This document shows, one piece after another, positions 1 to 64,000 of a stretch of DNA of 64,000 nt. This DNA comes from Erythrobasidium yunnanense (Eukaryota > Basidiomycota > Cystobasidiomycetes > Erythrobasidiales > Erythrobasidiaceae). Both the position numbers and the translations under genes were made by a program. The DNA lies in contig BCJC01000006.1 of the NCBI GenBank assembly GCA_001600175.1, forward strand, positions 1,379,968 through 1,443,967, given 5' to 3'. Numbering within the stretch: position 1 is the stretch's first letter; each line of letters starts with the position of its first letter. The notes beneath the pieces are model-generated. The model was not told the origin of the DNA. It was given only the letters and a program-made list of their open reading frames with translations, and searched no databases.

Positions 1-1045
1 ATTTAGTGAGTTCGCTGAACCACTCATCGAGCAGCTTGCTGACAGAGGAGATGTCCTGCGAACTATACATCAGTGAAAGGCGGATCGCCTGGAGGACACT
101 ACTTACGCCCTCATACTTCTTAGCAACTGATACCCTCGCTTCATGCTCCCTTGCCTTTCTATCTATCTCCACGATCTCGTCTTTCAAGCTCTGCAAGCTG
201 TTCGCCATATCGTTCAATGTCCTCCTCACTCTATCCGGACTCTGCACAATCTTGCCCCTTAGCCTGTTGATCTCAGCTTCATGCTGCTTGTACGACATGG
301 TCTCCGTATCGATCTTCTCTTGCAGTATCGTCTTTGTCCTCTTGACTGCATCTAACCGTTGCAGAGCCGGATCCTCCATCTCTTTCGCCCGTATAAGCTT
401 GTTCCTCCTTTCTGCATTCTCTTTCGCTAGTTGTGCGACTCGCACTCCATCTTTCTCCATCTGCGCCTTCTTGTCTGCTATCTTCCTCGTGATATCGTCC
501 AAGTCGAGTGAGGACTGATGCCTTGCTTCTTCCTCGCGCTCGAACTCGTCGTCCAATGATTGCAAGAACTGACTCTGCTCTACTTCGAACAGGTGGAAGT
601 TGGTGAGGCCGCTGAGAATGCGCCTGACGCGTGGTGCCTGTGGGTCGCGGATGTCTCTGATGCTAAAGTCGTCGATCATAGCCCAACGCATCATCTGATT
701 CCTGTTTTTAATACCATTAGCAATCAGTATAACGAGCTTTGGCAGTCTTTTCGCGCACAGCGTTTGCCAGAGCACGCCCATGTAAACAGCTTCGGCCATA
801 TCCTGAGTCGCGGCTTCGTCGTTGTTGATGGATGTATCTTGCAAGTTGTTGTTCTCCAAGTACAGCGCAGCAGCCATGCGCACGTCGTCCAGCGTCTGCA
901 TCGTCAGATGCGTCCAGAACCATAGATACGCCGGGATGACCTTGCTGGAGGACGGCCTGTCGATGTCGTCGGCGCTCAAGTTGTTGCCTATCTCATGCAA
1001 CGAAGACACAAGCTCGGGCGTCTTCAGGACTGGAAAGCTGGCCAT
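1..1045 (-). CDS. NUF2: Kinetochore protein Nuf2 (N-terminal part, runs off left edge)
   Basis: Nuf2 is a subunit of the Ndc80 complex, which links kinetochores to spindle microtubules. The frame is open from the ATG at 1045 to the window edge, about 348 residues. The first part fits the Nuf2 calponin-homology head: it opens MASFPVLKTPEL and later has a DDFSIRDI block followed by RRILSGLTNF, the family's conserved R-R-I-L-S-x-x-x-N-F signature. From about residue 170 it becomes heptad-rich coiled coil (many Lys/Glu, few Pro). No upstream in-frame ATG precedes the chosen start; the next one hits a stop after four codons. A 32-nt stretch near 700-735 resembles an intron, but removing it breaks the frame, so it is kept as coding. 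The C-terminal coiled coil lies outside the window. Confidence 0.85.
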   Translation of the reverse strand, partial: MASFPVLKTPELVSSLHEIGNNLSADDIDRPSSSKVIPAYLWFWTHLTMQTLDDVRMAAALYLENNNLQDTSINNDEAATQDMAEAVYMGVLWQTLCAKRLPKLVILIANGIKNRNQMMRWAMIDDFSIRDIRDPQAPRVRRILSGLTNFHLFEVEQSQFLQSLDDEFEREEEARHQSSLDLDDITRKIADKKAQMEKDGVRVAQLAKENAERRNKLIRAKEMEDPALQRLDAVKRTKTILQEKIDTETMSYKQHEAEINRLRGKIVQSPDRVRRTLNDMANSLQSLKDEIVEIDRKAREHEARVSVAKKYEGVSSVLQAIRLSLMYSSQDISSVSKLLDEWFSELTK

Positions 1046-1188
1046 GTTGACCTTCTTGCAAGAAAGTGGGAAGTCAAGCACGATACATTGCAATATCATC
1101 TAGAGTCCACGGAAAGTCGCAGTAGAAAACACATGTATACATCTACTTGAATACTGTCGTAGTCAAATGGCATCTGGATAGTCCAATA

Positions 1189-2275
1189 TCAGACACGACC
1201 CTCGCCTTGTCTGCCTGGAAGAGTGACTTCGCTTTCGGACCTGCCGAAAGTGTTTCCATGCTCAACATGACTGCCTAGATCTCTGTTTGAGCCGCTCTCA
1301 GTTCCAGCCTCCTCGTCCTTCGACATGCTCTTTCGGTCTCCTCCCATCATGCCCTTCTCCGGAGGTGCATAAGCAGGAGCATCGTACATTGGCGGTTGAG
1401 ATGTGTTGTAGCCTGGTACATTGTTGAGTCCTCCCTCAGGACCGTAGGGAGGCACGAAAGGAGGATCCTGGCCGTACGGAGCAGCGTTGAACGAGTTGAG
1501 GTGGTAGCGATTTGATGCTGCAGTCTCGACACCTCCAGCTAGAAGCTGATGGTAGTATGCCCGAGAGAGGATGTACATAAGGATAGAACAGATGACGCCA
1601 AAGATTAGCCAAGCGGCATCGCGATAGATCCCGTTTGTCCAGTCTCTTTTGCACCAGGCCGCGATGTTCTCAGCTGTATCGGCGCCGGCGTTCTGGATTG
1701 CGCTACAGAGACCATGAGCGGAGCTGTTATGATACTAGTAACAGGTTGAACGCACCAAGCAGCTTTAATGTCGGATTCCCAGACAAAGTGCAGGGCCATC
1801 CGCAGGATCTCGGTAGCAGTCATGAGGACACCGCCAGCGATTGTAGCGATTACGTAGAGCTTTCCAGACTTGACGTTCTGTTTCCAGGCGGCATGGAAAC
1901 CTACGACTTCGAGCGCCGCGAGCACCTTCAGATGACACGCAGTCAGTATAGCTGGCTTAGGGTCTCTTATTATTGATGCACACGTACAAAGAACATGATC
2001 CCTTGAACGAGGAATACCGTCTTGAGCCTGCTCGAGATGCCATCTTTTACATCGACAAGTAGTCAGGTCAGCCTCGACTGCTGGTTCCGAGCGCACGGCC
2101 AGCTGGCTTTCGCACCTTCCGACATAGCGCGAACATAGTGAGTACCGACGACGAGACTCCATATGAACGAGCAGGAGACGCAGAAGAGGATGATCCCGCG
2201 AAGCCTGCGACCTCGGGCAACTCTGGTGATTGTCGAATAGCCAGGCGGAGGCGCATTTCCCTGCTGGTTCTGCAT
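1189..2275 (-). CDS. Four-helix membrane protein of unknown function
   Basis: Not recognised as a named family. Model: exons 2116-2275, 1988-2043, 1756-1925 and 1189-1723, giving 306 residues. Four hydrophobic helices are visible: around GIILFCVSCSFIWSLVV in exon 1, one spanning exons 2-3 (VFLVQGIMFF then VLAALEVV), one in exon 3 (VIATIAGGVLMTATEIL) and one in exon 4 (AAWLIFGVICSILMYIL). A Pro/Tyr/Asn-rich tail follows with several PPxY-like pieces (PPMYDAP), then a charged end, probably cytosolic. The intron 1724-1755 is only 32 nt, yet its removal is needed to join the third helix to the fourth in frame. The gene is divergent from the Ser/Arg-rich gene at 2656. Membrane location is inferred from hydrophobicity alone. 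Confidence 0.7.
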
Positions 2276-2655
2276 GATGAACGATGGTCTCTTCTGTAAC
2301 CCTGTCAAGAACCAGACGATGATGTCGAGCTGATGTCGACAAGCAAAAGAACCCAAAACTTGCTGCGAAGGGAGCACAGCCGAAAATGGATATATGGGCT
2401 GGTCGATGCAGAAGCACTGACAATACACAATCTACGACACTACTGACGGACTGAAAACAATCTCTTCTCCTTGATACGCTCTGACGCTTCAAGCGGATAG
2501 CCGCCGGCCAAGCTTGCATGACCTTTCAAAGCAGCAACAAGGGTCAAGGTGCCGCCCTGTCCACTGGTACTCGTTATGGAGGTCCTCACTGTGATGCCAA
2601 AGCTCCAAGCCTTGTGCGCACCCCTGGAGGCTCGTACAGTACCCTTTTGCGACAG
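2276..2655. promoter_or_regulatory. Divergent intergenic region
   Basis: This 380-bp gap separates the start of the four-helix membrane protein (minus) from the start of the first Ser/Arg-rich paralog (plus), so it should hold both promoters. The plus-strand frame is open back to an ATG at 2518, so an N-terminal extension of 46 residues is possible. I prefer 2656 because the paralog downstream also begins directly with a short Arg/Ser-rich sequence. No defined element was recognised. Confidence 0.4.
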
Positions 2656-4045
2656 ATGTCTAGGAGGAGACAATCAACCTCTTCGCGGCGGTCCTCCCTG
2701 GACAGCTCATCCAGCTTGCTAAGCTTGCGGGTAGTAGCACGTCCGACCAACGCATATCGAGGCGATCAGAGCAATACACGAGGACGGACAACGGTGGGCA
2801 GGACCCAGCTACAACAGTATGCAACTTACCGACAAGGAGTGAGTGACGCATCTGTATCTGTAGCTCGTGTGTCTCGCTAAAGTGTGTCACCTGAAGGGTG
2901 CTCAACACTCGACCAGCAGCCCTACGACCCTGCAGAGCGTTGCGCGTGGCGGTGGAAGGCAGGCCTGGCAGCAAACACAGACAAGACGACCTGCGAGGAT
3001 CGTACCGCTCCTTGGCGTCACCTCGGACCAGCTCGGTCGCGGCAATCGGTCGGGCGGAGGCAGTCAAAGCAGGCTTTCGACACAGCCAGATCGGTACTAC
3101 AATCTGAATCGCGGTGCGGGCATGTTCTATCCTTCTGAGAACGAACTTTGGCGCGAGGTCGAGCAGATAGTTAGAGCTCACGAAGCAGCAGTATCTGATT
3201 ACAGAGTTAACAGCACAAGACGCCGCCGCCCAAGACCCAACGAAGGCAGCAACGCTGACAATCACTCTGCATTCCGGAGGCGGTATGAGCAACGTGCGCA
3301 CCAACAGATGAACCTGGCTCCCCAGCAGAGGGGTCAACAAGCAACAGGCTTCGACCCTGGAGAATTTGCGAGCGCTCGCCTGCTCAACGAGTTTCCTAGG
3401 TTGCAGAATGACACCAACCCTGTCCTGTACGAACAGATCGCGGCCGACGACAAGCGCATCTATGAACAAGATGGACTCCTCTGGATGCGGACAAACCCTA
3501 CAGCAGATCCAAGGGAGGTTCCCCTCAATTATTCCACACCGTACGAGATCAAGCTAGTTGCGCCTGGCTCCGAAGAGCAAACATCGATCGCATATTTGAA
3601 AGTCAGTGAAGTTCGAAGTGGCTCTTACTGCGTACGCTACATCGAACATTACAATCGTACGATGCCATTCTGGTTGGGCGAGTTACACTCCACGCAAAAC
3701 CTTCGGAGCAAAGGCATAACACCTAAGCCGCCTCGATGCGGACCTGCTACAGATGCAAGCTACTACAATGCAGCAGGACCACCTGCGCTGCCCGGCCCCT
3801 ACGTTGTGCGACGAGCTAGCGACGAACCTCTACCTCTCTACTATGCGGAGGAACCGCCAGCGTATACTAGTCGCTCACGTCCGCCCAGCTACAGAAGAAA
3901 GCTGTCAGAAATCGAGGACCATGCAAAGAAGGTCGAAGAGTCTCAGCCGCAGTCTACCTTTCACTCAATACGACGTCATCTTCGAAAGTCTAAAGTGAAA
4001 CTCACAAATCGCATACGGCCACAGTCCACGCACCCAATTGTCTGA
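2656..4045 (+). CDS. Unknown Ser/Arg-rich protein, tandem paralog 1
   Basis: Not recognised. Model: exons 2656-2838 and 2897-4045, about 443 residues, intron 2839-2896 (GTGAGT..AAG). The N-terminal half is basic and low in complexity. The C-terminal half, from about 3370, carries a compact conserved block shared with the next gene: LLNEFPRL, NPVLYEQIAADDKRI, EQDGLLWMRTNPTADP, then VRYIEHYN, WLGELH and PKPPRCG. A tail with PPAY and PPSY motifs, possible WW-domain ligands, follows. There is no signal peptide or membrane helix. The block looks like a folded domain of about 170 residues because gaps and charged positions agree between the copies while the N-terminal halves do not. The first exon could contain another short intron that I could not fix. 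Function unknown. Confidence 0.65.
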
Positions 4046-4269
4046 TATGGAGATCTATATATCTGGAATTTATGCTGCGCACGCTTATGCAATAACTGAT
4101 TTTATGGCCTTTGATGATTCTTTGTGCGCTGAGTACAAGGGTGCATTCAAGTCCCTATCTATCTCCACCATTGTCACATGCCCTTAGATGACCCCTGAAG
4201 CTGACGCCCACGTTACAAGTGCCTTGTCCTAGTGCTGGTTAGCTTCACACACATTCGAAGTAAGACGAA

Positions 4270-6221
4270 ATGCCATACAACACTCGAAGACGCTATGACA
4301 GCGACAGCTCGTCTGAAAGTGTCTCGGTATCGGCATGTGAGTGCTGCCTCTCTACCTGCCGCTGCTACTCAGAGCTGAGTCTTGCGTCATATAGCCAGTG
4401 CTAGCTCGCAGGTAACAACCGCCTGGATGCAAGCGACAAGAGCGAGAGCAACACAATATGCCGTCGATCGATCACGCAGAGAGGAAGAGAATAGGCAGAT
4501 AGCTCGCGAGCTCTGCCAGCAGCTGGATCCGGATTTCATCGCTCCCCCTCGGAGGTGAACTAGCTGTCTAAGTCTTTTGTTGACGAACTATGACTGACTC
4601 GAGACTTTGGTCATTCAAACCCGACGCTTGTGGGGTCAATAGCCGTAGCTCATCGAGAATATCGGAAAGAGAAACTCGGACTCGTCAAGCTAGTGATACA
4701 AGCGATTCTGCGTTTTCTCAGAGCTCTTCCGACGATTCCTATATTGCTGCACGGCGACGACGACAACAGTCAGCTAGTGACAGTAGCGCCGACTTTGCTT
4801 CTTCCCAGAGCTCTTCCGATGATTCCTATATTGTTGCACGGCGACGGCTACAACAGCAACGACAACCAACCCGCCCAAGTCAAGGCTTTCGTCGACGTGA
4901 GTCTGCAGATAGCGACACTTCGGCTTCCTCGGAGAACAGTAATCGTAGAACAAGGCGGAGACTCACGAGTTCGTCTACTGACAGCGGCAACGACGACAGT
5001 GATGCTACCTCTACCATTTTTCGGAGTCTAAGACAGTCAACTCGACTGAATCATGGCCCTAGTCGAGTACGCCATCGCAGCTCATCAGGTAGCTGTTCTT
5101 CAGCTTCGTCCGGCGGCCGCTTAAATCACGCTGATGCGGCGACCTTAGCTTCCTCCTCTGCTTCTTCGTCTTCTTCGGGCGTGCAGATTTACGACAGGAG
5201 GAGACCCGAGCGATCCCCCTCTTTCTCAGACTCCTCATCCGCTTTAATCCGGCAGAGCTACAACAGACGAAGACACGAGCGATCACCTTCTTTCTCCAGT
5301 TCGTCGTCTGCTCCAAGTCAGGAGAGCTACTATAGGAGAAGGAGAGAGTCCTCCTCGTCCTCCTCCACCTCCTCATCTTCTTCACTCTGGCAGGGCTACG
5401 AAGGGGGAAGAGCAGAGCGATCCCCCTCTTCCGCCAGTTTTTCGTCGTCTTCGACTTGGCAGAGTTATGACAGTGAGGACGGAAGATACGAGCGGCGCAT
5501 GCAGCAGATGCTGGAAGCTGAATATGCGCTAGCTCGGCTGTTGAATGAGTTCCCCCGCCTGGAGAAGCACAGTAATCCAGTTCTATACGAACGTATCGCC
5601 GCCGACGACAAGCGAATTCGCGAACAAGATGGACTCCTTTTCATGCGAACAAATCCTACAGCAGATCCGAAGGAAGTCCCGCTCAACTATTCTTCGCCAT
5701 ACGAAGTCAAGCTAGTCGCTCCAGGGACGACAACGCAACTGACAACCCAGTCTGTCACAGTAAGTGACCTGCAAAGCGGGTTCTGCTGCGTGCGATACAT
5801 CGAGAAGTACAATCGAAAGGCCCCTTCTTGGCTGGGCGAGCTGCACCATTTGAATGAGCTTCGACACAAAGGCATCATTCCAAAGCCACCGCGCTGCGGG
5901 ACTGCTGCGGACGAAAGCTATTATCATACGGAAAACGAGTCCTTATTCCCGCAGCCCTACAAGGTGCGTAGACCTAGCGATGAACCTTTACCTCTATACA
6001 TGGAGGGGCCGCCACCTTACAGCAGTCGACGCAACTCTGTAGCTTCCTCAAGTGGTGAACTAAGCAGCTCGCGTATAAACGGCAATCGGGTCGCTTCGCC
6101 AGGTTCACCACCCATATACAAAAGAAAGCGGTCGGAAATTGGATCCTATAGGTCTCGGTCAAACAGCAAGAGCATGAGACTTACGCCTCAGTCGATTTCA
6201 ACGCCTCTTGTGACTGCGTGA
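4270..6221 (+). CDS. Unknown Ser/Arg-rich protein, tandem paralog 2
   Basis: Not recognised; same family as the gene just upstream and in the same orientation. Model: exons 4270-4336, 4395-4554 and 4643-6221, about 601 residues. It starts MPYNTRRRYDSDSSSESV. Long Ser/Arg tracts follow, including two copies of SQSSSDDSYI-x-ARRR and a four-unit 23-residue tandem repeat. From about 5530 comes the shared block (LLNEFPRLEKHSNPVLYE, AADDKRI, RTNPTADP, VRYIEKYN, WLGELHHLNELR, PKPPRCG), then a tail with PPPY and several Lys/Arg-rich patches. RS dipeptides and basic clusters would suit a nuclear or RNA-binding role, but that is only inferred from composition. Confidence 0.7.
5190..5465 (+). repeat. 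69-bp coding minisatellite, four units
   Basis: Four units of exactly 69 bp (5190-5258, 5259-5327, 5328-5396, 5397-5465), each encoding 23 residues that begin with Tyr. The pattern is Tyr, a basic run, E-R-S-P-S, a Ser tract, then a short Gln/Trp-containing end. Units 1 and 2 are closest; unit 3 has lost the R-S-P piece. A fifth Tyr at 5466 starts the unique region. The upstream paralog lacks this array. Confidence 0.85.
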
Positions 6222-6665
6222 TGATGGCCGCCTAACGATCCTCCTCGACGATTCGTAAATTCCGCAATCCGCGCAGGGTGTTGTCCGAAGACTCGGATGC
6301 AATGAGCGTTACAGTAGTCGTGGGCGTCGTCCCGACCATCAAACAGCGGAATGTTCCAACTTCTGGCATTCTCAGGCAGCTGCAGCGAAAGCCTTTGTTC
6401 CTGTCCGCGCACTCAGACGTCATCCTTGTGTTCATGTAACAATACGACACTGATCAGTTATATCTCAGAACCAAGATCTAGACCTGTGGATCTATTGACA
6501 GGCACAGTGACCCGCTAATATCGAAATTTCGTTTAGGACTGGCTCTTGTTTACGGGTGCCGCCACAAACAAGGAAGATGGCTGCACGCAAACAACGAGAG
6601 ATCTTCACTGGTACATTTCTGCTTCTGTTCCTGTTCCGCTTCCCTCATTCTCCTGCTTTCTCGCG
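6222..6665. other. Intergenic region before the MFS gene
   Basis: This 444-bp gap lies between two plus-strand genes and should hold the 3' end of the Ser/Arg-rich gene and the transporter promoter. The frame of the transporter is open upstream of its chosen ATG back to 6546, but that extension has no transporter-like sequence. I see no other gene. Confidence 0.4.
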
Positions 6666-8577
6666 ATGACTTCTGCCGACTTAGCGAAGGTTGAAGCCGA
6701 TATGAAGCCGACTTCTTCCCAGCAGTCTCTAGTGCCTTCTAGTCTGTCGGAGGATTCTACCATCTCTGGCACCCCGCCTGTCGAGAGCGAGAAGGCCAAG
6801 ACCGTCGAACACCACCATCATCTCGCTGGCCTTGAGAAGGTTCTCACCCATACTATCAGCCGAGTAGAGCCTAGAACAGATGGGAAGATTGTCCTGCACC
6901 GCAAAGACTGCTACGACGAGCTTGGCTATAAGTTCTCCTCCACCAAGAAATGGTGGATCTTGTCTGTCATCTTCGCCATTCAATGCTCAATGAATTTCAA
7001 TGCTGGTGTATATGGGAGCGCTGTACCTCAGCTCGAAGCGGAGTATGGTCTCTCTTCCCAGACTGCAAGACTAGGTCAGGGTCTCTTCCTGATCTGCTAT
7101 GCCTTCGGATGCGAGGTGAGAGCAACGCGTTGTCTTTAAGCCACTTTGATAGCTAACATCCGTCCTCTTGCAGCTCTGGGCGCCTTTCTCCGAAGAGTTC
7201 GGTCGATGGCCAATCATGCAGCTATCCTTATTCTTCGTCAATATCTGGGCTCTCGGCTGTGCTCTGGCCCCCAACTACGCTTCAATCGTCGTCTTCCGTG
7301 TTCTGGGAGGTTTCTCAAGCGCTGGTGGATCCGTTACGCTGGCCTACATCGCCGACATGTTCGAGGCCGAAGTCCAGGGTCAGGCTGTGGCATTCGTAGT
7401 CTTGTCTTCTGTAGGAGGGTCTGTCCTCGGTCCTATCTTCGGTAGGCCAGCTAGCTAGGAAATCGATCGAGCTCCACTGACGTACGTCCGAACAGGTTCG
7501 TTCCAGGCTAGATACCTCGGATGGAGATGGAACTTCTGGCTGCAGGTTCGTCTATTCGGGCTTCATCATCTTCTTCACTGTTATTGATCCTCTGTACACA
7601 GCTCATCTTCGGCGGAGCGGTTCAAGTCCTCCACTTCTTCACACCCGAGACCAAAGAATCCATTATCATGCAGCGATCTGCGAAGCGTCAGAGAGCTGAA
7701 GGCAAGACGAATATCTATGCCCCAGATGAGCTGCGCGAGCGGGAATGGGATATCAAGGAAGTTCTCATGACGATGTCGCGACCTTTTGTCATGTTCGCGA
7801 CTGAGCCTATCGTTCTCGTAAGTGCTTTTATGTCCATATAAAGTGTCCAGCGTGGCTGAATGATGGTTTCACCAGTGTCTATCCCTGCTATCCGGTTTCA
7901 GCGATGCTCTTATCTTTACCTTCCTCGAGGCATACGGACCTGTCTACTCACAATGGAACTTTGGAATCATCGCTCAGGGTCTAGCTTTCGTGGCCATCGG
8001 TGTCGGCTACCTCCTCGCGTACTTCTCTTGCTGGCCTTTCATCAACCGTATGGAGCGGGACCTAGCTAAGGATCCGGATGCAGTAGCTCCTGAAAGAAGA
8101 CTATATTGGCTGCTCTACACAGCTCCTCTTCTTTCGATTGGTCTCTTTGGCTTCGCTTGGACGTCGACTGGTCCTCCCATTCCTTGGATCGCAAGCTTGC
8201 TCTTCACCGCACTAGTCGGCATCAGCAACTACGTCATCTACTTCTCGACTGTCGACTATATGATCAGCTCGTATGGGCCCTTCTCAGCATCTGCAGTTGG
8301 CGGAAACGGATTTGCACGAGATTTCTTGGCAGGTATCGCAGCTTTCTACGCTGGACCCCTCTACTCCAACCTTAGCGTCTCTCAGCCTCTGGCGTGGGCT
8401 AGTACCCTCCTCGGCTGCCTTGCGGTCCTCGTCACCATCCCTATCTACGTTTTCTACTGGAAAGGTCCGCAGATCCGCGCTAGATCCAAGTTTGCTCAGA
8501 CTCTGGCTTCCGACAAGAAGACAGAGGGGAAGCAGAGCCAGCAAGAGGAGTCGGAGAAGACTGCTGGACATGTTTGA
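6666..8577 (+). CDS. Major facilitator superfamily transporter (DHA1-like)
   Basis: Plasma-membrane proton antiporter of the drug/polyamine type. Model: exons 6666-7115, 7174-7441, 7496-7545, 7602-7817 and 7876-8577, 561 residues, in the usual range. A Ser-rich cytosolic N-terminus of about 95 residues leads into twelve hydrophobic segments. The family signature between helices 2 and 3 is seen as WAPFSEEFGRWPIM, followed by GFSSAGGSVTLAYIAD in helix 5. A charged central loop (about residues 265-310) separates the halves. The tail is Lys/Glu/Gln-rich. The start was chosen at MTSADLAKVEADM because upstream codons do not resemble the family. The substrate cannot be read from sequence. Fungal relatives include multidrug and polyamine exporters. 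Confidence 0.85.
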
Positions 8578-8767
8578 TGGACGATGATCTGATACGATGA
8601 GTTGTGTTGGCGCTTGATGGCTAGTATACCCTGCTCTCCACAGCTATTCTCTGTAATGTAGGGTTCCAGCAGGAGTCATCGCTTTGATGCAATGCAGCCT
8701 GATAATCTATTATTCATTTGCAGCCTTCCGAGCAATCGTTGCAAGCAGGACAGCACTTTCATGTCGT

Positions 8768-9968
8768 TTATGCCTTGTTATCCTGACCTTCCTTGCTCTT
8801 ATCGCTGCTCGTCGTCTTGCCTCGAAGTCGTTCAAGCAGTACGCTTGTACAGGAACTGAGAGCCGTCACTTCGTCCACAAATTTCGGATCGCCTGCGTTC
8901 GCTACTGATGCTCTTTGCGCAAAGGACAGAGCTGCCCACCGGATCTTGCAGTTTTCATCGACCAAATAGATATAGCCGAGATGCTTGTTCGTCATGCCCA
9001 TTGGCTGTTCGGATAGTCTGTTCAGCCAATTCCGTATATAACGCTTGAGGCAGACTAACCTCTCGAATGTATTCCAGATTCTCTGTCGAGACGAGGTATG
9101 TCTTGCGGTAGTCTTCTGGCACGGATCTCCGCAAAGACGACAAGAAGATTCCGACTAAAAGCCATTTCAAGGTGTTTTCTTGGCAGTTGACCTGTACGTA
9201 TTGGAACAGAGGATCCTCCTTGAAGGTGTTGAGTATGCTGTTCGAAGGCGCAGATGCGGCCGTACTGCCCACGTAGCTGTCGATATGCGCTTCGCTCATG
9301 CGCGTGTTCAGCATCGAGACTATGGATATCTTGCCTTTCAGCAGTTCGCTGGTATGTGTGACCTCCTTTGAGCTTGATGCTAGTGATGTTCCAGTCATTT
9401 CAGGGAAATATAGAGCGGCCTGCAACCATATCTGTCAGCAAATCGTAAAGCGCCAGGCGATAAGCCATACCTTCTCTTGTATAAGAGTACGCGGTGCGAC
9501 CCAGAGTTTCCCTCCTTGATGCCGCAGCTTGTTATAGTCTTCAAAGTAGCCTGTCGAAGCTTCTTTTATGCTGGGTCGCTAGTCTTAGCTGGCACTTATA
9601 GGTGATGTGAGAGATATATCTACGCACAGATGCCGTCTTTCCTCCATCCTGGCGTCCTTGTCTGCCATTTTGACAGCTCTTTCGCGCAGAGACGGTTTCA
9701 CATGTTTTCGCGGTGGTTCAGTCAGACCCAACGGACGAGGCAAGGGTGGTGGTGATACAGAGGAGGATGATGATGATGATGTGGAAGGTGTAACGCTATT
9801 GCTGGCGTTGCTGCTGCTGCTTTCGCTATCTGACGAGGTCGCGTAACTTCTTCGAGCATTTTGGCTGCTAAGGAAAGGTCTTGCAGCTAAGCGCGAGGTG
9901 GACGCTGTCGCTGGCTGTGTTGATGCTTGTAGCTGCTGCAGAGCGCACGCAGCGCATCGACGAAACAT
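8768..9968 (-). CDS. ATP10: Mitochondrial ATP synthase assembly factor Atp10
   Basis: Atp10 is a mitochondrial inner-membrane factor that binds ATP synthase subunit 6 and helps build the Fo sector. Model: exons 9628-9968, 9471-9570, 9060-9419 and 8768-9004, 345 residues. The N-terminus (MFRRCAACALQQLQ) is basic and Ser/Ala-rich, a good mitochondrial presequence. After a poly-Ser linker the family core appears: ALYFPEMTG, a thioredoxin-like LLKGKISIVSM strand, and the C-terminal signature HLGYIYLVDENCKIRWA. The family's conserved Cys is the one in that last motif. The gene is head-to-head with MTG2, another mitochondrial biogenesis gene, with 52 bp between the two start codons. Confidence 0.85.
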
Positions 9969-10020
9969 TCCAGATTCTTTCGATGCAAGAACAAGCAGCA
10001 GCTCTTTCCCTTCTGGCAAG
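9969..10020. promoter_or_regulatory. 52-bp bidirectional promoter, ATP10/MTG2
   Basis: The two divergent start codons leave only 52 bp. Both proteins begin with mitochondrial-type presequences. Core promoter elements must therefore lie in this gap or inside the transcribed 5' regions. No TATA box was recognised. If MTG2 started at the later ATG at 10095 or 10098 the gap would be about 130 bp. Confidence 0.5.
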
Positions 10021-11965
10021 ATGTCGACGACTTCGCTGGCTCGTCGCAGCTTTTCGCAATGCTGCCTTTGCACCTGCTATGCTCCCACCAACGCCATGAT
10101 GGGCCGAAGATTCCAGTCGAATACCTCTGCCTATGCTGCCTACAATGATCAAGAAGACTATCATGATGCCAGAACCGGTCGCAGACTTACAGCAAGACTT
10201 GGCAAGACAAAGAAACGCATAACGAAGAGGGTGCTGACTGACTACTATACTGACGGCTCTAAGCTGTACTGACAGTTATGTCCTGTAGGGCCAGGACTTT
10301 GTAGACAAGATCACCATACAAGTCAATGCAGGTGCGCATACGTATCGCACTCATCGTAAGATAGCGGCTGACCTTTGGAACAGGGAAAGGAGGTACGAAG
10401 CAGTAGACTCGTCTTACTGCTGGAAGATACCGAGCTATGACTTCGCAGGGGATGGAGGCGTAGCTTTTCATACAGAGAAGTTTGTACCCAACGGTCCACG
10501 TAAGCTGGTCCTTTCGCTCTCACTCCCTCGATAGAACACTAAATCCGGTCTCAGCATCTGGAGGAAATGGTGGACAAGGCGGCAACGTATACATCCGGCC
10601 TGTAGCACATCTCTCGTCTCTCTCCTCCCTCAAAAAGCGTATGGGAGCTACGAACGGCCAGCCTGGTCAGGGTTCCTGGAAGCATGGCAAACGAGGTGAA
10701 GATCTGGTAATCGAGGTGCCGTACGGGACTGTTATACGCGAGCAGCGCGGGTACAGTGAGATAGAAGAAGAGAAAGAGCAAGAAATACTGTCAGAGTCGC
10801 TACACGACTTTCGAAGACTGAAGAGAGAAGCTAAAGAAGAAGACGATGAAGACCTGATTGCGAGAAGACGGAAGCTCTTCGTGCTGTATCCGAGCTCAAC
10901 GGACGAGAATGCAGTATTGACGAACAAACAAGTGAATGATCTGGAAATGTCACTACTGGAAGAAGAGCGCAGACAAGCATACAAGCGGCTCACCTCGCCG
11001 CCTCTGGAAATGGACTTCGACAAGAGGCCTGTGAATGTAGAACAAGAGATGGAATTCAACAAGGGGAACAACAATGCTATTGACACGACTAGCGAGAAGA
11101 TGCTGCTTCTCAGAGGTGGACAGGGAGGGTACGGAAATCCATACTTTACTTTGACCCTGCTTCGGACGCCAAAGTTCGCGACGAGAGGAAGGCCGGGGGA
11201 AACGATGCGCTTGGACTTTGAGCTAAAGACGCTGGCAGATGTTGGGCTGGTTGGCCTGCCGAATGCTGGAAAGAGGTGGGCTCTGGGTATCTGTTCAGCG
11301 ACGCAAAGGGCTGACTTCTTTTGGCTAGTACACTTCTCCAAGCTCTCACTCATAGTCGGTCGACTGTCGCAGCATACGCCTTCACCACACTTTCTCCTCA
11401 GATCGGCACGCTCATCGTATTCGACGATGCTTCCTTCTCTACCATCAACGCCAGCGGAGTCATCGAAGAGACATCCGAAGCGACCGATACATCTCGGACG
11501 CGGTCTGTCCGGCCAGCACATAAGGAGGCTCGACAAGAGATGCTGCGTTTGACGATCGCAGATTGCCCAGGCTTACTGCCGCGTGCTTCTGAGAATGTTG
11601 GACTGGGCCACGACTTCCTCAGGCATATTGAGCGATCGAAAGTGCTGGTCTACGTTATTGACCTCTCCGCTCGCGATCCTCAGAAGGATCTGTCAGTACT
11701 GCGGTCAGAGCTAGAGGCATATAAACCAGGGCTTAGCCAGCGTGCGCGGATTATAGCAGGCAACAAAGCCGATGTGGCAGATGAATCTTCTAGCTCAGAG
11801 AGAGTCGAAGAGCTGCGGTCTAAGCTAGCGGATATAAGACACCTTGTGCAAGAATGGCAAAAGCAAGATGGAGTGAAAAGAACGGTCATACCCATGTCTG
11901 CCAAGCAGCGTGGAAACGTCCAAGTGCTTGTAGACTGTCTAGTGGATGCACTGCCTAAACCGTGA
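10021..11965 (+). CDS. MTG2: Mitochondrial Obg-family GTPase Mtg2
   Basis: Obg GTPase that acts in assembly of the mitochondrial large ribosomal subunit. Model: exons 10021-10230, 10289-10331, 10449-10499, 10555-11275 and 11329-11965, 553 residues. The start MSTTSLARRSFSQ gives a presequence. The Obg fold is seen as FVDKITIQVNAGDGG, FVPNGP, GGNGGQGGNVYI, and after an insert GGQGGYGN. The G domain has G1 GLPNAGKST (split by the last intron), TTLSPQIG, G3 DCPGLLP and G4 GNKAD. Between two Obg strands sits a charged insert of about 115 residues (roughly 10740-11110) that standard Obg proteins lack. The stop lies 32 bp from the stop of SYM1, which is transcribed toward it. Confidence 0.85.
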
Positions 11966-11997
11966 AGCGATCTATAAAGCGATCTAGTATAGCTCGA

Positions 11998-13056
11998 CTA
12001 GATCTTTTCGGCGAATTCTACGAGATTCGTATTCTTTTCCAGCAGCGGTGATGCGCTGTTTGCCCAGGATAGGTATGTATCTGTGAAAGGAGAAAGTCAG
12101 CCCGACTTTCCAGACAGAATCGTACCTAAAGCTTACTCCAGAAGAGGCTGGAAGAGGCGTGTCTCAGCTACTCTGTGAGGACCAGCTGTGAGGACCAGCT
12201 AATGTGGACAGGACTCACGATACCACATTGACTGCCAGCAGTCGCAGCGGCGGAGGCACGATACTCATACTGGAACAACAAGATTTCAGCCGGCCTCGAT
12301 CTTCGCAGCAAGGGCATGAAACTCACTTTATCGTTTGTGCTGGCACGAACACCAGCCAATTCTTATATAAGGTGTTTCCCCATTTCTCTGAGAGGCGCTT
12401 CTTGATATCGTCCGGTTTACCCTCCAAGATCGGCATAGCTGTGAAGAAGAGCCCGACAAGACAGGGTGCTGCTATGAGTTGATCGGCTGCGACCTGAAGA
12501 AGCACTTCAGTAAGTATGTCACATATCTTCGCGTTCGAAAGGCCATACCCGCGCGACCGTTGTTGCTATCTTGCTCTGGAACTGTATTCTTTGTAAAGCA
12601 CCGAACCATGGCATCTGTATAGACAATCCTCAGGATTTCTTCCTCTCCAAGTCTCGATAGACTGGCCATACCAAGATGGGCGCGAAGATGCATCCTCCAT
12701 AGAAAGCCAAGCGAGTCGTCCGTAGAACATCATGATTCCTCAGGCCTTTCTTCTCTACGCCTTGCTGGGCCAGGATATCGCCTGTAGAGGCCAGGATAAG
12801 GATGTCTCGTCATGGGAGAGGGTAGGGGTCTGGACGACTTACCAGCTCCGAACAGCGCGGCGGCCTGATTGATGACTAGATATCAGATAGGATCTCCTCT
12901 TGACAGTGAGGAGTAGCTTGCGGTCGCCATTCCAGTCGTTTTAGGTCTTCTCGCTACTGAAGCGCTGCGACATGGTCAGGGCGTTCCTTTCCCGGAGGTG
13001 CTAAAGCAGCGTAAGGGTGGATTGACGGACTTGTATGCTCGTAATAGAGACGCCAT
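11998..13056 (-). CDS. SYM1: Mpv17/PMP22-family protein Sym1, nine exons
   Basis: Sym1 is a mitochondrial inner-membrane protein of the Mpv17 channel family, linked to metabolite transport under stress. Model: exons 13031-13056, 12922-12964, 12843-12864, 12672-12781, 12549-12614, 12327-12493, 12219-12269, 12137-12147 and 11998-12080; together 579 nt, 192 residues. Family motifs fit across the joins: [45 protein letters not shown], then [10 protein letters not shown] and [10 protein letters not shown]. Exon 8 is 11 nt. The intron 12865-12921 has a GC donor (GCAAGC); no GT donor gives the right phase. Length matches the family (about 190-200). The family call is firm; two or three of the shortest exons rest on frame and motif only. 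Confidence 0.8.
12173..12198 (+). repeat. 13-bp direct tandem duplication inside a SYM1 intron
   Basis: CTGTGAGGACCAG occurs twice without a gap (12173-12185 and 12186-12198). It lies in the sixth splice interval of SYM1. On the coding strand each copy carries a CACAG that resembles an acceptor site, upstream of the acceptor used for the 11-nt exon. Confidence 0.8.
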
Positions 13057-13244
13057 GACGGCTTCGTACTGAGAATCAGAAATATGAGGAAGTCAAAAGC
13101 CAAGACGTAACTTTCATCTTTCACCTTTCATGCATTGCTCTACTGTCATTGCTATTCACAACAAGTACTCAACCGCAGCAGTGCATACAGAACGATTGCA
13201 ACAGAGGTTTGCTGAATGACATGCGTTGATTGAAGCTCGGTACC

Positions 13245-16144
13245 TCACGGTGCCGGCTTTTCAGGCAGTGATTTAGCTACCTTTACCAATATCTGCTCTA
13301 TCGTCAACTTGCTATTTGCCGGATCCTTCGATACAGCCTGCCAGAGTTCTCCATGTTTCGGTTCTGCCTGTTTACATTTCTCCACCACGGCGGCAGTATG
13401 TTCTTTTGTCCCATGCTGTTGCTCGAACTTTAAATACCACGCCCATATATCACCCAGATCCGAATCTGCCGAGGATGCTTTCTCCATCCACGAACGCGCT
13501 TTATCGATCTTTCGCTCAGACCAGAATACTCGTGCGATAGTGAGTACCACAAGAGGATCGTTGTTTGCTTTCTTGAGTGCGTCAAGCATCTTCGTCTTCC
13601 GTGCGGGACGAGCTTCCATCCATACGGACTCGGACCAGAGCAGGCCTGACACAGGGCATTCTTGCAGAGCTCGCGACATAAGAGATTTCGCTTGTGCGAT
13701 GTTGCCAGCTCGTTCTTCTACCCTTACACTCTCCAGCCAGATCTGATCACTCTTCTTGTTATGGAATCGCCCTCGCTCCAGCAATGCTCTCGACTTGATC
13801 GCTAGCCCTGCGCTTTCCTCCAATCTTGCGGAAAGGATCCATAGTGCGACTGATTGCGGGCATTTCTTGACACCAACCGCGTACGTCTCTCTTGCGCCCG
13901 AGGTATTTGACTGTCCAATCCGTATCTGGCCTTTGATCATATAGAGCTTATCGAACATCGGGAATTTCGTGATTGCTTCATTGACTGTATTGAGCGCCGC
14001 TTCTGGACTTCCATGCTGGCGTTCGAAGACTGCGCTCTTCATCCATATCCTATCTGTGCCTGCCAATGCTCGCGCACGAAGCATGAGTGCCCTAGCAGCT
14101 TCGAGCTCGTTGTTCTCTGCTTCGAGCTTGATAGCCGCCAACCAGATCTGCTCGCTCTCCCTATTCGCTCTGAATGCATCTTCGAGAATCTGCCGAGCAC
14201 GCTGGACATCGCCCCCAAGCCAGCATTCTTTGGCAGCTTTAAGCCACAGGATCTCGGCGTGCGGACATGATTCCACAGCAGTTTGCAGGAGTGCGATGTA
14301 TGCTTCTCGAGAACCATGCCTCTTCTCGAGATCTGCCGCTCTGTTCCATAGTGCCGATTTATTGGGATATACTTGCAGCGCGTATGCGAAGATCGCTCTT
14401 GCAGTCTCGACTTTTCCTTCGTTGAGCATGTTCTCTGCGTCTTCTATCCATCTATCATATCGATCCTCTTCGTCCAGGCCGAGGTAGATGCTGTTCTTGA
14501 CGATAGCTTGACACGTCACTACCGATCCATTAGCTTCGCATTTCGCGGCTTCCTGCAACCATTCGTCTCTCGGTAATTCCACTCCTTTCTTCTTGAGTGT
14601 CCGTATCGCATTACTCATCATTGTGTCTACCGTGTCCCCTCCACCTTCCTGCTCCTGCAACCTACACGCAGCGATCCAGATCTCATGCGATGTAGGAATA
14701 GCTTTTCTTGCAGAGTTGAGGACTTGCTGAGCTCTTTCGGGCGTCTCGAGGCGCGCTAGCGTGAGTCTTAACTCGATTGAAAGTGGAATAAGCTCCACTG
14801 CTCTAGAAAGCAGGGCCCGTGCATCTGCTCGTTCATCTTCCAGCGAGACAGCCGCTTTCCACAACTTGATTGAATTAGGGATATACTCCAATGCTTTCCT
14901 GAGTACTCGTTTCTTGCTATTGACGTCCGTTTCTAGATCCGTAGCTGCGAGCCAGACATTCACACTCTGTGGAATATGTTGAATCGCGTTTGCCAGTACC
15001 ACTTTTGCGTTTTCAGTCGTGTTGAGCGAAGCAGCTGCTAGCCAGATCTCTTCTGATCTCGGACATTGTTGACATCCTTCTGCGATAAGTTTGCGCGCAG
15101 CTACTACTCGTCCATCTATATTCTCCAGCGAAGCAGCGGCGATCCAGCCCGGCGCATGTTTCGGATTCGACTTTATGAGCGATGCGAACAAGACACGCGC
15201 TCGCTTCGTATCCCCGATCTCGGTCTGTGATTTCGTGACTATGCTGTCGAGATCCGTGAGATAGCCTTTCGGATCAATGGTGGTGGACGTCCCGCTGTCT
15301 TGCATTTTGTCGAGCGAGAGACCGAGTACTTTGTTTCGCGCCTCTCCAATCTCAACCAAATTGGTGATGCCTCCTTCAGCAGGTGTAGCTAGTCCGCCGT
15401 TCTGCGTAGCAAATCAATCAGTCTGCCTTGCTGTCTTTTCTCTCAAGAAAGAAGCCAACTCACCATCTGCTTCTCGTCCAAGCTGGACTCGTATGTATTG
15501 TTATCTCTCGCGCCCACGATGATACTATCAGGAACCACGAATGTCCTTCCAGCAAATCTATCGTCCTTCTTCCTCCTCTTTCCCGTCAAGTTCCCCACTT
15601 CTGGCAGAGAAGCCCACTCGTCCTCCGTTACGCTTGATAGGCCTCTCTTGAGATCACTAAACTGTTCTTGGATAGGCGGGCGTTCTTTACGTGCTTTCTC
15701 AGCTTCTTCCTTCTCGCGCTTTTCTCGGCGCACACGACGGCGTTCTTCCATCTTCTTATCTACAGCTTCGTAGATGTCGTCTGCTTCTTGATCATCTGCA
15801 TCGTAGGGCGTGCCAGCGAATAGACCAGTCTCGTTCTCCGGATCTTGATACCGCCCTCCGTCGTCTTCATTGTCGTCGTTGTTACCCTTAGAGGATGAGA
15901 TGGGCTCGCCCCGTGCGGCTGCTTCTGCTGCTTCGGAAGAAGTGGGCCCTTCTCGTGCAGGTCCAATATCGGATCGTGTAGTGAATCCAGAAGCTCCTCG
16001 ACCCAGACCAGCGACATACGAGGCCGGGGCTGCGCATCATAGACATGATACAGTCAGCTATTTGGTTTGATCTGCATTGTACTGGCCAGCCTGCTCACCC
16101 TCCATCTTGAGGAAGGCATATTTGTCGTTGTTCAGCCCAGACAT
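13245..16144 (-). CDS. PRP6: U4/U6-U5 tri-snRNP splicing factor Prp6
   Basis: Prp6 is a scaffold in the spliceosomal tri-snRNP, bridging U5 and U4/U6. Model: exons 16099-16144, 15464-16029 and 13245-15401, 922 residues, the family's usual size. The N-terminal PRP1_N domain is plain: YVAGLGRGASGFTTRSDIGPAR, then D-E-G/D-rich linkers with GLFAGTPYDADDQEAD and a Lys/Arg/Glu helix (MEERRRVRREKREKEE). From about residue 260 on there are many HAT/TPR-like repeats with the pattern W-x-x-A-A-x-L-E (for example PGWIAAASLE, EEIWLAAASL, DQIWLESVRVEE). The start was chosen because MSGLNNDKYAFLKME matches the family and is cut by a canonical first intron. Confidence 0.92.
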
Positions 16145-16711
16145 CCTGCAGGTCGCAGAGGGTGCAGGAGAAAGTTGTCCGCGATGCCTTGTTGATTGTT
16201 ATGCTTGTGTTGAGCAATTAGAACAGTCTTTAGGATGAGATTCGATGCGAGTGTCAGTCTGAGCAACAGTGACAAAGCTGACCCTTGTCATTGTCTCGAA
16301 CGTCGCAGAACATTGCGTCTGATATCATTACAGGAAGAACAACGTAGACATTGGTGAGAAAACAGGAGGAGCAACTATTGATGCGGGCTCAGCTCTGCGT
16401 CAAGCAATCTACGCCCGTCAATGCGCTTCTCAAGCTTCGAATGCCAATTGAGCGTTCATGGCTTAGGCGCAGCGTCTCTGATATACTAGTATAATTGGAT
16501 AAGAATCCCTCCTGCCTGTACGGCATGTTAGCATTCATCAGTTGTTAGGGGAGATCCGAAGGGGTGTTAGTTGTCAGCAGTCTTGTCTCGCGTAAGAGAT
16601 AATTGACAGCTTGTCTAAGATGAAGTTACAGAGAATGACAGAGGGTAGCGGGCTGATACTGCGAGTGTACGGGAGGCCAAAGCGAGGGATATAGTGGATG
16701 ATATTCTGCTT
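16145..16711. other. Intergenic: PRP6 upstream and VMA10 downstream
   Basis: This 567-bp gap should contain the PRP6 promoter and the VMA10 3' end; both genes are on the minus strand. I see no coding frame longer than about 60 codons and no recognisable RNA gene. Confidence 0.4.
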
Positions 16712-17253
16712 CTACGCTGACGGCTTTCTGTAGTTCTTGTGGATGACGGGCTGGACCTGCGACACGACACTATACATCAGTGATCTAATCAGCCAGTTGG
16801 GAACCAGCGAGCGAGTCGTACATCCATGACTCTATCGAGGAGCTTGTCGACTACAGCCTGTTTGTTTGATCCAAACTGTTCTCTGATGGTTGCCAGTTGT
16901 TCTTCAGTCTTCTTATCCACATCTGCCTGCATGGCGTCGTTATCTCCAGCGTGCTGCCGTCCCAAGGTCAATCAAGGTCAGGACAGATCCCTTGCCAATA
17001 ACTGATGACCGCACCTCGCTATCAAACTTGTCGAATTCACCCTGTTGTTTCGTCTTGTAATGTTCAATCTCCTTTGCTGCTTCACCGCGAGCGTCCTTGA
17101 CCCGCTGATTGCGGTCTGCGACGTCCATCGTCAGCTCCGAATTCTACATCATTTGATGAGACTGGATGACGACTGACACTCCCTCGCTTTATTTACTATC
17201 TTTGCTGCTTCCTTTTCTGCATCGAGCAGCGTCTGGATCCCAGCGCTGTCCAT
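16712..17253 (-). CDS. VMA10: V-type proton ATPase subunit G (Vma10)
   Basis: Subunit G forms part of the peripheral stalk of the vacuolar proton pump. Model: exons 17178-17253, 17015-17115, 16822-16953 and 16712-16756, 117 residues, the typical length. Family motifs: AGIQTLLDAEKEAAKIVNKA, REYRNQRVKDARGEA, KEIEHYKTKQQGEFDKF, then a Gln/Lys-rich helix and the end VQPVIHKNYR. The start at 17253 (MDSAG) gives the expected position of GIQTLL; a tiny extra upstream exon cannot be excluded. It is divergent from symplekin (start 17500). Confidence 0.9.
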
Positions 17254-17499
17254 CCATCGTCAGTCTGCAATCGCCATTCCATTGTGTATCATCCACTTGC
17301 GTGTTTGCAGCCTGCATTTACTCTCATCATCAGCGTGTACTCTATCATCTCTAGGCTTCAGTCCCTCACCATCTTGGATCACTTCGAGTTGCGCTGAAGC
17401 TGACCCTTGGCTCTTACTCTTGAAGCGATTCAAAGGCAAATAACTCCAGAAAACAGCAGCAAGAACAGCATCGCATCACTACAATAATAGCGTGATTCA

Positions 17500-20400
17500 A
17501 TGGCCTCCTCGGCCCACGAGGTCCTCATCCTCTTCAGCCAGGCATTGAGCCAGCCAGCAGACAGCGAGAGCCAGTTCAACATCCTGAACAGTGTGAAAAC
17601 AGCCATAGAAGCAGATCCAGCATACATTTCAACACTCTATCCTACTATCGTATCAGTCACGGCGAGAGCTGGGAATGGGACACTCTTGAAGAGATGGATT
17701 GCAGATACAGTAGAACTCGTGGTTGCGAGAATGGCAACTGTCAGTAATGCTCTATCCATAGATCAGAGGGTACAGCGTAAGTTACGCCCATACTATCTCT
17801 ACTTACCCTTTCCACGCCTTCTTTTCTTTCATGCATACCGCAGCTCGCATATCCATACTCCTTCATACCCTGTTCGCATTGCTTCGACTGACATCGCATC
17901 TACTCTCCAGTCACAATCCAATCAGTCGACGCGATCCTCCTCCTGCTCGAAGACCCAAATCTCGACATCCAGAAACTAGGGATACAATGCTTCGCAACAG
18001 CCTATCCTCTCATATTCCGACATGCGTGAGCTACATCATCATCCTTTAAATCATCATGCATGCTGAACAGGGATTTATACGTCAGGTGCGGCTTCGGATC
18101 TGATCTTCGATTATGGGAGAAAGCGGTCAGAGGAAAGGGACTGTGTCTGAATGCATGGAGGAATGGCCCGACGGGCGCAAAGACAGCAGGAATGAAAGCT
18201 GTGCAGAAGATCGTGCAGAGTCAGACGAAAGGGTCTATGGATCCGAGGGTGAGCCGTCTTCGCATATATGCTGCAGGAGATGCAAGACTGATGCTTTGAC
18301 ATATAGTTGCAGAACAGAGGCGATATCAATCTCTCAATGTGCCCTTCGCATCACCCCTTCTTGAAAGCAAACGAACTGGAAGCAGAAGCCAACAAGCTCG
18401 TAGAAGAAGCTTTCACCCTGTTATATACCAGTCGGTGCGTCTCACTACTCACATCTCGCACCTACTCTTGCGTACTTAAGACAATCTTGTGTTCTCAGCA
18501 CGCCCGACGTCCTAGCATCTATCATTCACACCTTCGCCATCCTCGTCAAAGCGCGACCCGCTTTATCCCACTTAATCTTCGGGGCATTCACGAACTGGAC
18601 TCCTAACGCCTTAACATCCTCTATTCCCCCATCATCGTCTACGCAAATCAAGTCCGTCGAGAAGGCCATCCGCCTATCTTTAATCCACTTATTACGATCA
18701 GGACACGGGAATTCATACGCAGCGCAGATAAACGATTTCTTGCATCGACAAGATGTAAGGATGAAAGTTGCTCAAGAGGCGGAGTATAAGAAGAAGATGG
18801 ATGAAGCTGCTAGTCTGAAGAGACAGAGAGGGCCGGAAGAAATGATGCAACAACAACCACCTTCGAGCTTTAATGCCTTTGGAGGCACGCCGGATCATGA
18901 AGAAGCTGCGTTGAAAAGGCGGAGATTGGACGATGGCAGTATCAGTTCATCATTCGCTACTCCCCCACCTGGTGCTCAAACCAATCACGGCATAACGCGC
19001 CAACACCTCATGCCTCTTATCTCATCATTCAAGAACTCGTCCGGCTCTTCTTCCTCTGCTCTATCAGCTGGGATCGCAGAATTCGATATCTCGACTCTGC
19101 CTGTAAACCTCGTGCTGGAATTGGTAGTTGCGAATCTACAAGTCCTTTCGGAAGAGACGCTCAATACCGCTATTGAGAAAGCGAGGCAGGCCCTTCCACC
19201 CGGCATGCGGACATCGTCCAGTGAGACGTTACGCGCGTTACGCAACAACAACGATAACGATGATGACGAAGATGAGGAGGATATGCCAGATGTGAAGATG
19301 GAAGAAGAAGAAGTAGCAGCTCAGGATCCGCTGAATCTAGAATTGGACGAAGATGATCTAGAAGGAAGAGCATTAGCTGCACAAGCGTTAGAGAAACAAA
19401 ACGCTGCGGACTTAGCTGCTGCTGAGGCGGAGGCTGAGAATGCATTATTGGCGTCCGGAACGGGTGCGGCGAGTGGGAGGAGGAGAGAACGCTCGGGAAC
19501 ACTGGACACTTCCACTACTACTTCAAGACAGCCGAGTGCAGAACCAGCTTCTGCAGCGGCCGGATCTACATCTACTTCCACCTCTGCCTCTACAGCGACC
19601 GCTACACCTACGCAAGCTCTTACCTCGTCCACCAGTAAAGCAGCTTCGAACGCAAATAAAGCAAAGAGCAAATTACTCCACTCCGCCATCGGTCGTATCT
19701 GTTCAGTCGGCATTTCCTCAGCTGCCAACATCCAAGCTGGCGGGGGCGACAAGGATCTTTGGATACAGTTAATCTCGCGTCTCGTGACGCGCGGCTTGCC
19801 CGATTCCTCAAATTCTTCTGGTACAGAGAACGGTGCGACAGACGAAGAAGACAGTGAGAGTATCAAGAAAGAGAAGAACGCGATTCGGAAACAGATCTTT
19901 GATTTCGTGACGGCGGATCTGGAGGGAAGGATGGAACTTGCGCGCCTGTGGTTGAACGAAGAGTGGTATACACAGAAGAAGAGGGGCAAGCGGAGGGAGG
20001 ACCCAGATGCTGCTATTGATGCCAACGGAGATGCAAACGCAGATGCAGATGGGAATGCAGATGTGAGCTTACATACCGTACTAGCCCGCAGAGAAACGAT
20101 GTTGCGCATACAACATACTCGCTCGCGGGTGGATTGTCGTTGCATCAGACTTCGTCTTGAAGCATACCCCGAAGTATCGGACTTGCGCTGACATGTTTTC
20201 CTCCACTTTCTGTGCATCAGGCTCAAGTGATGCAGCAAGCACAAGAGAAAGAACCCTACGCTATCTGGTTACGCCAACTCTTGGACTTTATAGCTAACAG
20301 CTCACAAGAAAAAGGTGCTTCATTCTCGCACTTCTTCGTCGACCTTCCGCACATACCGAAGTCGGAACTGCAAAGACTCGTCAAGATGTGTACGGATCCG

Positions 20401-22009
20401 AGCGGGTGAATACCTTCCTTCAATGCACCTGCGAGACAACTCGCTGATCTTTGGTTTGAACAGGATGAAAGTCGGCTTCATGACTTTGCGCGACCTGGCG
20501 ACTCTCCGGCCGCCTTTACGGTCAGATGTCATGGACGTCTTACTGTCTTTGACGACGCATACGGAAAGACCAACACGGACGGCCGCGATCCTTACGATAA
20601 AGCGCTGGATACCAGACACGCAGCCGCTCGGCAAGATGGGTCTAGCATTCGCGCTTCAATTGCTGAAAAGACTGGAATCACCTCCGTCGACAGCTCCTGC
20701 TGCGGAAGATTCTGCGAAGAAAGCCGAAAATGGTGACGATATGGATATTGCGAATGGAGATGAAGGGATTGAGGCGCCGAAACCGCCAGCAGCGGATATG
20801 GCACATGTGGAGAAAGAACAGGTCGTAGATGGCCTGCCGTATCCCACGACGGAGCAGCAGGTCGCTCAGCACATCGAGCTACTTCTAGGACTTGTCAACA
20901 AGTCGCCTGATCTGCTGGACGAGTAAGTTCAGCGCGTTGGAAACGTTGAATGCGCTGATCGCCGTTTGTCTCGTAGACTCTTCAAAGCATATCCGCAGAT
21001 GTCAGAAACTGTTCAGCAAGCTATCCAGAGTCTCTTCACACCTCTCATCCGTATGCTCGGGCCGTCTAATCCTCGTATACTGGCTGTCGTCCAAGAATGT
21101 CCGCCAGGAGCTGAAGATCTGGTCCTACGGATACTCACTATCCTGACTGAAAAGGGCAAGCTTCCAGCACCTCTGACGTCCGTCATCAAGAGTACCGCAG
21201 CAGAGAAGGACTTATCACCGAGATTCATGGTGCCCATCATCGCTGAATTCGATAAAGTCGAGATCACGAAACATCTGCCGAGGATCATATCGCTGCTCAA
21301 TGGCAAACCGGCAGAGAGGGATCTAGTCAGATCAGTCTTCCAGTCGGTCGTTACGACGCCTCCGCAGAATTTCGGACACTCTAGCACAAATGTGCCCCGG
21401 GTCAGACAGTCGGAGCTGCTAACTCCTGTGGAGCTTATCATACTCCTGCATCTGTCAGAGAAGGAGATTGGCATCAAGCAGTCTATTGAGGGTAAGTCGA
21501 TTGCGGTTTGTGCATGCGAACCTCGGCTGACTGTTTCGCAGCTATCGGTATCTGCTTCAGCATGACGGAAGCCTTCCGACCAGAAGTACTCGCAGCGTTC
21601 ATGCAGCAGATAGTAGACGAAGCTACCCTTCCTACTCTCTTCCTGCGGACGGTTATTCAAGCCGTCACGACGTACAAATCCTTGCAACCGTACGTAAGCA
21701 ACACGCTACTATCGCGGCTCATTACAAAGAAGATCTGGACGATGCCGCAACTCTGGCAAGGCTTCATACGGTGTGCAAAAGCCATTGCACCTACTTCATT
21801 CGGTGCGATCCTGCAGTTGCCGCGAGAGCAGATCAAGGAGCTCGTTACGAAGCAGCCGGATCTAAGGGAGGGCCTGAAGGAGTATGTAACGAAAAGTGAG
21901 TTGCAACGCGCTTGCGAACGCGATTGTGAACCTGATGTATCGTTTCGCAGAGGCCGGCGGAAACACAGGCAGGATTTCTGGGCTGCTCGAGATCTTGGAC
22001 GGCGCGTAG
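17500..22009 (+). CDS. PTA1: Symplekin/Pta1, mRNA 3'-end processing scaffold
   Basis: Symplekin holds together the cleavage and polyadenylation factor. Model: exons 17500-17776, 17911-18025, 18071-18248, 18307-18434, 18499-20173, 20221-20405, 20464-20922, 20977-21491, 21542-21895 and 21951-22009, 1314 residues. The N-terminal HEAT-type domain includes LDIQKLGIQCFATAYPLIF and ends near IHLLRSGHGNSYAAQINDFL. A central acidic and Ser/Thr/Ala-rich linker (about 19240-19640) follows. The C-terminal symplekin domain is clear: FMVPIIAEFDKVEITKHLP, LTPVELIILLH, FRPEVLAAFMQQIVDE, LPTLFLRTVIQAV, WQGFIRCAKAI and ILQLPREQIKEL. The intron at 20174-20220 has alternatives further upstream in the same phase, so about 35 residues before it are uncertain. 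Confidence 0.87.
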
Positions 22010-22334
22010 GCGTACAGCACACTTCCTCTGTATATATCACCCTCTTGCAAATGCTGTATCTAGCGGAGACACGGGTTTATTGTTGTAGCTGGGGCGTCGC
22101 GAAATAGGGCAATCGACAGCCCTACTACAATCGACTTCGACCACAGCTCTCATTGCAACTCTGCCATATGACCTGACCTTCGCGATAGTCTTGCTACCTA
22201 GATCGACGCGCGCCATCACGTGAAGCGGTCCATGACGATGGCTGACGATGTTGCCGTCCAAAAATCGGACTATCCAAAATGACATGCTTGACAGGACCCC
22301 ATAGCCCTTCCTTCTGCTCCAAGTTGACTGATAT
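22010..22334. other. Intergenic between symplekin and the GFA gene
   Basis: This 325-bp gap separates two plus-strand genes and should hold a terminator and a promoter. No gene or structured element was recognised. Confidence 0.35.
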
Positions 22335-23329
22335 ATGCTAAGGAGACCTACGCTGCACCTCGTATCAATAGCAGCAAAAAGATCTCTACCTACCGCTATC
22401 TTTGTCCCGGCAAGATCCCTACCTGCTGTCCCGAAGTATCGTATCGGATCCCGCACTATGTCCTCAGATAACCAGAACAAGCGCGCTAGAAGCGAGAACA
22501 ACGAGGAGGGCTCCGATGATTGGAAGTCTCAGCCGCCCTACCAGGCCAACGACGAAATGAAGAGCAAGAAGGTATATGTCAGCGGTAGTTGTCACTGCGG
22601 CGATATCAAGTTCGACATTCTGGCAGATAAGCCGATGACCGCCCATTTCTGCCAGTTAGTGCAGAGTTGTTTGATTTGGATTAATGAAGCTAATCGCTGT
22701 TTTGGTCACTCAGTTGCTCGACGTAAGTACTTAGATCGGACATGTAGTAATTGACTAACATCCCCCAAAGATGCCACAAAATTCACGGCAGCGCCAGTAC
22801 GTAACACGGACGAGCCGGTACCGGTCGCGAAAGCTAGCTAAGGTTTTCCTTTTGCTCTCGAAGTGCACTGGTCGGCGGTGTTCGAGAAGACCCAGGTGCT
22901 CTTCAAGTGCTCAACGGACAAGATGTCTTTCTACCGCACCGAAGACCAGACGGTCAAGCACGAGCTGCCTGCCAAAATGACTTGCGTTAGATGCAAGAGC
23001 CCAGTCTGTGATGAAGGCAGAAACAAGATCCTGATGTTCGTATACCCTGCTTTCTTCTCATTCATTGCCTTCTATTTGCTCATCTAATCCTGATCTTATC
23101 CCGCGTGTTCGCCCCTCACAGGTACCCATCTCTATTCGACTTCGACAAGAAGGAAAATCAAGAACCATTCATGCCTGAAAGGCATATTTTCTATGAGAAC
23201 CGCTCTATCGAGATTGAAGATGGCAAAGACAAGTGGACCAAAATGCAAGATAGCGACGATTCTGAATTGATGGACGAAAAAGCTGTCCACGGACGCAAGG
23301 GTGCCGCTGGCTCAGGCAACAAGGTATAA
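22335..23329 (+). CDS. GFA/CENP-V-type zinc-fold protein
   Basis: The GFA (glutathione-dependent formaldehyde-activating-like) fold binds zinc through Cys pairs; most fungal members have no proven reaction. Model: exons 22335-22654, 22714-22722, 22771-22796, 22843-23035 and 23122-23329, 251 residues. Motifs: GSCHCGDIKFDI, then across a 9-nt and a 26-nt exon HFCHCSTCHKIHGSA, then FPFALEVHWSAV, CVRCKSPVCDEGRN and MYPSLFDFD. All expected Cys positions are present. The N-terminus (MLRRPTLHLVSIAAKRSL) looks like a mitochondrial presequence; a second in-frame ATG at 22458 would remove it. The call on fold is firm, the reaction is not. Confidence 0.8.
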
Positions 23330-23631
23330 TGCCAATACATCATTAATCTGAAACACGTTTCTGACGCGTGCGAACGTGGACCGCTCCAGTAAACAGCCGG
23401 CCGCCCAGCGCGAAAGTCGCCTGTGATCAGTAAGATGCAGGCATGGCGTGGCATACCCATCTACATCATATCTCATACTGGATCAGTATCACTAGCAAAG
23501 AGGTGGGCAAGCCTTAATATGCAGGAACAAACTCTTTGGGCACGGAACGAACAAAAAAGAAGAAGGCGTTGTATCATACGGGACATGCAATCAATCTCAA
23601 AAATAAATGCTTAGTACCTGCTACATACTGT
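23330..23631. other. Convergent 3' region
   Basis: This 302-bp gap separates the stop codons of the convergent GFA and oxidoreductase genes. It should hold both polyadenylation regions. Nothing else was seen. Confidence 0.35.
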
Positions 23632-25099
23632 CTACAGCTTGCTCGACGGCGCATCTTTGCTGATCTTAACGACAACCTTGCCAAATTGAGACCCGTCTTT
23701 CAAAATCTGGAAGCCTTCTTCCGCTTCTTCGAGGCCATTCAGCGTTTTGTAAACCACTGGTTTGATCTTATGCTTATCGATGAAGGCGATTGCTGCCTTG
23801 AACTCCTCAAGACTTCCCATAGTCGATCCTCTGAGCTCGATATTTTTCAGAATAGCCGCCATGGATAGAGCATGTGGCTTTCCAGTCGTCCTACAGGATT
23901 ATAGTCAGCTTGATATTCCATAAGGAGGTTTTAAATACGTACTGTCCATATACAGCCACTCGTGCGCCATGCTTTAGGAAGCGCACGAGGAGATTAACGA
24001 TATCACCGCCTGCAGAGTCGACTATCGAGTCTAGTAGCGGTCTGTCCTTAGGTAGCATCGCCTGCAACTTCTTTGCCCACCCATCTGATCAACTGATCAG
24101 CATAGGTCAAGCGGAGAGGCTTCGATCTCACCTTCTTTATAGTTGACACCGCCAGCTGCACCTAGCTTCTTTGCTCGTTCTAGTTTTTCAGCTGATCCAG
24201 ATGTGACATAGACATTCGCGCCCGCTGCTACTGCAAACTGAAGAGCCTGGATCGCAACTCTGGGAGCGTGTCAACTCGGCCGATCAGACAAACGAACTAG
24301 CTTACCCTCCTCCAATACCAGTGATGAGCACGTTGTGACCCTGGGCGACTTCAGCCTTCGTGAAAACGGCCCTGCGATCCGAGTTTCAGCCAGATCCGTT
24401 ACGAGCTGATCTTTAGCTACCTGTAGGCAGTCAAGGCGGCCAGAGGTAGGGCAGCAGCTTCGTCCCAGCTCTTTAACAGATGTTGCGGACAGTCTACGAG
24501 ATCTTCTTCATCGATAGCGATATATTCGGCAAAAGTGCCTCTTCCGCCAGTTTGCTTCGTCCCGCCAAGAATACCAAACTCATGCTTCTGATCAGGACCC
24601 AGAGGAGAGATCTTCCATCCTGTCTCAGGCGATAGGAGGACTGATTTGTTGTACCATTTTGAAGTGCTTGGAGAAACGACCACTCCCGCGCCATCTGCGC
24701 CAAGGATGCTGTCTGCGATCGGAGGTGGTACATCTTAGCAAATGTACATCTGCGTATCCGTATGCGCCTACCGAAGATGACTCCAGGATAGAGAGCTTAG
24801 AGACCGGAATAGCCGACAGTCAGCAAAGGATGACGAGCAAAGACAGCTCTTCGAAAGAGCTTTACATTGGCGAGTGAAGACTTCTCGGTGGTTGAAAGCA
24901 GCAGCATAAAGCTTGACGAGCACTTGGCCTTCTTGCGGCTTGGGAACAGCAACTTGCGAAGAGACTTCTATCGGATGCCAGACTTGGCCCGGTTTGCCTG
25001 GATTATCGATGAGCTTTCATAGTTCACGTATTGCAACGCTAAAGTACCTTCCGCCTTGTGCAGGACGACCGCTTTCATAGTTGAAGGGATCTGTGACAT
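23632..25099 (-). CDS. Medium-chain NAD(P)H-dependent oxidoreductase (quinone reductase-like)
   Basis: Alcohol dehydrogenase superfamily, quinone-reductase branch. Model: exons 25048-25099, 24866-24997, 24772-24795, 24421-24712, 24306-24371, 24132-24259, 23943-24084 and 23632-23890, 364 residues. The GroES-like domain shows GQVLVKLYAAAFNHREVF and ILGADGAGVVV; the nucleotide-binding domain shows VLITGIGGGVAIQALQFA, with the G-x-G-x-x-x pattern, and DSIVDSAGG. The GHE zinc signature and the structural four-Cys loop are missing, so it is probably zinc-independent. Exon 3 is only 24 nt. Location and substrate unknown; no targeting signal is seen. Confidence 0.85.
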
Positions 25100-25345
25100 G
25101 GTGATGATTGCTTCAGAAGTCAACAGACAATACCGAAATTCATCATTGGTTGAGACTACACGCAGTCTATCGCTACAAAGACGTTGACAAAGCATGCCCA
25201 TTTTCCTATCAGGACTACACAGCTACGAAGGAATCGCTACAACTTGGTAGATCGAGTAATGTCTATAGACGGAGCCTATGTAGCAGTGGGGAAAAAGCTG
25301 TAGACTTATTCTCAGCAAAGGAAGGTCCGATGGAAAGCGCGACGC

Positions 25346-26359
25346 TCACTGATGCGCGTCGTGAGCAGAGTAGATCTCCCCAGATTCACAGAGCTTGGGT
25401 AACTCGTTGAGAACGATACGAAGTGGCAGCTCAGCCTCTTGAGCGATGATCTTGTCTTGAACTCCATCGTCTGGGAGCATGTTAGCATCTGCAAGGGTAG
25501 CGAGGTAACTCATAATCTTCTGGGCGGCCGTGTTGGCATGTTTCTGCGAAGCTCGGGGAGCGGGAGGGTGCTGCATGTAAGCATTACTGGATGTGAGAAG
25601 TTAGTACTTAATGAGTGTTCCTTTGGAGGAAGGCAGCGGACTTACTTCCCATCGATCTCTACTGCGTGAGCGGGCTGCGACCAGTGCTTGCGGTCAGTAA
25701 AACAAGAACTATTGTCTTTGCAGCACTTCTTACCTTCATAGGTCCTCTTGTAATGTGAAGATGCTGAGCAATAGCCTCGAGCAAATGATACATCATCTCG
25801 TTTCCGCTTTCGATGGGAACGATGGTATAGGCCACGATGCTTGCTTTGTTCTTGTAGAAGCGTAGACTACCGCTGACGCGTACGTAGCTACCTCCTCTGG
25901 GACAGGAAGAGATAGAATCGAAGCTTGTCAGCGCGCCCCGACCTGAGGTAGAGTTGAAATTCCGCTCACCCGACACCCTGAAGTCGATCAGCAAACTCTG
26001 GATCTTCGTCCGTTGGCTCCATCCATTTGTGAATGACAGTCATTCCGGTTCCATCTTCGATCTCGAAAGATACTCCAGCTGGCAGGATACTCATCTGCGT
26101 AATGTTTCCGACGAAGGTGACCTACAAGAACAGACGGTTCAATCAGAGCTCATCGTACATTCAGAAGAGAGGGAGGTGATCTACGTCCTTGCCATCAATG
26201 CGGAAAAGGTTGTCTCGAACGAGCTCTGCATCGTGAACTTGTCGAAGTGTGACAGCTCGAAGTGAGCGAAGTTTGTCGAGTTGTGGTTCTTCGAGGCCGC
26301 CTGTGAAGAGTGTATGATTGAGGATGACGACCTTTCTCAAGGTTCCTCAGCTCACTCAT
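25346..26359 (-). CDS. RFA2: Replication protein A 32-kDa subunit (Rfa2)
   Basis: Subunit of the single-stranded DNA-binding RPA complex in replication and repair. Model: exons 26356-26359, 26185-26300, 25970-26121, 25734-25896, 25646-25686 and 25346-25586, 238 residues. The OB-fold core is clear: LRAVTLRQVHDAE, FRIDGKDVTFVGNI, FEIEDGTGMTVIHKW, GGGSYVRVSGSLRFY and VAYTIVPIESGNEMMYH. The C-terminal winged-helix part follows (QKIMSYLATLADANM, FRI..NELPKLCESGEIYS-like). The first exon is only 4 nt (ATG plus one base), giving M-S-G-L. The Ser-rich, Gly/Tyr-rich N-terminal tail found in most Rfa2 proteins, which carries the phosphorylation sites, is nearly absent here. Either the tail is lost or an upstream exon was missed. 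Confidence 0.82.
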
Positions 26360-26784
26360 GGTTATGGTCAGAAAACTCTGTAAATTTGCTGTGAATATGG
26401 GAGGAGGGAAGAAGAGAGAGCGAGAGCAGGAGAATACATGTTAAGACTGCCTGAAAAGAGTGACTAAACATGAAACATGAAACTAGAAGAGCGGATCAGG
26501 TAGCCAACTGACGGGAAGATGAGGAAGCTTCGGAGTGGAGCTTCCCTTTACTGGCTGTTTCAACGGATCCGTAATGGGACAGACTGATGCGGGGTATTGT
26601 GTCTTAACTCATGACCGCTGAGCGGACGGGAGTCCAATCTTCGCGTTCCTTCGCCGCAGCAGGATTTCCTCATTCTTTTATTTTCAAAGGACATCCACTT
26701 CTTCGCCTCTTGCTTCTGCTCCTACACATCGTCTTCTTAGTTTGCATCGAGTTGAGAGAGTTGTATAGCCTCCTCCTCTGCACG
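26360..26784. promoter_or_regulatory. Divergent intergenic region, RFA2 and Trp-motif gene
   Basis: This 425-bp gap lies between two start codons pointing away from each other and should hold both promoters. On the minus strand a short frame starting MYSPALALSS ends before RFA2 and could be an upstream ORF. No other element was recognised. Confidence 0.35.
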
Positions 26785-28818
26785 ATGGCTTCAAGCGTAG
26801 ATAACAAGCCCAACTGGCAGCACTCTGCAGCAAGCAGGTCAATCAACATATGGATCACACCTGATAGCATCATTGAGAAGGTGAGTTTGGCTTGTTTTGA
26901 GCGTATCTTGTTTCGAGAACGGATGCTGATAGCGCGGTCTGCAGCATGAGCAGAACGAACCAAGCAAGAGTGAGCATGGTGGAAGAGGAGTGAGAAGTGA
27001 TGTAAGCGAGACTGTGAGTATCGTTTTGATTCAGGAGAAGGAACGGTTCCCAAGGCTCAAAGGCTCATTCCTATTTCTTCTTCACACCCACTTTGTCGAC
27101 GTGCTGATCTCATCTTACTACCCATTCTCATATGTTCTCATGCTGTCGCCGGCGCCATCTGTCTTGACAGTCCCAGCCTGAACCACCATCTTCGTCGTTC
27201 ACGAGCTCCTGTAACTCTGGCCATCTCGTCGATTCTGCTTTCAAGACCGCTCCCACGCTCTCCCATCATCAGCGATATGTGAATGGCCGAAACAGTCCTT
27301 CTTCGTTGTCGTTTCGTATAGCAGGAGGAGCCGCTACCCTGTCGAAGCAGCCGGAACATCAGGTCGAAGTCCAAGTTGAGCAACTCAGCAAGGTGAGCGT
27401 TGGAATGCGTGGATCCTTTCTATATCTGATCTCGATTCTGTATCTTCTCCTCATCCATGCCATCCTTCAGATTTCTGAGCAGTCGAGCGGAGAAGAGAAG
27501 GTTCACAATGGCTGGATTATCGAGACTCCCGCTGGCGAAGTCAACAACAAGAACGGTTGGATTCAAGATAGCAAGATAGATGCAGCAAGTGATTTCGTTG
27601 CTCCTCGAAGACCTTCTTCGGCTAGCCAGGCTCCGGTCAACGCTAATATCCAAGTTTCCGATGTGAGGAGGTTTTCTACATACAAAGAAAGTATAAAGCT
27701 GATGTTTCTGTTGAAGCCTCGTTCTGGAGGAAAGCGAATGTCACTGAACGAGTACATCGCCGAAACAGCCTCTCTTCCTTCCAAGGTAGACAGGTATACC
27801 TGCAAGAACTGTGGAAGCATCGTCAACAAGAAGCCTATCTATGATTCTGTTTCGGCCACTCTGAAGGCGGATTCACTCCCTGGTCTCGTCTCAGCCCCCG
27901 ACTCTCGAAGAACCAGCACATCTACAGCCAGTCTAGCACCCTCTCTACCTCATGGATATATACCGACTGATATCATCTATGGCTGGGGACCCGGTGTCAC
28001 TGCTTCCACTCCTGTTTCAGTAGCAGGAGATACGGATGCTGCTCTCTCTTCGAGAAAGGCTTCCACTGCTTCTATCGCTTCATCTATTCTCTACCCCAAA
28101 CCACTTCCTTCTGGTGCTGTCACTCCTGAGGATCTAGCATATGGATGGGGCCCAAGTCCTAACACTTCCTTCTCGAAGGAGGATGACCTGATGGAGCTGA
28201 GTCTTGACAATGCTAAGCGAAAGGCTGGTAAGCACACAATTCGATATGGGATAGAGATCAAGCTGAGTAAACGGACGTCAGGCCTCTCGCCTCAGGCTTC
28301 TATCGTTTCGGACATCACCGTCAAAGAAGCTGTTTCTCCCACCGCTACCACTTTCTCGGAGATGACACTCGTAGATGACTACAAGCCTAGTAAGATCATC
28401 GGTTGGAAAGACGACAATGACGATATTACTACTATAAACCCTTCTTGGAACGGCTGGGACCTGTCTTCAAAGATGCAGCAAGCTCGCCTCTCTCGTAAGG
28501 ATATTGGAAAGAGGGAGGATGTGGAGCTCAAGCATGATGTGAAGAAGGTGAGCCGATCTCCGAACTATACTGGCAGTAGCAGCTGACTCTTCAACCTAGC
28601 CTCCAAGACGAGAGTATGCAGATGCCGAGAAGTACAGCCATAACAAGGATGTCAGAGCATGGAGTTCCGGTGTGAGTATCGCAGGAGAAGGCGACGAAGC
28701 AGGCTCTCCTCCGAAGAACAGCTACTTCAGCTCGGCCTATCAGAACCATCTTCGCGGATCTAGCACTTCCAAGTTTGCTAATCACCAGCTCTTCCACGGT
28801 CACAATGACTGGGAATGA
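26785..28818 (+). CDS. Unknown disordered protein with repeated Gly/Asn-Trp motifs
   Basis: Not recognised. Model: exons 26785-26880, 26945-27013, 27171-27392, 27471-28547 and 28600-28818, 560 residues. The sequence is Ser/Thr/Pro-rich and mostly disordered. Its striking feature is a set of short Trp motifs spread along it: NGWIIETP, NGWIQDS, YGWGPG, YGWGPS, IGWKDDND, NGWDLSS, RAWSSG and a C-terminal NDWE. The two YGWGP copies lie in a loose duplicated unit (PTDIIYGWGPG and PEDLAYGWGPS). One Cys pair (YTCKNCGSIV) and the flanking basic stretch could form half of a zinc site. There is no signal peptide or membrane helix. Repeated short Trp motifs often bind a folded partner, but no partner can be named. 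Confidence 0.6.
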
Positions 28819-29717
28819 GCATAGCATATTATCTATTGTATATTATCACTCTCGCTGTCACTCTTTTAGCTTTCTCATCAGTTTCGACTGGTCCTGTCTT
28901 TAGCCTCTTATCAGATCTCCAACATGAATACAAGGTTCACGTTCGCCGATGATTGATCTTGAATCTACGACATTCACCTTCCCATGCTACCTACTCGCTA
29001 TGATGCCATGCTATGCTGGACCTATAAACCTCTTATCGGCCTCTTGCGCTAGCCCATCCGCGCTACTGCCATGAGAACGCGCCTTTCGAATGCCAATACC
29101 TGCTAACACTGCTACTACGACAAATACGGTGCTGCTATTCAGTGCTAAACACTCCTATCACATCTGCGCGCTCGCGATTGCGATTTCAGCTGGCAAGAAC
29201 AAAACAACCCAAGACGATGCTGTGCCCCAAGCATGCTTACACATCGCAAGCTCGCTGATATCCAAATAGGCACCCCTCGACGTATCTTGCCAAGAGCTCC
29301 GCCTCTGCCTAGCTAGCTGGTAGGGTGGTGCGAAACCGTTCGACACCATGATATGAAGGATTCGCGCACCAAAACACACAAGAGATTTTCGTTGAGCCAG
29401 CTGGTTCTGGCAAGACATCAAAGGCTGCACCTCATTCTTCAGCTTTGACCACAACGAGAGCCAAGCGATACAGAAGGTTTGAGGGATCAAGGATCTTTCG
29501 ATAACAAACGATCATAGCTATCTCATTACCGAGCTTTGGTCTTGATAAGCACGTTCTCTCCCATCTGCATCGTTATCTCCGACAGCCTAGCGTCTTGCTA
29601 GATACCTCAAACTAGGTCGTGCCACAGTCGATTTTCGGTGTCGCGGATTCTCCCGCTCACAACACATCGCTCACATCTCTAGTACATTCGTCTAGAAGTC
29701 CTCCTCACAACCTCAAC
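28819..29717. other. Long intergenic region
   Basis: This 899-bp gap separates two plus-strand genes. A minus-strand frame at 29158-29490 (110 codons) has no recognisable domain and no supporting splice structure, so it is not called. No RNA gene was recognised. Confidence 0.4.
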
Positions 29718-31173
29718 ATGCCCACAAGCGGACCATCACCGGCAGCAAGCACTATCCGTCTACCTGCCTTCGCAACCAAAGACCTGAAGAGAGAAGACAC
29801 AAGACGTTCAGAGATCACCTTCGTTACTTCCGATGTTCCTGCCTCTGCTCAAACTCGTATCACGACTGGCCGCGCCTCGAGAATTCGTATAGTAGCAGGT
29901 TTCTTGCTTGCTGAAGTGGACAGTGCGAGTGCAAGGCTACCGCTGGCGATTTGCTGCTTCTTGAGTGGATGTGAGTGTCTCTGTTTACATAGGATTATGA
30001 AGACATCGAGCTGAGCGTGCTTCACCGCAGTCATCGGATGCGTTTCCTTTTCGGCGTGCTCCACATGGTAAGTCCATCCACTTCCTCTGCGTTTTGACTT
30101 TTGCTAATCTAAGATGCAACAGGGTCGGCTATCAGACAGGAAACACGGTGCAATCAGCGATCGCCTTATCTCGACTAGCCTATGATCCGTAAGTTCAATC
30201 TTGATACCACTCTTATAGCTGTACTGAGTGGTTCTTGGGACAGTCTATCATCTCACCACTCCTTTCGCGAATCAGACTGGCAAGCTCTATGTTCCGTCGT
30301 TTCCTTTGCTCTGGCTGCGCAAATAGGAGGTCGTCTGATCCCATGGTCAAGAAAGAGTCGAGCGTCCGTATTTATCTCCGCTGTACTACAATTGGTCCTG
30401 TCTATCGTCGCGGCCATCCTGATCCGTACGTCAAGGTTGCTAGCTTGTTTGCATGAAGACAAAGCTGAAGCTCATCGTTTCACAGATAAGGCAGCAGAGC
30501 CTACATTCAGTCTTAGTCGAGCAAGACCATCATGGCACAATGCATATGGCTATATCGCCATCGGCCTCTTGAGCGCTTCTTTCGGACTGCAAGGCGTTGC
30601 GGCCGAAGCTCTGGGAACAGGGGTGCGTCCACTCTCCACTTTCCCGCCCATCTTTCACTCATGTTAGATTCTCAACAGTTCACAGCGACAGTTGTCCTCA
30701 CAAGTATCTGGGTCCAGCTTGCTCTTCTTCCAAGTCCTGCCAAATGGTCGAAGCCAAGAGATGATAGAATAGCAGCTATTGGCTTATTCTGTCTCGGGGC
30801 GTTCTTGTCAAGGATGTTATTGACGAGGATCGACTCGGCTGGAACGCTGGCTGTCGGAGCTGGGTGAGCTCGCCATTGAGCTTGTTCAAAGATGGTGGAA
30901 GCATACTGATCGATGATCATTAGACTCCGACTCATCCTTCTGCCGATCTGGATATGCTGCAAGTCGGCTGCGAAACCATCAGTTCTCCCAACTATATCTT
31001 CATCTTCCCCTTCTCCTCACCCTTCGAACACTCCTCAACCAGCAAAGACGGTTCAGAAAGAGGAGGAAGTCAGCGTCTCGCCTATACATTCGGCCTTTCC
31101 AAGTCGGCGAGGTAGTCGTCTAGCCCTTCAGCTCAACGATAGCCGACTCACAATGGTTGAGCGACCAAGCTGA
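29718..31173 (+). CDS. DUF1275 (YoaK-type) membrane protein
   Basis: DUF1275 proteins are multi-helix membrane proteins of unknown function in bacteria and fungi. Model: exons 29718-29970, 30031-30067, 30123-30188, 30244-30425, 30486-30622, 30679-30863 and 30924-31173, 369 residues. The family signature Q-T-G-N-T is present (GYQTGNTVQSAIALSRL), preceded by FIGCVSFSA. Helices follow: CSVVSFALAAQIGGRL, VLQLVLSIVAAILI, YIAIGLLSASFGLQGVAAEAL, VVLTSIWVQLALLP and AIGLFCLGAFLSRMLL. The N-terminal 75 residues and the Ser/Pro-rich tail are likely cytosolic. Exons 2 and 3 are 37 and 66 nt and were set by phase and motif. Confidence 0.82.
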
Positions 31174-31430
31174 GTATTGTACTCGCACAAATCCTGCTTC
31201 GTCTTTGTCGTTCTGCATATGTCTTCTTCTGTACCGCATGTTAGACTTTGTAGCTAGAATATTGACTGGATTAGACAGGTAGAAAGACTTTGTTAGCTTT
31301 GTGTGCGCTTCTGTAGCCAACCGCGCCGAACTGGAGAGAACGTATCATTACAAGCGGATGACTTTCCTTTACATCTACTTCAATGGCTACATGTCAGTTC
31401 CCTCTTTCTTTTGCCTCTCCTTAAATGAGT

Positions 31431-33060
31431 TCACATCGACGTATCGGCATCTGCCAGAGACCTGTCCACCGCGCAGTCACACATCAGCACGTTAGACGAA
31501 CATCTGTTGTTATCGAAGATGAGCAGGGCTTACCAAAGATACCATACCCCTATACTTCTATACGGCCTCCAGGCATCCGTCAGTTCCTCCATCTCAGTTG
31601 GCGAAAGGTATATATTGCCTCTGCGGTAGCACGAGTAATTCAATCAGTCCCTGTACTGTTTGCATAGGAAAATGCTACATACTTGATTTTCTTATTCAAT
31701 CGCGCTCGACAAGATTCCCTATTCAGCGTCTTGCTCTCCGGAAAAGGCGGTAGGATTGGTTCTACAGCTCGTTCCGTACGCGGCGTCATGAGCGGTACAT
31801 CTACTACCTCTTCTGAATTATCGTCTGAATTATCGGGATTACGGCCTGGTGTAGTATACATAGGTGGAGGACGCGTGGAGTTCCGAGGTGTATGAGAGGG
31901 GGAAGCGTCTACTTCGGCATAGAGGGGCGTGGAGGGAGTCTTGAAGTAGTCTTCTTTGTTTTCTTCTTTTTTCGGAGGAGGTGGTGTCTGCGCTCTATTG
32001 CCATTGTTATTTGATCGTTGCTGGGCTGACGAGACGGGTAGATCGACTTGCTCTGCTGCCGAAGCAGATGACGCCGGTAGTTTCTTGCTGTGTATACTAG
32101 GGTTGACCTGAGTCCACCATCTGACTAAGCCTTTCTGTATCCCCAGATCTCCACACGGCAAGACATCCGGTCTCCTCAAAGTAAAGATCATGAACATCTC
32201 TACTGTCCACTTTCCTATTCCCCTCACTTGTATGAGCGCATCCATGACTTGCTCATCTGACATTTCTAGCAGTTTCGAAGAGGATAAACGACCGTCGACG
32301 AAGCGCGTTGAGAGATCTTTGATATACTCGGCTTTGCGCTGTGATAAGCCGGCAGAGCGGAGAACCTCGATTGAGGTGGAAGAGACTTGGAGAGGTGTCG
32401 GGAAGGAAGTCGTCATGCTGTTCGGATCGGGCTTCTCTGGAAGATCGGGGAAAGCAACAAGTCGGATGAACTTGTGCGTTATAGAGCGTGCTGCGAGCCA
32501 TGATATCTGATAGAGAGACTGGGTTAGCTGCAAAGATATGAGGGAACACCGGCTATTACCTGTGAAGCTTCAGTCAGCTATGCAGTGAAGCAGGGGTGAG
32601 ACGGGCCCACCTGCTGCCCTAGAATGCTACTACACAGCGCTCTGAATGGGTTCAAGTCTGCTTCATCTTCAAAGGGTTTACATTTCAATGCTGCCATCAT
32701 GGGCTTGAATCTCGCGTCTGCAGCAATGAGGTGTCTCTTTGCTTCTGCATAGTCGAAGCTGAGCTGTGGTCTGACTATGATGTGCGATGTATCTTCATCG
32801 TGGGCTTCAGAACCTATCAAGCTCGCTGCTGCGTTCAGTGTTGGTGCTGGATCTGGAGTTGCCGGAATAGCTATAGCGCGCTCTTTCTTGGGAGAGGCAG
32901 CAGGCTTCTTCTGCTTCTTTGGTGTAATATCTGTCACTTCTTCATCGTCGTTATTGCTGTTCTGCTTCCTCTTTGGCGTGCTCCCTGATGCTGTCGAGGC
33001 CGTTCTTGCGCGCGTTGACGGAGCCATTGCGACACTCAGAACACGGCGTAGATTGGACAC
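31431..33060 (-). CDS. MAG1: AlkA-type DNA-3-methyladenine glycosylase with large insert
   Basis: HhH-GPD base-excision repair glycosylase that removes alkylated purines. Model: exons 32611-33060, 31683-32506, 31534-31620 and 31431-31461, 463 residues. Motifs: FRALCSSILGQQISWLAA, AEYIKDLSTRFVDG, the helix-hairpin-helix IQVRGIGKWTVEMFMIFTLRRPDVLP, and GDLGIQKG with the catalytic Asp. About 140 low-complexity residues (Pro/Ser/Asn/Glu-rich, 31683-32080) are inserted between that site and the final segment SPTEMEELTDAWRPYRS. The N-terminus has two possible starts: MSNLRRVLSVA at 33060 and MAPSTRARTA at 33027, the second followed by basic nuclear-type signals. Confidence 0.87.
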
Positions 33061-33251
33061 TCTAGCTATGATCCTTTGTATCGTATCTTGTATGATCCCT
33101 TGAGCTCTTGCTTGAATATCGGTTCAATCGCAACTTACAAGCTGCTTTCTTGACCGGATCCCGACATCATCGCATTTGCATCAAACAACTTGGAATACTC
33201 GCTACAACATTCAACGCAGTCCATAGACAGCAGATAGTATACTGTCAAGGC

Positions 33252-36200
33252 ATGGCTGCCAACAGCGCCCAGCAGGGAGGAGGAGCTACTCCCAGCGCAA
33301 ACGGGGCGCCAATTGGCATCACTCGCAACCCATCATTTAGAATCGCGCTCCCAGCAGCGTCATCCAATACTTCAAATGTTGGTGCGACATCTCCAGGGAA
33401 CGGTGCATCCTCGCCAGGCGCAACCACCTCAAACTCGCTCTTTGGCGGCCTCAATCGCGGATTCAGGCGAAACAGGGGGCATTCAACGACGAGAGACAAT
33501 AGTAGTAACAACAACAACAACCTCCCACCATCACCTCCTGCTTCTTCTTCGACATCCTTCCCGGCTCTAGGCGCATCCGTGTCCCACCAGGATCAGCTTA
33601 CCCAGAACTACTTTGATGGCGACCACTACAATGCAGCGAATGGCAACAATAATACCTCACAGCTCTCATCGTCTATTCCTGCTTCTTCCTCACTCGGATC
33701 GACTAGCGGAGCAAGGGGAATCTTCGCAAGAAGAGGCTTTGCTAGAAAGATGACGGGAGGAAACAGGACACCCACAAGTGAAGCGCCTCCCTTGTTGCGC
33801 TCAAGATCATCCTCTCAGCCGACTCAGCCTGCGAACGTCGTCGGAAATGCCAATAATACTCCGCAGAACCCGGCAACTGCGACTGGGTCGTTCTTCCCAC
33901 CTCAGGTAACATCTGGAGCAGCCACTGGCGCAAGTAGTAGCACTGCGACGAATGATGCTGTAGAGTCACGAAGGCCTGTCACGGCAGGCGCTACTGCTAC
34001 CTCAGCAACGGCGAATGCAAATGCAGCACCAGCTACCACGACATCCACATCGACTACTACCACCTCTTCCTCTGCCGTCCAGCATATCCGCCTTGTACCG
34101 CATCTCGAGTCCACCCGCTCACTGACATTCGAGCCCGTCTCGCGAGATGTAGTCCCTACGATTCCCTTACGTATCGGACGCTTTACCGACCGCAATCCTT
34201 CCCAGCCCATCTCCGCAATCGACCAACACCGCGTTGCGTTCAAGTCCAAAGTAGTTTCCCGAACACACGCTGAGATCTGGTACGACACCAGCCCTACTTC
34301 GGCGTACAACGGCACTACCAACACCCAGACTTCCTCTAGCGGATGGTTTATAAGAGATCTGAAAAGCTCGAGCGGGACGTTCTTGAACCATATTAGATTG
34401 AGCGGGGCGGGGATGGAGAGTAGACCGTTCCCGCTGAGAGATGGGGATCTGTTGCAATTGGGAGTCGATTATCAAGGTGGTACGGAGGAGATTTATAGAT
34501 GTGTGAAGATGAGAGTCGAGTTGAACAGAGGGTGGCAGAGACAGGCTAATAGTTTTAAGTGAGCCCATACACCTCTCCGCTCACAACAGACACTAAGCAT
34601 GCTTGACCACGCGCAGTACGAATGCTCTGCGCCAGATACGAGCCCTAGGTAACGTCAGCGACACAGCTCCCGGCTCCGGTGATTCGGCCAACGAGTCTTC
34701 AACCAACAAGAAGTCCAAATCCAAGCGACCCACTTCGAGTCGCAAAGACACCTTATCAGTATCTACTCCAGCGAAGAAGCCTCCGCAACAGGCGTCGGGC
34801 GTCACGGATTGCTGTATCTGTTTATATAGCGTAATGGTCTATCAGGCGTTATTCATTGCGCCTTGTAGCCATATCTTCCACTTCAAGTGAGTTTTCCTCT
34901 TCGTCTAGAAATCAGCTGGTCTGATCTTTCTTTGGTCATAGATGCATCTACCCTCTCTTGACGAAACATCATCCTGGCTTCGAATGTCCATTATGTAGGA
35001 CATTTGCGGATCTAGAAGCGGATGTAGAGCAGGACGACGTCGTAGAAGCCGTCGAAGAGGAAGATGAAGGCGAAGAATCTGAGGAATCAGAAGAAGAAGC
35101 GGCGAATGCTGAAGAAGAAGAAGAAGAAGCGATCGCTCGAGCGAGGGCAGTCGGAGAAGCGAAGTTGTTACCGGACATACCGAGCGACGAGACGGGATTG
35201 GCAGCTGCTGTAGCTGCTATTTCGACTTCCGAATTTTCTTTGGACCCATCAGCGTCAACATCGGCCTCAGAAGCGCAAGTCGTTCAAGATACGCTGGCTT
35301 CTACTTCAAACGCTTTCATACATACTGAAAGTGCAGAAGATGCCGCTCTGCATGCAAGCAATCTGGAAACGCTACGACCTGGTCGAAAGAGTCCGATGAT
35401 ACAGCAACTCCCCTCACAGGCGCAGACGCAAATGCGAGAAGAGAGCAGCTTCCCAGGACAGAGCGCAGAAGACGCTTCCATCGTCAACTACGGAACAAGC
35501 ACACCTCGCGTCACCACCAATACTTCTTCGAATCGTAGAACAAGCAACCACAATTCCGCGCGGGCCAGCCTTGAAGAAGGAGGTTTTGCTTCCTCATCTG
35601 GTGCAGGGGCATCCTTTTACCCGCCTTCAGCAGGTGACTTCGACCCCGACATGCGACGGACGTCTATCTTTGTACAAGGCGCAGATGGACATGCCATGTC
35701 TATTCCCGTGACTGGAAGAAGTCGGCCGGGCTCATTATACGACATGGACATGTCTGATTCAAACATCAATCCGAACGGCTCTTCTTCTGCATCGCCTGTC
35801 CAGCAGAACAATAGTAGAGCTAGGAGTGTAAAGGGACTGAGAATGTCGAAAGGCAGTAGGACGAGTCTGAGGGACTCTACGTCGTCCATGAATAATATGC
35901 TGCTTGCGCAAGCTCCTGCCGTGGATGCGGTATCATCCAGTAGCGTGCTTCCATCGTCTGCGTCAATGGTACATAGTAGGACAGGGACGGAATATCATGA
36001 TTCTGCAGATCATTTTGGGTCAGATGACGAAGATTGGGAAGTGCCTCTGACAGCAGCAGCACCTGCGGCGTCACAGACTACAGAACGTAAGTCTCGGCAC
36101 TTCACCTTATCTACGGTCCCAGGGCTCTTGGTATAACCGCTTATGTCTTGTCTTATACAGTGGAAGCTTCTCCGACAAGCGTCTTTACAGCTCCTCTAGC

Positions 36201-36474
36201 TGCTCTTTCACCAGAGACACAGCCTCTTGGGTCTTCCATCTCTCCCATTCAGTCGCTCAATCTTGGACAAAGCCTCACGCCTTCAGCTACTCCTTCCTCA
36301 CGCTCGGTGGACGATCTGAACGACAATAATGTGGTGGACGTGAAAGGGAAGGGAGTAGCTCAGACTGAAGAGAACGAAGGTTCGGAAGGATCAGCGTCGG
36401 GATCTAGCGACGTGGGAATTGCAAAGCGTCTAATCAATTCGACAACGCGGCAGGCAGAAGGCGCTTCTGCCTAG
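33252..36474 (+). CDS. DMA1: Dma1/Chfr-like FHA-RING ubiquitin ligase
   Basis: Dma-type E3 ligases read phospho-threonine through an FHA domain and act in mitotic and cytokinesis checkpoints. Model: exons 33252-34558, 34617-34886, 34942-36086 and 36161-36474, 1011 residues. A long Asn/Ser/Thr-rich N-terminus (about 275 residues) leads to the FHA domain: IPLRIGRFTDR, KSKVVSRTHAEIWY, SSSGTFLNHIRLS. The RING-H2 domain spans the second intron: CCICLYS, APCSHIFHFKCIYPLL, FECPLCR. A highly acidic stretch (Glu/Asp run at about 35030-35140) and a Ser-rich tail of about 440 residues follow. Dma1 of fission yeast is under 300 residues, so both extensions are unusual. The frame is open back to 33108 but the extra residues do not look protein-like. 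Confidence 0.87.
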
Positions 36475-37008
36475 TGCGAAGGAGTTTACGCAATAAATAG
36501 GTCGAGAATGGAAAACACGGACGATTCTACAAATCACGAATACGAGAAACAAGCGACATCACGATGAAAGAATTCGAAGTGAACTGAAGAGCAGGACAAA
36601 CAATCTGTAACCACACTCCTTTTGCGTCTTTCTGTGCTTCTATCATGTAACGTTTGGTATGCAGACCTCTCGTCGTTGTCTCCCTTCATATTTTTCATTT
36701 CAGCTCATGCATACTCTCTTGGTGCTTCAGCGCTTTCTTTTCACATGCAAGGCAAACAGGCGATGATGGACCGATCCTTTCACCTGTCCATGGTAGAGAT
36801 CGGGGTTGACTACCATTAAAATTTTGGTTCCGCTGGCGAGAGCTTGTGCTGAATGTACGCACTCCACAACATCTTATATCGTCGACAGACTACTCTGTCA
36901 ACAAACTGCCACTGACAATGCACTACGATCTTTTTCGACCTGCTGATTCCCTCGCGAGTGTGCTTCAACAGACCCGATTTCCTGAGTATAGCGCGGGATC
37001 CTTTCAGT
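36475..37008. other. Convergent intergenic region
   Basis: This 534-bp gap separates the stop codons of DMA1 and RRM4, which point toward each other. It should hold two 3' untranslated regions. No coding frame over about 75 codons and no RNA gene was recognised. Confidence 0.4.
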
Positions 37009-39367
37009 CTAGATTTGCATACTTCTAGCTTTCGCGACAAGCACCTATTCGAAAAGCGTTAGCCTCTTCATCTCAGGCCATAACTCCAGTCCTCACCTCT
37101 GGAAACTCCTCGGTCAGGTGCAACAAGCTCTTCAGGTCTTCCTCATCGAGCAGCGTGACTGTCTTTTTCGAGATATTCTTGATAGGTTCCGGGTCGTTGG
37201 AAGCTTTGAAGAGCTTGAATACCTTCTCGCCGATCTTCTGCTTTCTATTTATCCACAAAGGGCGAGTCTTCATCAATGAAAGCGGTGTATATTGATCTAT
37301 GTGAGGGCGGACGTACTGCTGAGATACTTTAAGATGCTTGATCGACTCCAGGAACGTCTCCGCTCCTCGCTTTACCTCCAATCTTCGCTCCGCAAGAAAA
37401 GGTGGTGAATTGCCAGAATCTGCTAGGTCCATAATGCCTTTCACAGAGAATCTGATGACGGTATTGAAGTCCTTTGACTTGTCATCGGCTCCCCCGGCGG
37501 CTCTGATTTGTGTAGGACTAGAAGACTTGAGAGATGTAGGAGACTGGTTGGGTGAGGAGATGGCGGCTGCTACGGAAGTCAGGACGGGATTGGTGTCTTT
37601 GCTTGAAGAGGGTGTGTAGAGCTACGAATGACCATGAAAGCGCTTCATCAGATCGAATTCCTCACGATGAGCAGAGAGGGAGGAAGAGTGTATTTTACCT
37701 TCAGCAGTTGGGACACATCGTACCTCTTGTCCTCCGGTGCAGCCCCAGCCTGATATTTCCCAGTTTTATACTGTGCAATTTTCTCCCTTAGAAATTCTTC
37801 ATCAAAGCAGCATCTCTTCCTATCCTCTTCCTTTAGGTATCTAACCAGATTATCCGCGATCTCAGTCTTCTCAGCTTCTGTTTCTGACAAGTCAAGATCC
37901 GCCAAAGCTACTAGGAGTAATTTGCGATGTTTGAGAACGGTAGTAAAGTTTGCTGCACCCTGAATCTTGTTCAACTGGGGAGAGACTTCTGGCGAAGTCG
38001 TAGTTGTGTGGGAAGATAAAGATGGATCGGACGGTGATGAGGATCCGAAAGATGTCTCTTGAGCGTGATTTGTGCGGGATGACTACGAAGAGAAGAGGTG
38101 ACCCAGATTCTACTGTCAGCTGTTCATTCAAGAAAACGGTGAAACAAGGAAAGTATCGTTCACTTTGTTTGCAGAAGTGGCTTCTGTTCTGCTTGCCCCT
38201 CTCTTGTGAGTTCCCTTATTGTCGGGGGTTTCCTCTTCTCTCACAAACACCATCTTCGTCTCTGCATCCCCCGACAATTCCCACAGTCTGACTTGCAAAG
38301 TGTGTCCTTGGATGATCTTGCCGTTCATACTCTCTACAGCTTGTTCCGCGACATTCCTCTCTTTAAAGCGAACAAGTGCGAGTCCTGCACTTTCTTGAGT
38401 AGCTTGATTGAAGGCTACCGCAGTCTCTTCGACCTTGCCGAATTTGGAGAATACTTGTAGGAAATCGCGAGAGCGCCATTCTGAAGGATAATGCTGGATG
38501 ATTATACGCGTAGGATCAATGATCTTGAGAGGTGCAGAAACGCTGCGGACCATTGTTGGTGCGGTAGAACCCGAGTTGGTGGACGACCACTTGCTACTGC
38601 CATTGCCAAGTGACGTCGAAGGATTGCTTGCCCAGTTACTCTCGACCTGAGCACTGACTGTTCTTCTCATACCCGTAGCAGTGGCAGCAGCACTACCATT
38701 GAAAGGCCTAGGGTTCTCGAAGCTATCCTTCTGATCGTACTTCGAGGGAGCACGAACGAGGATCTGATACGTCCCTATGGATTCATAGTTCATCTCTTTG
38801 CATGCTTTATCGGCGTCGTTGGTGGAGTAGTAGATGACTTTGCATACGCTTGGCTGGATAAAGACACAGGTATGGATGGGGCCTGGGCATACCGAATCGC
38901 CCCTCAGCTGGGATAGCGTGAGGAGAGGGAGGGACTCACCGAATCGCTCAAACGTATCGTACACCTGTGCTGCTGTGTGGTCGGGAGGTAGCTCCGAGAC
39001 GTGTATGAGCTTTCCTCCTACTGGGACTTGGAGGACATCGCCTTTGCTGCTACTGCCTGGCGTTTCTACGAGAGTGACAGTGCATGGAGGAGTGCCAGTT
39101 CCTTGAACAGGGAGGTCCTTAACGAGTGCGTACGCCTTGCGGGCTGCGATTAAGCCCAATCAGCATGGCTGTTTCGACAGGGTAGTGGGACCGCGCACCT
39201 TTGTGGACGTTCTCAAACTCCACGCGCTGTATTGTATCGCTGTCATCATCATCAGTGAGCAGTCTGAATCTTGTGCAGTCTTTGAGGATGTCGATGAGCC
39301 GTTCTCGGGGGACACCACCAGCGTTGGATCCATCATAGATGATGTGCAGAATTAACGCAGAACTCAT
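37009..39367 (-). CDS. RRM4: Rrm4-like endosomal mRNA-transport protein (3 RRM + MLLE domains)
   Basis: Rrm4 binds mRNAs and, through C-terminal MLLE domains, hooks onto Upa1 on early endosomes moving along microtubules. Model: exons 39199-39367, 38164-39143, 37699-38082, 37097-37621 and 37009-37044, 697 residues. RRM1 is at about 3-75 (VEFENVHKARKAYALV), RRM2 at 101-190 (KLIHVSELPPDHTAAQVYD) and RRM3 at 269-345 (RIIIQHYPSEWRSRDFLQVF). A first MLLE-like domain lies at about 434-488 (LKEEDRKRCCFDEEFLREKI) and the last at about 625-693 (KQKIGEKVFKLFK, LLDEEDLKSLLHL). Both resemble the two C-terminal MLLE domains of Ustilago Rrm4 as I remember them. In-frame introns at about 38849-38893 and 37227-37316 are possible, so the length may be somewhat smaller. 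Confidence 0.8.
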
Positions 39368-39381
39368 CGCAGCAGCAAAAG

Positions 39382-39426
39382 TCAGCTGTCAGTCAGGAGC
39401 AGAGAGTAGTCGTCGTCGTCCATCAT
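39382..39426 (-). promoter_or_regulatory. Possible upstream ORF of RRM4
   Basis: A 14-codon frame (MMDDDDYSLLLTDS, then stop) ends 14 nt before the RRM4 start codon on the same strand. If the transcript starts upstream of it, it could lower translation of RRM4. It may equally be part of an unrecognised 5' exon or lie outside the transcript. Confidence 0.3.
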
Positions 39427-39728
39427 GGTTGATTGCTGTGGCCAACGGTCTTGGAGGTCAGGCCTCTTCTTACGCTCAATCCGCGACGTCGAAGCTGACA
39501 AGAAGACAGTGAGCTTTTCGAGCAGAATGATGCTGGAAGTGCATTGCAGGATGGTCTAGACATGGATGGGATAGCTGCTTCATCGAAAAGCTGCATCGAT
39601 TTGGACCGAAGAAAGAACACCCGATGACATCTTGGCCGGATATCGACTACTTCTTTCGCGAAACAGCTGACAGCTTCACGGCTTCTGAAGGGTGTCTTGA
39701 AGAAGAGAACAGGTCCCTATAACCTACC

Positions 39729-40641
39729 ATGCACGGCGACGATGCGCCAGACCATATGATACATCTCGATGCTCTGCGACATCTACCCGCCAAACTCGCT
39801 GGCAATTATACACGCTTTGTTCTGCTTTCAGACACCCATGCACACACATTCAAGGTCCCAGACGGCGATGTTCTAATCCACGCCGGCGATCTGACGGTTC
39901 GCGCACACTTTACCCTCATGCCCTCAACCTCGCTGATCATTGTAACAGGAACGAGGCAGTATAGCAGAGCTGAAGCGGACCATCTCGTGGCTTTCCTCCC
40001 TCCCTCATCCCCAGAAATTCGTAATTGCCGGCAACCACGATCACTGCCTTGACGAAGACTCCCTCCGTGGAGTACGAGGGCTGGAGAAAGAATACAGCAC
40101 TGCAATAGCGCTCTTCAATACGCCAGAAGCTAAGCGGGCAAATCTGAAATATCTGAAAGACGACGCTGCGGAAATACATATTCCAGGAGAGAAGGAGAAG
40201 ACATGGAAAATTTGGGGATCGCCGTGGAATGCTGCGTTCTGTAGTATGGCTTTCAATGTTCCGCGAGGGAAAGCCTCACAAGGTGAGCTTACTTTCCTTA
40301 TTTACATACAAAGCATCCGCTAAGTGAGAGCAGCAGAGCTCTATTCGCATATTCCAGACGACACCGATATTCTAATCACCCACGGTCCACCGCACGGCAT
40401 CCTGGACCATCTTCGTTCAGGACAGAGCGTAGGCTGTACCGCTCTCCTTGAACGAACACTGCAGATACAGCCGCGCATGCATGTCTGGGGTCACATACAT
40501 GAAGATAGAGGAGTGGTTAGTGATCATAAAGAGGCGCAAGGGACGGTGTTCGTGAATGCTGCGAATGCGGGAACGCATAGAAGACCGAGAGTATGGGGAA
40601 CAGAGGAATACCAGCCTATAGTCATAGATCTCAAGCATTAG
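39729..40641 (+). CDS. Calcineurin-like metallophosphoesterase (MPPED type)
   Basis: Two-metal phosphoesterase. Model: exons 39729-39896, 39949-40282 and 40334-40641, 269 residues. All five metal-binding blocks are visible in order: LLSDTHAHT, HAGDLTE, VIAGNHDHC, ILITHGPPHGILD and HVWGHIHEDRG. The spacing and the WKIWGSPWNAAF stretch fit the class of small MPPED/C1-7-3 phosphoesterases. The first ATG gives MHGDDAPDHMIHLDALRH; a second ATG at 39756 is possible. No targeting signal; probably cytosolic. The substrate is unknown for most fungal members. Its stop faces that of TFB2 across 261 bp. Confidence 0.87.
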
Positions 40642-40902
40642 CAGTCAGTTCATCGAAAGAAAGTCAGTCAATGTGTTTCAATCAGCTCTTGTCGATATTT
40701 TGTAGCATAGCTTAGCAGCATTCAGCAAGCATCTAAGTAAGGAAGCCATATAATGCAAATATAGCAGAACGGGTATCTTCAATGGTGATTGGCAGTGCGA
40801 TCGCTTTGATTGCGAGTTCGTCGTTTCTAATAGCTACAAGTGCTTGTTTCCCGCTCTCTAATGTTGACAACAACATAATATCCTTTCTCCTTGACGACCA
40901 GT

Positions 40903-42500
40903 TTATGGCTGCCCCTGAGCCGCCGCCATTCTCCTCTTAATGAACTCCCTCAATGTCAAATGTCCCTGCATCGTCACAAAAAACTTCCTATTCTCCCTAT
41001 CTACCCACCTGACGCACTCCAACTGATTCGCATAATTCCACACCAACTCAAAATCGCTATTCGTCCTGAAATCTTCATACAGGTAACCTTCATCATTCAC
41101 AATGCGGTTCTTCTCTAATTCCCAGAGGCGGATCTGGTCTACTACCGTTGGAGGTAGAAGAGGGGATTGTTTTCGCAGCTGAGGATGCGCGTGCGTAGTG
41201 AGGTATACGATGATTTGCTCTGCTGAGATTCCGTTCGACAAAGCTGACTTGATACTCTCGCGAGTTATTTGACCAATAACGAGGTTTGGGAAGCGGGACT
41301 TTAAGGTCACGAAGAGGTTCAAGACGGCGATTTGTAGAGGATTTGAAGTGTATGCATAGATTCGGTAGTTTGTCTCGAGCACGATGTAGCCTTGTTCTTG
41401 AGAGGAAGAGGTGGAAGAAGAGGCTGCTGTGCCGAGGGCGGGTGTAGCGGAAGTAGTGACGAGAGGAGGAGCGTTGGAAGTGAGCGTGGTAGCTAGCCGC
41501 GTAGGATAGAAGTACGAGGGATCCTGCAAGGAAAGGCAAAGTCAGTAGGTTCACCGGGTTAAGTGCATATTGAGTACCTACATCTGAGAAGTAGACCATA
41601 CCGTAATCCCTGAAATCATTCAGCATCCTCCTCTGCGCCTGCGACAGATTCTCCATCTTGTATGCTTTGCCCAGCTCAAGCGATCCCAACATGAATAATC
41701 CACCTAAAACCTGCACCACATCCTGCGTATCATCCTCTTCCTTCTCCTTCAGGTAATGCAGCAAAATACTCCATAATTGACTATTCACGTCTTCCAACAA
41801 GAACTGGAATCCTTTGCTGGTAATACGTAAGCCGTGACGGCCCTGGAGCTGGCCTGACATCAGACCGGTAGTTTTTAAAACGTTGAGGACTTGTAAGGAG
41901 GGAGTGGAGGGGATGGAAGACCCGACGAGATAGTGGAGGATAGTCTCCCAGCTCGTGTTGGCATACTCGTCGAGATGTGGGATGTCGACGGAGGGATCTA
42001 AGATGGCCTGGTCGACAGGGACACCGAACGAGTTGTGCGAGCCGCTGGAATGCCGAGGCGGCTCAGCTTACGATCGAATACATTGGCCCAAGTTTCGGCG
42101 CTCACCCTCCTATTAAAGCCCGCTTGAATGATTTCTGGAAATTTGCATTCAGCTGCAGGTTCTCATCTTCTGCCTGTTGCAGAATATGCAATCTCCGCAT
42201 CGCATTCACAGCGTTATCCAACTGTTTCCTCCCCTCGCTCCTCCTCGAGAACCATATCTGTAGATCCGCTACCGAGATGGGTATATCGATCCATAGCAGG
42301 TTTAGTATTATATGTCTTGCATTTAGAGGCAAGAGGCGGAGAATGGCTAATGAGGATGAGGGGTTGCCGTAGAGTCGCTCGAGGGTGGGAGCGGGTAGCT
42401 TCTCGAGATAGGCGTGCACGGCCGCGGAGGAAGCATTGGATGATGATGAGGACGTAGAAGAGGCGGGTGCAGTGAGTGCAACCCAGGACGAGGCTGCCAT
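40903..42500 (-). CDS. TFB2: TFIIH core subunit Tfb2 (p52)
   Basis: Tfb2 anchors and stimulates the Ssl2/XPB helicase in TFIIH, acting in transcription start and excision repair. Model: exons 42106-42500, 41582-42044 and 40903-41523, 492 residues. Motifs: YLEKLPAPTLERLYGNP, DLQIWFSRRSEGRKQLDNA, ANTSWETILHYLVGSS, GLMSGQLQGRHGLRIT, LGGLFMLGSLELG, FYPTRLATTL, ETNYRIYAYTSNPLQIAVL, and the C-terminal Tfb5-binding end KNRIVNDEGYLYEDF. Length and order match the family. Confidence 0.92.
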
Positions 42501-42975
42501 GGCTCTATGCAGATTGGAGAATCAGCGAAATTTGCTCTAAGAACAGAGGGAATAGAATAGAGGGAGGGAGTAATGGGTATGCTCAGTCTGACGTGCAAAC
42601 AATGAGAAGACTCGTCATTACGACTAAGAGTAGTCGCTACGCAGTCTAACATGCTAATGTAAAATCGGTATTGTGTTCATCAGGGCGGTAGTGATTGGGA
42701 TAGGCTTGAGACATGGATGGATGATATCTGGATTTTGTTGTGACTGACCTGTGCTTGTTGCTGTCTTGTCACCTCATCGTTTGCTGGATTGTTGATGGAG
42801 CTGGATGGAGCAGAGCCAAGAAGCGTCAAGGGTCTGTCTCCTGATGATATGGCCATGGCCGTATCTCACTGATTCAAGCTTTCCACATTCATCATAATAC
42901 TCACCATTCTTCCTTGATTGTGCTTTCCTTCCCTTGTTCTCCTGCTAACTTCCTTAATCTATCCATCAATTCATC
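42501..42975. promoter_or_regulatory. Divergent intergenic region, TFB2 and MBL gene
   Basis: This 475-bp gap lies between two divergent start codons and should hold both promoters. Nothing else was recognised. Confidence 0.35.
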
Positions 42976-44307
42976 ATGCCAGCTACTGCTTCTCTGGACT
43001 CGTATGCTCCTCTAAATGCAGTAGACCAAGCATTCACCTCCATACCTCATCCAAAACAAGCATGCAAGCTATCCGTAATGAAGGTGCTCCTCTATTGATG
43101 ACAAACGCCCATCAATGACGATGTCGTTCTCATGTATGCTTGAACTGGCAGACTGGACAATTGACCATGCCGGGCTTCCTCTTCGTCAAAGGCTTCGAAG
43201 GGGATATGCAGATGTCAGACTTCAGCTTCCTGATTGAACATCCTGAGAAAGGACGTATACTCTTCGACATGGGCTTGAGAAAGGTTCGCACGTAACAATG
43301 GTAAGGATTGAATAATTGCTGATTGCGCCTACTACAGAATCTGTAAGGCGCGGAAGGCGCGGCCGCGTTGAAGATCTGGAGCGCTAATGTCGCCTGTGCA
43401 GAGCATATGCGCCGAAAACGAAAGACCTCTTCGATACATGGCCTGGAGAAGCTCCCTACTCTATACGAGACTTCCTAGAACCAGCTGGAGTTCCCATGGA
43501 GAGCATACAAAGCGTGATCTTCAGCCATACCCACTTGTGCGCTTCCCTTGTGCGAGCTACCGCCAAAGCTGACTTCATTGATACAGCGACCATATCGGCG
43601 ACACTTCGCTCCTTCCAAAATCAGTCGACTTGGTATTCGGCAGCTATTCTGATCGAAGCAAAGTCGAAGACCTCGACAAGCTATCCACCTCCCTTCACGT
43701 CTCCCCGACCGTTCTTCACAATCGAACCATCACACATCTGACAGATCGCAAAGACTGGCAAAACATCGGGAGTCTTCGAGGAATCGACTATTTCAACGAT
43801 GGCAGTTTATATCTGCTAGACACGCCAGGCCATTTCGAAGGGCATGTCAGTGCGCTCGTATGTATTCAGACACAGCCGAAGCCACTCTATCATCTCCTAG
43901 GAGGAGATGCAGCACACCATGTCTCGCTGATCGATCCGGAAAACCCGGCGAGTATCGGGGTGTATAAAGCGAAAGAGAACGAACGGTCGTCGATCAAGGA
44001 TACAGAGCCGGAAGAGCTGCAGTGCTTCGAGGACGATATTGGTAGGATCAGCTACTCCAGTACGTTCAGAACACGCACTCTAACATGTTATCCGGATGAC
44101 GCAGAAGCGTCATATAGTACGATGGCCAAACTCGCTCGTTTCGAGATGGAAAACAACGTCAATGTCTTTTTGGCACACGATAGCAGCATGGATCCGGTAC
44201 TTGAAAAGCTGGAATCGCTGGACAAGCTTATTCCTCTCACAGAGAAAGACTTTCCAGCTTTCAAGCAGCGGTCGAGGGTAGATATTTTGCAACAGAAGCG
44301 GGGATAG
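42976..44307 (+). CDS. Metallo-beta-lactamase-fold hydrolase (lactonase-like)
   Basis: MBL-fold enzyme with similarity to quorum-quenching lactonases. Model: exons 42976-43083, 43152-43283, 43338-43342, 43402-43536 and 43587-44307, 366 residues. The metal motif H-x-H-x-D-H is present as SHTHFDHIGD, split by the last intron. GDTSLFPKS, LLDTPGHFEGHVSAL and LLGGDAAHH supply further metal ligands. The third exon is 5 nt (codes N plus part of L) and gives FDMGLRKNLAYAP; an alternative joins a donor at about 43290 directly to 43402 and gives RKVRTAYAP. No signal peptide. The substrate is unknown. Confidence 0.78.
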
Positions 44308-44548
44308 AAACGAAACAGCGTAGGACAAGCAAGCGGAGTCGATTGCCCTGCTTTCACTTCTGATCGCATAGGAAAGTGATATTTTGTTGCATTGATTGTA
44401 GCCATAGCATCTCCCGAATCAATTGCATGTATTGACATCTACTCCTTTAGCCTACCAATCTTTCTTCTGCATCATATCGATATTTGTTACCCCTATTTTG
44501 GGAGTATTGTCTTTTGCAAGCTTTTCCTTTCCCTTCTTTGCTTGAGCG

Positions 44549-46013
44549 ATGTCTGCTCGACCTCGTCTTGTTCCCAACACCACAAATGTCCCACTTGTCC
44601 TTTCTCGGAAGAAGCCTTTCTCTCCCTTCCCTCACGCCGAGAACGCGCCCTACGTATTGGACATCCTCTCCTTTCCATCTTCGAATATCTACGCAGCCAG
44701 CGGCTCAGATGGCTATATACGCTACTTCGACAAGAACACCCTAGCGAAGACTGCAGAGATAAACCTTGCTGGAAAAGCTGGAAACCGAGTTACGCACATC
44801 ACGCAGTCGCAAGATGGGAAGAATGGACAGGAAATGCTCGTTGCTTCTACATCGGATGGTGCAGTGTCCATATTCGACCCGAGAAACCCGAGCAGTAGCG
44901 AACCTCAGATCCGCTTGAAAGGTGAAGCGATTTCAGGCTGTGATGGCGAAACATACTGATGTAGTGGTAATGCAGGACCGAAAGCTGCACCATGTATATG
45001 TGCTGCTGTCAGTAGCAGCAATACATACGTCGCTAGCGGTACAGAGCTTTTCCAGCATGAAGCTACGATCCGAATACAGTGTGTCTGCACTTTTCTACTA
45101 CTGATTAAGACTAAAGACTAATGTATACATTCAGCGACCTTCGGAATCCTAAACAACCTCTTCACGTCTACAACGAAGCTCACTCCGACGATGTTTCAGC
45201 CCTCTCTTTCCATCCCACACACGATCATCTCCTCCTAAGCGGCGCAGTCGATGGCTTGACATCTACGATAGATGTGCGGATAGCAGAAGAGGACGATGCA
45301 ATATTACATACTGCGAACGTAGGTGCATCGTTGTCGAGAGTCGGATGGACGAATCTACCGGGAAGAAGCAAGGGAGAAGATACGTGGACGGGCACGTTTG
45401 CATTGACGAATATGGAGACGCTAAGCGTATATGATGCGAATGATGAGGTGCACGATCTACTCTGCTGTGGAGAGTCATAGCTGATACGGGATCTAGATGA
45501 GCCTGGTCCGAGAATATGGGGATCTGAGAGAGCTCGAAGCGCCAACTTGGCAGACGCACTATATCATAGACTGTCAAGGGACAGAAGAAGGGATGTCCAT
45601 CATCGCGGGCCAGCGAGAGTGCGCCGCCTACTCTTCTTCCATACTTATACTACCGATTCTTACGCCCTCTCGCAGAGGCGGACTAGCTGTGATTCGCGCA
45701 CCTATAGAAGGCGACTGGAGCTTAGAACAAGTCCTGCATCAATCAGGGCATACTGATATAGTACGAGGATGCAAGCTCGACATAAACGCAGGGACGGCAG
45801 TGTCGTGTGGTGAAGACGGCCAGATCTGCCTGTGGAGCGTTGCGCCATCAACATCATCTGAAGAGACACCATTACCGTCTGCTGGGTTGAAGGTGGGCCT
45901 TGTTTCTGGATGGTATGGAAGAGGATGTGAGCTGATGATGCGTGCATCGCGACGCCTCTCTTTCTCAGGCCGAGCGGGACAACCAGCGCTCAGTGCGGTA
46001 TGCGCCATACTAG
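44549..46013 (+). CDS. WD40 protein, WDR89-like
   Basis: Model: exons 44549-44921, 44976-45078, 45135-45447, 45497-45892 and 45969-46013, 409 residues. WD-repeat pieces: YAASGSDGYIRYFD, STSDGAVSIFDPR, YVASGTELF, AHSDDVSALSFHPTHDHLLL, SGAVDGLTSTIDV, GHTDIVRGCKLD and SCGEDGQICLWS. The C-terminus A-E-R-D-N-Q-R-S-V-R-Y-A-P-Y matches the R-Y-x-P-Y end of WDR89-type proteins and supports the last 45-nt exon. The role of WDR89 is poorly known. An alternative reading through the last intron adds about 80 hydrophobic residues that do not fit. Confidence 0.78.
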
Positions 46014-46214
46014 GTTGTTGCAGCTCTACTTTTCATGTTCCACTTGGGATTGTCATATTGCCAACCTTGCTTCAGCTTTGCTCGTTCCTCTTGCTTCGAA
46101 CAATCGCATACTGTAAAGTGGCACTTTTCTAGCAGCACTAGCAACGCAACGCAACACAACGCATTCAGTTACCCTACTTCATTAAGACAACTTGGACATA
46201 CGACAGACAGAATC

Positions 46215-48271
46215 ATGGCGCAGACAAAGTGAGTAGAGTAGCCAGTCCAGATCTTCGAGGCATATCGAGGCGTCGCATGAACGACAGGAGCCCTTGGCTG
46301 ACCAGCTGGCTGGTGTCTTCGTCGCAGAGCTTCCTCGATAGGATGGATGTTCGTACCTCAGGTGAGCTAGCCCTAGCTTCTCGCTGCTCGCTCGCTGGAC
46401 GATGTCTGACAAATTCCAAAACTTCCAATCTCCATCCACTATCCTCGCTGTACTCTGTGTGTGTATATTGATGCCCTACAGTATTATACATTCGTCAACA
46501 AGGATCCAGCAAGACTGCACTGCTTCTACACAAAACGAAGTACTCTGATCCACGGCGTCGAGGGCGAGGATTGCGCACCATGTCACGGGCAGCAGGTGGG
46601 CATCAACATATATTAACCTCTACTCCTATGCTCGCTAGATTTACGCTCTGCTGCTTACCCAGGAAATCCACGAAAAGATCATGTCGCTCGACTACGACGA
46701 CTGCAAAGTCTTTGTGTCTACCGTAGACTCTCAGAGTTCAGCCGAGTCCGGTATAATCGTCCAAGTCGTCGGCGAACTATCGAACAAAGGGGGAGCATGG
46801 AGGAAGTTTGCACAGACTTTCTTCCTCGCAGAACAGCCGAATGGATACTTTGTCCTGAATGATATCTTCAGATACATCAAGGAGGACAGCGATGAAGAGG
46901 AAGGTGCTGCTCAGCAACAACAGCAGCAAGACGCTTCGTCCCCCGCCGCTGCTGCTTCCCAGTCTCAGGCCGTACCTCAACAAAGCTTTAATGAGCATGC
47001 TGGAACCGCTGCTGCTGAACACCACGACCTTCAGCTCAGTAACGCTCATGGACCTTCTAGCTCAGCTCCAGCTCTCACTATGGCTCCTCCTACCGAAGCC
47101 GCTCAGAGCGAGACGCTTGCAAACTTGGAAGGACTTGCAAATGGTAACCAGGAACAGCAGCAATTCGTTGAGCTACACGATGAGATCGACGTAGCAGGAC
47201 AGACCGAAGCAGCGACGCCCGCACAAGTTGAGGAGGAGGCTGCACCCCAAGTCAATGGAGTACACGCCGAGGAGGAACAGAAGGCCGAGGGAGGCGTATC
47301 TCCCGCCGCCCCTGCCCAAGAGAGTGTGCCCGAACCTATTGCAAGACCATCTCCACCTGCAGCCGAGCCTTCACACCCAGAAGCTTCTACCTCGAACTCT
47401 ACTCAGGATGTTTCTGCTGGTTCATCAGCCGCCGCAGCCAAAGCACCATCTGCATCTTCTTCCCGACCCTCCCAGCCTGCTCAACAACAACAGCAGCAAG
47501 CGGCACCTCAGAAACAGCAAGAGCCACCTGCTCCCGCTGCTCCAGCAGGACCCAAGACATGGGCCAGTTTAGCAGCTACAGGGTCTGGCAAATGGAAGCA
47601 ACAAGTCGTTTCTAATACTCAAGGTGTATCTTCATCTGGTCCTACTACTTCTGCCCCCGCTTCCTCAGGCCAACAGGCTTCTTCTGGTCCACAAGCTTCC
47701 GAAGCCGGTCCTTCTTCCTCATCTAACAACAACAACTCCGGCCGACCTGAGACACGTAACATCGTGAACTACGAGACCGGGCATTCCGTGATCGTGCGTA
47801 ATGTAGGCCAGCCTATCACATACGCTATCCTGCGCCGCAAAGTGAGCGAGAAGTTCGCTCGTGGAATGGGTGGAGATCGTCAGTACGCACGTCTCGCATA
47901 CATCGACATCGACCGCTCTAAGCAGATTGCACACGTCGATTTCGAGGAAGAATGGCCTTTGAACAAATTCAGCTCGTCCGGAGATAGTATTGGAGTAGAG
48001 GTTGATGGAATCACAATGCAAGTTGAGAAAGGTAGATTGGAGAGAAGACCCCTCGCGGAAGTCAATGCGAGAGCTAATGCCGGAGCAGGAGCGGGAGGTC
48101 CTAATAGACCAAACAACAATCAGAATGCGCAGAGACAGCAGGGACAGGGACAGGGACCTAGAACGGGTGGTTGCAGGAAGAGGTCAGCCGCCTAGAGATG
48201 GTCAGCAAGGGCAGTCGGCTGCTGCTAGAAAAGCTACACCTGGAAGAATCGGCGGTGCGCCCAGGATGTGA
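46215..48271 (+). CDS. G3BP/Bre5-like NTF2-RRM-RGG protein
   Basis: G3BP-like proteins bind RNA, form stress granules and partner with the Ubp3 deubiquitinase in yeast (Bre5). Model: exons 46215-46228, 46329-46362, 46482-46595, 46663-48097 and 48162-48271, 568 residues. The NTF2-like domain (about 1-125) has IGWMFVPQYYTFVNKDPARL, HCFYTKRSTLIHG, WRKFAQTFFLAEQ and YFVLNDIFRYI. A long Ala/Gln/Pro/Ser-rich linker follows, then a degenerate RRM (SVIVRNVGQPITYAILRRK). The last intron 48098-48161 has a weak donor (GTCCTA) but brings the downstream Arg/Gly-rich frame (GRGQPPRDGQQG, GRIGGAPRM) into phase. Without it the protein ends at 48195 with CRKRSAA. Confidence 0.8.
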
Positions 48272-48524
48272 GCACTTTCGAAAGAGTTCTAGATCCTACC
48301 CTTCCACATAAAACCTATCGATTCTGATGACTTTAATACCTACAATAACTGCAATCGCCGATGATATCCTCTCTTCGTTTTCTCTTCTTTCTCCGATCCT
48401 AATTTTCACCATGCTATCTCTCTACCTTTAACAGCTGAGGAACGAGTCTGAGGTTTTAGTAACCCGGGTGTCAAAGTGTATCGGTAATATAATGTTCTCA
48501 GGCTCCGGAAACACAGATATCAAT

Positions 48525-49078
48525 CTACTCCCTCCATTCCCTTGAGGTTTCCCGTTCCTTCTTCATACAGGGACAATCATACAGTTCAAGAGTGCCATCC
48601 TGCTGAGTCATATAGTTTGCTAGCGTTGAGCGAATGCGTGCAATCTCTTCTGCTGTTACTCTGTACTTCCAGCCGCCAGTCCGCGAGCCCCATTCGCACT
48701 TCTCGTTATCGTGCCGTGACTGATATCGATTGTGAATGGCATCGAGCATCAGGTTAAACTGTATGGGCCGCCTTAGCTTGTGTTCTGTGCTGCTCTGTGA
48801 AGTAACTGGACCTGGCGCGCTTGTCGTGCCTGGCCCTAGAGAACATATCAGCACTATTCTGAGCAGGGTACACGAGATAACGACCTACCTGCTCCTGCCG
48901 CTGCCTCTGCTGATACATTCAGGCCTTCTTGCGCAGGCGCAACATCGGATTTTGTTGCTCTTTGATCTGAGGGACCTTCCCCACGCCCAGCGACGCGCGA
49001 TGCCGAATCTGTGTGGCACTAGAAAGTCAGTTGATATCGTTCGTTGACTGTACTAGTTCAATATGGCACACCCTCCAT
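48525..49078 (-). CDS. Small unknown protein with Cys/Trp-rich C-terminus
   Basis: Not recognised. Model: exons 49072-49078, 48889-49008 and 48525-48835, 145 residues. The first exon is 7 nt (ATGGAGG). The N-terminal half is Ala/Gly/Ser/Pro-rich. The C-terminal half looks folded: FNLMLDAIHNRYQSRHDN, CEWGSRTGGWKYRV, EEIARIRSTLANYM, and a final CPCMKK. Three Cys remain in the folded part. There is no signal peptide or helix. Frame logic supports the first intron: only the acceptor at 49009 gives an open reading frame with that ATG. Confidence 0.55.
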
Positions 49079-50908
49079 GATGAGGTGTGTGGTGAACGAA
49101 GTCGAGGCAGAGAGGTTGTTCAGGATGAGGGAGATAGAGTATGTAGTATGCGTGGAATAAGCTTAGTCTTCTGCTATCCTCTTCGCGTCAGAGCCAGTCA
49201 GACCAGACCAACGAGGGTTGCAGCTCTTTGGGTTGCTTTTGGCAGTCGCCAATTGACTCCTTTCTTTCTTGTCGAATCAACCGTATGGGCACTCCCTACA
49301 CTGAAAAGCACAGATGGAGATCAAGAACTAGTCATCCATCCAGCGCTGTCATGCTCAATATACTTGAATTGAGCTCCAAGGAGCCTGGTCGTAGCCAGTC
49401 CGTCGAAAATCAAACTCCGCGAATGCCAGAGCGCCAGAGCTGCATGAGCTTCTCGCTGTACATCAGCAAACACGACTCCGAGGCAGGTCAGATTCGAATG
49501 CCCAGCGACAGCTACCTCCGCAGCAAGCCAGGCGCCAATTTTTTTCGACAATCCTGGCTATGCCTCTGTCTAGCTACAGCGGCTGATAACTACCTTCTAT
49601 GCTCTGCGTTCTGAATCTCTACAAAATCTGCGAGAGCTCGCCAATACTCGCCAGCTCCCAACGCTGTTCTACCGTCAAGGCAATTAACGCGTCCTTCGAC
49701 CGTTGCACGCGGCCCATCAACACAATACAGAGGCACAGCCGCAACAGTACCAACCTTCAGCGAACTCTGCGACACGGGTCATGTTACCATACACCGCAAA
49801 GAGATGACTGCGCTCCGCAAATCAAGCTTCTCCGGCGACTTATCGAAGGCAGAGCCGCAACGGTATACAGACTCCCAGCATGATCTTCTACACTGTTCTC
49901 TACATCACTACACTCGCGCATTCAATCCCTTTATGCATCCTCTCCGGTCATATATCTATCGATTTCGGATCACCTAGTCTTGCCGACTCTGCGACTAAGC
50001 GTGCATGAGCGTATACGGACGCTTTACGTTGCATTACAGCATCAACCAATGCACAGTGTCCTTTTCCAAAACTAGTCGTACTACCAGCATTGGCCAGGCG
50101 TCTAACATTTACGCTACATTTTAGTCGCGGCTTCTCAATGAACGCGCACGCACTCCTGCAGTACCTGAAATAGAAGAGTGATCGTCTCCTTACCTGAAAC
50201 AGGCCCGCAGAGTCTCGTCCAGCACCTTCAGCCATGACTGCAGACTACCACCTTTTCTGCTGTACTTTCCCTCTTATTCCCCTTCCTCGCACTCCCTCGT
50301 ATATATGAATCTGCGACCAGATCTCACGGCTTCCTGCTATCACCTCCAAGAACAATACAACGGAAGCCACATCAAGTCAATCTGCTAGTCGGAAACTTTA
50401 TGCAGATGCGTCACACTCCGAAAGGCATCAGCTGCTCAGAACGCCAAAAATGCAAAGCCAGAGGATCTACGCTCTCAGCAAGCCCGAACCTTCCTCGTCA
50501 GACAAGCTCTTTAGCTTTTTCCCCAGGCATCTGTCAAATGCTGTGCAAGGCAATCGTTCCTGGTCACTTGTTTTGGTCGATCACTCAGCTTTTAGGTTCC
50601 GGGGCCTTGTTTGTTTGTTTTTGGCAGGTCGGTCGCCACCCCCTGACAGGCTAATAATTGATTTTCCACCTTGAAAGTTCGAAAGAGATGAGGGTGACAT
50701 TCCTCTGGCAGTGAGGAATGGGATCATGGCCCTGGAAATTCAGCCTGATGGCTGGAAAGCCGAAGCCGGGCGGCACATGCAAACATCTGTCCTGCCTGCA
50801 TAAACAAAACAAAGTCTGACGAGCTCTTGACAGCTTTCGCTTTCTGCCTGATTGACTGATCTGATACCCCTCGACATATTCTGACGATACCCAACTTTGA
50901 CCTCAACA
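49079..50908. other. Longest gene-poor region of the window
   Basis: These 1.8 kb lie between the small unknown gene and the GH26-type gene. The only coding hints are broken minus-strand pieces at 49321-50235, listed separately. The rest, including about 670 bp upstream of the GH26-type gene, shows no recognisable gene, RNA or repeat. Confidence 0.4.
49321..50235 (-). CDS. Unresolved candidate spliced gene
   Basis: Several minus-strand frames look coding but I could not join them reliably. The likely start is MAEGAGRDSAGLFQ at 50235, directly before a GTAAGG donor. Later pieces: ALVDAVMQRKASVYAHARL (about 50000), GTVAAVPLYCVDGP and LDGRTALGAGEYWRALADF (49590-49775), and IGAWLAAEVAVAGHSNLTC (49321-49551). 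The middle pieces are loosely ankyrin-like, but the consensus is poor. It could be a real gene with very short exons like its neighbours, a decayed gene, or chance. Confidence 0.3.
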
Positions 50909-53162
50909 ATGCCGACAGTATCGAGAGCGGCCTGCTTCGCCGCCTTTCTGGCTTTTCTCCCAGCTTTCTCAACTGCCAGAGATGCAACTCTTGGATTGAA
51001 GGAAGCTCATCTCGATAAGAATGGTATCTTTATGGGTACGCTCACTTTCAGATGTTTTCCTGCACATGACCCGGGAGCAGCAGAGCTGATAAGCTTTCCC
51101 GCCTCAGGTTTTCTCCCAGCTTGGTGAGTGCACTACGACCAAGAAGCTCGTCAGACAGCGTTGCCTCATTCCGCTTGTTTCCAACTACAGGGGAGAGCAG
51201 AAAAGCCCTAACACAGCCACCAGCCTCAATGCCCTGCTTCCTGAACCGATGGCCAGCGTGAGCCAAGAGTTTCGAACGACAACGCAGAAACGACATTAAC
51301 CACTTGATATGTGTTATCAAGGTCGGTGCCTATGTGCAGCTTTCATCGAAAGATCCAAATATCACCCAAATGGTACGCCGAAAAGACTAGCACAGCTTTG
51401 ACAGACGTTGATGCTGAGATGTGGAAATACAGGATAACTATGTGCAAGACATTCTAAATCAACCCGGCGACCGACCTGTTTTCAATCTGGCCCTTATGCC
51501 AGCGGAAGGTCTCGCAGCGGTCACACAAGACACTGTAAGACCAGCTTGCGATGCATTTTGCCAGCACTCGCTGAACTTTTTGCGTCTACTCTACTACAGG
51601 CAAACCTCATTGCGCAACGGATGGCCTACCTCAACTCGCTCGGAATCCCAGTCTGGCTGCGATACGCTCACGAGATGAACGGTGACTGGTACACCTACGG
51701 TCAACAACCTGCTGCCTTCATCCAATCCTGGGAAATGGTCGCCCGAGCTGTACATGCTGCAGCTCCAGATACATGTGAGTTGAGCTTGCACTGCAGGGAA
51801 GGCGATGTACTGAGGTTGCTGATTCTAGACATGCTCTGGGCGCCGAACGAGATGTACGCTACGGACTACGATACCGACAGCGTCTATGTAAGCCATTCTC
51901 TGGCTCCTGCGGGCTTTAGCGCTAGCAAGCTAATGCAATATATGATGCGCAGGGTGGATATATGCGTAAGTGACCTGCGGCTTTCTTCTACTTCGTGTTC
52001 TAAGTCTTGCTACAGCATACTGGCCCGACCCCGATACCGTCGAGTAAGTCCATATCCTGCCTAGACTACCTGAATCAACCTCTGACAGAACGTTCGTCGC
52101 AGCATGGTCGGAATGTCGTTCTAGTAAGTCGCCCCTCGAAGGCGTCTAACCTTACCCTAACTCCTGTTTGCAGCCACTATGGTGGACACTCGCGCTTAAA
52201 CAACTACCCAACTCCAGGCGAAGCGCTTTCTGTAATGAGCACATTCGACGGCCTCTTTGCTTCGGCGCACAACAAGAGCATGGTTCTAGCGGAGACAGGA
52301 GCTGCATACGTATGTCACCGTTCATACCAGATGAAGGGAAGCCGACTAACCCGCTGCTGCTACAGACGCGTGATCTGGCTACTGGAGACGTAGCACCTGG
52401 CAATGCAACGGAATCGTGAGTGTCCTCTCGCTCCGCATGCACTACTAGGGCTGACGGCCCGCATGAACAGTGAGATCAAGTGGAACTGGCTATGGCAACT
52501 GACAGGGCCTGAAACAAGCGAGGCCCTGCCCTGGTTGAAGGCTATCTGCTGGGTAAGCGCAAACGAAGCCCCGTCTTAATGTATGGCACTGACTAAACTT
52601 GCTTTCTGCAGTTCGAGGTGTAAGCACATACGAATCTTTGTCTTCGGAAGCCTTACTAACGAGGACCGCCTACATCATAGCATCAAGGATGAGAATGCTG
52701 CTGGCAACACGATAGTGAAAGAAGAAGGTACGACAAGCTTGCGGAACAGCTATCCTGATATCTGACATCGCCCATTCGCAGACTTCAGGCTATTGACCGG
52801 AAACACTACAGGTAGGTTGCTAGACTCGTAGGTTGTCTAGCGCAGCCGGCTGACCCTCCCGTGTCCTTCAGTTGCTCTCGGCGCCCGCAATTACCTGATA
52901 GCAGTAAGCCGATCGCTTGTCTTGCTGTTCGTTCATCAGCTGACTTTCCGTATAGCCAAGCACCGTGACCAACCGCGTCGTAGCTGGCATGACTGCCGAC
53001 TCGCCAACGAATCTGGGCGGCAGCAATGGCTCTGTGTCGTCCTCAAGCAATGCCTCCGGAGGGTCAGATGCAAAGGCGTCGTCGGCTCTTCGCTTACACA
53101 GCTGGGCAGGGGCAGCGATGTCGACTCTGGCCATCTCGGCTCTCGCTGTGTCTCTGCTCTAG
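50909..53162 (+). CDS. Secreted GH26-type beta-mannanase, probably GPI-anchored, 18 exons
   Basis: Extracellular hydrolase that should cut mannan-type polysaccharides. Exons: 50909-51035, 51108-51123, 51191-51257, 51322-51372, 51433-51534, 51600-51774, 51829-51887, 51953-51965, 52016-52043, 52103-52123, 52174-52309, 52366-52415, 52471-52552, 52612-52619, 52681-52727, 52782-52811, 52872-52903 and 52956-53162; 1251 nt, 416 residues. A signal peptide (CFAAFLAFLPAFSTA) starts it. The acid/base Glu lies in RYAHEMNGDWYTYG (about E146) and the likely nucleophile in MVLAETGA (about E260). YMPYWPDPDTV, SFYHYGGHSRLNNYP and CWFEVIKDENAAGNT fit across the small exons. The end has a Ser/Gly stretch and a hydrophobic tail (MSTLAISALAVSLL), typical of a GPI signal. 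Confidence 0.8.
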
Positions 53163-53477
53163 GTCTCTTTCGCCGAGATTATCGACAATCTGTAGCCCGC
53201 CATCATGATACCCAAGTGGTAGAGCGATGACCTCTGCCACTAGTGAAGCTATACCTCCTCAGTGCCAATCTCCAGGTCACATACCTTCACCTTTTTCAGT
53301 AGACTGTCAAGGACGTTTTTTCGGCTTTCTTCTCCAGTTCTATATTTTGTTATGCTCCTTTACTATTGCTTGTAGACTACAGTAGCTCTCATAGAAGACA
53401 ATACAGACCTTGGATCATTCGCTGACCCGGCTCAATGGATCTTGGCTCTTCACTTCGATGACCTCGCCGTGACAATA
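53163..53477. other. Intergenic between GH26-type gene and PEX7
   Basis: This 315-bp gap lies between two plus-strand genes. No element was recognised. Confidence 0.35.
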
Positions 53478-54767
53478 ATGCAAGCACCTCCACCGGGGCC
53501 ATCTGGTCCTCGTCAGACTCTTGCTCGCATCCGTACGGATGGCTACGCTGGCTATTCGCTGGCTTTCTCGCCCTTCTTCCCGCAAGTCCTGGCCGTAGCA
53601 TCTTCAGCCAACTTTGGGCTCGTTGGCAATGGCAGACTGCACATATGCAATGTTGCTCGAAATGGAGCGGGAGACAAGAAGTGCGCAAGCTTTTCTCGCG
53701 ACTTTCCCGCTTTCCGGGAGTCGGTACTGAGTGAAAAGGAACAGATTCGACACGCAAGACGGCTTATTCGACGTTGCATGGTCTGAGATACACGAGAACC
53801 AACTAGCTACTGCCTCTGGTGATGGCAGCATAAAGCTCTGGGACATATCGCTGAACGTAAGTTCTAACCGGTTCAGCCGGTATCGCGCGAGAGGAGTGCC
53901 TCTTGCTGAGGTTGCTATCAGGACTATCCGATACGAAGCTGGCATGAGCATACGAGAGAGATTTTCAGCCTGGACTGGGGCAATATCAAGAAGGACCTCT
54001 TTGCGACTGCTTCTTGGGACCATGCTGTGAAGATAGTGCGGTATACCTGGTTTACAGAAGCAGACTGAGCGCACACTAACTGTACTGTCTGCTAGTAGTG
54101 GTCGCCCGAGCGGCCTGCGTCGATACAGACCATAAATGCGCATTCGGCATGTGTCTATGCTGCCCTCTTCTCGCCTCACCAGCCTGACAGCCTGGCTTCC
54201 TGTTCTTCCGACGGTCTACTCAAGATATGGGACCTTCGGAATACGCGGCAAGGCCCGGCGACCTCGGCTACGAATGCTCCTCCTGCCCAAGCTAGCTTGA
54301 CGATAGCAGCTCACCCGACGGAAGTGCTATCGCTCGACTGGAACAAATATCAGCCACCTCTCATTGCGACGAGTTCAGTGGACAGGACTGTCAGAATCCA
54401 CGACTTACGTATGGCCAGCAACTCGCCTCAACCCGTGGCACAAGCGGATGGTGGGCGCAGCTGTGTAGCCACCCTTGTAGGACATGACTATGCGATACGC
54501 CGTGTTGCGTGGTCACCCCACTCAGCAGACATACTTGCAAGTTCCGGATACGACATGACTGCCCGAGTCTGGAAGCTCGACAACCTCAACCTACCACCTG
54601 GAAGCGCACCTCTACCGCCTGGAACAGGACAAGGAAGGTGTACAGATATATACACAGAGCACAAGGAGTTTGTGGTCGGTCTCGCATGGAGCTTGTATGA
54701 AGCTGGTGTCCTGGCGACAGCAAGCTGGGATCAGTCCTGTCATCTTCTCGTCCCGAACGTGATATGA
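53478..54767 (+). CDS. PEX7: Peroxisomal PTS2 import receptor Pex7
   Basis: Pex7 carries PTS2-tagged proteins into peroxisomes. Model: exons 53478-53680, 53739-53856, 53922-54035 and 54099-54767, 367 residues, the family's size. WD40 pieces in order: [171 protein letters not shown] and [18 protein letters not shown]. The usual end W-D-x-x-V-x-x-W is altered ([13 protein letters not shown]), so a final short intron may have been missed. Confidence 0.9.
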
Positions 54768-55185
54768 GGTGGTTAGATCCACTGTCTTCATCTTACCCTA
54801 CAATCCAGCATGAAGAAAGAAGCTGTACCTCGATCGGCGAAGGCACTTGTCAAGCTGTGCGTCCACAGCGATTGACCGCAAAGTAGGGCCGCCCACAGGA
54901 GGCTTCAGCATTATCCTCACCCCAAACGTGAACAGAAGGTCTTCACGCATCAAGCCTTGAAAGGCAGGGAAGACCCTGAAAGTGTGAACACCATTACTCG
55001 GGGAACTGCTGCACGATGCTTGCTTCCCAGTGTGATATGAACGTCGTTACCTTGTTGAGACTGTGCATGCGTCTATAAGCAGTAATGCTTTTTTGAGATG
55101 AACTAGTAATGCTTGTCTAGAAATCTATGTTTCCCAATGACACGTTAGGCAGTGGACCTTATTGCTTTGCGCCCAACCATCGCAT
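54768..55185. other. Convergent 3' region, PEX7 and PGAM-like gene
   Basis: This 418-bp gap lies between stop codons pointing at each other. It should hold two 3' untranslated regions, possibly a missed last exon of PEX7. Nothing else was recognised. Confidence 0.35.
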
Positions 55186-56093
55186 CTAATTCTCTTCTGC
55201 AGCCCTCGAGCTGGTAGGTTCCTCCTGTCCTTTCTTTGCTTCCGTCTCGATTTGTACCAAGTACGCATCCTCATCTTCATCCTTCGCAAATTTGTATTTC
55301 CTGACTTCAGCGTTCGCCCAAGGTGATCCGTTCTGCTCTCCGAAGACGATGTAGCGCAGGATATCGCCGTGCGCAATTAGCACAATCTTCTTTTCAGGCC
55401 TCTTGCGCAGAAAATGGCGGACGTATCGGGCTCGAGCTTTCAGGGCATCGATATCGGCTGAGTAGAAGCCAGCTTTCGATGTCCAGTCATCCGTCTAGGA
55501 ACGTTCTTCGTATCAGCTATAGGCTTGGGACACTAATCAGGAGCGGTCATTTACCAAGGGAGAGAAGTCGACTGTTTAGATCGCTTATCAGCACCGGCAT
55601 CAGTGTAACGCACGAGCGTAGTAGACTTACACCCATCGAACTCTGACTGCTTCTCCAGCTCGCTTCTAGCAGATCCGGTATCACATGGATCTGTTCAAGC
55701 TACAAATGAGCTTGATCGACCGCATCCGAAAAGAGCTTCGAAGCCTACAGTCGTTACACTCTTGAGCCTGAGGAAGGAGGACAATCTTGCCCTTCCCGCC
55801 TAGTCTTTCGATAGCTTTCGGGTATCCGTCAAGTGTGGTTTGCATGGTACGCCTTCGAAGCCAGAGCAGCGTATAAGCTTCTGGTACTTTACAAGCATGA
55901 AGGAGTCTGCTAACCTCAACGGACTGCTGACAATCAGCTCAAACTCGTTCTGAATGGTATCCTTGGTCGATTCGTTCAAGGCTTTCGCTTGTTTGCGGCC
56001 CAAAGACGTGAGATTTGCATCGGCTATGTGCCATCGTTCGTCGACATTATGCTCTGCCTCGCAGTGTCGCGTCAAGTAGATGGTCTTGTCCAT
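55186..56093 (-). CDS. Histidine phosphatase / phosphoglycerate mutase-like protein
   Basis: Model: exons 55915-56093, 55758-55852, 55631-55690, 55555-55571 and 55186-55494, 219 residues. The catalytic motif is TIYLTRHCEAEHN, where the usual R-H-G is R-H-C. ANLTSLGRKQAKAL, IVSSPLRRTMQTTLDGY, PCDTGSARSELEKQ, FDFSPLTDDW and the second catalytic His in VLIAHGDILRYIVF follow. Exon 4 is 17 nt and encodes the FDFSPL block. The tail is Lys/Glu-rich. It fits the small fungal group of phosphatases related to PGAM rather than the glycolytic enzyme. The substrate is unknown. Confidence 0.82.
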
Positions 56094-56342
56094 GATTCCA
56101 AAAGATGACGATGGTTTCGAAAGCTTCCCAAACGGGCAGACTGAGTTGGGAAGTGGTTGCAATGTATCGCGTTGGTCTTGCAGCAGATCTCGCAGGTCCG
56201 ACGTTCTACTTCGCTTCAGATGCTTCAGATCATGAACTTGAGTAGGTCGGAGTCAGAGACGCGCACGTTTCGTCAAGACGGAATATATTGTGTTGCTGTT
56301 GCAGGGTAGCTAATGAAGGGTATATATTACTACAGCGTGTCT

Positions 56343-57334
56343 TTATTGCGACTGCAGCCCTGAAGCTGTCTCGCTAACCGGCCATAACCTTTCGCCTTGC
56401 TTCGTCTCGACTTTCTGGAAGTACTTCGGCTCCAGTCGACCATCTTTACCTTTCGTAAGTATCACGCCATTCGCAGACTTCTCGAAGACGATGCCGTCTA
56501 GCGCGAAATCATGTTAGATGCAGAAAAGCCTATATAGTGTACAGTCCGCTTACCTGCCACTGCTTTTCCAATGTCGATATACACATAGACGTCGCAGCTC
56601 GCTCGCATACCTGTATAAGGTCTCGATTAGCTAATTACCTGGCATATCTCCAGCTAGACACGTACCGCTCGTCACGCCAGCTTCGCCGAAGAGCCCGGAC
56701 GCGCAGTGTATGTGATGACGATTCATCTTCTTGAGGCCTTGATCTCCTGTAGTTTGCGTACATCAGCCTTGGGTATACAGGACAGGCCAAGTTTACGAAC
56801 GTATTGCCGGCCAGTATCGCCGGAAAGTGCCATGGACGACGACAGGGCAGTCCTCCGGGCTTGTGATAGTCTCAAACTTCATGTCTTCTACCTCAAGCGA
56901 GTGTCCCTGATTAGCTCGTATCCAGAGAATCATAGGTCCATCCGGATCATCAGGATTCGGTTCTTCAGCCAAAGCATATCGTTTCTTGTCATTGTTCTCT
57001 ACGAGCTTCTTGAGTGTTTCCAGGTCTACTTCTTTCAGTTTCGGTCTTTTGAGCTGGAGAGCCAGATGTTCAGACTTGTTGGCATCTTGACTCCGAAACA
57101 AGATGGTGAACGAACCAGCTCGTCGACTCGCACGAATCCATCTTTACGCATCTTGAGACCTTCCTTCGCTGCTCCATGCCGCAAGATGTACGATAGAGTC
57201 TTGGAGTTTCGCACTTCTGGCGTGTCTTCACGGCGGCCTCGCGTTTTCGGTGCTTTCTCTTTCTTGACTTCATTCACATCACTGCTCGTGGATGGTCCAG
57301 CTTGAACATCAGCAGTCTGGTCGGGAGATGCCAT
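56343..57334 (-). CDS. TPT1: tRNA 2'-phosphotransferase Tpt1
   Basis: Tpt1 moves the splice-junction 2'-phosphate of tRNA onto NAD, the last step of tRNA splicing. Model: exons 57116-57334, 56801-57053, 56666-56746, 56554-56610 and 56343-56497, 254 residues. Motifs: NSKTLSYILRHGAAKEGL, FVRVDELLKRPK, NDKKRYAL, WIRANQGHSLEVE, VVVHGTFRRYW, MNRHHIHCASG, MRASCDVYVYIDIGKAV and SANGVILTKG. The conserved Arg-His-Arg set of the family is present. The first 35 residues are a charged extension. It is divergent from the unknown gene at 57576. Confidence 0.92.
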
Positions 57335-57575
57335 GGTCGGAGGTAAAGGCGGCTCGATTCATCTCAGCAGAAGATGGATTCTCACTGGCTCTTCATGACA
57401 CTCATATCATAGAGGAAGTCTTCCGATTGCACTGATACTCCCCTCTTTCCCATCCCTTTGTGATTTCCTTCCTTTCTGCTTCCTAAGTTAACTGTCGCCT
57501 GCCCTGCCATTCGTCGTTCATCGTTATATCAGACCGTCGACAACATCGTCAAACGCCTCTGGAAGGCTCACAGCC

Positions 57576-58556
57576 ATGAATGTCTATAGCGCAGCTCCCC
57601 AGACTCGCCGCATGCAAACACCTGGCGACTATCCCATGCTGCCTCAATACTGCGATGCCAAGGCCGCAGCAGACTATTGCAATCGATATGGTGGTAGGAG
57701 GCAAATCCCAGTGGAATGGCTTCCAACCAATCTAGAACGTTCTGGCAGAAAGAATCCGGTGGATTGCCTGCTCTTTGGAAGATATCAGGAGACGCGCACG
57801 AGCGATAAAGAACTACGGTGGCTCATGAAATACTACCCTCCTATTGATAGCATGCCCAACTACAAGCCCAGACGGAGCGCAACTGCAGAGTACTTCGCAG
57901 CCGCCAACCCGAATATCGCTCCCGTTCCGCAACCGCCAGCTCAGCCAGCCTACAGGCCTGCGTCTACCCCGCAGCCATATCCTGTGCAGCAGCTGCCTAG
58001 ACCATTCCCTCAACTACAGCAGCATGCATATGCCGTGCCGGTGCCCTTCGATGGTCGACCCCAACCGATGATGCAGTCCGTGCAGCAGCGACCTCAGCGG
58101 CCCGCATACAACAGCAGGCTATCTACTACTTCTCTAACATCGGAGGGCGACTACGACTCGTACGACGATAGTCCCCCTAAGCCTTCGCATCACAAGCATC
58201 ACAAGAATAAAAGGCCACCTAGCCTGGCTGCTAAGCTCGACCAGAAATACGAGCGTGTTCTTGAGGAGATTGGGGGAGCTTCCATGACGGTGGAACGTTT
58301 TCTCAAGGGTGCTCCAAGGAACAAGTCCGGTTCAGGTCATCATCAGCGACGAGACAGCTATTCGGATGCAGGTAGCTACTCAGACGCGGACTCGTACAGC
58401 ATGTCGAGCTACGAAGAGAATGACAGAAGACGTCGTCGGCGCTCGATGGCACCTCAGTATTCACGCAAGTCGAGTATGATCAACGCACGAGATGCTAGAT
58501 ACGACAACGAAAGATATGGGCTACAGGGCGGCTATAGGCGCTCTGTATGCGTCTGA
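57576..58556 (+). CDS. Unknown protein with Pro/Gln-rich middle and Ser/Tyr/Asp tail
   Basis: Not recognised. Single exon, 326 residues, start MNVYSAAPQTRR. The first 110 residues look folded: DYPMLPQYCDAKAAADYC, IPVEWLPTNLER, NPVDCLLFGRYQETR, ELRWLMKYYPPIDSMPNY. A Pro/Gln/Ala-rich middle follows, a His/Lys patch (HHKHHKNKRPP), a short helix (LAAKLDQKYERVLEEIGG) and a tail with repeated S-Y-S-D-A units and an Arg run. The composition recalls the tandem Ser/Arg-rich paralogs at 2656-6221, but I see no shared domain. There is no signal peptide. Confidence 0.65.
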   Translation: MNVYSAAPQTRRMQTPGDYPMLPQYCDAKAAADYCNRYGGRRQIPVEWLPTNLERSGRKNPVDCLLFGRYQETRTSDKELRWLMKYYPPIDSMPNYKPRRSATAEYFAAANPNIAPVPQPPAQPAYRPASTPQPYPVQQLPRPFPQLQQHAYAVPVPFDGRPQPMMQSVQQRPQRPAYNSRLSTTSLTSEGDYDSYDDSPPKPSHHKHHKNKRPPSLAAKLDQKYERVLEEIGGASMTVERFLKGAPRNKSGSGHHQRRDSYSDAGSYSDADSYSMSSYEENDRRRRRRSMAPQYSRKSSMINARDARYDNERYGLQGGYRRSVCV

Positions 58557-59061
58557 TACATTCGCAAGGCGGATCTCAACCTTGCTGGGCTTGTAGCCGC
58601 TTCAGACGCTTTTTAAAACAGCAAGTCGAAGTCAGGTTTGTATATCTCTTCAGCCATTTGCAGGACAAATGCATGCTTATAGACTATTGGAACATTCCCA
58701 CTCGCTATATTACAGCAGGCACAGCTGCAGACAAGTTGAGCGTTGCTAGCTATGCAGAAATAACATTTACGGCTGTCTCGTCTTCCTCGAAACCGAATGC
58801 TGCTTCTCCTACTGAATCCGATATCTGCAAGAAGGATCTTCGACTGCTCCGTTTCTGCGTGCTTGCGTGAAGTTGAGGCAAGCTGCAGAGCAACCGCGAA
58901 GGATTGCGCCAGTCGTGGAAAGTAGCATGTATCGGGCTCCATACAATCAATGTTCTGAGATAGACTGCATTGCTGGATTCCAAGCATGATTTTGCGAACG
59001 AGTTGGAGCGGACGAAAGAGACGTTTGCTGTTTTCCGCATCTACAAAAGGTCATCCAGCAT
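58557..59061. other. Intergenic before PMT4
   Basis: This 505-bp gap lies between two plus-strand genes. Minus-strand frames at 58613-58987 and 58750-59040 overlap each other, have no known motif and are not called. It probably holds the PMT4 promoter. Confidence 0.4.
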
Positions 59062-61989
59062 ATGGCGACGCTCACGCAGCCAACACAGCGTCGAGCTGGC
59101 GCTGGAGGAGCAGCGACGACGTCGAAACGAGCTGGCGCAGTGACGCCCAGCGAAAGCAGAATGAATGGCGACGACGAGGACGACCTTTACTATGGCGCTG
59201 GACACGACAAGAAGCAGAGTCTGGCGTACAGCTTACCTTCTAGCAGCATCATCAACGGCAAGGTGTGCTGCGAACATCCGCGCGAAAGAACTGGACCGTT
59301 CTCTGACACGCGCTCGCAGTACAGCGACGACCCTCTTCCATCAGCCCTGAGCGCGCACTTTGAGCTGCTGGTGTACGCCCTTATCGCTCTACTTGCTGGT
59401 GTCGTCCGCTTCTACAAGATCTGGCATCCTACCAGCGTCGTGTGCGTCCATTGTTGCTCGGTTCGCGCAATGTTCCTGGCCTGAACATCTTCTTGTGCTT
59501 GTTCCAGCTTCGACGAGGTGCACTTTGGCAAGTTCGCATCATACTACATCAGGAGGGAATACTTTTTCGATGTTCACCCTCCGCTCGCAAAGCTCCTGCT
59601 AGGTTTCGCAGGATGGCTCATTGGATATGATGGCCATTTCGAGTTTGAAAACATTGGAGACGACTATCTCAAGAATGAAGTTCCTTATATCGGCCTTCGA
59701 GCGCTCCCAGCTATCCTAGGAAGTTTGACGCCAGCCGTAGTCTACGGTATCATGCGAGAGTCAGCTTTCCCACGGGTGGTTGGCATCCTCTCTGCCATGC
59801 TCATCTGCTTTGGTGTGTCTACCGCCGGTTCTTCTTTGACTGTGCTTACCTTTTCGGTCATTCCCTCAGACAACGCCCATGTCACGCAAACGCGCCTGAT
59901 TCTCCTAGACGCTCCTATGATCTTCTTCCAAGCTTGCGCTCTCTTCTCATACGTCCGCTTCCACAAGCTGCGGTATCAGTGAGTCTAGGCCAGCGCAGCT
60001 TGCAATTGCATCACGAGCTTACCAGGCTGTTCACAGCGAGTTCTCAAACGCATGGTGGTCTTGGCTCATCTCGACAGGTGTCTTCCTCTCTCTTACTATC
60101 TCCTGCAAGATGGTCGGCCTCTTCCTATTCTTGACTGTCGGAGCTGCCGTATGCATCGATCTATGGAATATCATCGATGTCCGCAGAGGCCTGTCGATGG
60201 TAAGTCTCCCACTTAAAAAATCAAGGAACAAGGAACGAAGTGAAATTAATCTGACGTGATTCGGAAACCCAGAAACGCGTCTCGCAGCATTTCTTCGCGC
60301 GTGTACTAGGTCTGATAATCGTGCCTGCGATAGTCTACATGTTCTGGTTCTGGGTTCACTTCCGCGTTCTGTCCTACTCTGGAACAGGAGACGATTTCAT
60401 GAGCCCTGCTTTCCAAGAAACACTCATTGGCAGTCCGCTTACGGTCGATGCGCAAGGTAAGGCATCCTAAATTCTAGCTGCTTTGAGAGATCTGACGAGG
60501 GGTATATTCACAGAGATCCGATATTTCGATACTATCACCCTGCGACATCGTCAGACGAAGGCTTTCCTCCACTCTCACCCTGAGCGCTATCCTCTACAAT
60601 ACGATGATGGGCGTATCTCATCTCAAGGTCAACAAGTCACAGGCTATCCGTTCAACGATACAAACAACCATTGGATCGTCGAGCCTACCAAAGATATCCC
60701 AGATCATGGCCGCGGGCGAGTCGTGCGTCACGACGATGTAGTCCGCTTGCTGCACGTCAACACGCAGTCTTATCTCCTTACACATGATGTTGCGTGTCCT
60801 CTCATGGCCACAAACGAAGAGTTCACGACATGGCCTGCGAATGACACTACACGATATAACGATACGACATGGCGACTGGACATAGACGAAGCTCACTCTG
60901 GACAACAATGGATGACGAAGTCTGGGCACTTCAAGTTGATTCATATGGCTACAAGGGTGGCTATGTGGACGAGAGCGACCCCTGTATTGCCTGAGTGGGG
61001 ATATAAACAGCAAGAAATCAACGGAAACAAGAATATTCAGGACCCTACAACTCTTTGGTTCGCGGAAGAGATCATCAAGAAGGATAGTAAGTAGTTAGCA
61101 CGTCCTCACATTTCACAGGGCTTAACAGGCTCATTTCTAGACCAAACCGAGATTGCTCGACCTGAGCCCGTAAAGCCGAAGAAGAGGAAGCATCTCAACT
61201 TCTTCCGCAAGTTTTTCGAGCTGCAAATACTCATGATCCAGCACAATGCCGGTCTTACAGACTCGCATCCATATGCTTCCGGCCCCATCAACTGGCCTTT
61301 CTTGCTATCGGGTATATCGTTCTGGACAGGTCAATCGCCTAGTCGAGAACAGATCTACTTCATCGGCAACTTCGTAGACTGGTGGTTCTGCGTGCTCGCT
61401 TTGAGCGTGTTCGTGGGTATTTTAGGTGCAGAACAGCTAGCGAGGCGGCGTGGCATTCAGGCTATTCCGGAAAGTGAGTACGGTTATGTGACCGCTACGG
61501 AAAGAACCTGACAACAACATTACTTCGACTGCTAAGATGTCAGAAATAGACTCTACAACACGGGCGGCTTCTTCCTGCTCGGCTGGTTCTTCCATTATGC
61601 ACCATTCTGGACGATGAATCGACAATTGTTCCTGCATCACTATCTGCCAGCCCATCTCATGTCTACCCTCGTAGCAGGTGTCGCTTTCAACTTTATTTTC
61701 AGCGATACCATCAACTACCCTATATCGGTACCTGGCCTATCAACAAGACGTCGACCTAGATCTCAAGCCGAGGTATCATACAAGATGGTCATAGGCTTGC
61801 TGGTTATTCTAGCAGCCGTCATTGCGGGCTTTGTGTTCACGAGCCCGCTTACGTACGGCTCGCCCAGCTTGGACGTGGCTGCAGTCAATAGACGAAGGAT
61901 ACTGGATAGCTGGACTCTCGTGAGTCTATATGCCCTGTGTCTTCTCCTCAAGCTGACTTTCTGGTGTCATACAGCATTTCGCAAAATAG
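59062..61989 (+). CDS. PMT4: Protein O-mannosyltransferase Pmt4
   Basis: Pmt4 starts O-mannosyl chains on membrane-linked proteins in the endoplasmic reticulum. Model: exons 59062-59441, 59508-59812, 59870-59978, 60037-60199, 60273-60456, 60514-61086, 61141-61473, 61537-61919 and 61975-61989, 814 residues. Motifs: VVFDEVHFGKFASYYI (with the Asp-Glu pair), FFDVHPPLAKLLLG, ALPAILGSLTPAVVYG, TRLILLDAPMIFF, WWSWLISTGVFLSLTISCK. The MIR region has LHSHPERYPLQYDDGRIS and QVTGYPFNDTNNHW. The C-terminal helices follow (NRLYNTGGFFLLGW, FLHHYLPAHL). The last exon of 15 nt encodes H-F-A-K and a stop, as in relatives. Its stop is 35 bp from that of the HEAT-repeat gene. Confidence 0.93.
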
Positions 61990-62024
61990 AAGAACGATGC
62001 TACCGAGCGTCCGTTGCCTCTTCG

Positions 62025-64000
62025 CTAACGCGGTCTATTAGGTTTTGGATCTAATAAGGATAGAAGGGGGACATCAGTCAGTTGTCTTTCATTCATGCAT
62101 CTCAGTCGGAAAGAATGCAATATTACCGCAATTTGCGTCTGCTCTGCTCGCGCAAACTCCTCGAAAGGAAGATTCTCCAGCGTTGCCAACCTCTGCTTGA
62201 CTTGCTGCACGGCCTCCTTGATGTTACGATTCTTCGCCAGGCCAGAAGCGCGCCCGAGCACACCCACCAAGGAGCTGCAGACTTTGACATTCTCGCTACA
62301 CTGGAGCGCTCTCAGCACGCCATCGACGACAAGTGACTGAATATCTTCGTGCGGTGCAGCAGCCAGTATCCGGTTAAGCGATGTTGCTGTATTCCACTGA
62401 ATCTGAAGAGGGTTGACAGGCACGATGAGTATTGATGGCTGAACTGTTCACATCGCTTACACACCTTAGCCGAGGAATCTTCGAGAGTATCCAGAAGGAC
62501 CTCGACTCTTGACGTTCGGTCTTCGTTACCCTCGAGAGCGTGTGAGGAGAGTATTGTGCCCAATATCCGAATGCCGCTTATGCGTATCTGTTGCGTCATT
62601 GTTTCAGCCATGCGAGTAGCTATATCGTCAAGTTACTGACCGTTTCTACATCACGGCTGCCTCCTGAAATACCTGCCGCCGAAGCTGCCAACGCAAGGAT
62701 CGATGGCACAGATCGCATGTCCGTCCTGAAAGAGCTTTTAGCAATTTTCAATGTCTGGATATGCATTGAACTTACTTCAAAGCTTTAGTCGAGTCGCAAA
62801 CGTTAGCAAGTGACCAAATGGCCTCGGCCTTTCCCGCCTGTGCAGGATCGCTGCTACTTTGCCGGATCAACGTTTCGAGCAAATCGTAACTAAACCGTTG
62901 GTTCTGACGAGAGCGCGTCAGTCGGAGTTGCTGCCCATCGTATCGCAGAATCTTCAAGATTACCTCAAGAACAGCATCGTTCTGCAGTATGGCAGCTGTA
63001 CAGCTGTAAGCAATGCATCGATTGGCCTTGTTCTTGTCAGAGACGAGGGAATTTACGAGCCAGGTCACGTTCGCGAATATGACCTTCTTCATAAATCAGC
63101 TGCCGATAACCGTCTAGAAGCAAGCAAGGCTTGCTTACTTCACTATTCCAGTCTAGAAATTTCGCATTCTGGCCAACCAGAGTTGCTAGTCCGGCCGTGA
63201 AGGCGATGTCCGGCGAGACAGAGTGGACTTGTAGTATTATCGCTTCGGTAGCTTGTATCAGATCTGTATGGGAGTTTTGGGTGGGTTGACTGCTAGCTGT
63301 GCACAGTATCTTGACGAATTGTAGCCTGCTGTCCGAATCCGATGTAGGGAACGAGCTTCTAGCGAGATCGCAGGCGGCCGATAGCAGCTGACTCTCGTCC
63401 GCAAGGCGACTCGCCAGGGCAGCTAGAATAGTCCAGTATATATGTACCGAGCCAGGAGATGCTTGAAGCTCGGACAGTACAGCTTTGATACCGCTCACTA
63501 TGACCTCAGAGGTATCCTTGCGTAGTTTTTCGCTACCGGCGGAGATTGACGTGACTCGCGCCAGGACGGGCAGCGCAGCGGAGTTGACAATGTCTGTTAT
63601 ATATGTCAGTATAGATTGGCTTCATGTCAGAATTTATTAAGCTAACTCTCTGAATTGCAGATGCTAAGTAAGGCCCGGATGAGCGATGACAGCGAAATGC
63701 GTTGTAGATGATCGTATGGTGTATTGGCCAGAACGACATCTGTCAGCTATCGCACATTGATCAGCTTCAGCGGTCAGTTCGAATGCGTCTCGGTTTAAGC
63801 ACTCACTTCAAGCCAAACATTCTTGCTGTCTATCGGAAGAGCCAGAAAATCGGCTGCGGTTACTTGCTCCGTCACTAGCTGATTAAGGCGAAACGCTATG
63901 TTCGCCAGATTTTCGGAAAGGGATGTGAATGCAGATTTGGTTGTACTAGGGGCAACAGGCGAATTTAGACTTTGCGCCTCGGAAAGCAGGCGAGCAAAAC
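62025..64000 (-). CDS. HEAT/ARM-repeat protein, HEATR6-like (runs off right edge)
   Basis: Alpha-solenoid protein; the N-terminus lies outside the window. Exons seen: 63807 to the edge, 63647-63746, 63139-63593, 62776-63083, 62641-62734, 62465-62587 and 62025-62402, about 517 residues, all in phase. Repeat-like helices run throughout: HLQRISLSSLIRALLSICN, IYWTILAALASRL, VTWLVNSLVSDKNKANR, KAEAIWSLANVCDS, IRISGIRILGTILSSHAL. The C-terminus (KIQWNTATSLNRILAA and PFEEFARAEQTQIAVILHS) recalls the K-V-R-W-N-A and L-R-T-Q-I-C blocks of HEATR6. That assignment is from memory of the family and is moderate. Importin- or ARMC8-like proteins were considered and fit less well. The intron 62735-62775 is 41 nt. 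Confidence 0.6.

What the first reader, a model, noticed from the sequence alone, without database searches (positions are those of the whole stretch)
37009..39367. An Rrm4-type endosomal mRNA-transport protein with diverged RRM1 and a reduced MLLE set
The order three RRMs then MLLE domains is seen in the sequence. Established knowledge: in Ustilago maydis Rrm4 binds mRNA and its C-terminal MLLE docks to Upa1 on moving endosomes. Here the last MLLE (KQKIGEKVFKLFK, LLDEEDLKSLLHL) and an earlier one (LKEEDRKRCCFDEEFLREKI) can be aligned by eye with the two C-terminal MLLEs of Ustilago. I see no counterpart of the Ustilago N-terminal extension or of the first, cryptic MLLE, so this may be a minimal version of the transport platform. 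It would be useful for working out which parts of the protein are essential.
Basis: partly seen in the sequence, partly recalled or inferred. Interest (0 to 1): 0.7.

Follow-up and report, generated by a model that had tools for sequence, protein, structure and literature searches.

The report
Trimmed-down endosomal mRNA transporter, Rrm4 type
This fungal gene encodes a relative of Rrm4, the protein that carries mRNAs on moving endosomes, but with one docking domain fewer than the model species and with unusual RNA-binding domains, in a genome that also encodes its likely endosome anchor and a second, unexpected protein with a related docking domain.

Summary
It is an Rrm4 relative. Residues 617-673 match Ustilago maydis Rrm4 MLLE3 (39% identity, pocket glycine kept) and 410-471 match MLLE2 (33%). 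Where MLLE1 should lie there is a low-complexity linker, against the published view that three MLLEs are conserved. The genome also encodes a Upa1-type anchor (ankyrin-FYVE-RING) with one acidic FQYP motif like the MLLE3-binding PAM2L, a kinesin-3, and an unexpected second RRM protein ending in an MLLE2-type domain. Most likely MLLE3 docks to that single motif; this is inferred by homology, and RNA binding is uncertain. AlphaFold without an alignment was uninformative. A new variant of a known kind.

The parts
37009..39367 (-). Rrm4-type gene, 6 exons: 39367-39199, 39143-38940, 38882-38164, 38082-37699, 37621-37097, 37044-37009; 678 aa
   Evidence: spliced model; in the whole genome the only other matches are eight weak ones within aa 98-335
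39049..39358 (-). RRM1-like domain (about aa 4-88), strongly diverged
   Evidence: position and strand/helix pattern by eye only; no Pfam RRM or PDB RRM match
38749..39015 (-). RRM2 (about aa 100-169), spans intron 2; no RNP aromatics found (H104 at RNP2-2; the aligner leaves a gap at RNP1-3)
   Evidence: Pfam RRM_1 1e-7
38278..38517 (-). RRM3 (about aa 247-326); RNP1 AGLALVRF with Leu292 and Leu294 at the aromatic positions, Ile252 at RNP2-2
   Evidence: Pfam RRM_1; ELAV/Hu RRMs are best PDB hits
37951..38274 (-). aa 328-408 (interrupted by intron 3): low-complexity linker where MLLE1 would be expected; 53% STPGNQ, 11% hydrophobic
   Evidence: hhalign probability 0.1 against the MLLE2 profile
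37762..37947 (-). MLLE2-type domain (aa 410-471), Arg417 at the place of U. maydis Arg573 (place counted from Gly736 in the PDB chain)
37262..37477 (-). helix-rich block aa 541-612 before MLLE3, identity unknown; candidate for the extra helices of a seven-helix MLLE3
   Evidence: helices in a low-confidence model; no significant sequence match
37097..37249 (-). MLLE3-type domain, main part (aa 617-667), pocket Gly623
37018..37044 (-). MLLE3-type domain, last helix, in exon 6 (aa 668-676) after a 52-nt intron
39382..39426 (-). short upstream open frame (14 codons, MMDDDDYSLLLTDS) ending 14 nt before the main start codon
   Evidence: expression and function not tested

Best explanation
The gene is the Rrm4 orthologue of this fungus: an RNA-binding adaptor with three RRM-like domains (the first only by eye) in ELAV-like arrangement that rides on early endosomes. 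Inferred mechanism: its last MLLE (MLLE3 type, pocket glycine kept) clasps the single acidic F-x-Y-P motif in the disordered stretch of a Upa1-type ankyrin-FYVE-RING protein, which sits on PI3P membranes; kinesin-3, with dynein (not searched), then moves endosome and mRNP together. Compared with U. maydis both sides of the contact look trimmed: MLLE1 is not found in the Rrm4-type protein, and the modelled Upa1-type protein has a short N-terminus and one motif instead of a PAM2 and two PAM2L. The RNA face is altered as well, since RRM2 and RRM3 lack the usual stacking aromatics and RRM1 has at most one. Shown here: gene structure, domain homologies, presence of the partner genes and of the motif. 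Inferred: the binding, the transport, the cargo.
For: MLLE3: only significant PDB hits are Rrm4 chains (3.1e-5, 1.4e-4, 7.4e-4); the two-sequence profile reaches PABP1 MLLE chains at E 0.007; U. maydis MLLE3 letters searched back into the genome find the window as the only match (E 1.8e-4). MLLE2. ELAV-type RRMs; a 2025 review calls Rrm4 ELAV-type (PMC12852828, passages). Upa1-type protein: Ank_2 6e-24, FYVE 1.6e-17, RING_2 4.5e-8, with DEDTFQYP at aa 699-706. Acidic(3)-x-F-x-Y-P has 2 six-frame matches in 20.9 Mb; one is this gene, the other lies in a 60-codon frame. The PAM2L2 peptide in the solved complex contains DEFIYP (PMC12518507, passages), and MLLE3 contacts a critical tyrosine absent from PAM2 (PMC12852828, section 10). 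One PAM2L suffices for interaction in U. maydis (PMC4466420, passages). Kinesin-3: KIF1B domain 2 kb downstream of a kinesin motor, same strand.
Against: No fold evidence: both models are low-confidence. The MLLE2 match alone is weak (E 0.68 in the PDB, with an unrelated hit at 1.1) and not reciprocal. In the MLLE3 profile search unrelated TIFA chains follow PABP1 closely (0.036). The published strict motif core (three acidic, FVYP) has 0 matches in the genome; the looser pattern was written after I had read DEDTFQYP by eye in the translation, so it is post hoc. At Vps8, a known second partner in U. maydis, no F-x-Y-P was seen on the coding strand; two [DE]FxxP matches (EFLSP, DFVGP) lack the tyrosine. 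Upa2 was not identified. All three RRM regions depart from the RNP consensus, so mRNA binding is not assured. No sequences of other fungi were available beyond PDB chains, so conservation across species is untested.
Confidence: 0.8

Rival explanations
1. The protein keeps endosomal docking but no longer reads mRNA directly: with the RNP aromatics gone it serves as an endosome-bound scaffold, and mRNA arrives through a partner such as Pab1 or the second RRM-MLLE2 protein.
For: RRM2 and RRM3 show 0 of 3 RNP aromatics and RRM1 at most 1, while 23 of 25 control RRMs of the genome have 2 or 3; the docking domain is the part with the strongest specific match to Rrm4; a second RRM-MLLE2 protein exists.
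Against: RRMs without RNP aromatics can bind RNA in other ways (general knowledge); 1 of 25 controls also has none and 1 has one. The RRMs of U. maydis Rrm4 could not be put beside these, so the loss may be old and harmless. In U. maydis RRM3 is dispensable for unipolar growth (PMC12852828, passages).
Confidence: 0.25
2. MLLE1 is not lost but moved: the helix-rich block 541-612 is a third MLLE in a new place, so the platform still has three MLLEs.
For: 33% hydrophobic and helical in a low-confidence model; it lies beside MLLE3.
Against: No match to MLLE2 or MLLE3 profiles; shuffle test: 636 of 2000 (MLLE2) and 405 of 2000 (MLLE3) shuffles reach the score, and for its first 30 residues alone 238 and 64 of 2000; no PDB match at E up to 10. 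U. maydis MLLE1 itself was not available for comparison. A seven-helix MLLE3 with two extra helices (PMC12852828) would explain helices there as well, though the test against the U. maydis stretch before MLLE3 was also negative (464 of 2000).
Confidence: 0.2
3. The gene is a PABP- or ELAV-like RNA-binding protein unrelated to endosomal transport.
For: RRM2-RRM3 best PDB hits are Hu/ELAV proteins.
Against: No Rrm4 RRM appeared among the PDB hits shown, so these hits cannot discriminate; the C-terminal MLLE hits Rrm4 and no PABP at E up to 10 in single-sequence search, and the genome's PABP-type gene with a clear MLLE lies on another contig.
Confidence: 0.05

Closest known systems
Rrm4 of Ustilago maydis (792 aa; three RRMs, MLLE1 451-529, MLLE2 571-629, MLLE3 712-791; PMC9249222 section 6)
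   Same: order RRMs-MLLE2-MLLE3; 39% identity in MLLE3 with the pocket glycine, 33% in MLLE2 with the arginine that replaces it
   Different: The RRMs themselves could not be compared here.
Upa1 of Ustilago maydis versus the gene at G000:C2 in locus L031
   Same: ankyrin repeats, FYVE and RING in one protein; an acidic F-x-Y-P motif upstream of the FYVE domain; U. maydis has a PAM2L at 948-958 (its order relative to the ankyrin repeats is recalled)
   Different: 1028 aa in my model, about 110 aa before the ankyrin repeats by eye (Pfam's best ankyrin stretch on the exon begins near aa 156), no PAM2 and no second PAM2L-like motif seen; FQYP instead of FVYP/FIYP. The modelled first exon is only 8 nt, so the start is tentative.
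PABP MLLE
   Same: MLLE superfamily (profile E 0.007)
   Different: not hit by the single sequence; PAM2L, not PAM2, is the partner motif of Rrm4 MLLE3
Second gene at G000:C4:2243394-2245008 (minus), at least 458 aa
   Same: RRM_1 (42.4 bits) and a C-terminal domain whose best PDB hit is Rrm4 MLLE2 (6.7e-4)
   Different: no MLLE3; ends just after the MLLE2-type domain; 5' end not settled

Membership tests
Rrm4 (endosomal mRNA transporter) | three N-terminal RRMs | tested here: inconclusive
   RRM2 and RRM3 met (Pfam); RRM1 not found by Pfam or PDB search
Rrm4 (endosomal mRNA transporter) | C-terminal MLLE3 with pocket glycine (Gly736 in U. maydis) | tested here: met
   by sequence; Gly623. Fold not confirmed
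Rrm4 (endosomal mRNA transporter) | MLLE2 with Arg in place of the glycine | tested here: met
   by sequence; Arg417. Against: not the reciprocal best hit
Rrm4 (endosomal mRNA transporter) | MLLE1 (three MLLEs stated to be conserved, PMC9249222 passages) | tested here: not met
   aa 328-408 is low-complexity; a displaced MLLE1 is not excluded, and U. maydis MLLE1 letters were not available. MLLE1 is dispensable for Upa1 binding in U. maydis, so I treat it as a variable, not a defining, feature
Rrm4 (endosomal mRNA transporter) | binds PAM2L of a FYVE adaptor and shuttles on endosomes | not testable with these tools
   adaptor candidate and motif present; binding and movement need experiments
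Rrm4 (endosomal mRNA transporter) | binds mRNA, RRM3 at UAUG (PMC12852828 passages) | not testable with these tools
   RNP aromatics absent in RRM3; function unknown
MLLE domain (PF00658) | passes Pfam cut-off | tested here: not met
   no PF00658 match for the window protein nor at the window in six frames; MLLE type rests on Rrm4 and PABP profile matches
Upa1 | ankyrin repeats + FYVE + RING | tested here: met
Upa1 | PAM2L motif, core three acidic residues then FVYP (PMC4466420 passages) | tested here: inconclusive
   strict core absent from the genome; DEDTFQYP keeps F, Y and P

The most novel reading that the evidence does not exclude
This fungus has split and trimmed the endosomal mRNA platform: one protein (the window gene) keeps the MLLE3 docking arm but has RRMs stripped of their RNA-stacking aromatics, and a second RRM protein carries a lone MLLE2-type domain with no MLLE3. 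The two could act as a docking half and a reading half, joined by the still unknown MLLE2 ligand, so that mRNA choice and endosome attachment, united in U. maydis Rrm4, have come apart.
Probability: 0.15. Interest if true: 0.75.

Novelty: new variant of a known kind. Interest (0 to 1): 0.5.

Why it matters
The literature that I could read takes three MLLEs as conserved and does not know what MLLE1 and MLLE2 bind (PMC9249222 passages; PMC12852828 section 10). A natural Rrm4 without MLLE1, facing an anchor with a single motif, would show which contacts can be dispensed with; a second protein with only the MLLE2-type domain isolates that domain and gives a bait for its unknown ligand. The odd RRMs make it testable whether the transporter must read mRNA with all its RRMs.

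Tried and rejected
Pfam MLLE search, six-frame and on the spliced protein and two parts: finds only one other gene, a PABP type; the window's MLLEs are too diverged for it, so this is not evidence against them.

AlphaFold without alignment on exon 5 and exon 4: mean pLDDT 40.9 and 54.0. I ran no fold search on them because low-confidence models give meaningless matches.

Block 541-612 as a third MLLE or as the extra helices of MLLE3: sequence tests negative. In one search the U. maydis stretch before MLLE3 was typed with one letter missing.

Strict PAM2L pattern: 0 matches. My first regular expressions for PAM2L and PAM2 (five FYVE loci) printed nothing and missed DEDTFQYP; I saw it by eye in that call's translation.

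Second whole-genome match of the looser pattern, C2:2292875: in a 60-codon frame, no gene seen around that frame, rejected. Vps8: found; no F-x-Y-P on the plus strand of L047, two [DE]FxxP matches without tyrosine.

Upa2: the only PAM2 match (C1:1562189, 18.4 bits, under the cut-off of 20) lies in a 1198-codon frame with two PAM2-like motifs and no GWW; not identified as Upa2.

Other FYVE genes (seven matches in six loci): Vps27-like (by eye, not scanned with Pfam), RhoGEF-FYVE and Cpn60_TCP1-FYVE (Pfam; the latter looks like Fab1), a split FYVE resembling Vac1/Pep7 (by eye), and L033, unassigned. In the ten pieces of five loci scanned, two hits of no weight apart (IBR 0.059, zinc fingers), no ankyrin or RING was found outside L031, whose ankyrin and RING pieces were scanned; other frames of these loci were not scanned.

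In the full-length PDB search of the second protein (153 matches, 60 shown) the rows shown are RRM proteins and Rrm4 is not among them; it appears as best hit only for the C-terminal 64 residues.

Naming the species: no tool used here places the genome; 'basidiomycete' is inference only.

Full report
Gene. The minus strand from 39367 to 37009 reads as six exons with five GT-AG introns of 55, 57, 81, 77 and 52 nt, giving 678 aa. Two splices matter. Spliced, RRM2 scores 32.2 bits with Pfam RRM_1 in one stretch; unspliced 21.6 in two. The last intron lets the final MLLE helix read in line with U. maydis. A whole-genome search with the protein gives 13 matches: five are the window's own pieces, eight are weak (E 1.2e-6 to 0.14) and lie within aa 98-335, the RRM part.

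N-terminal half. Pfam sees RRM2 and RRM3. Their best PDB relatives are Hu/ELAV proteins, which fits the description of Rrm4 as an ELAV-type transporter (PMC12852828, passages). RRM1 is seen by neither Pfam nor PDB search. To ask whether the RNA face is normal I aligned RRM stretches of the same genome with the three window regions. One search lists 48 RRM matches at E up to 1e-6, one of them the window's RRM3; of the other 47 I used 25, mostly the longer ones (18 fetched, 7 from loci already held), and left 22. At three positions (RNP2-2, RNP1-3, RNP1-5) 14 of 25 controls have three aromatics, 9 have two, 1 has one and 1 has none; two controls begin after RNP2-2 and are counted as lacking it. 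RRM3 of the window has none (I, L, L). RRM2 has none (H, a gap, K); by eye its RNP1 could also be read as C and V. RRM1 has one (Y) in an uncertain alignment. How U. maydis Rrm4 stands here could not be tested, because its RRM sequence was in no output.

C-terminal half. The exon-5 piece hits three Rrm4 chains in the PDB (3.1e-5, 1.4e-4, 7.4e-4) and otherwise one chance match at 7.7. Two of the chains are named Rrm4; the third, 7pze, is named only by a chromosome, but carries the same MLLE3 letters. The alignment keeps a glycine at the place of Gly736, the residue that holds the phenylalanine of the partner motif (PMC9249222, passages). A profile of the two sequences reaches PABP1 MLLE chains at E 0.007 to 0.032, with unrelated TIFA chains next at 0.036. 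Searched back, the U. maydis MLLE3 letters find the window and nothing else (E 1.8e-4). The exon-4 piece has the same Rrm4 construct as its best PDB hit, at MLLE2, but with E 0.68, next to an unrelated hit at 1.1; a shuffle test on that one pair gives 0 of 2000, and an arginine stands where U. maydis has Arg573. The 81 residues before it, where MLLE1 would be, are 53% S/T/P/G/N/Q and 11% hydrophobic and match neither MLLE. Devan and colleagues state that three MLLEs are conserved even to Rhizophagus (PMC9249222, passages); this protein appears to be an exception. A helix-rich block at 541-612 matches neither MLLE. A 2025 review reports that U. maydis MLLE3 is a seven-helix domain (PMC12852828, section 10), so this block may be an enlarged version of the two extra helices; that is inference, and the sequence test was negative (464 of 2000 shuffles).

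Partners in the same genome. FYVE search gave seven matches in six loci. One locus, on contig 2, splices to 1028 aa with ankyrin repeats, FYVE and RING, the domains of U. maydis Upa1 (PMC4466420, passages). In its disordered stretch before the FYVE domain stands DEDTFQYP. The PAM2L2 peptide of U. maydis contains DEFIYP (PMC12518507, passages), and the tyrosine is the feature that sets PAM2L apart from PAM2. The pattern three acidic, any, F, any, Y, P has two six-frame matches in 20.9 Mb, one here and one in a 60-codon frame; the pattern was written after the motif had been seen, and the strict published core has none. In my model the protein starts about 110 aa before the ankyrin repeats, with a first exon of 8 nt that is tentative; no N-terminal PAM2 or second PAM2L was seen. 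Kinesin-3 is present. Vps8 is present without an F-x-Y-P on the coding strand of the fetched stretch, though EFLSP and DFVGP occur. Upa2 is undecided; dynein was not searched.

The unexpected gene. Searching the genome with U. maydis MLLE2 letters, as a reciprocal test, did not return the window; its one match is a gene on contig 4 (E 0.0022, 42% over 31 aa). Its spliced part of 458 aa has one clear RRM (42.4 bits) and ends in a domain whose best PDB hit is Rrm4 MLLE2 (6.7e-4; shuffle test 0 of 2000 against U. maydis MLLE2 and 0 of 2000 against the window's MLLE2). It shows no MLLE3 match (279 of 2000 against U. maydis MLLE3). A paper search for MLLE domain, RRM, fungal and paralog together gave one paper, on the Ccr4-Not complex, and the listings show no title on such a protein (8 paper searches made in all). 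Subscription papers, including the 2019 survey of conservation in fungi (not held), could not be read, so I do not claim that it is unknown.

Judgement. Identity as an Rrm4 orthologue: about 0.9. Docking through MLLE3 to the FQYP motif: about 0.75, inferred. Loss of MLLE1: about 0.75. Altered RNA binding: open. The finding is a new variant of a known kind, with one surprise (the second MLLE2-type protein) and one testable oddity (RRMs without RNP aromatics).

Noticed in passing
G000:C4:2243394-2245008 minus (L068, L069): A second RNA-binding protein with one clear RRM, a possible degenerate RRM-like stretch (by eye), and a C-terminal Rrm4-MLLE2-type domain but no MLLE3; its 5' end is unsettled.
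   Followed up: partly
L031 (G000:C2:1978200-1988100, minus): Upa1-type ankyrin-FYVE-RING gene, 1028 aa in my model, with a single DEDTFQYP motif and a short N-terminus; its RING ends in CPVH, with His in place of the last Cys.
   Followed up: yes
window 39382-39426, minus: Short upstream open frame MMDDDDYSLLLTDS ending 14 nt before the Rrm4-type start codon; could regulate translation.
   Followed up: no
window 39729-40641, plus: Divergent neighbour that looks like a metallophosphoesterase-type gene (by eye), 361 bp from the Rrm4-type start.
   Followed up: no
L049 (G000:C1:1557500-1567400), frame 3565-7158: A 1198-codon disordered frame with two PAM2-like motifs (LSVAAPSFVP, LNGDAGSFVP); a candidate poly(A)-binding-protein partner of unknown identity.
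   Followed up: partly
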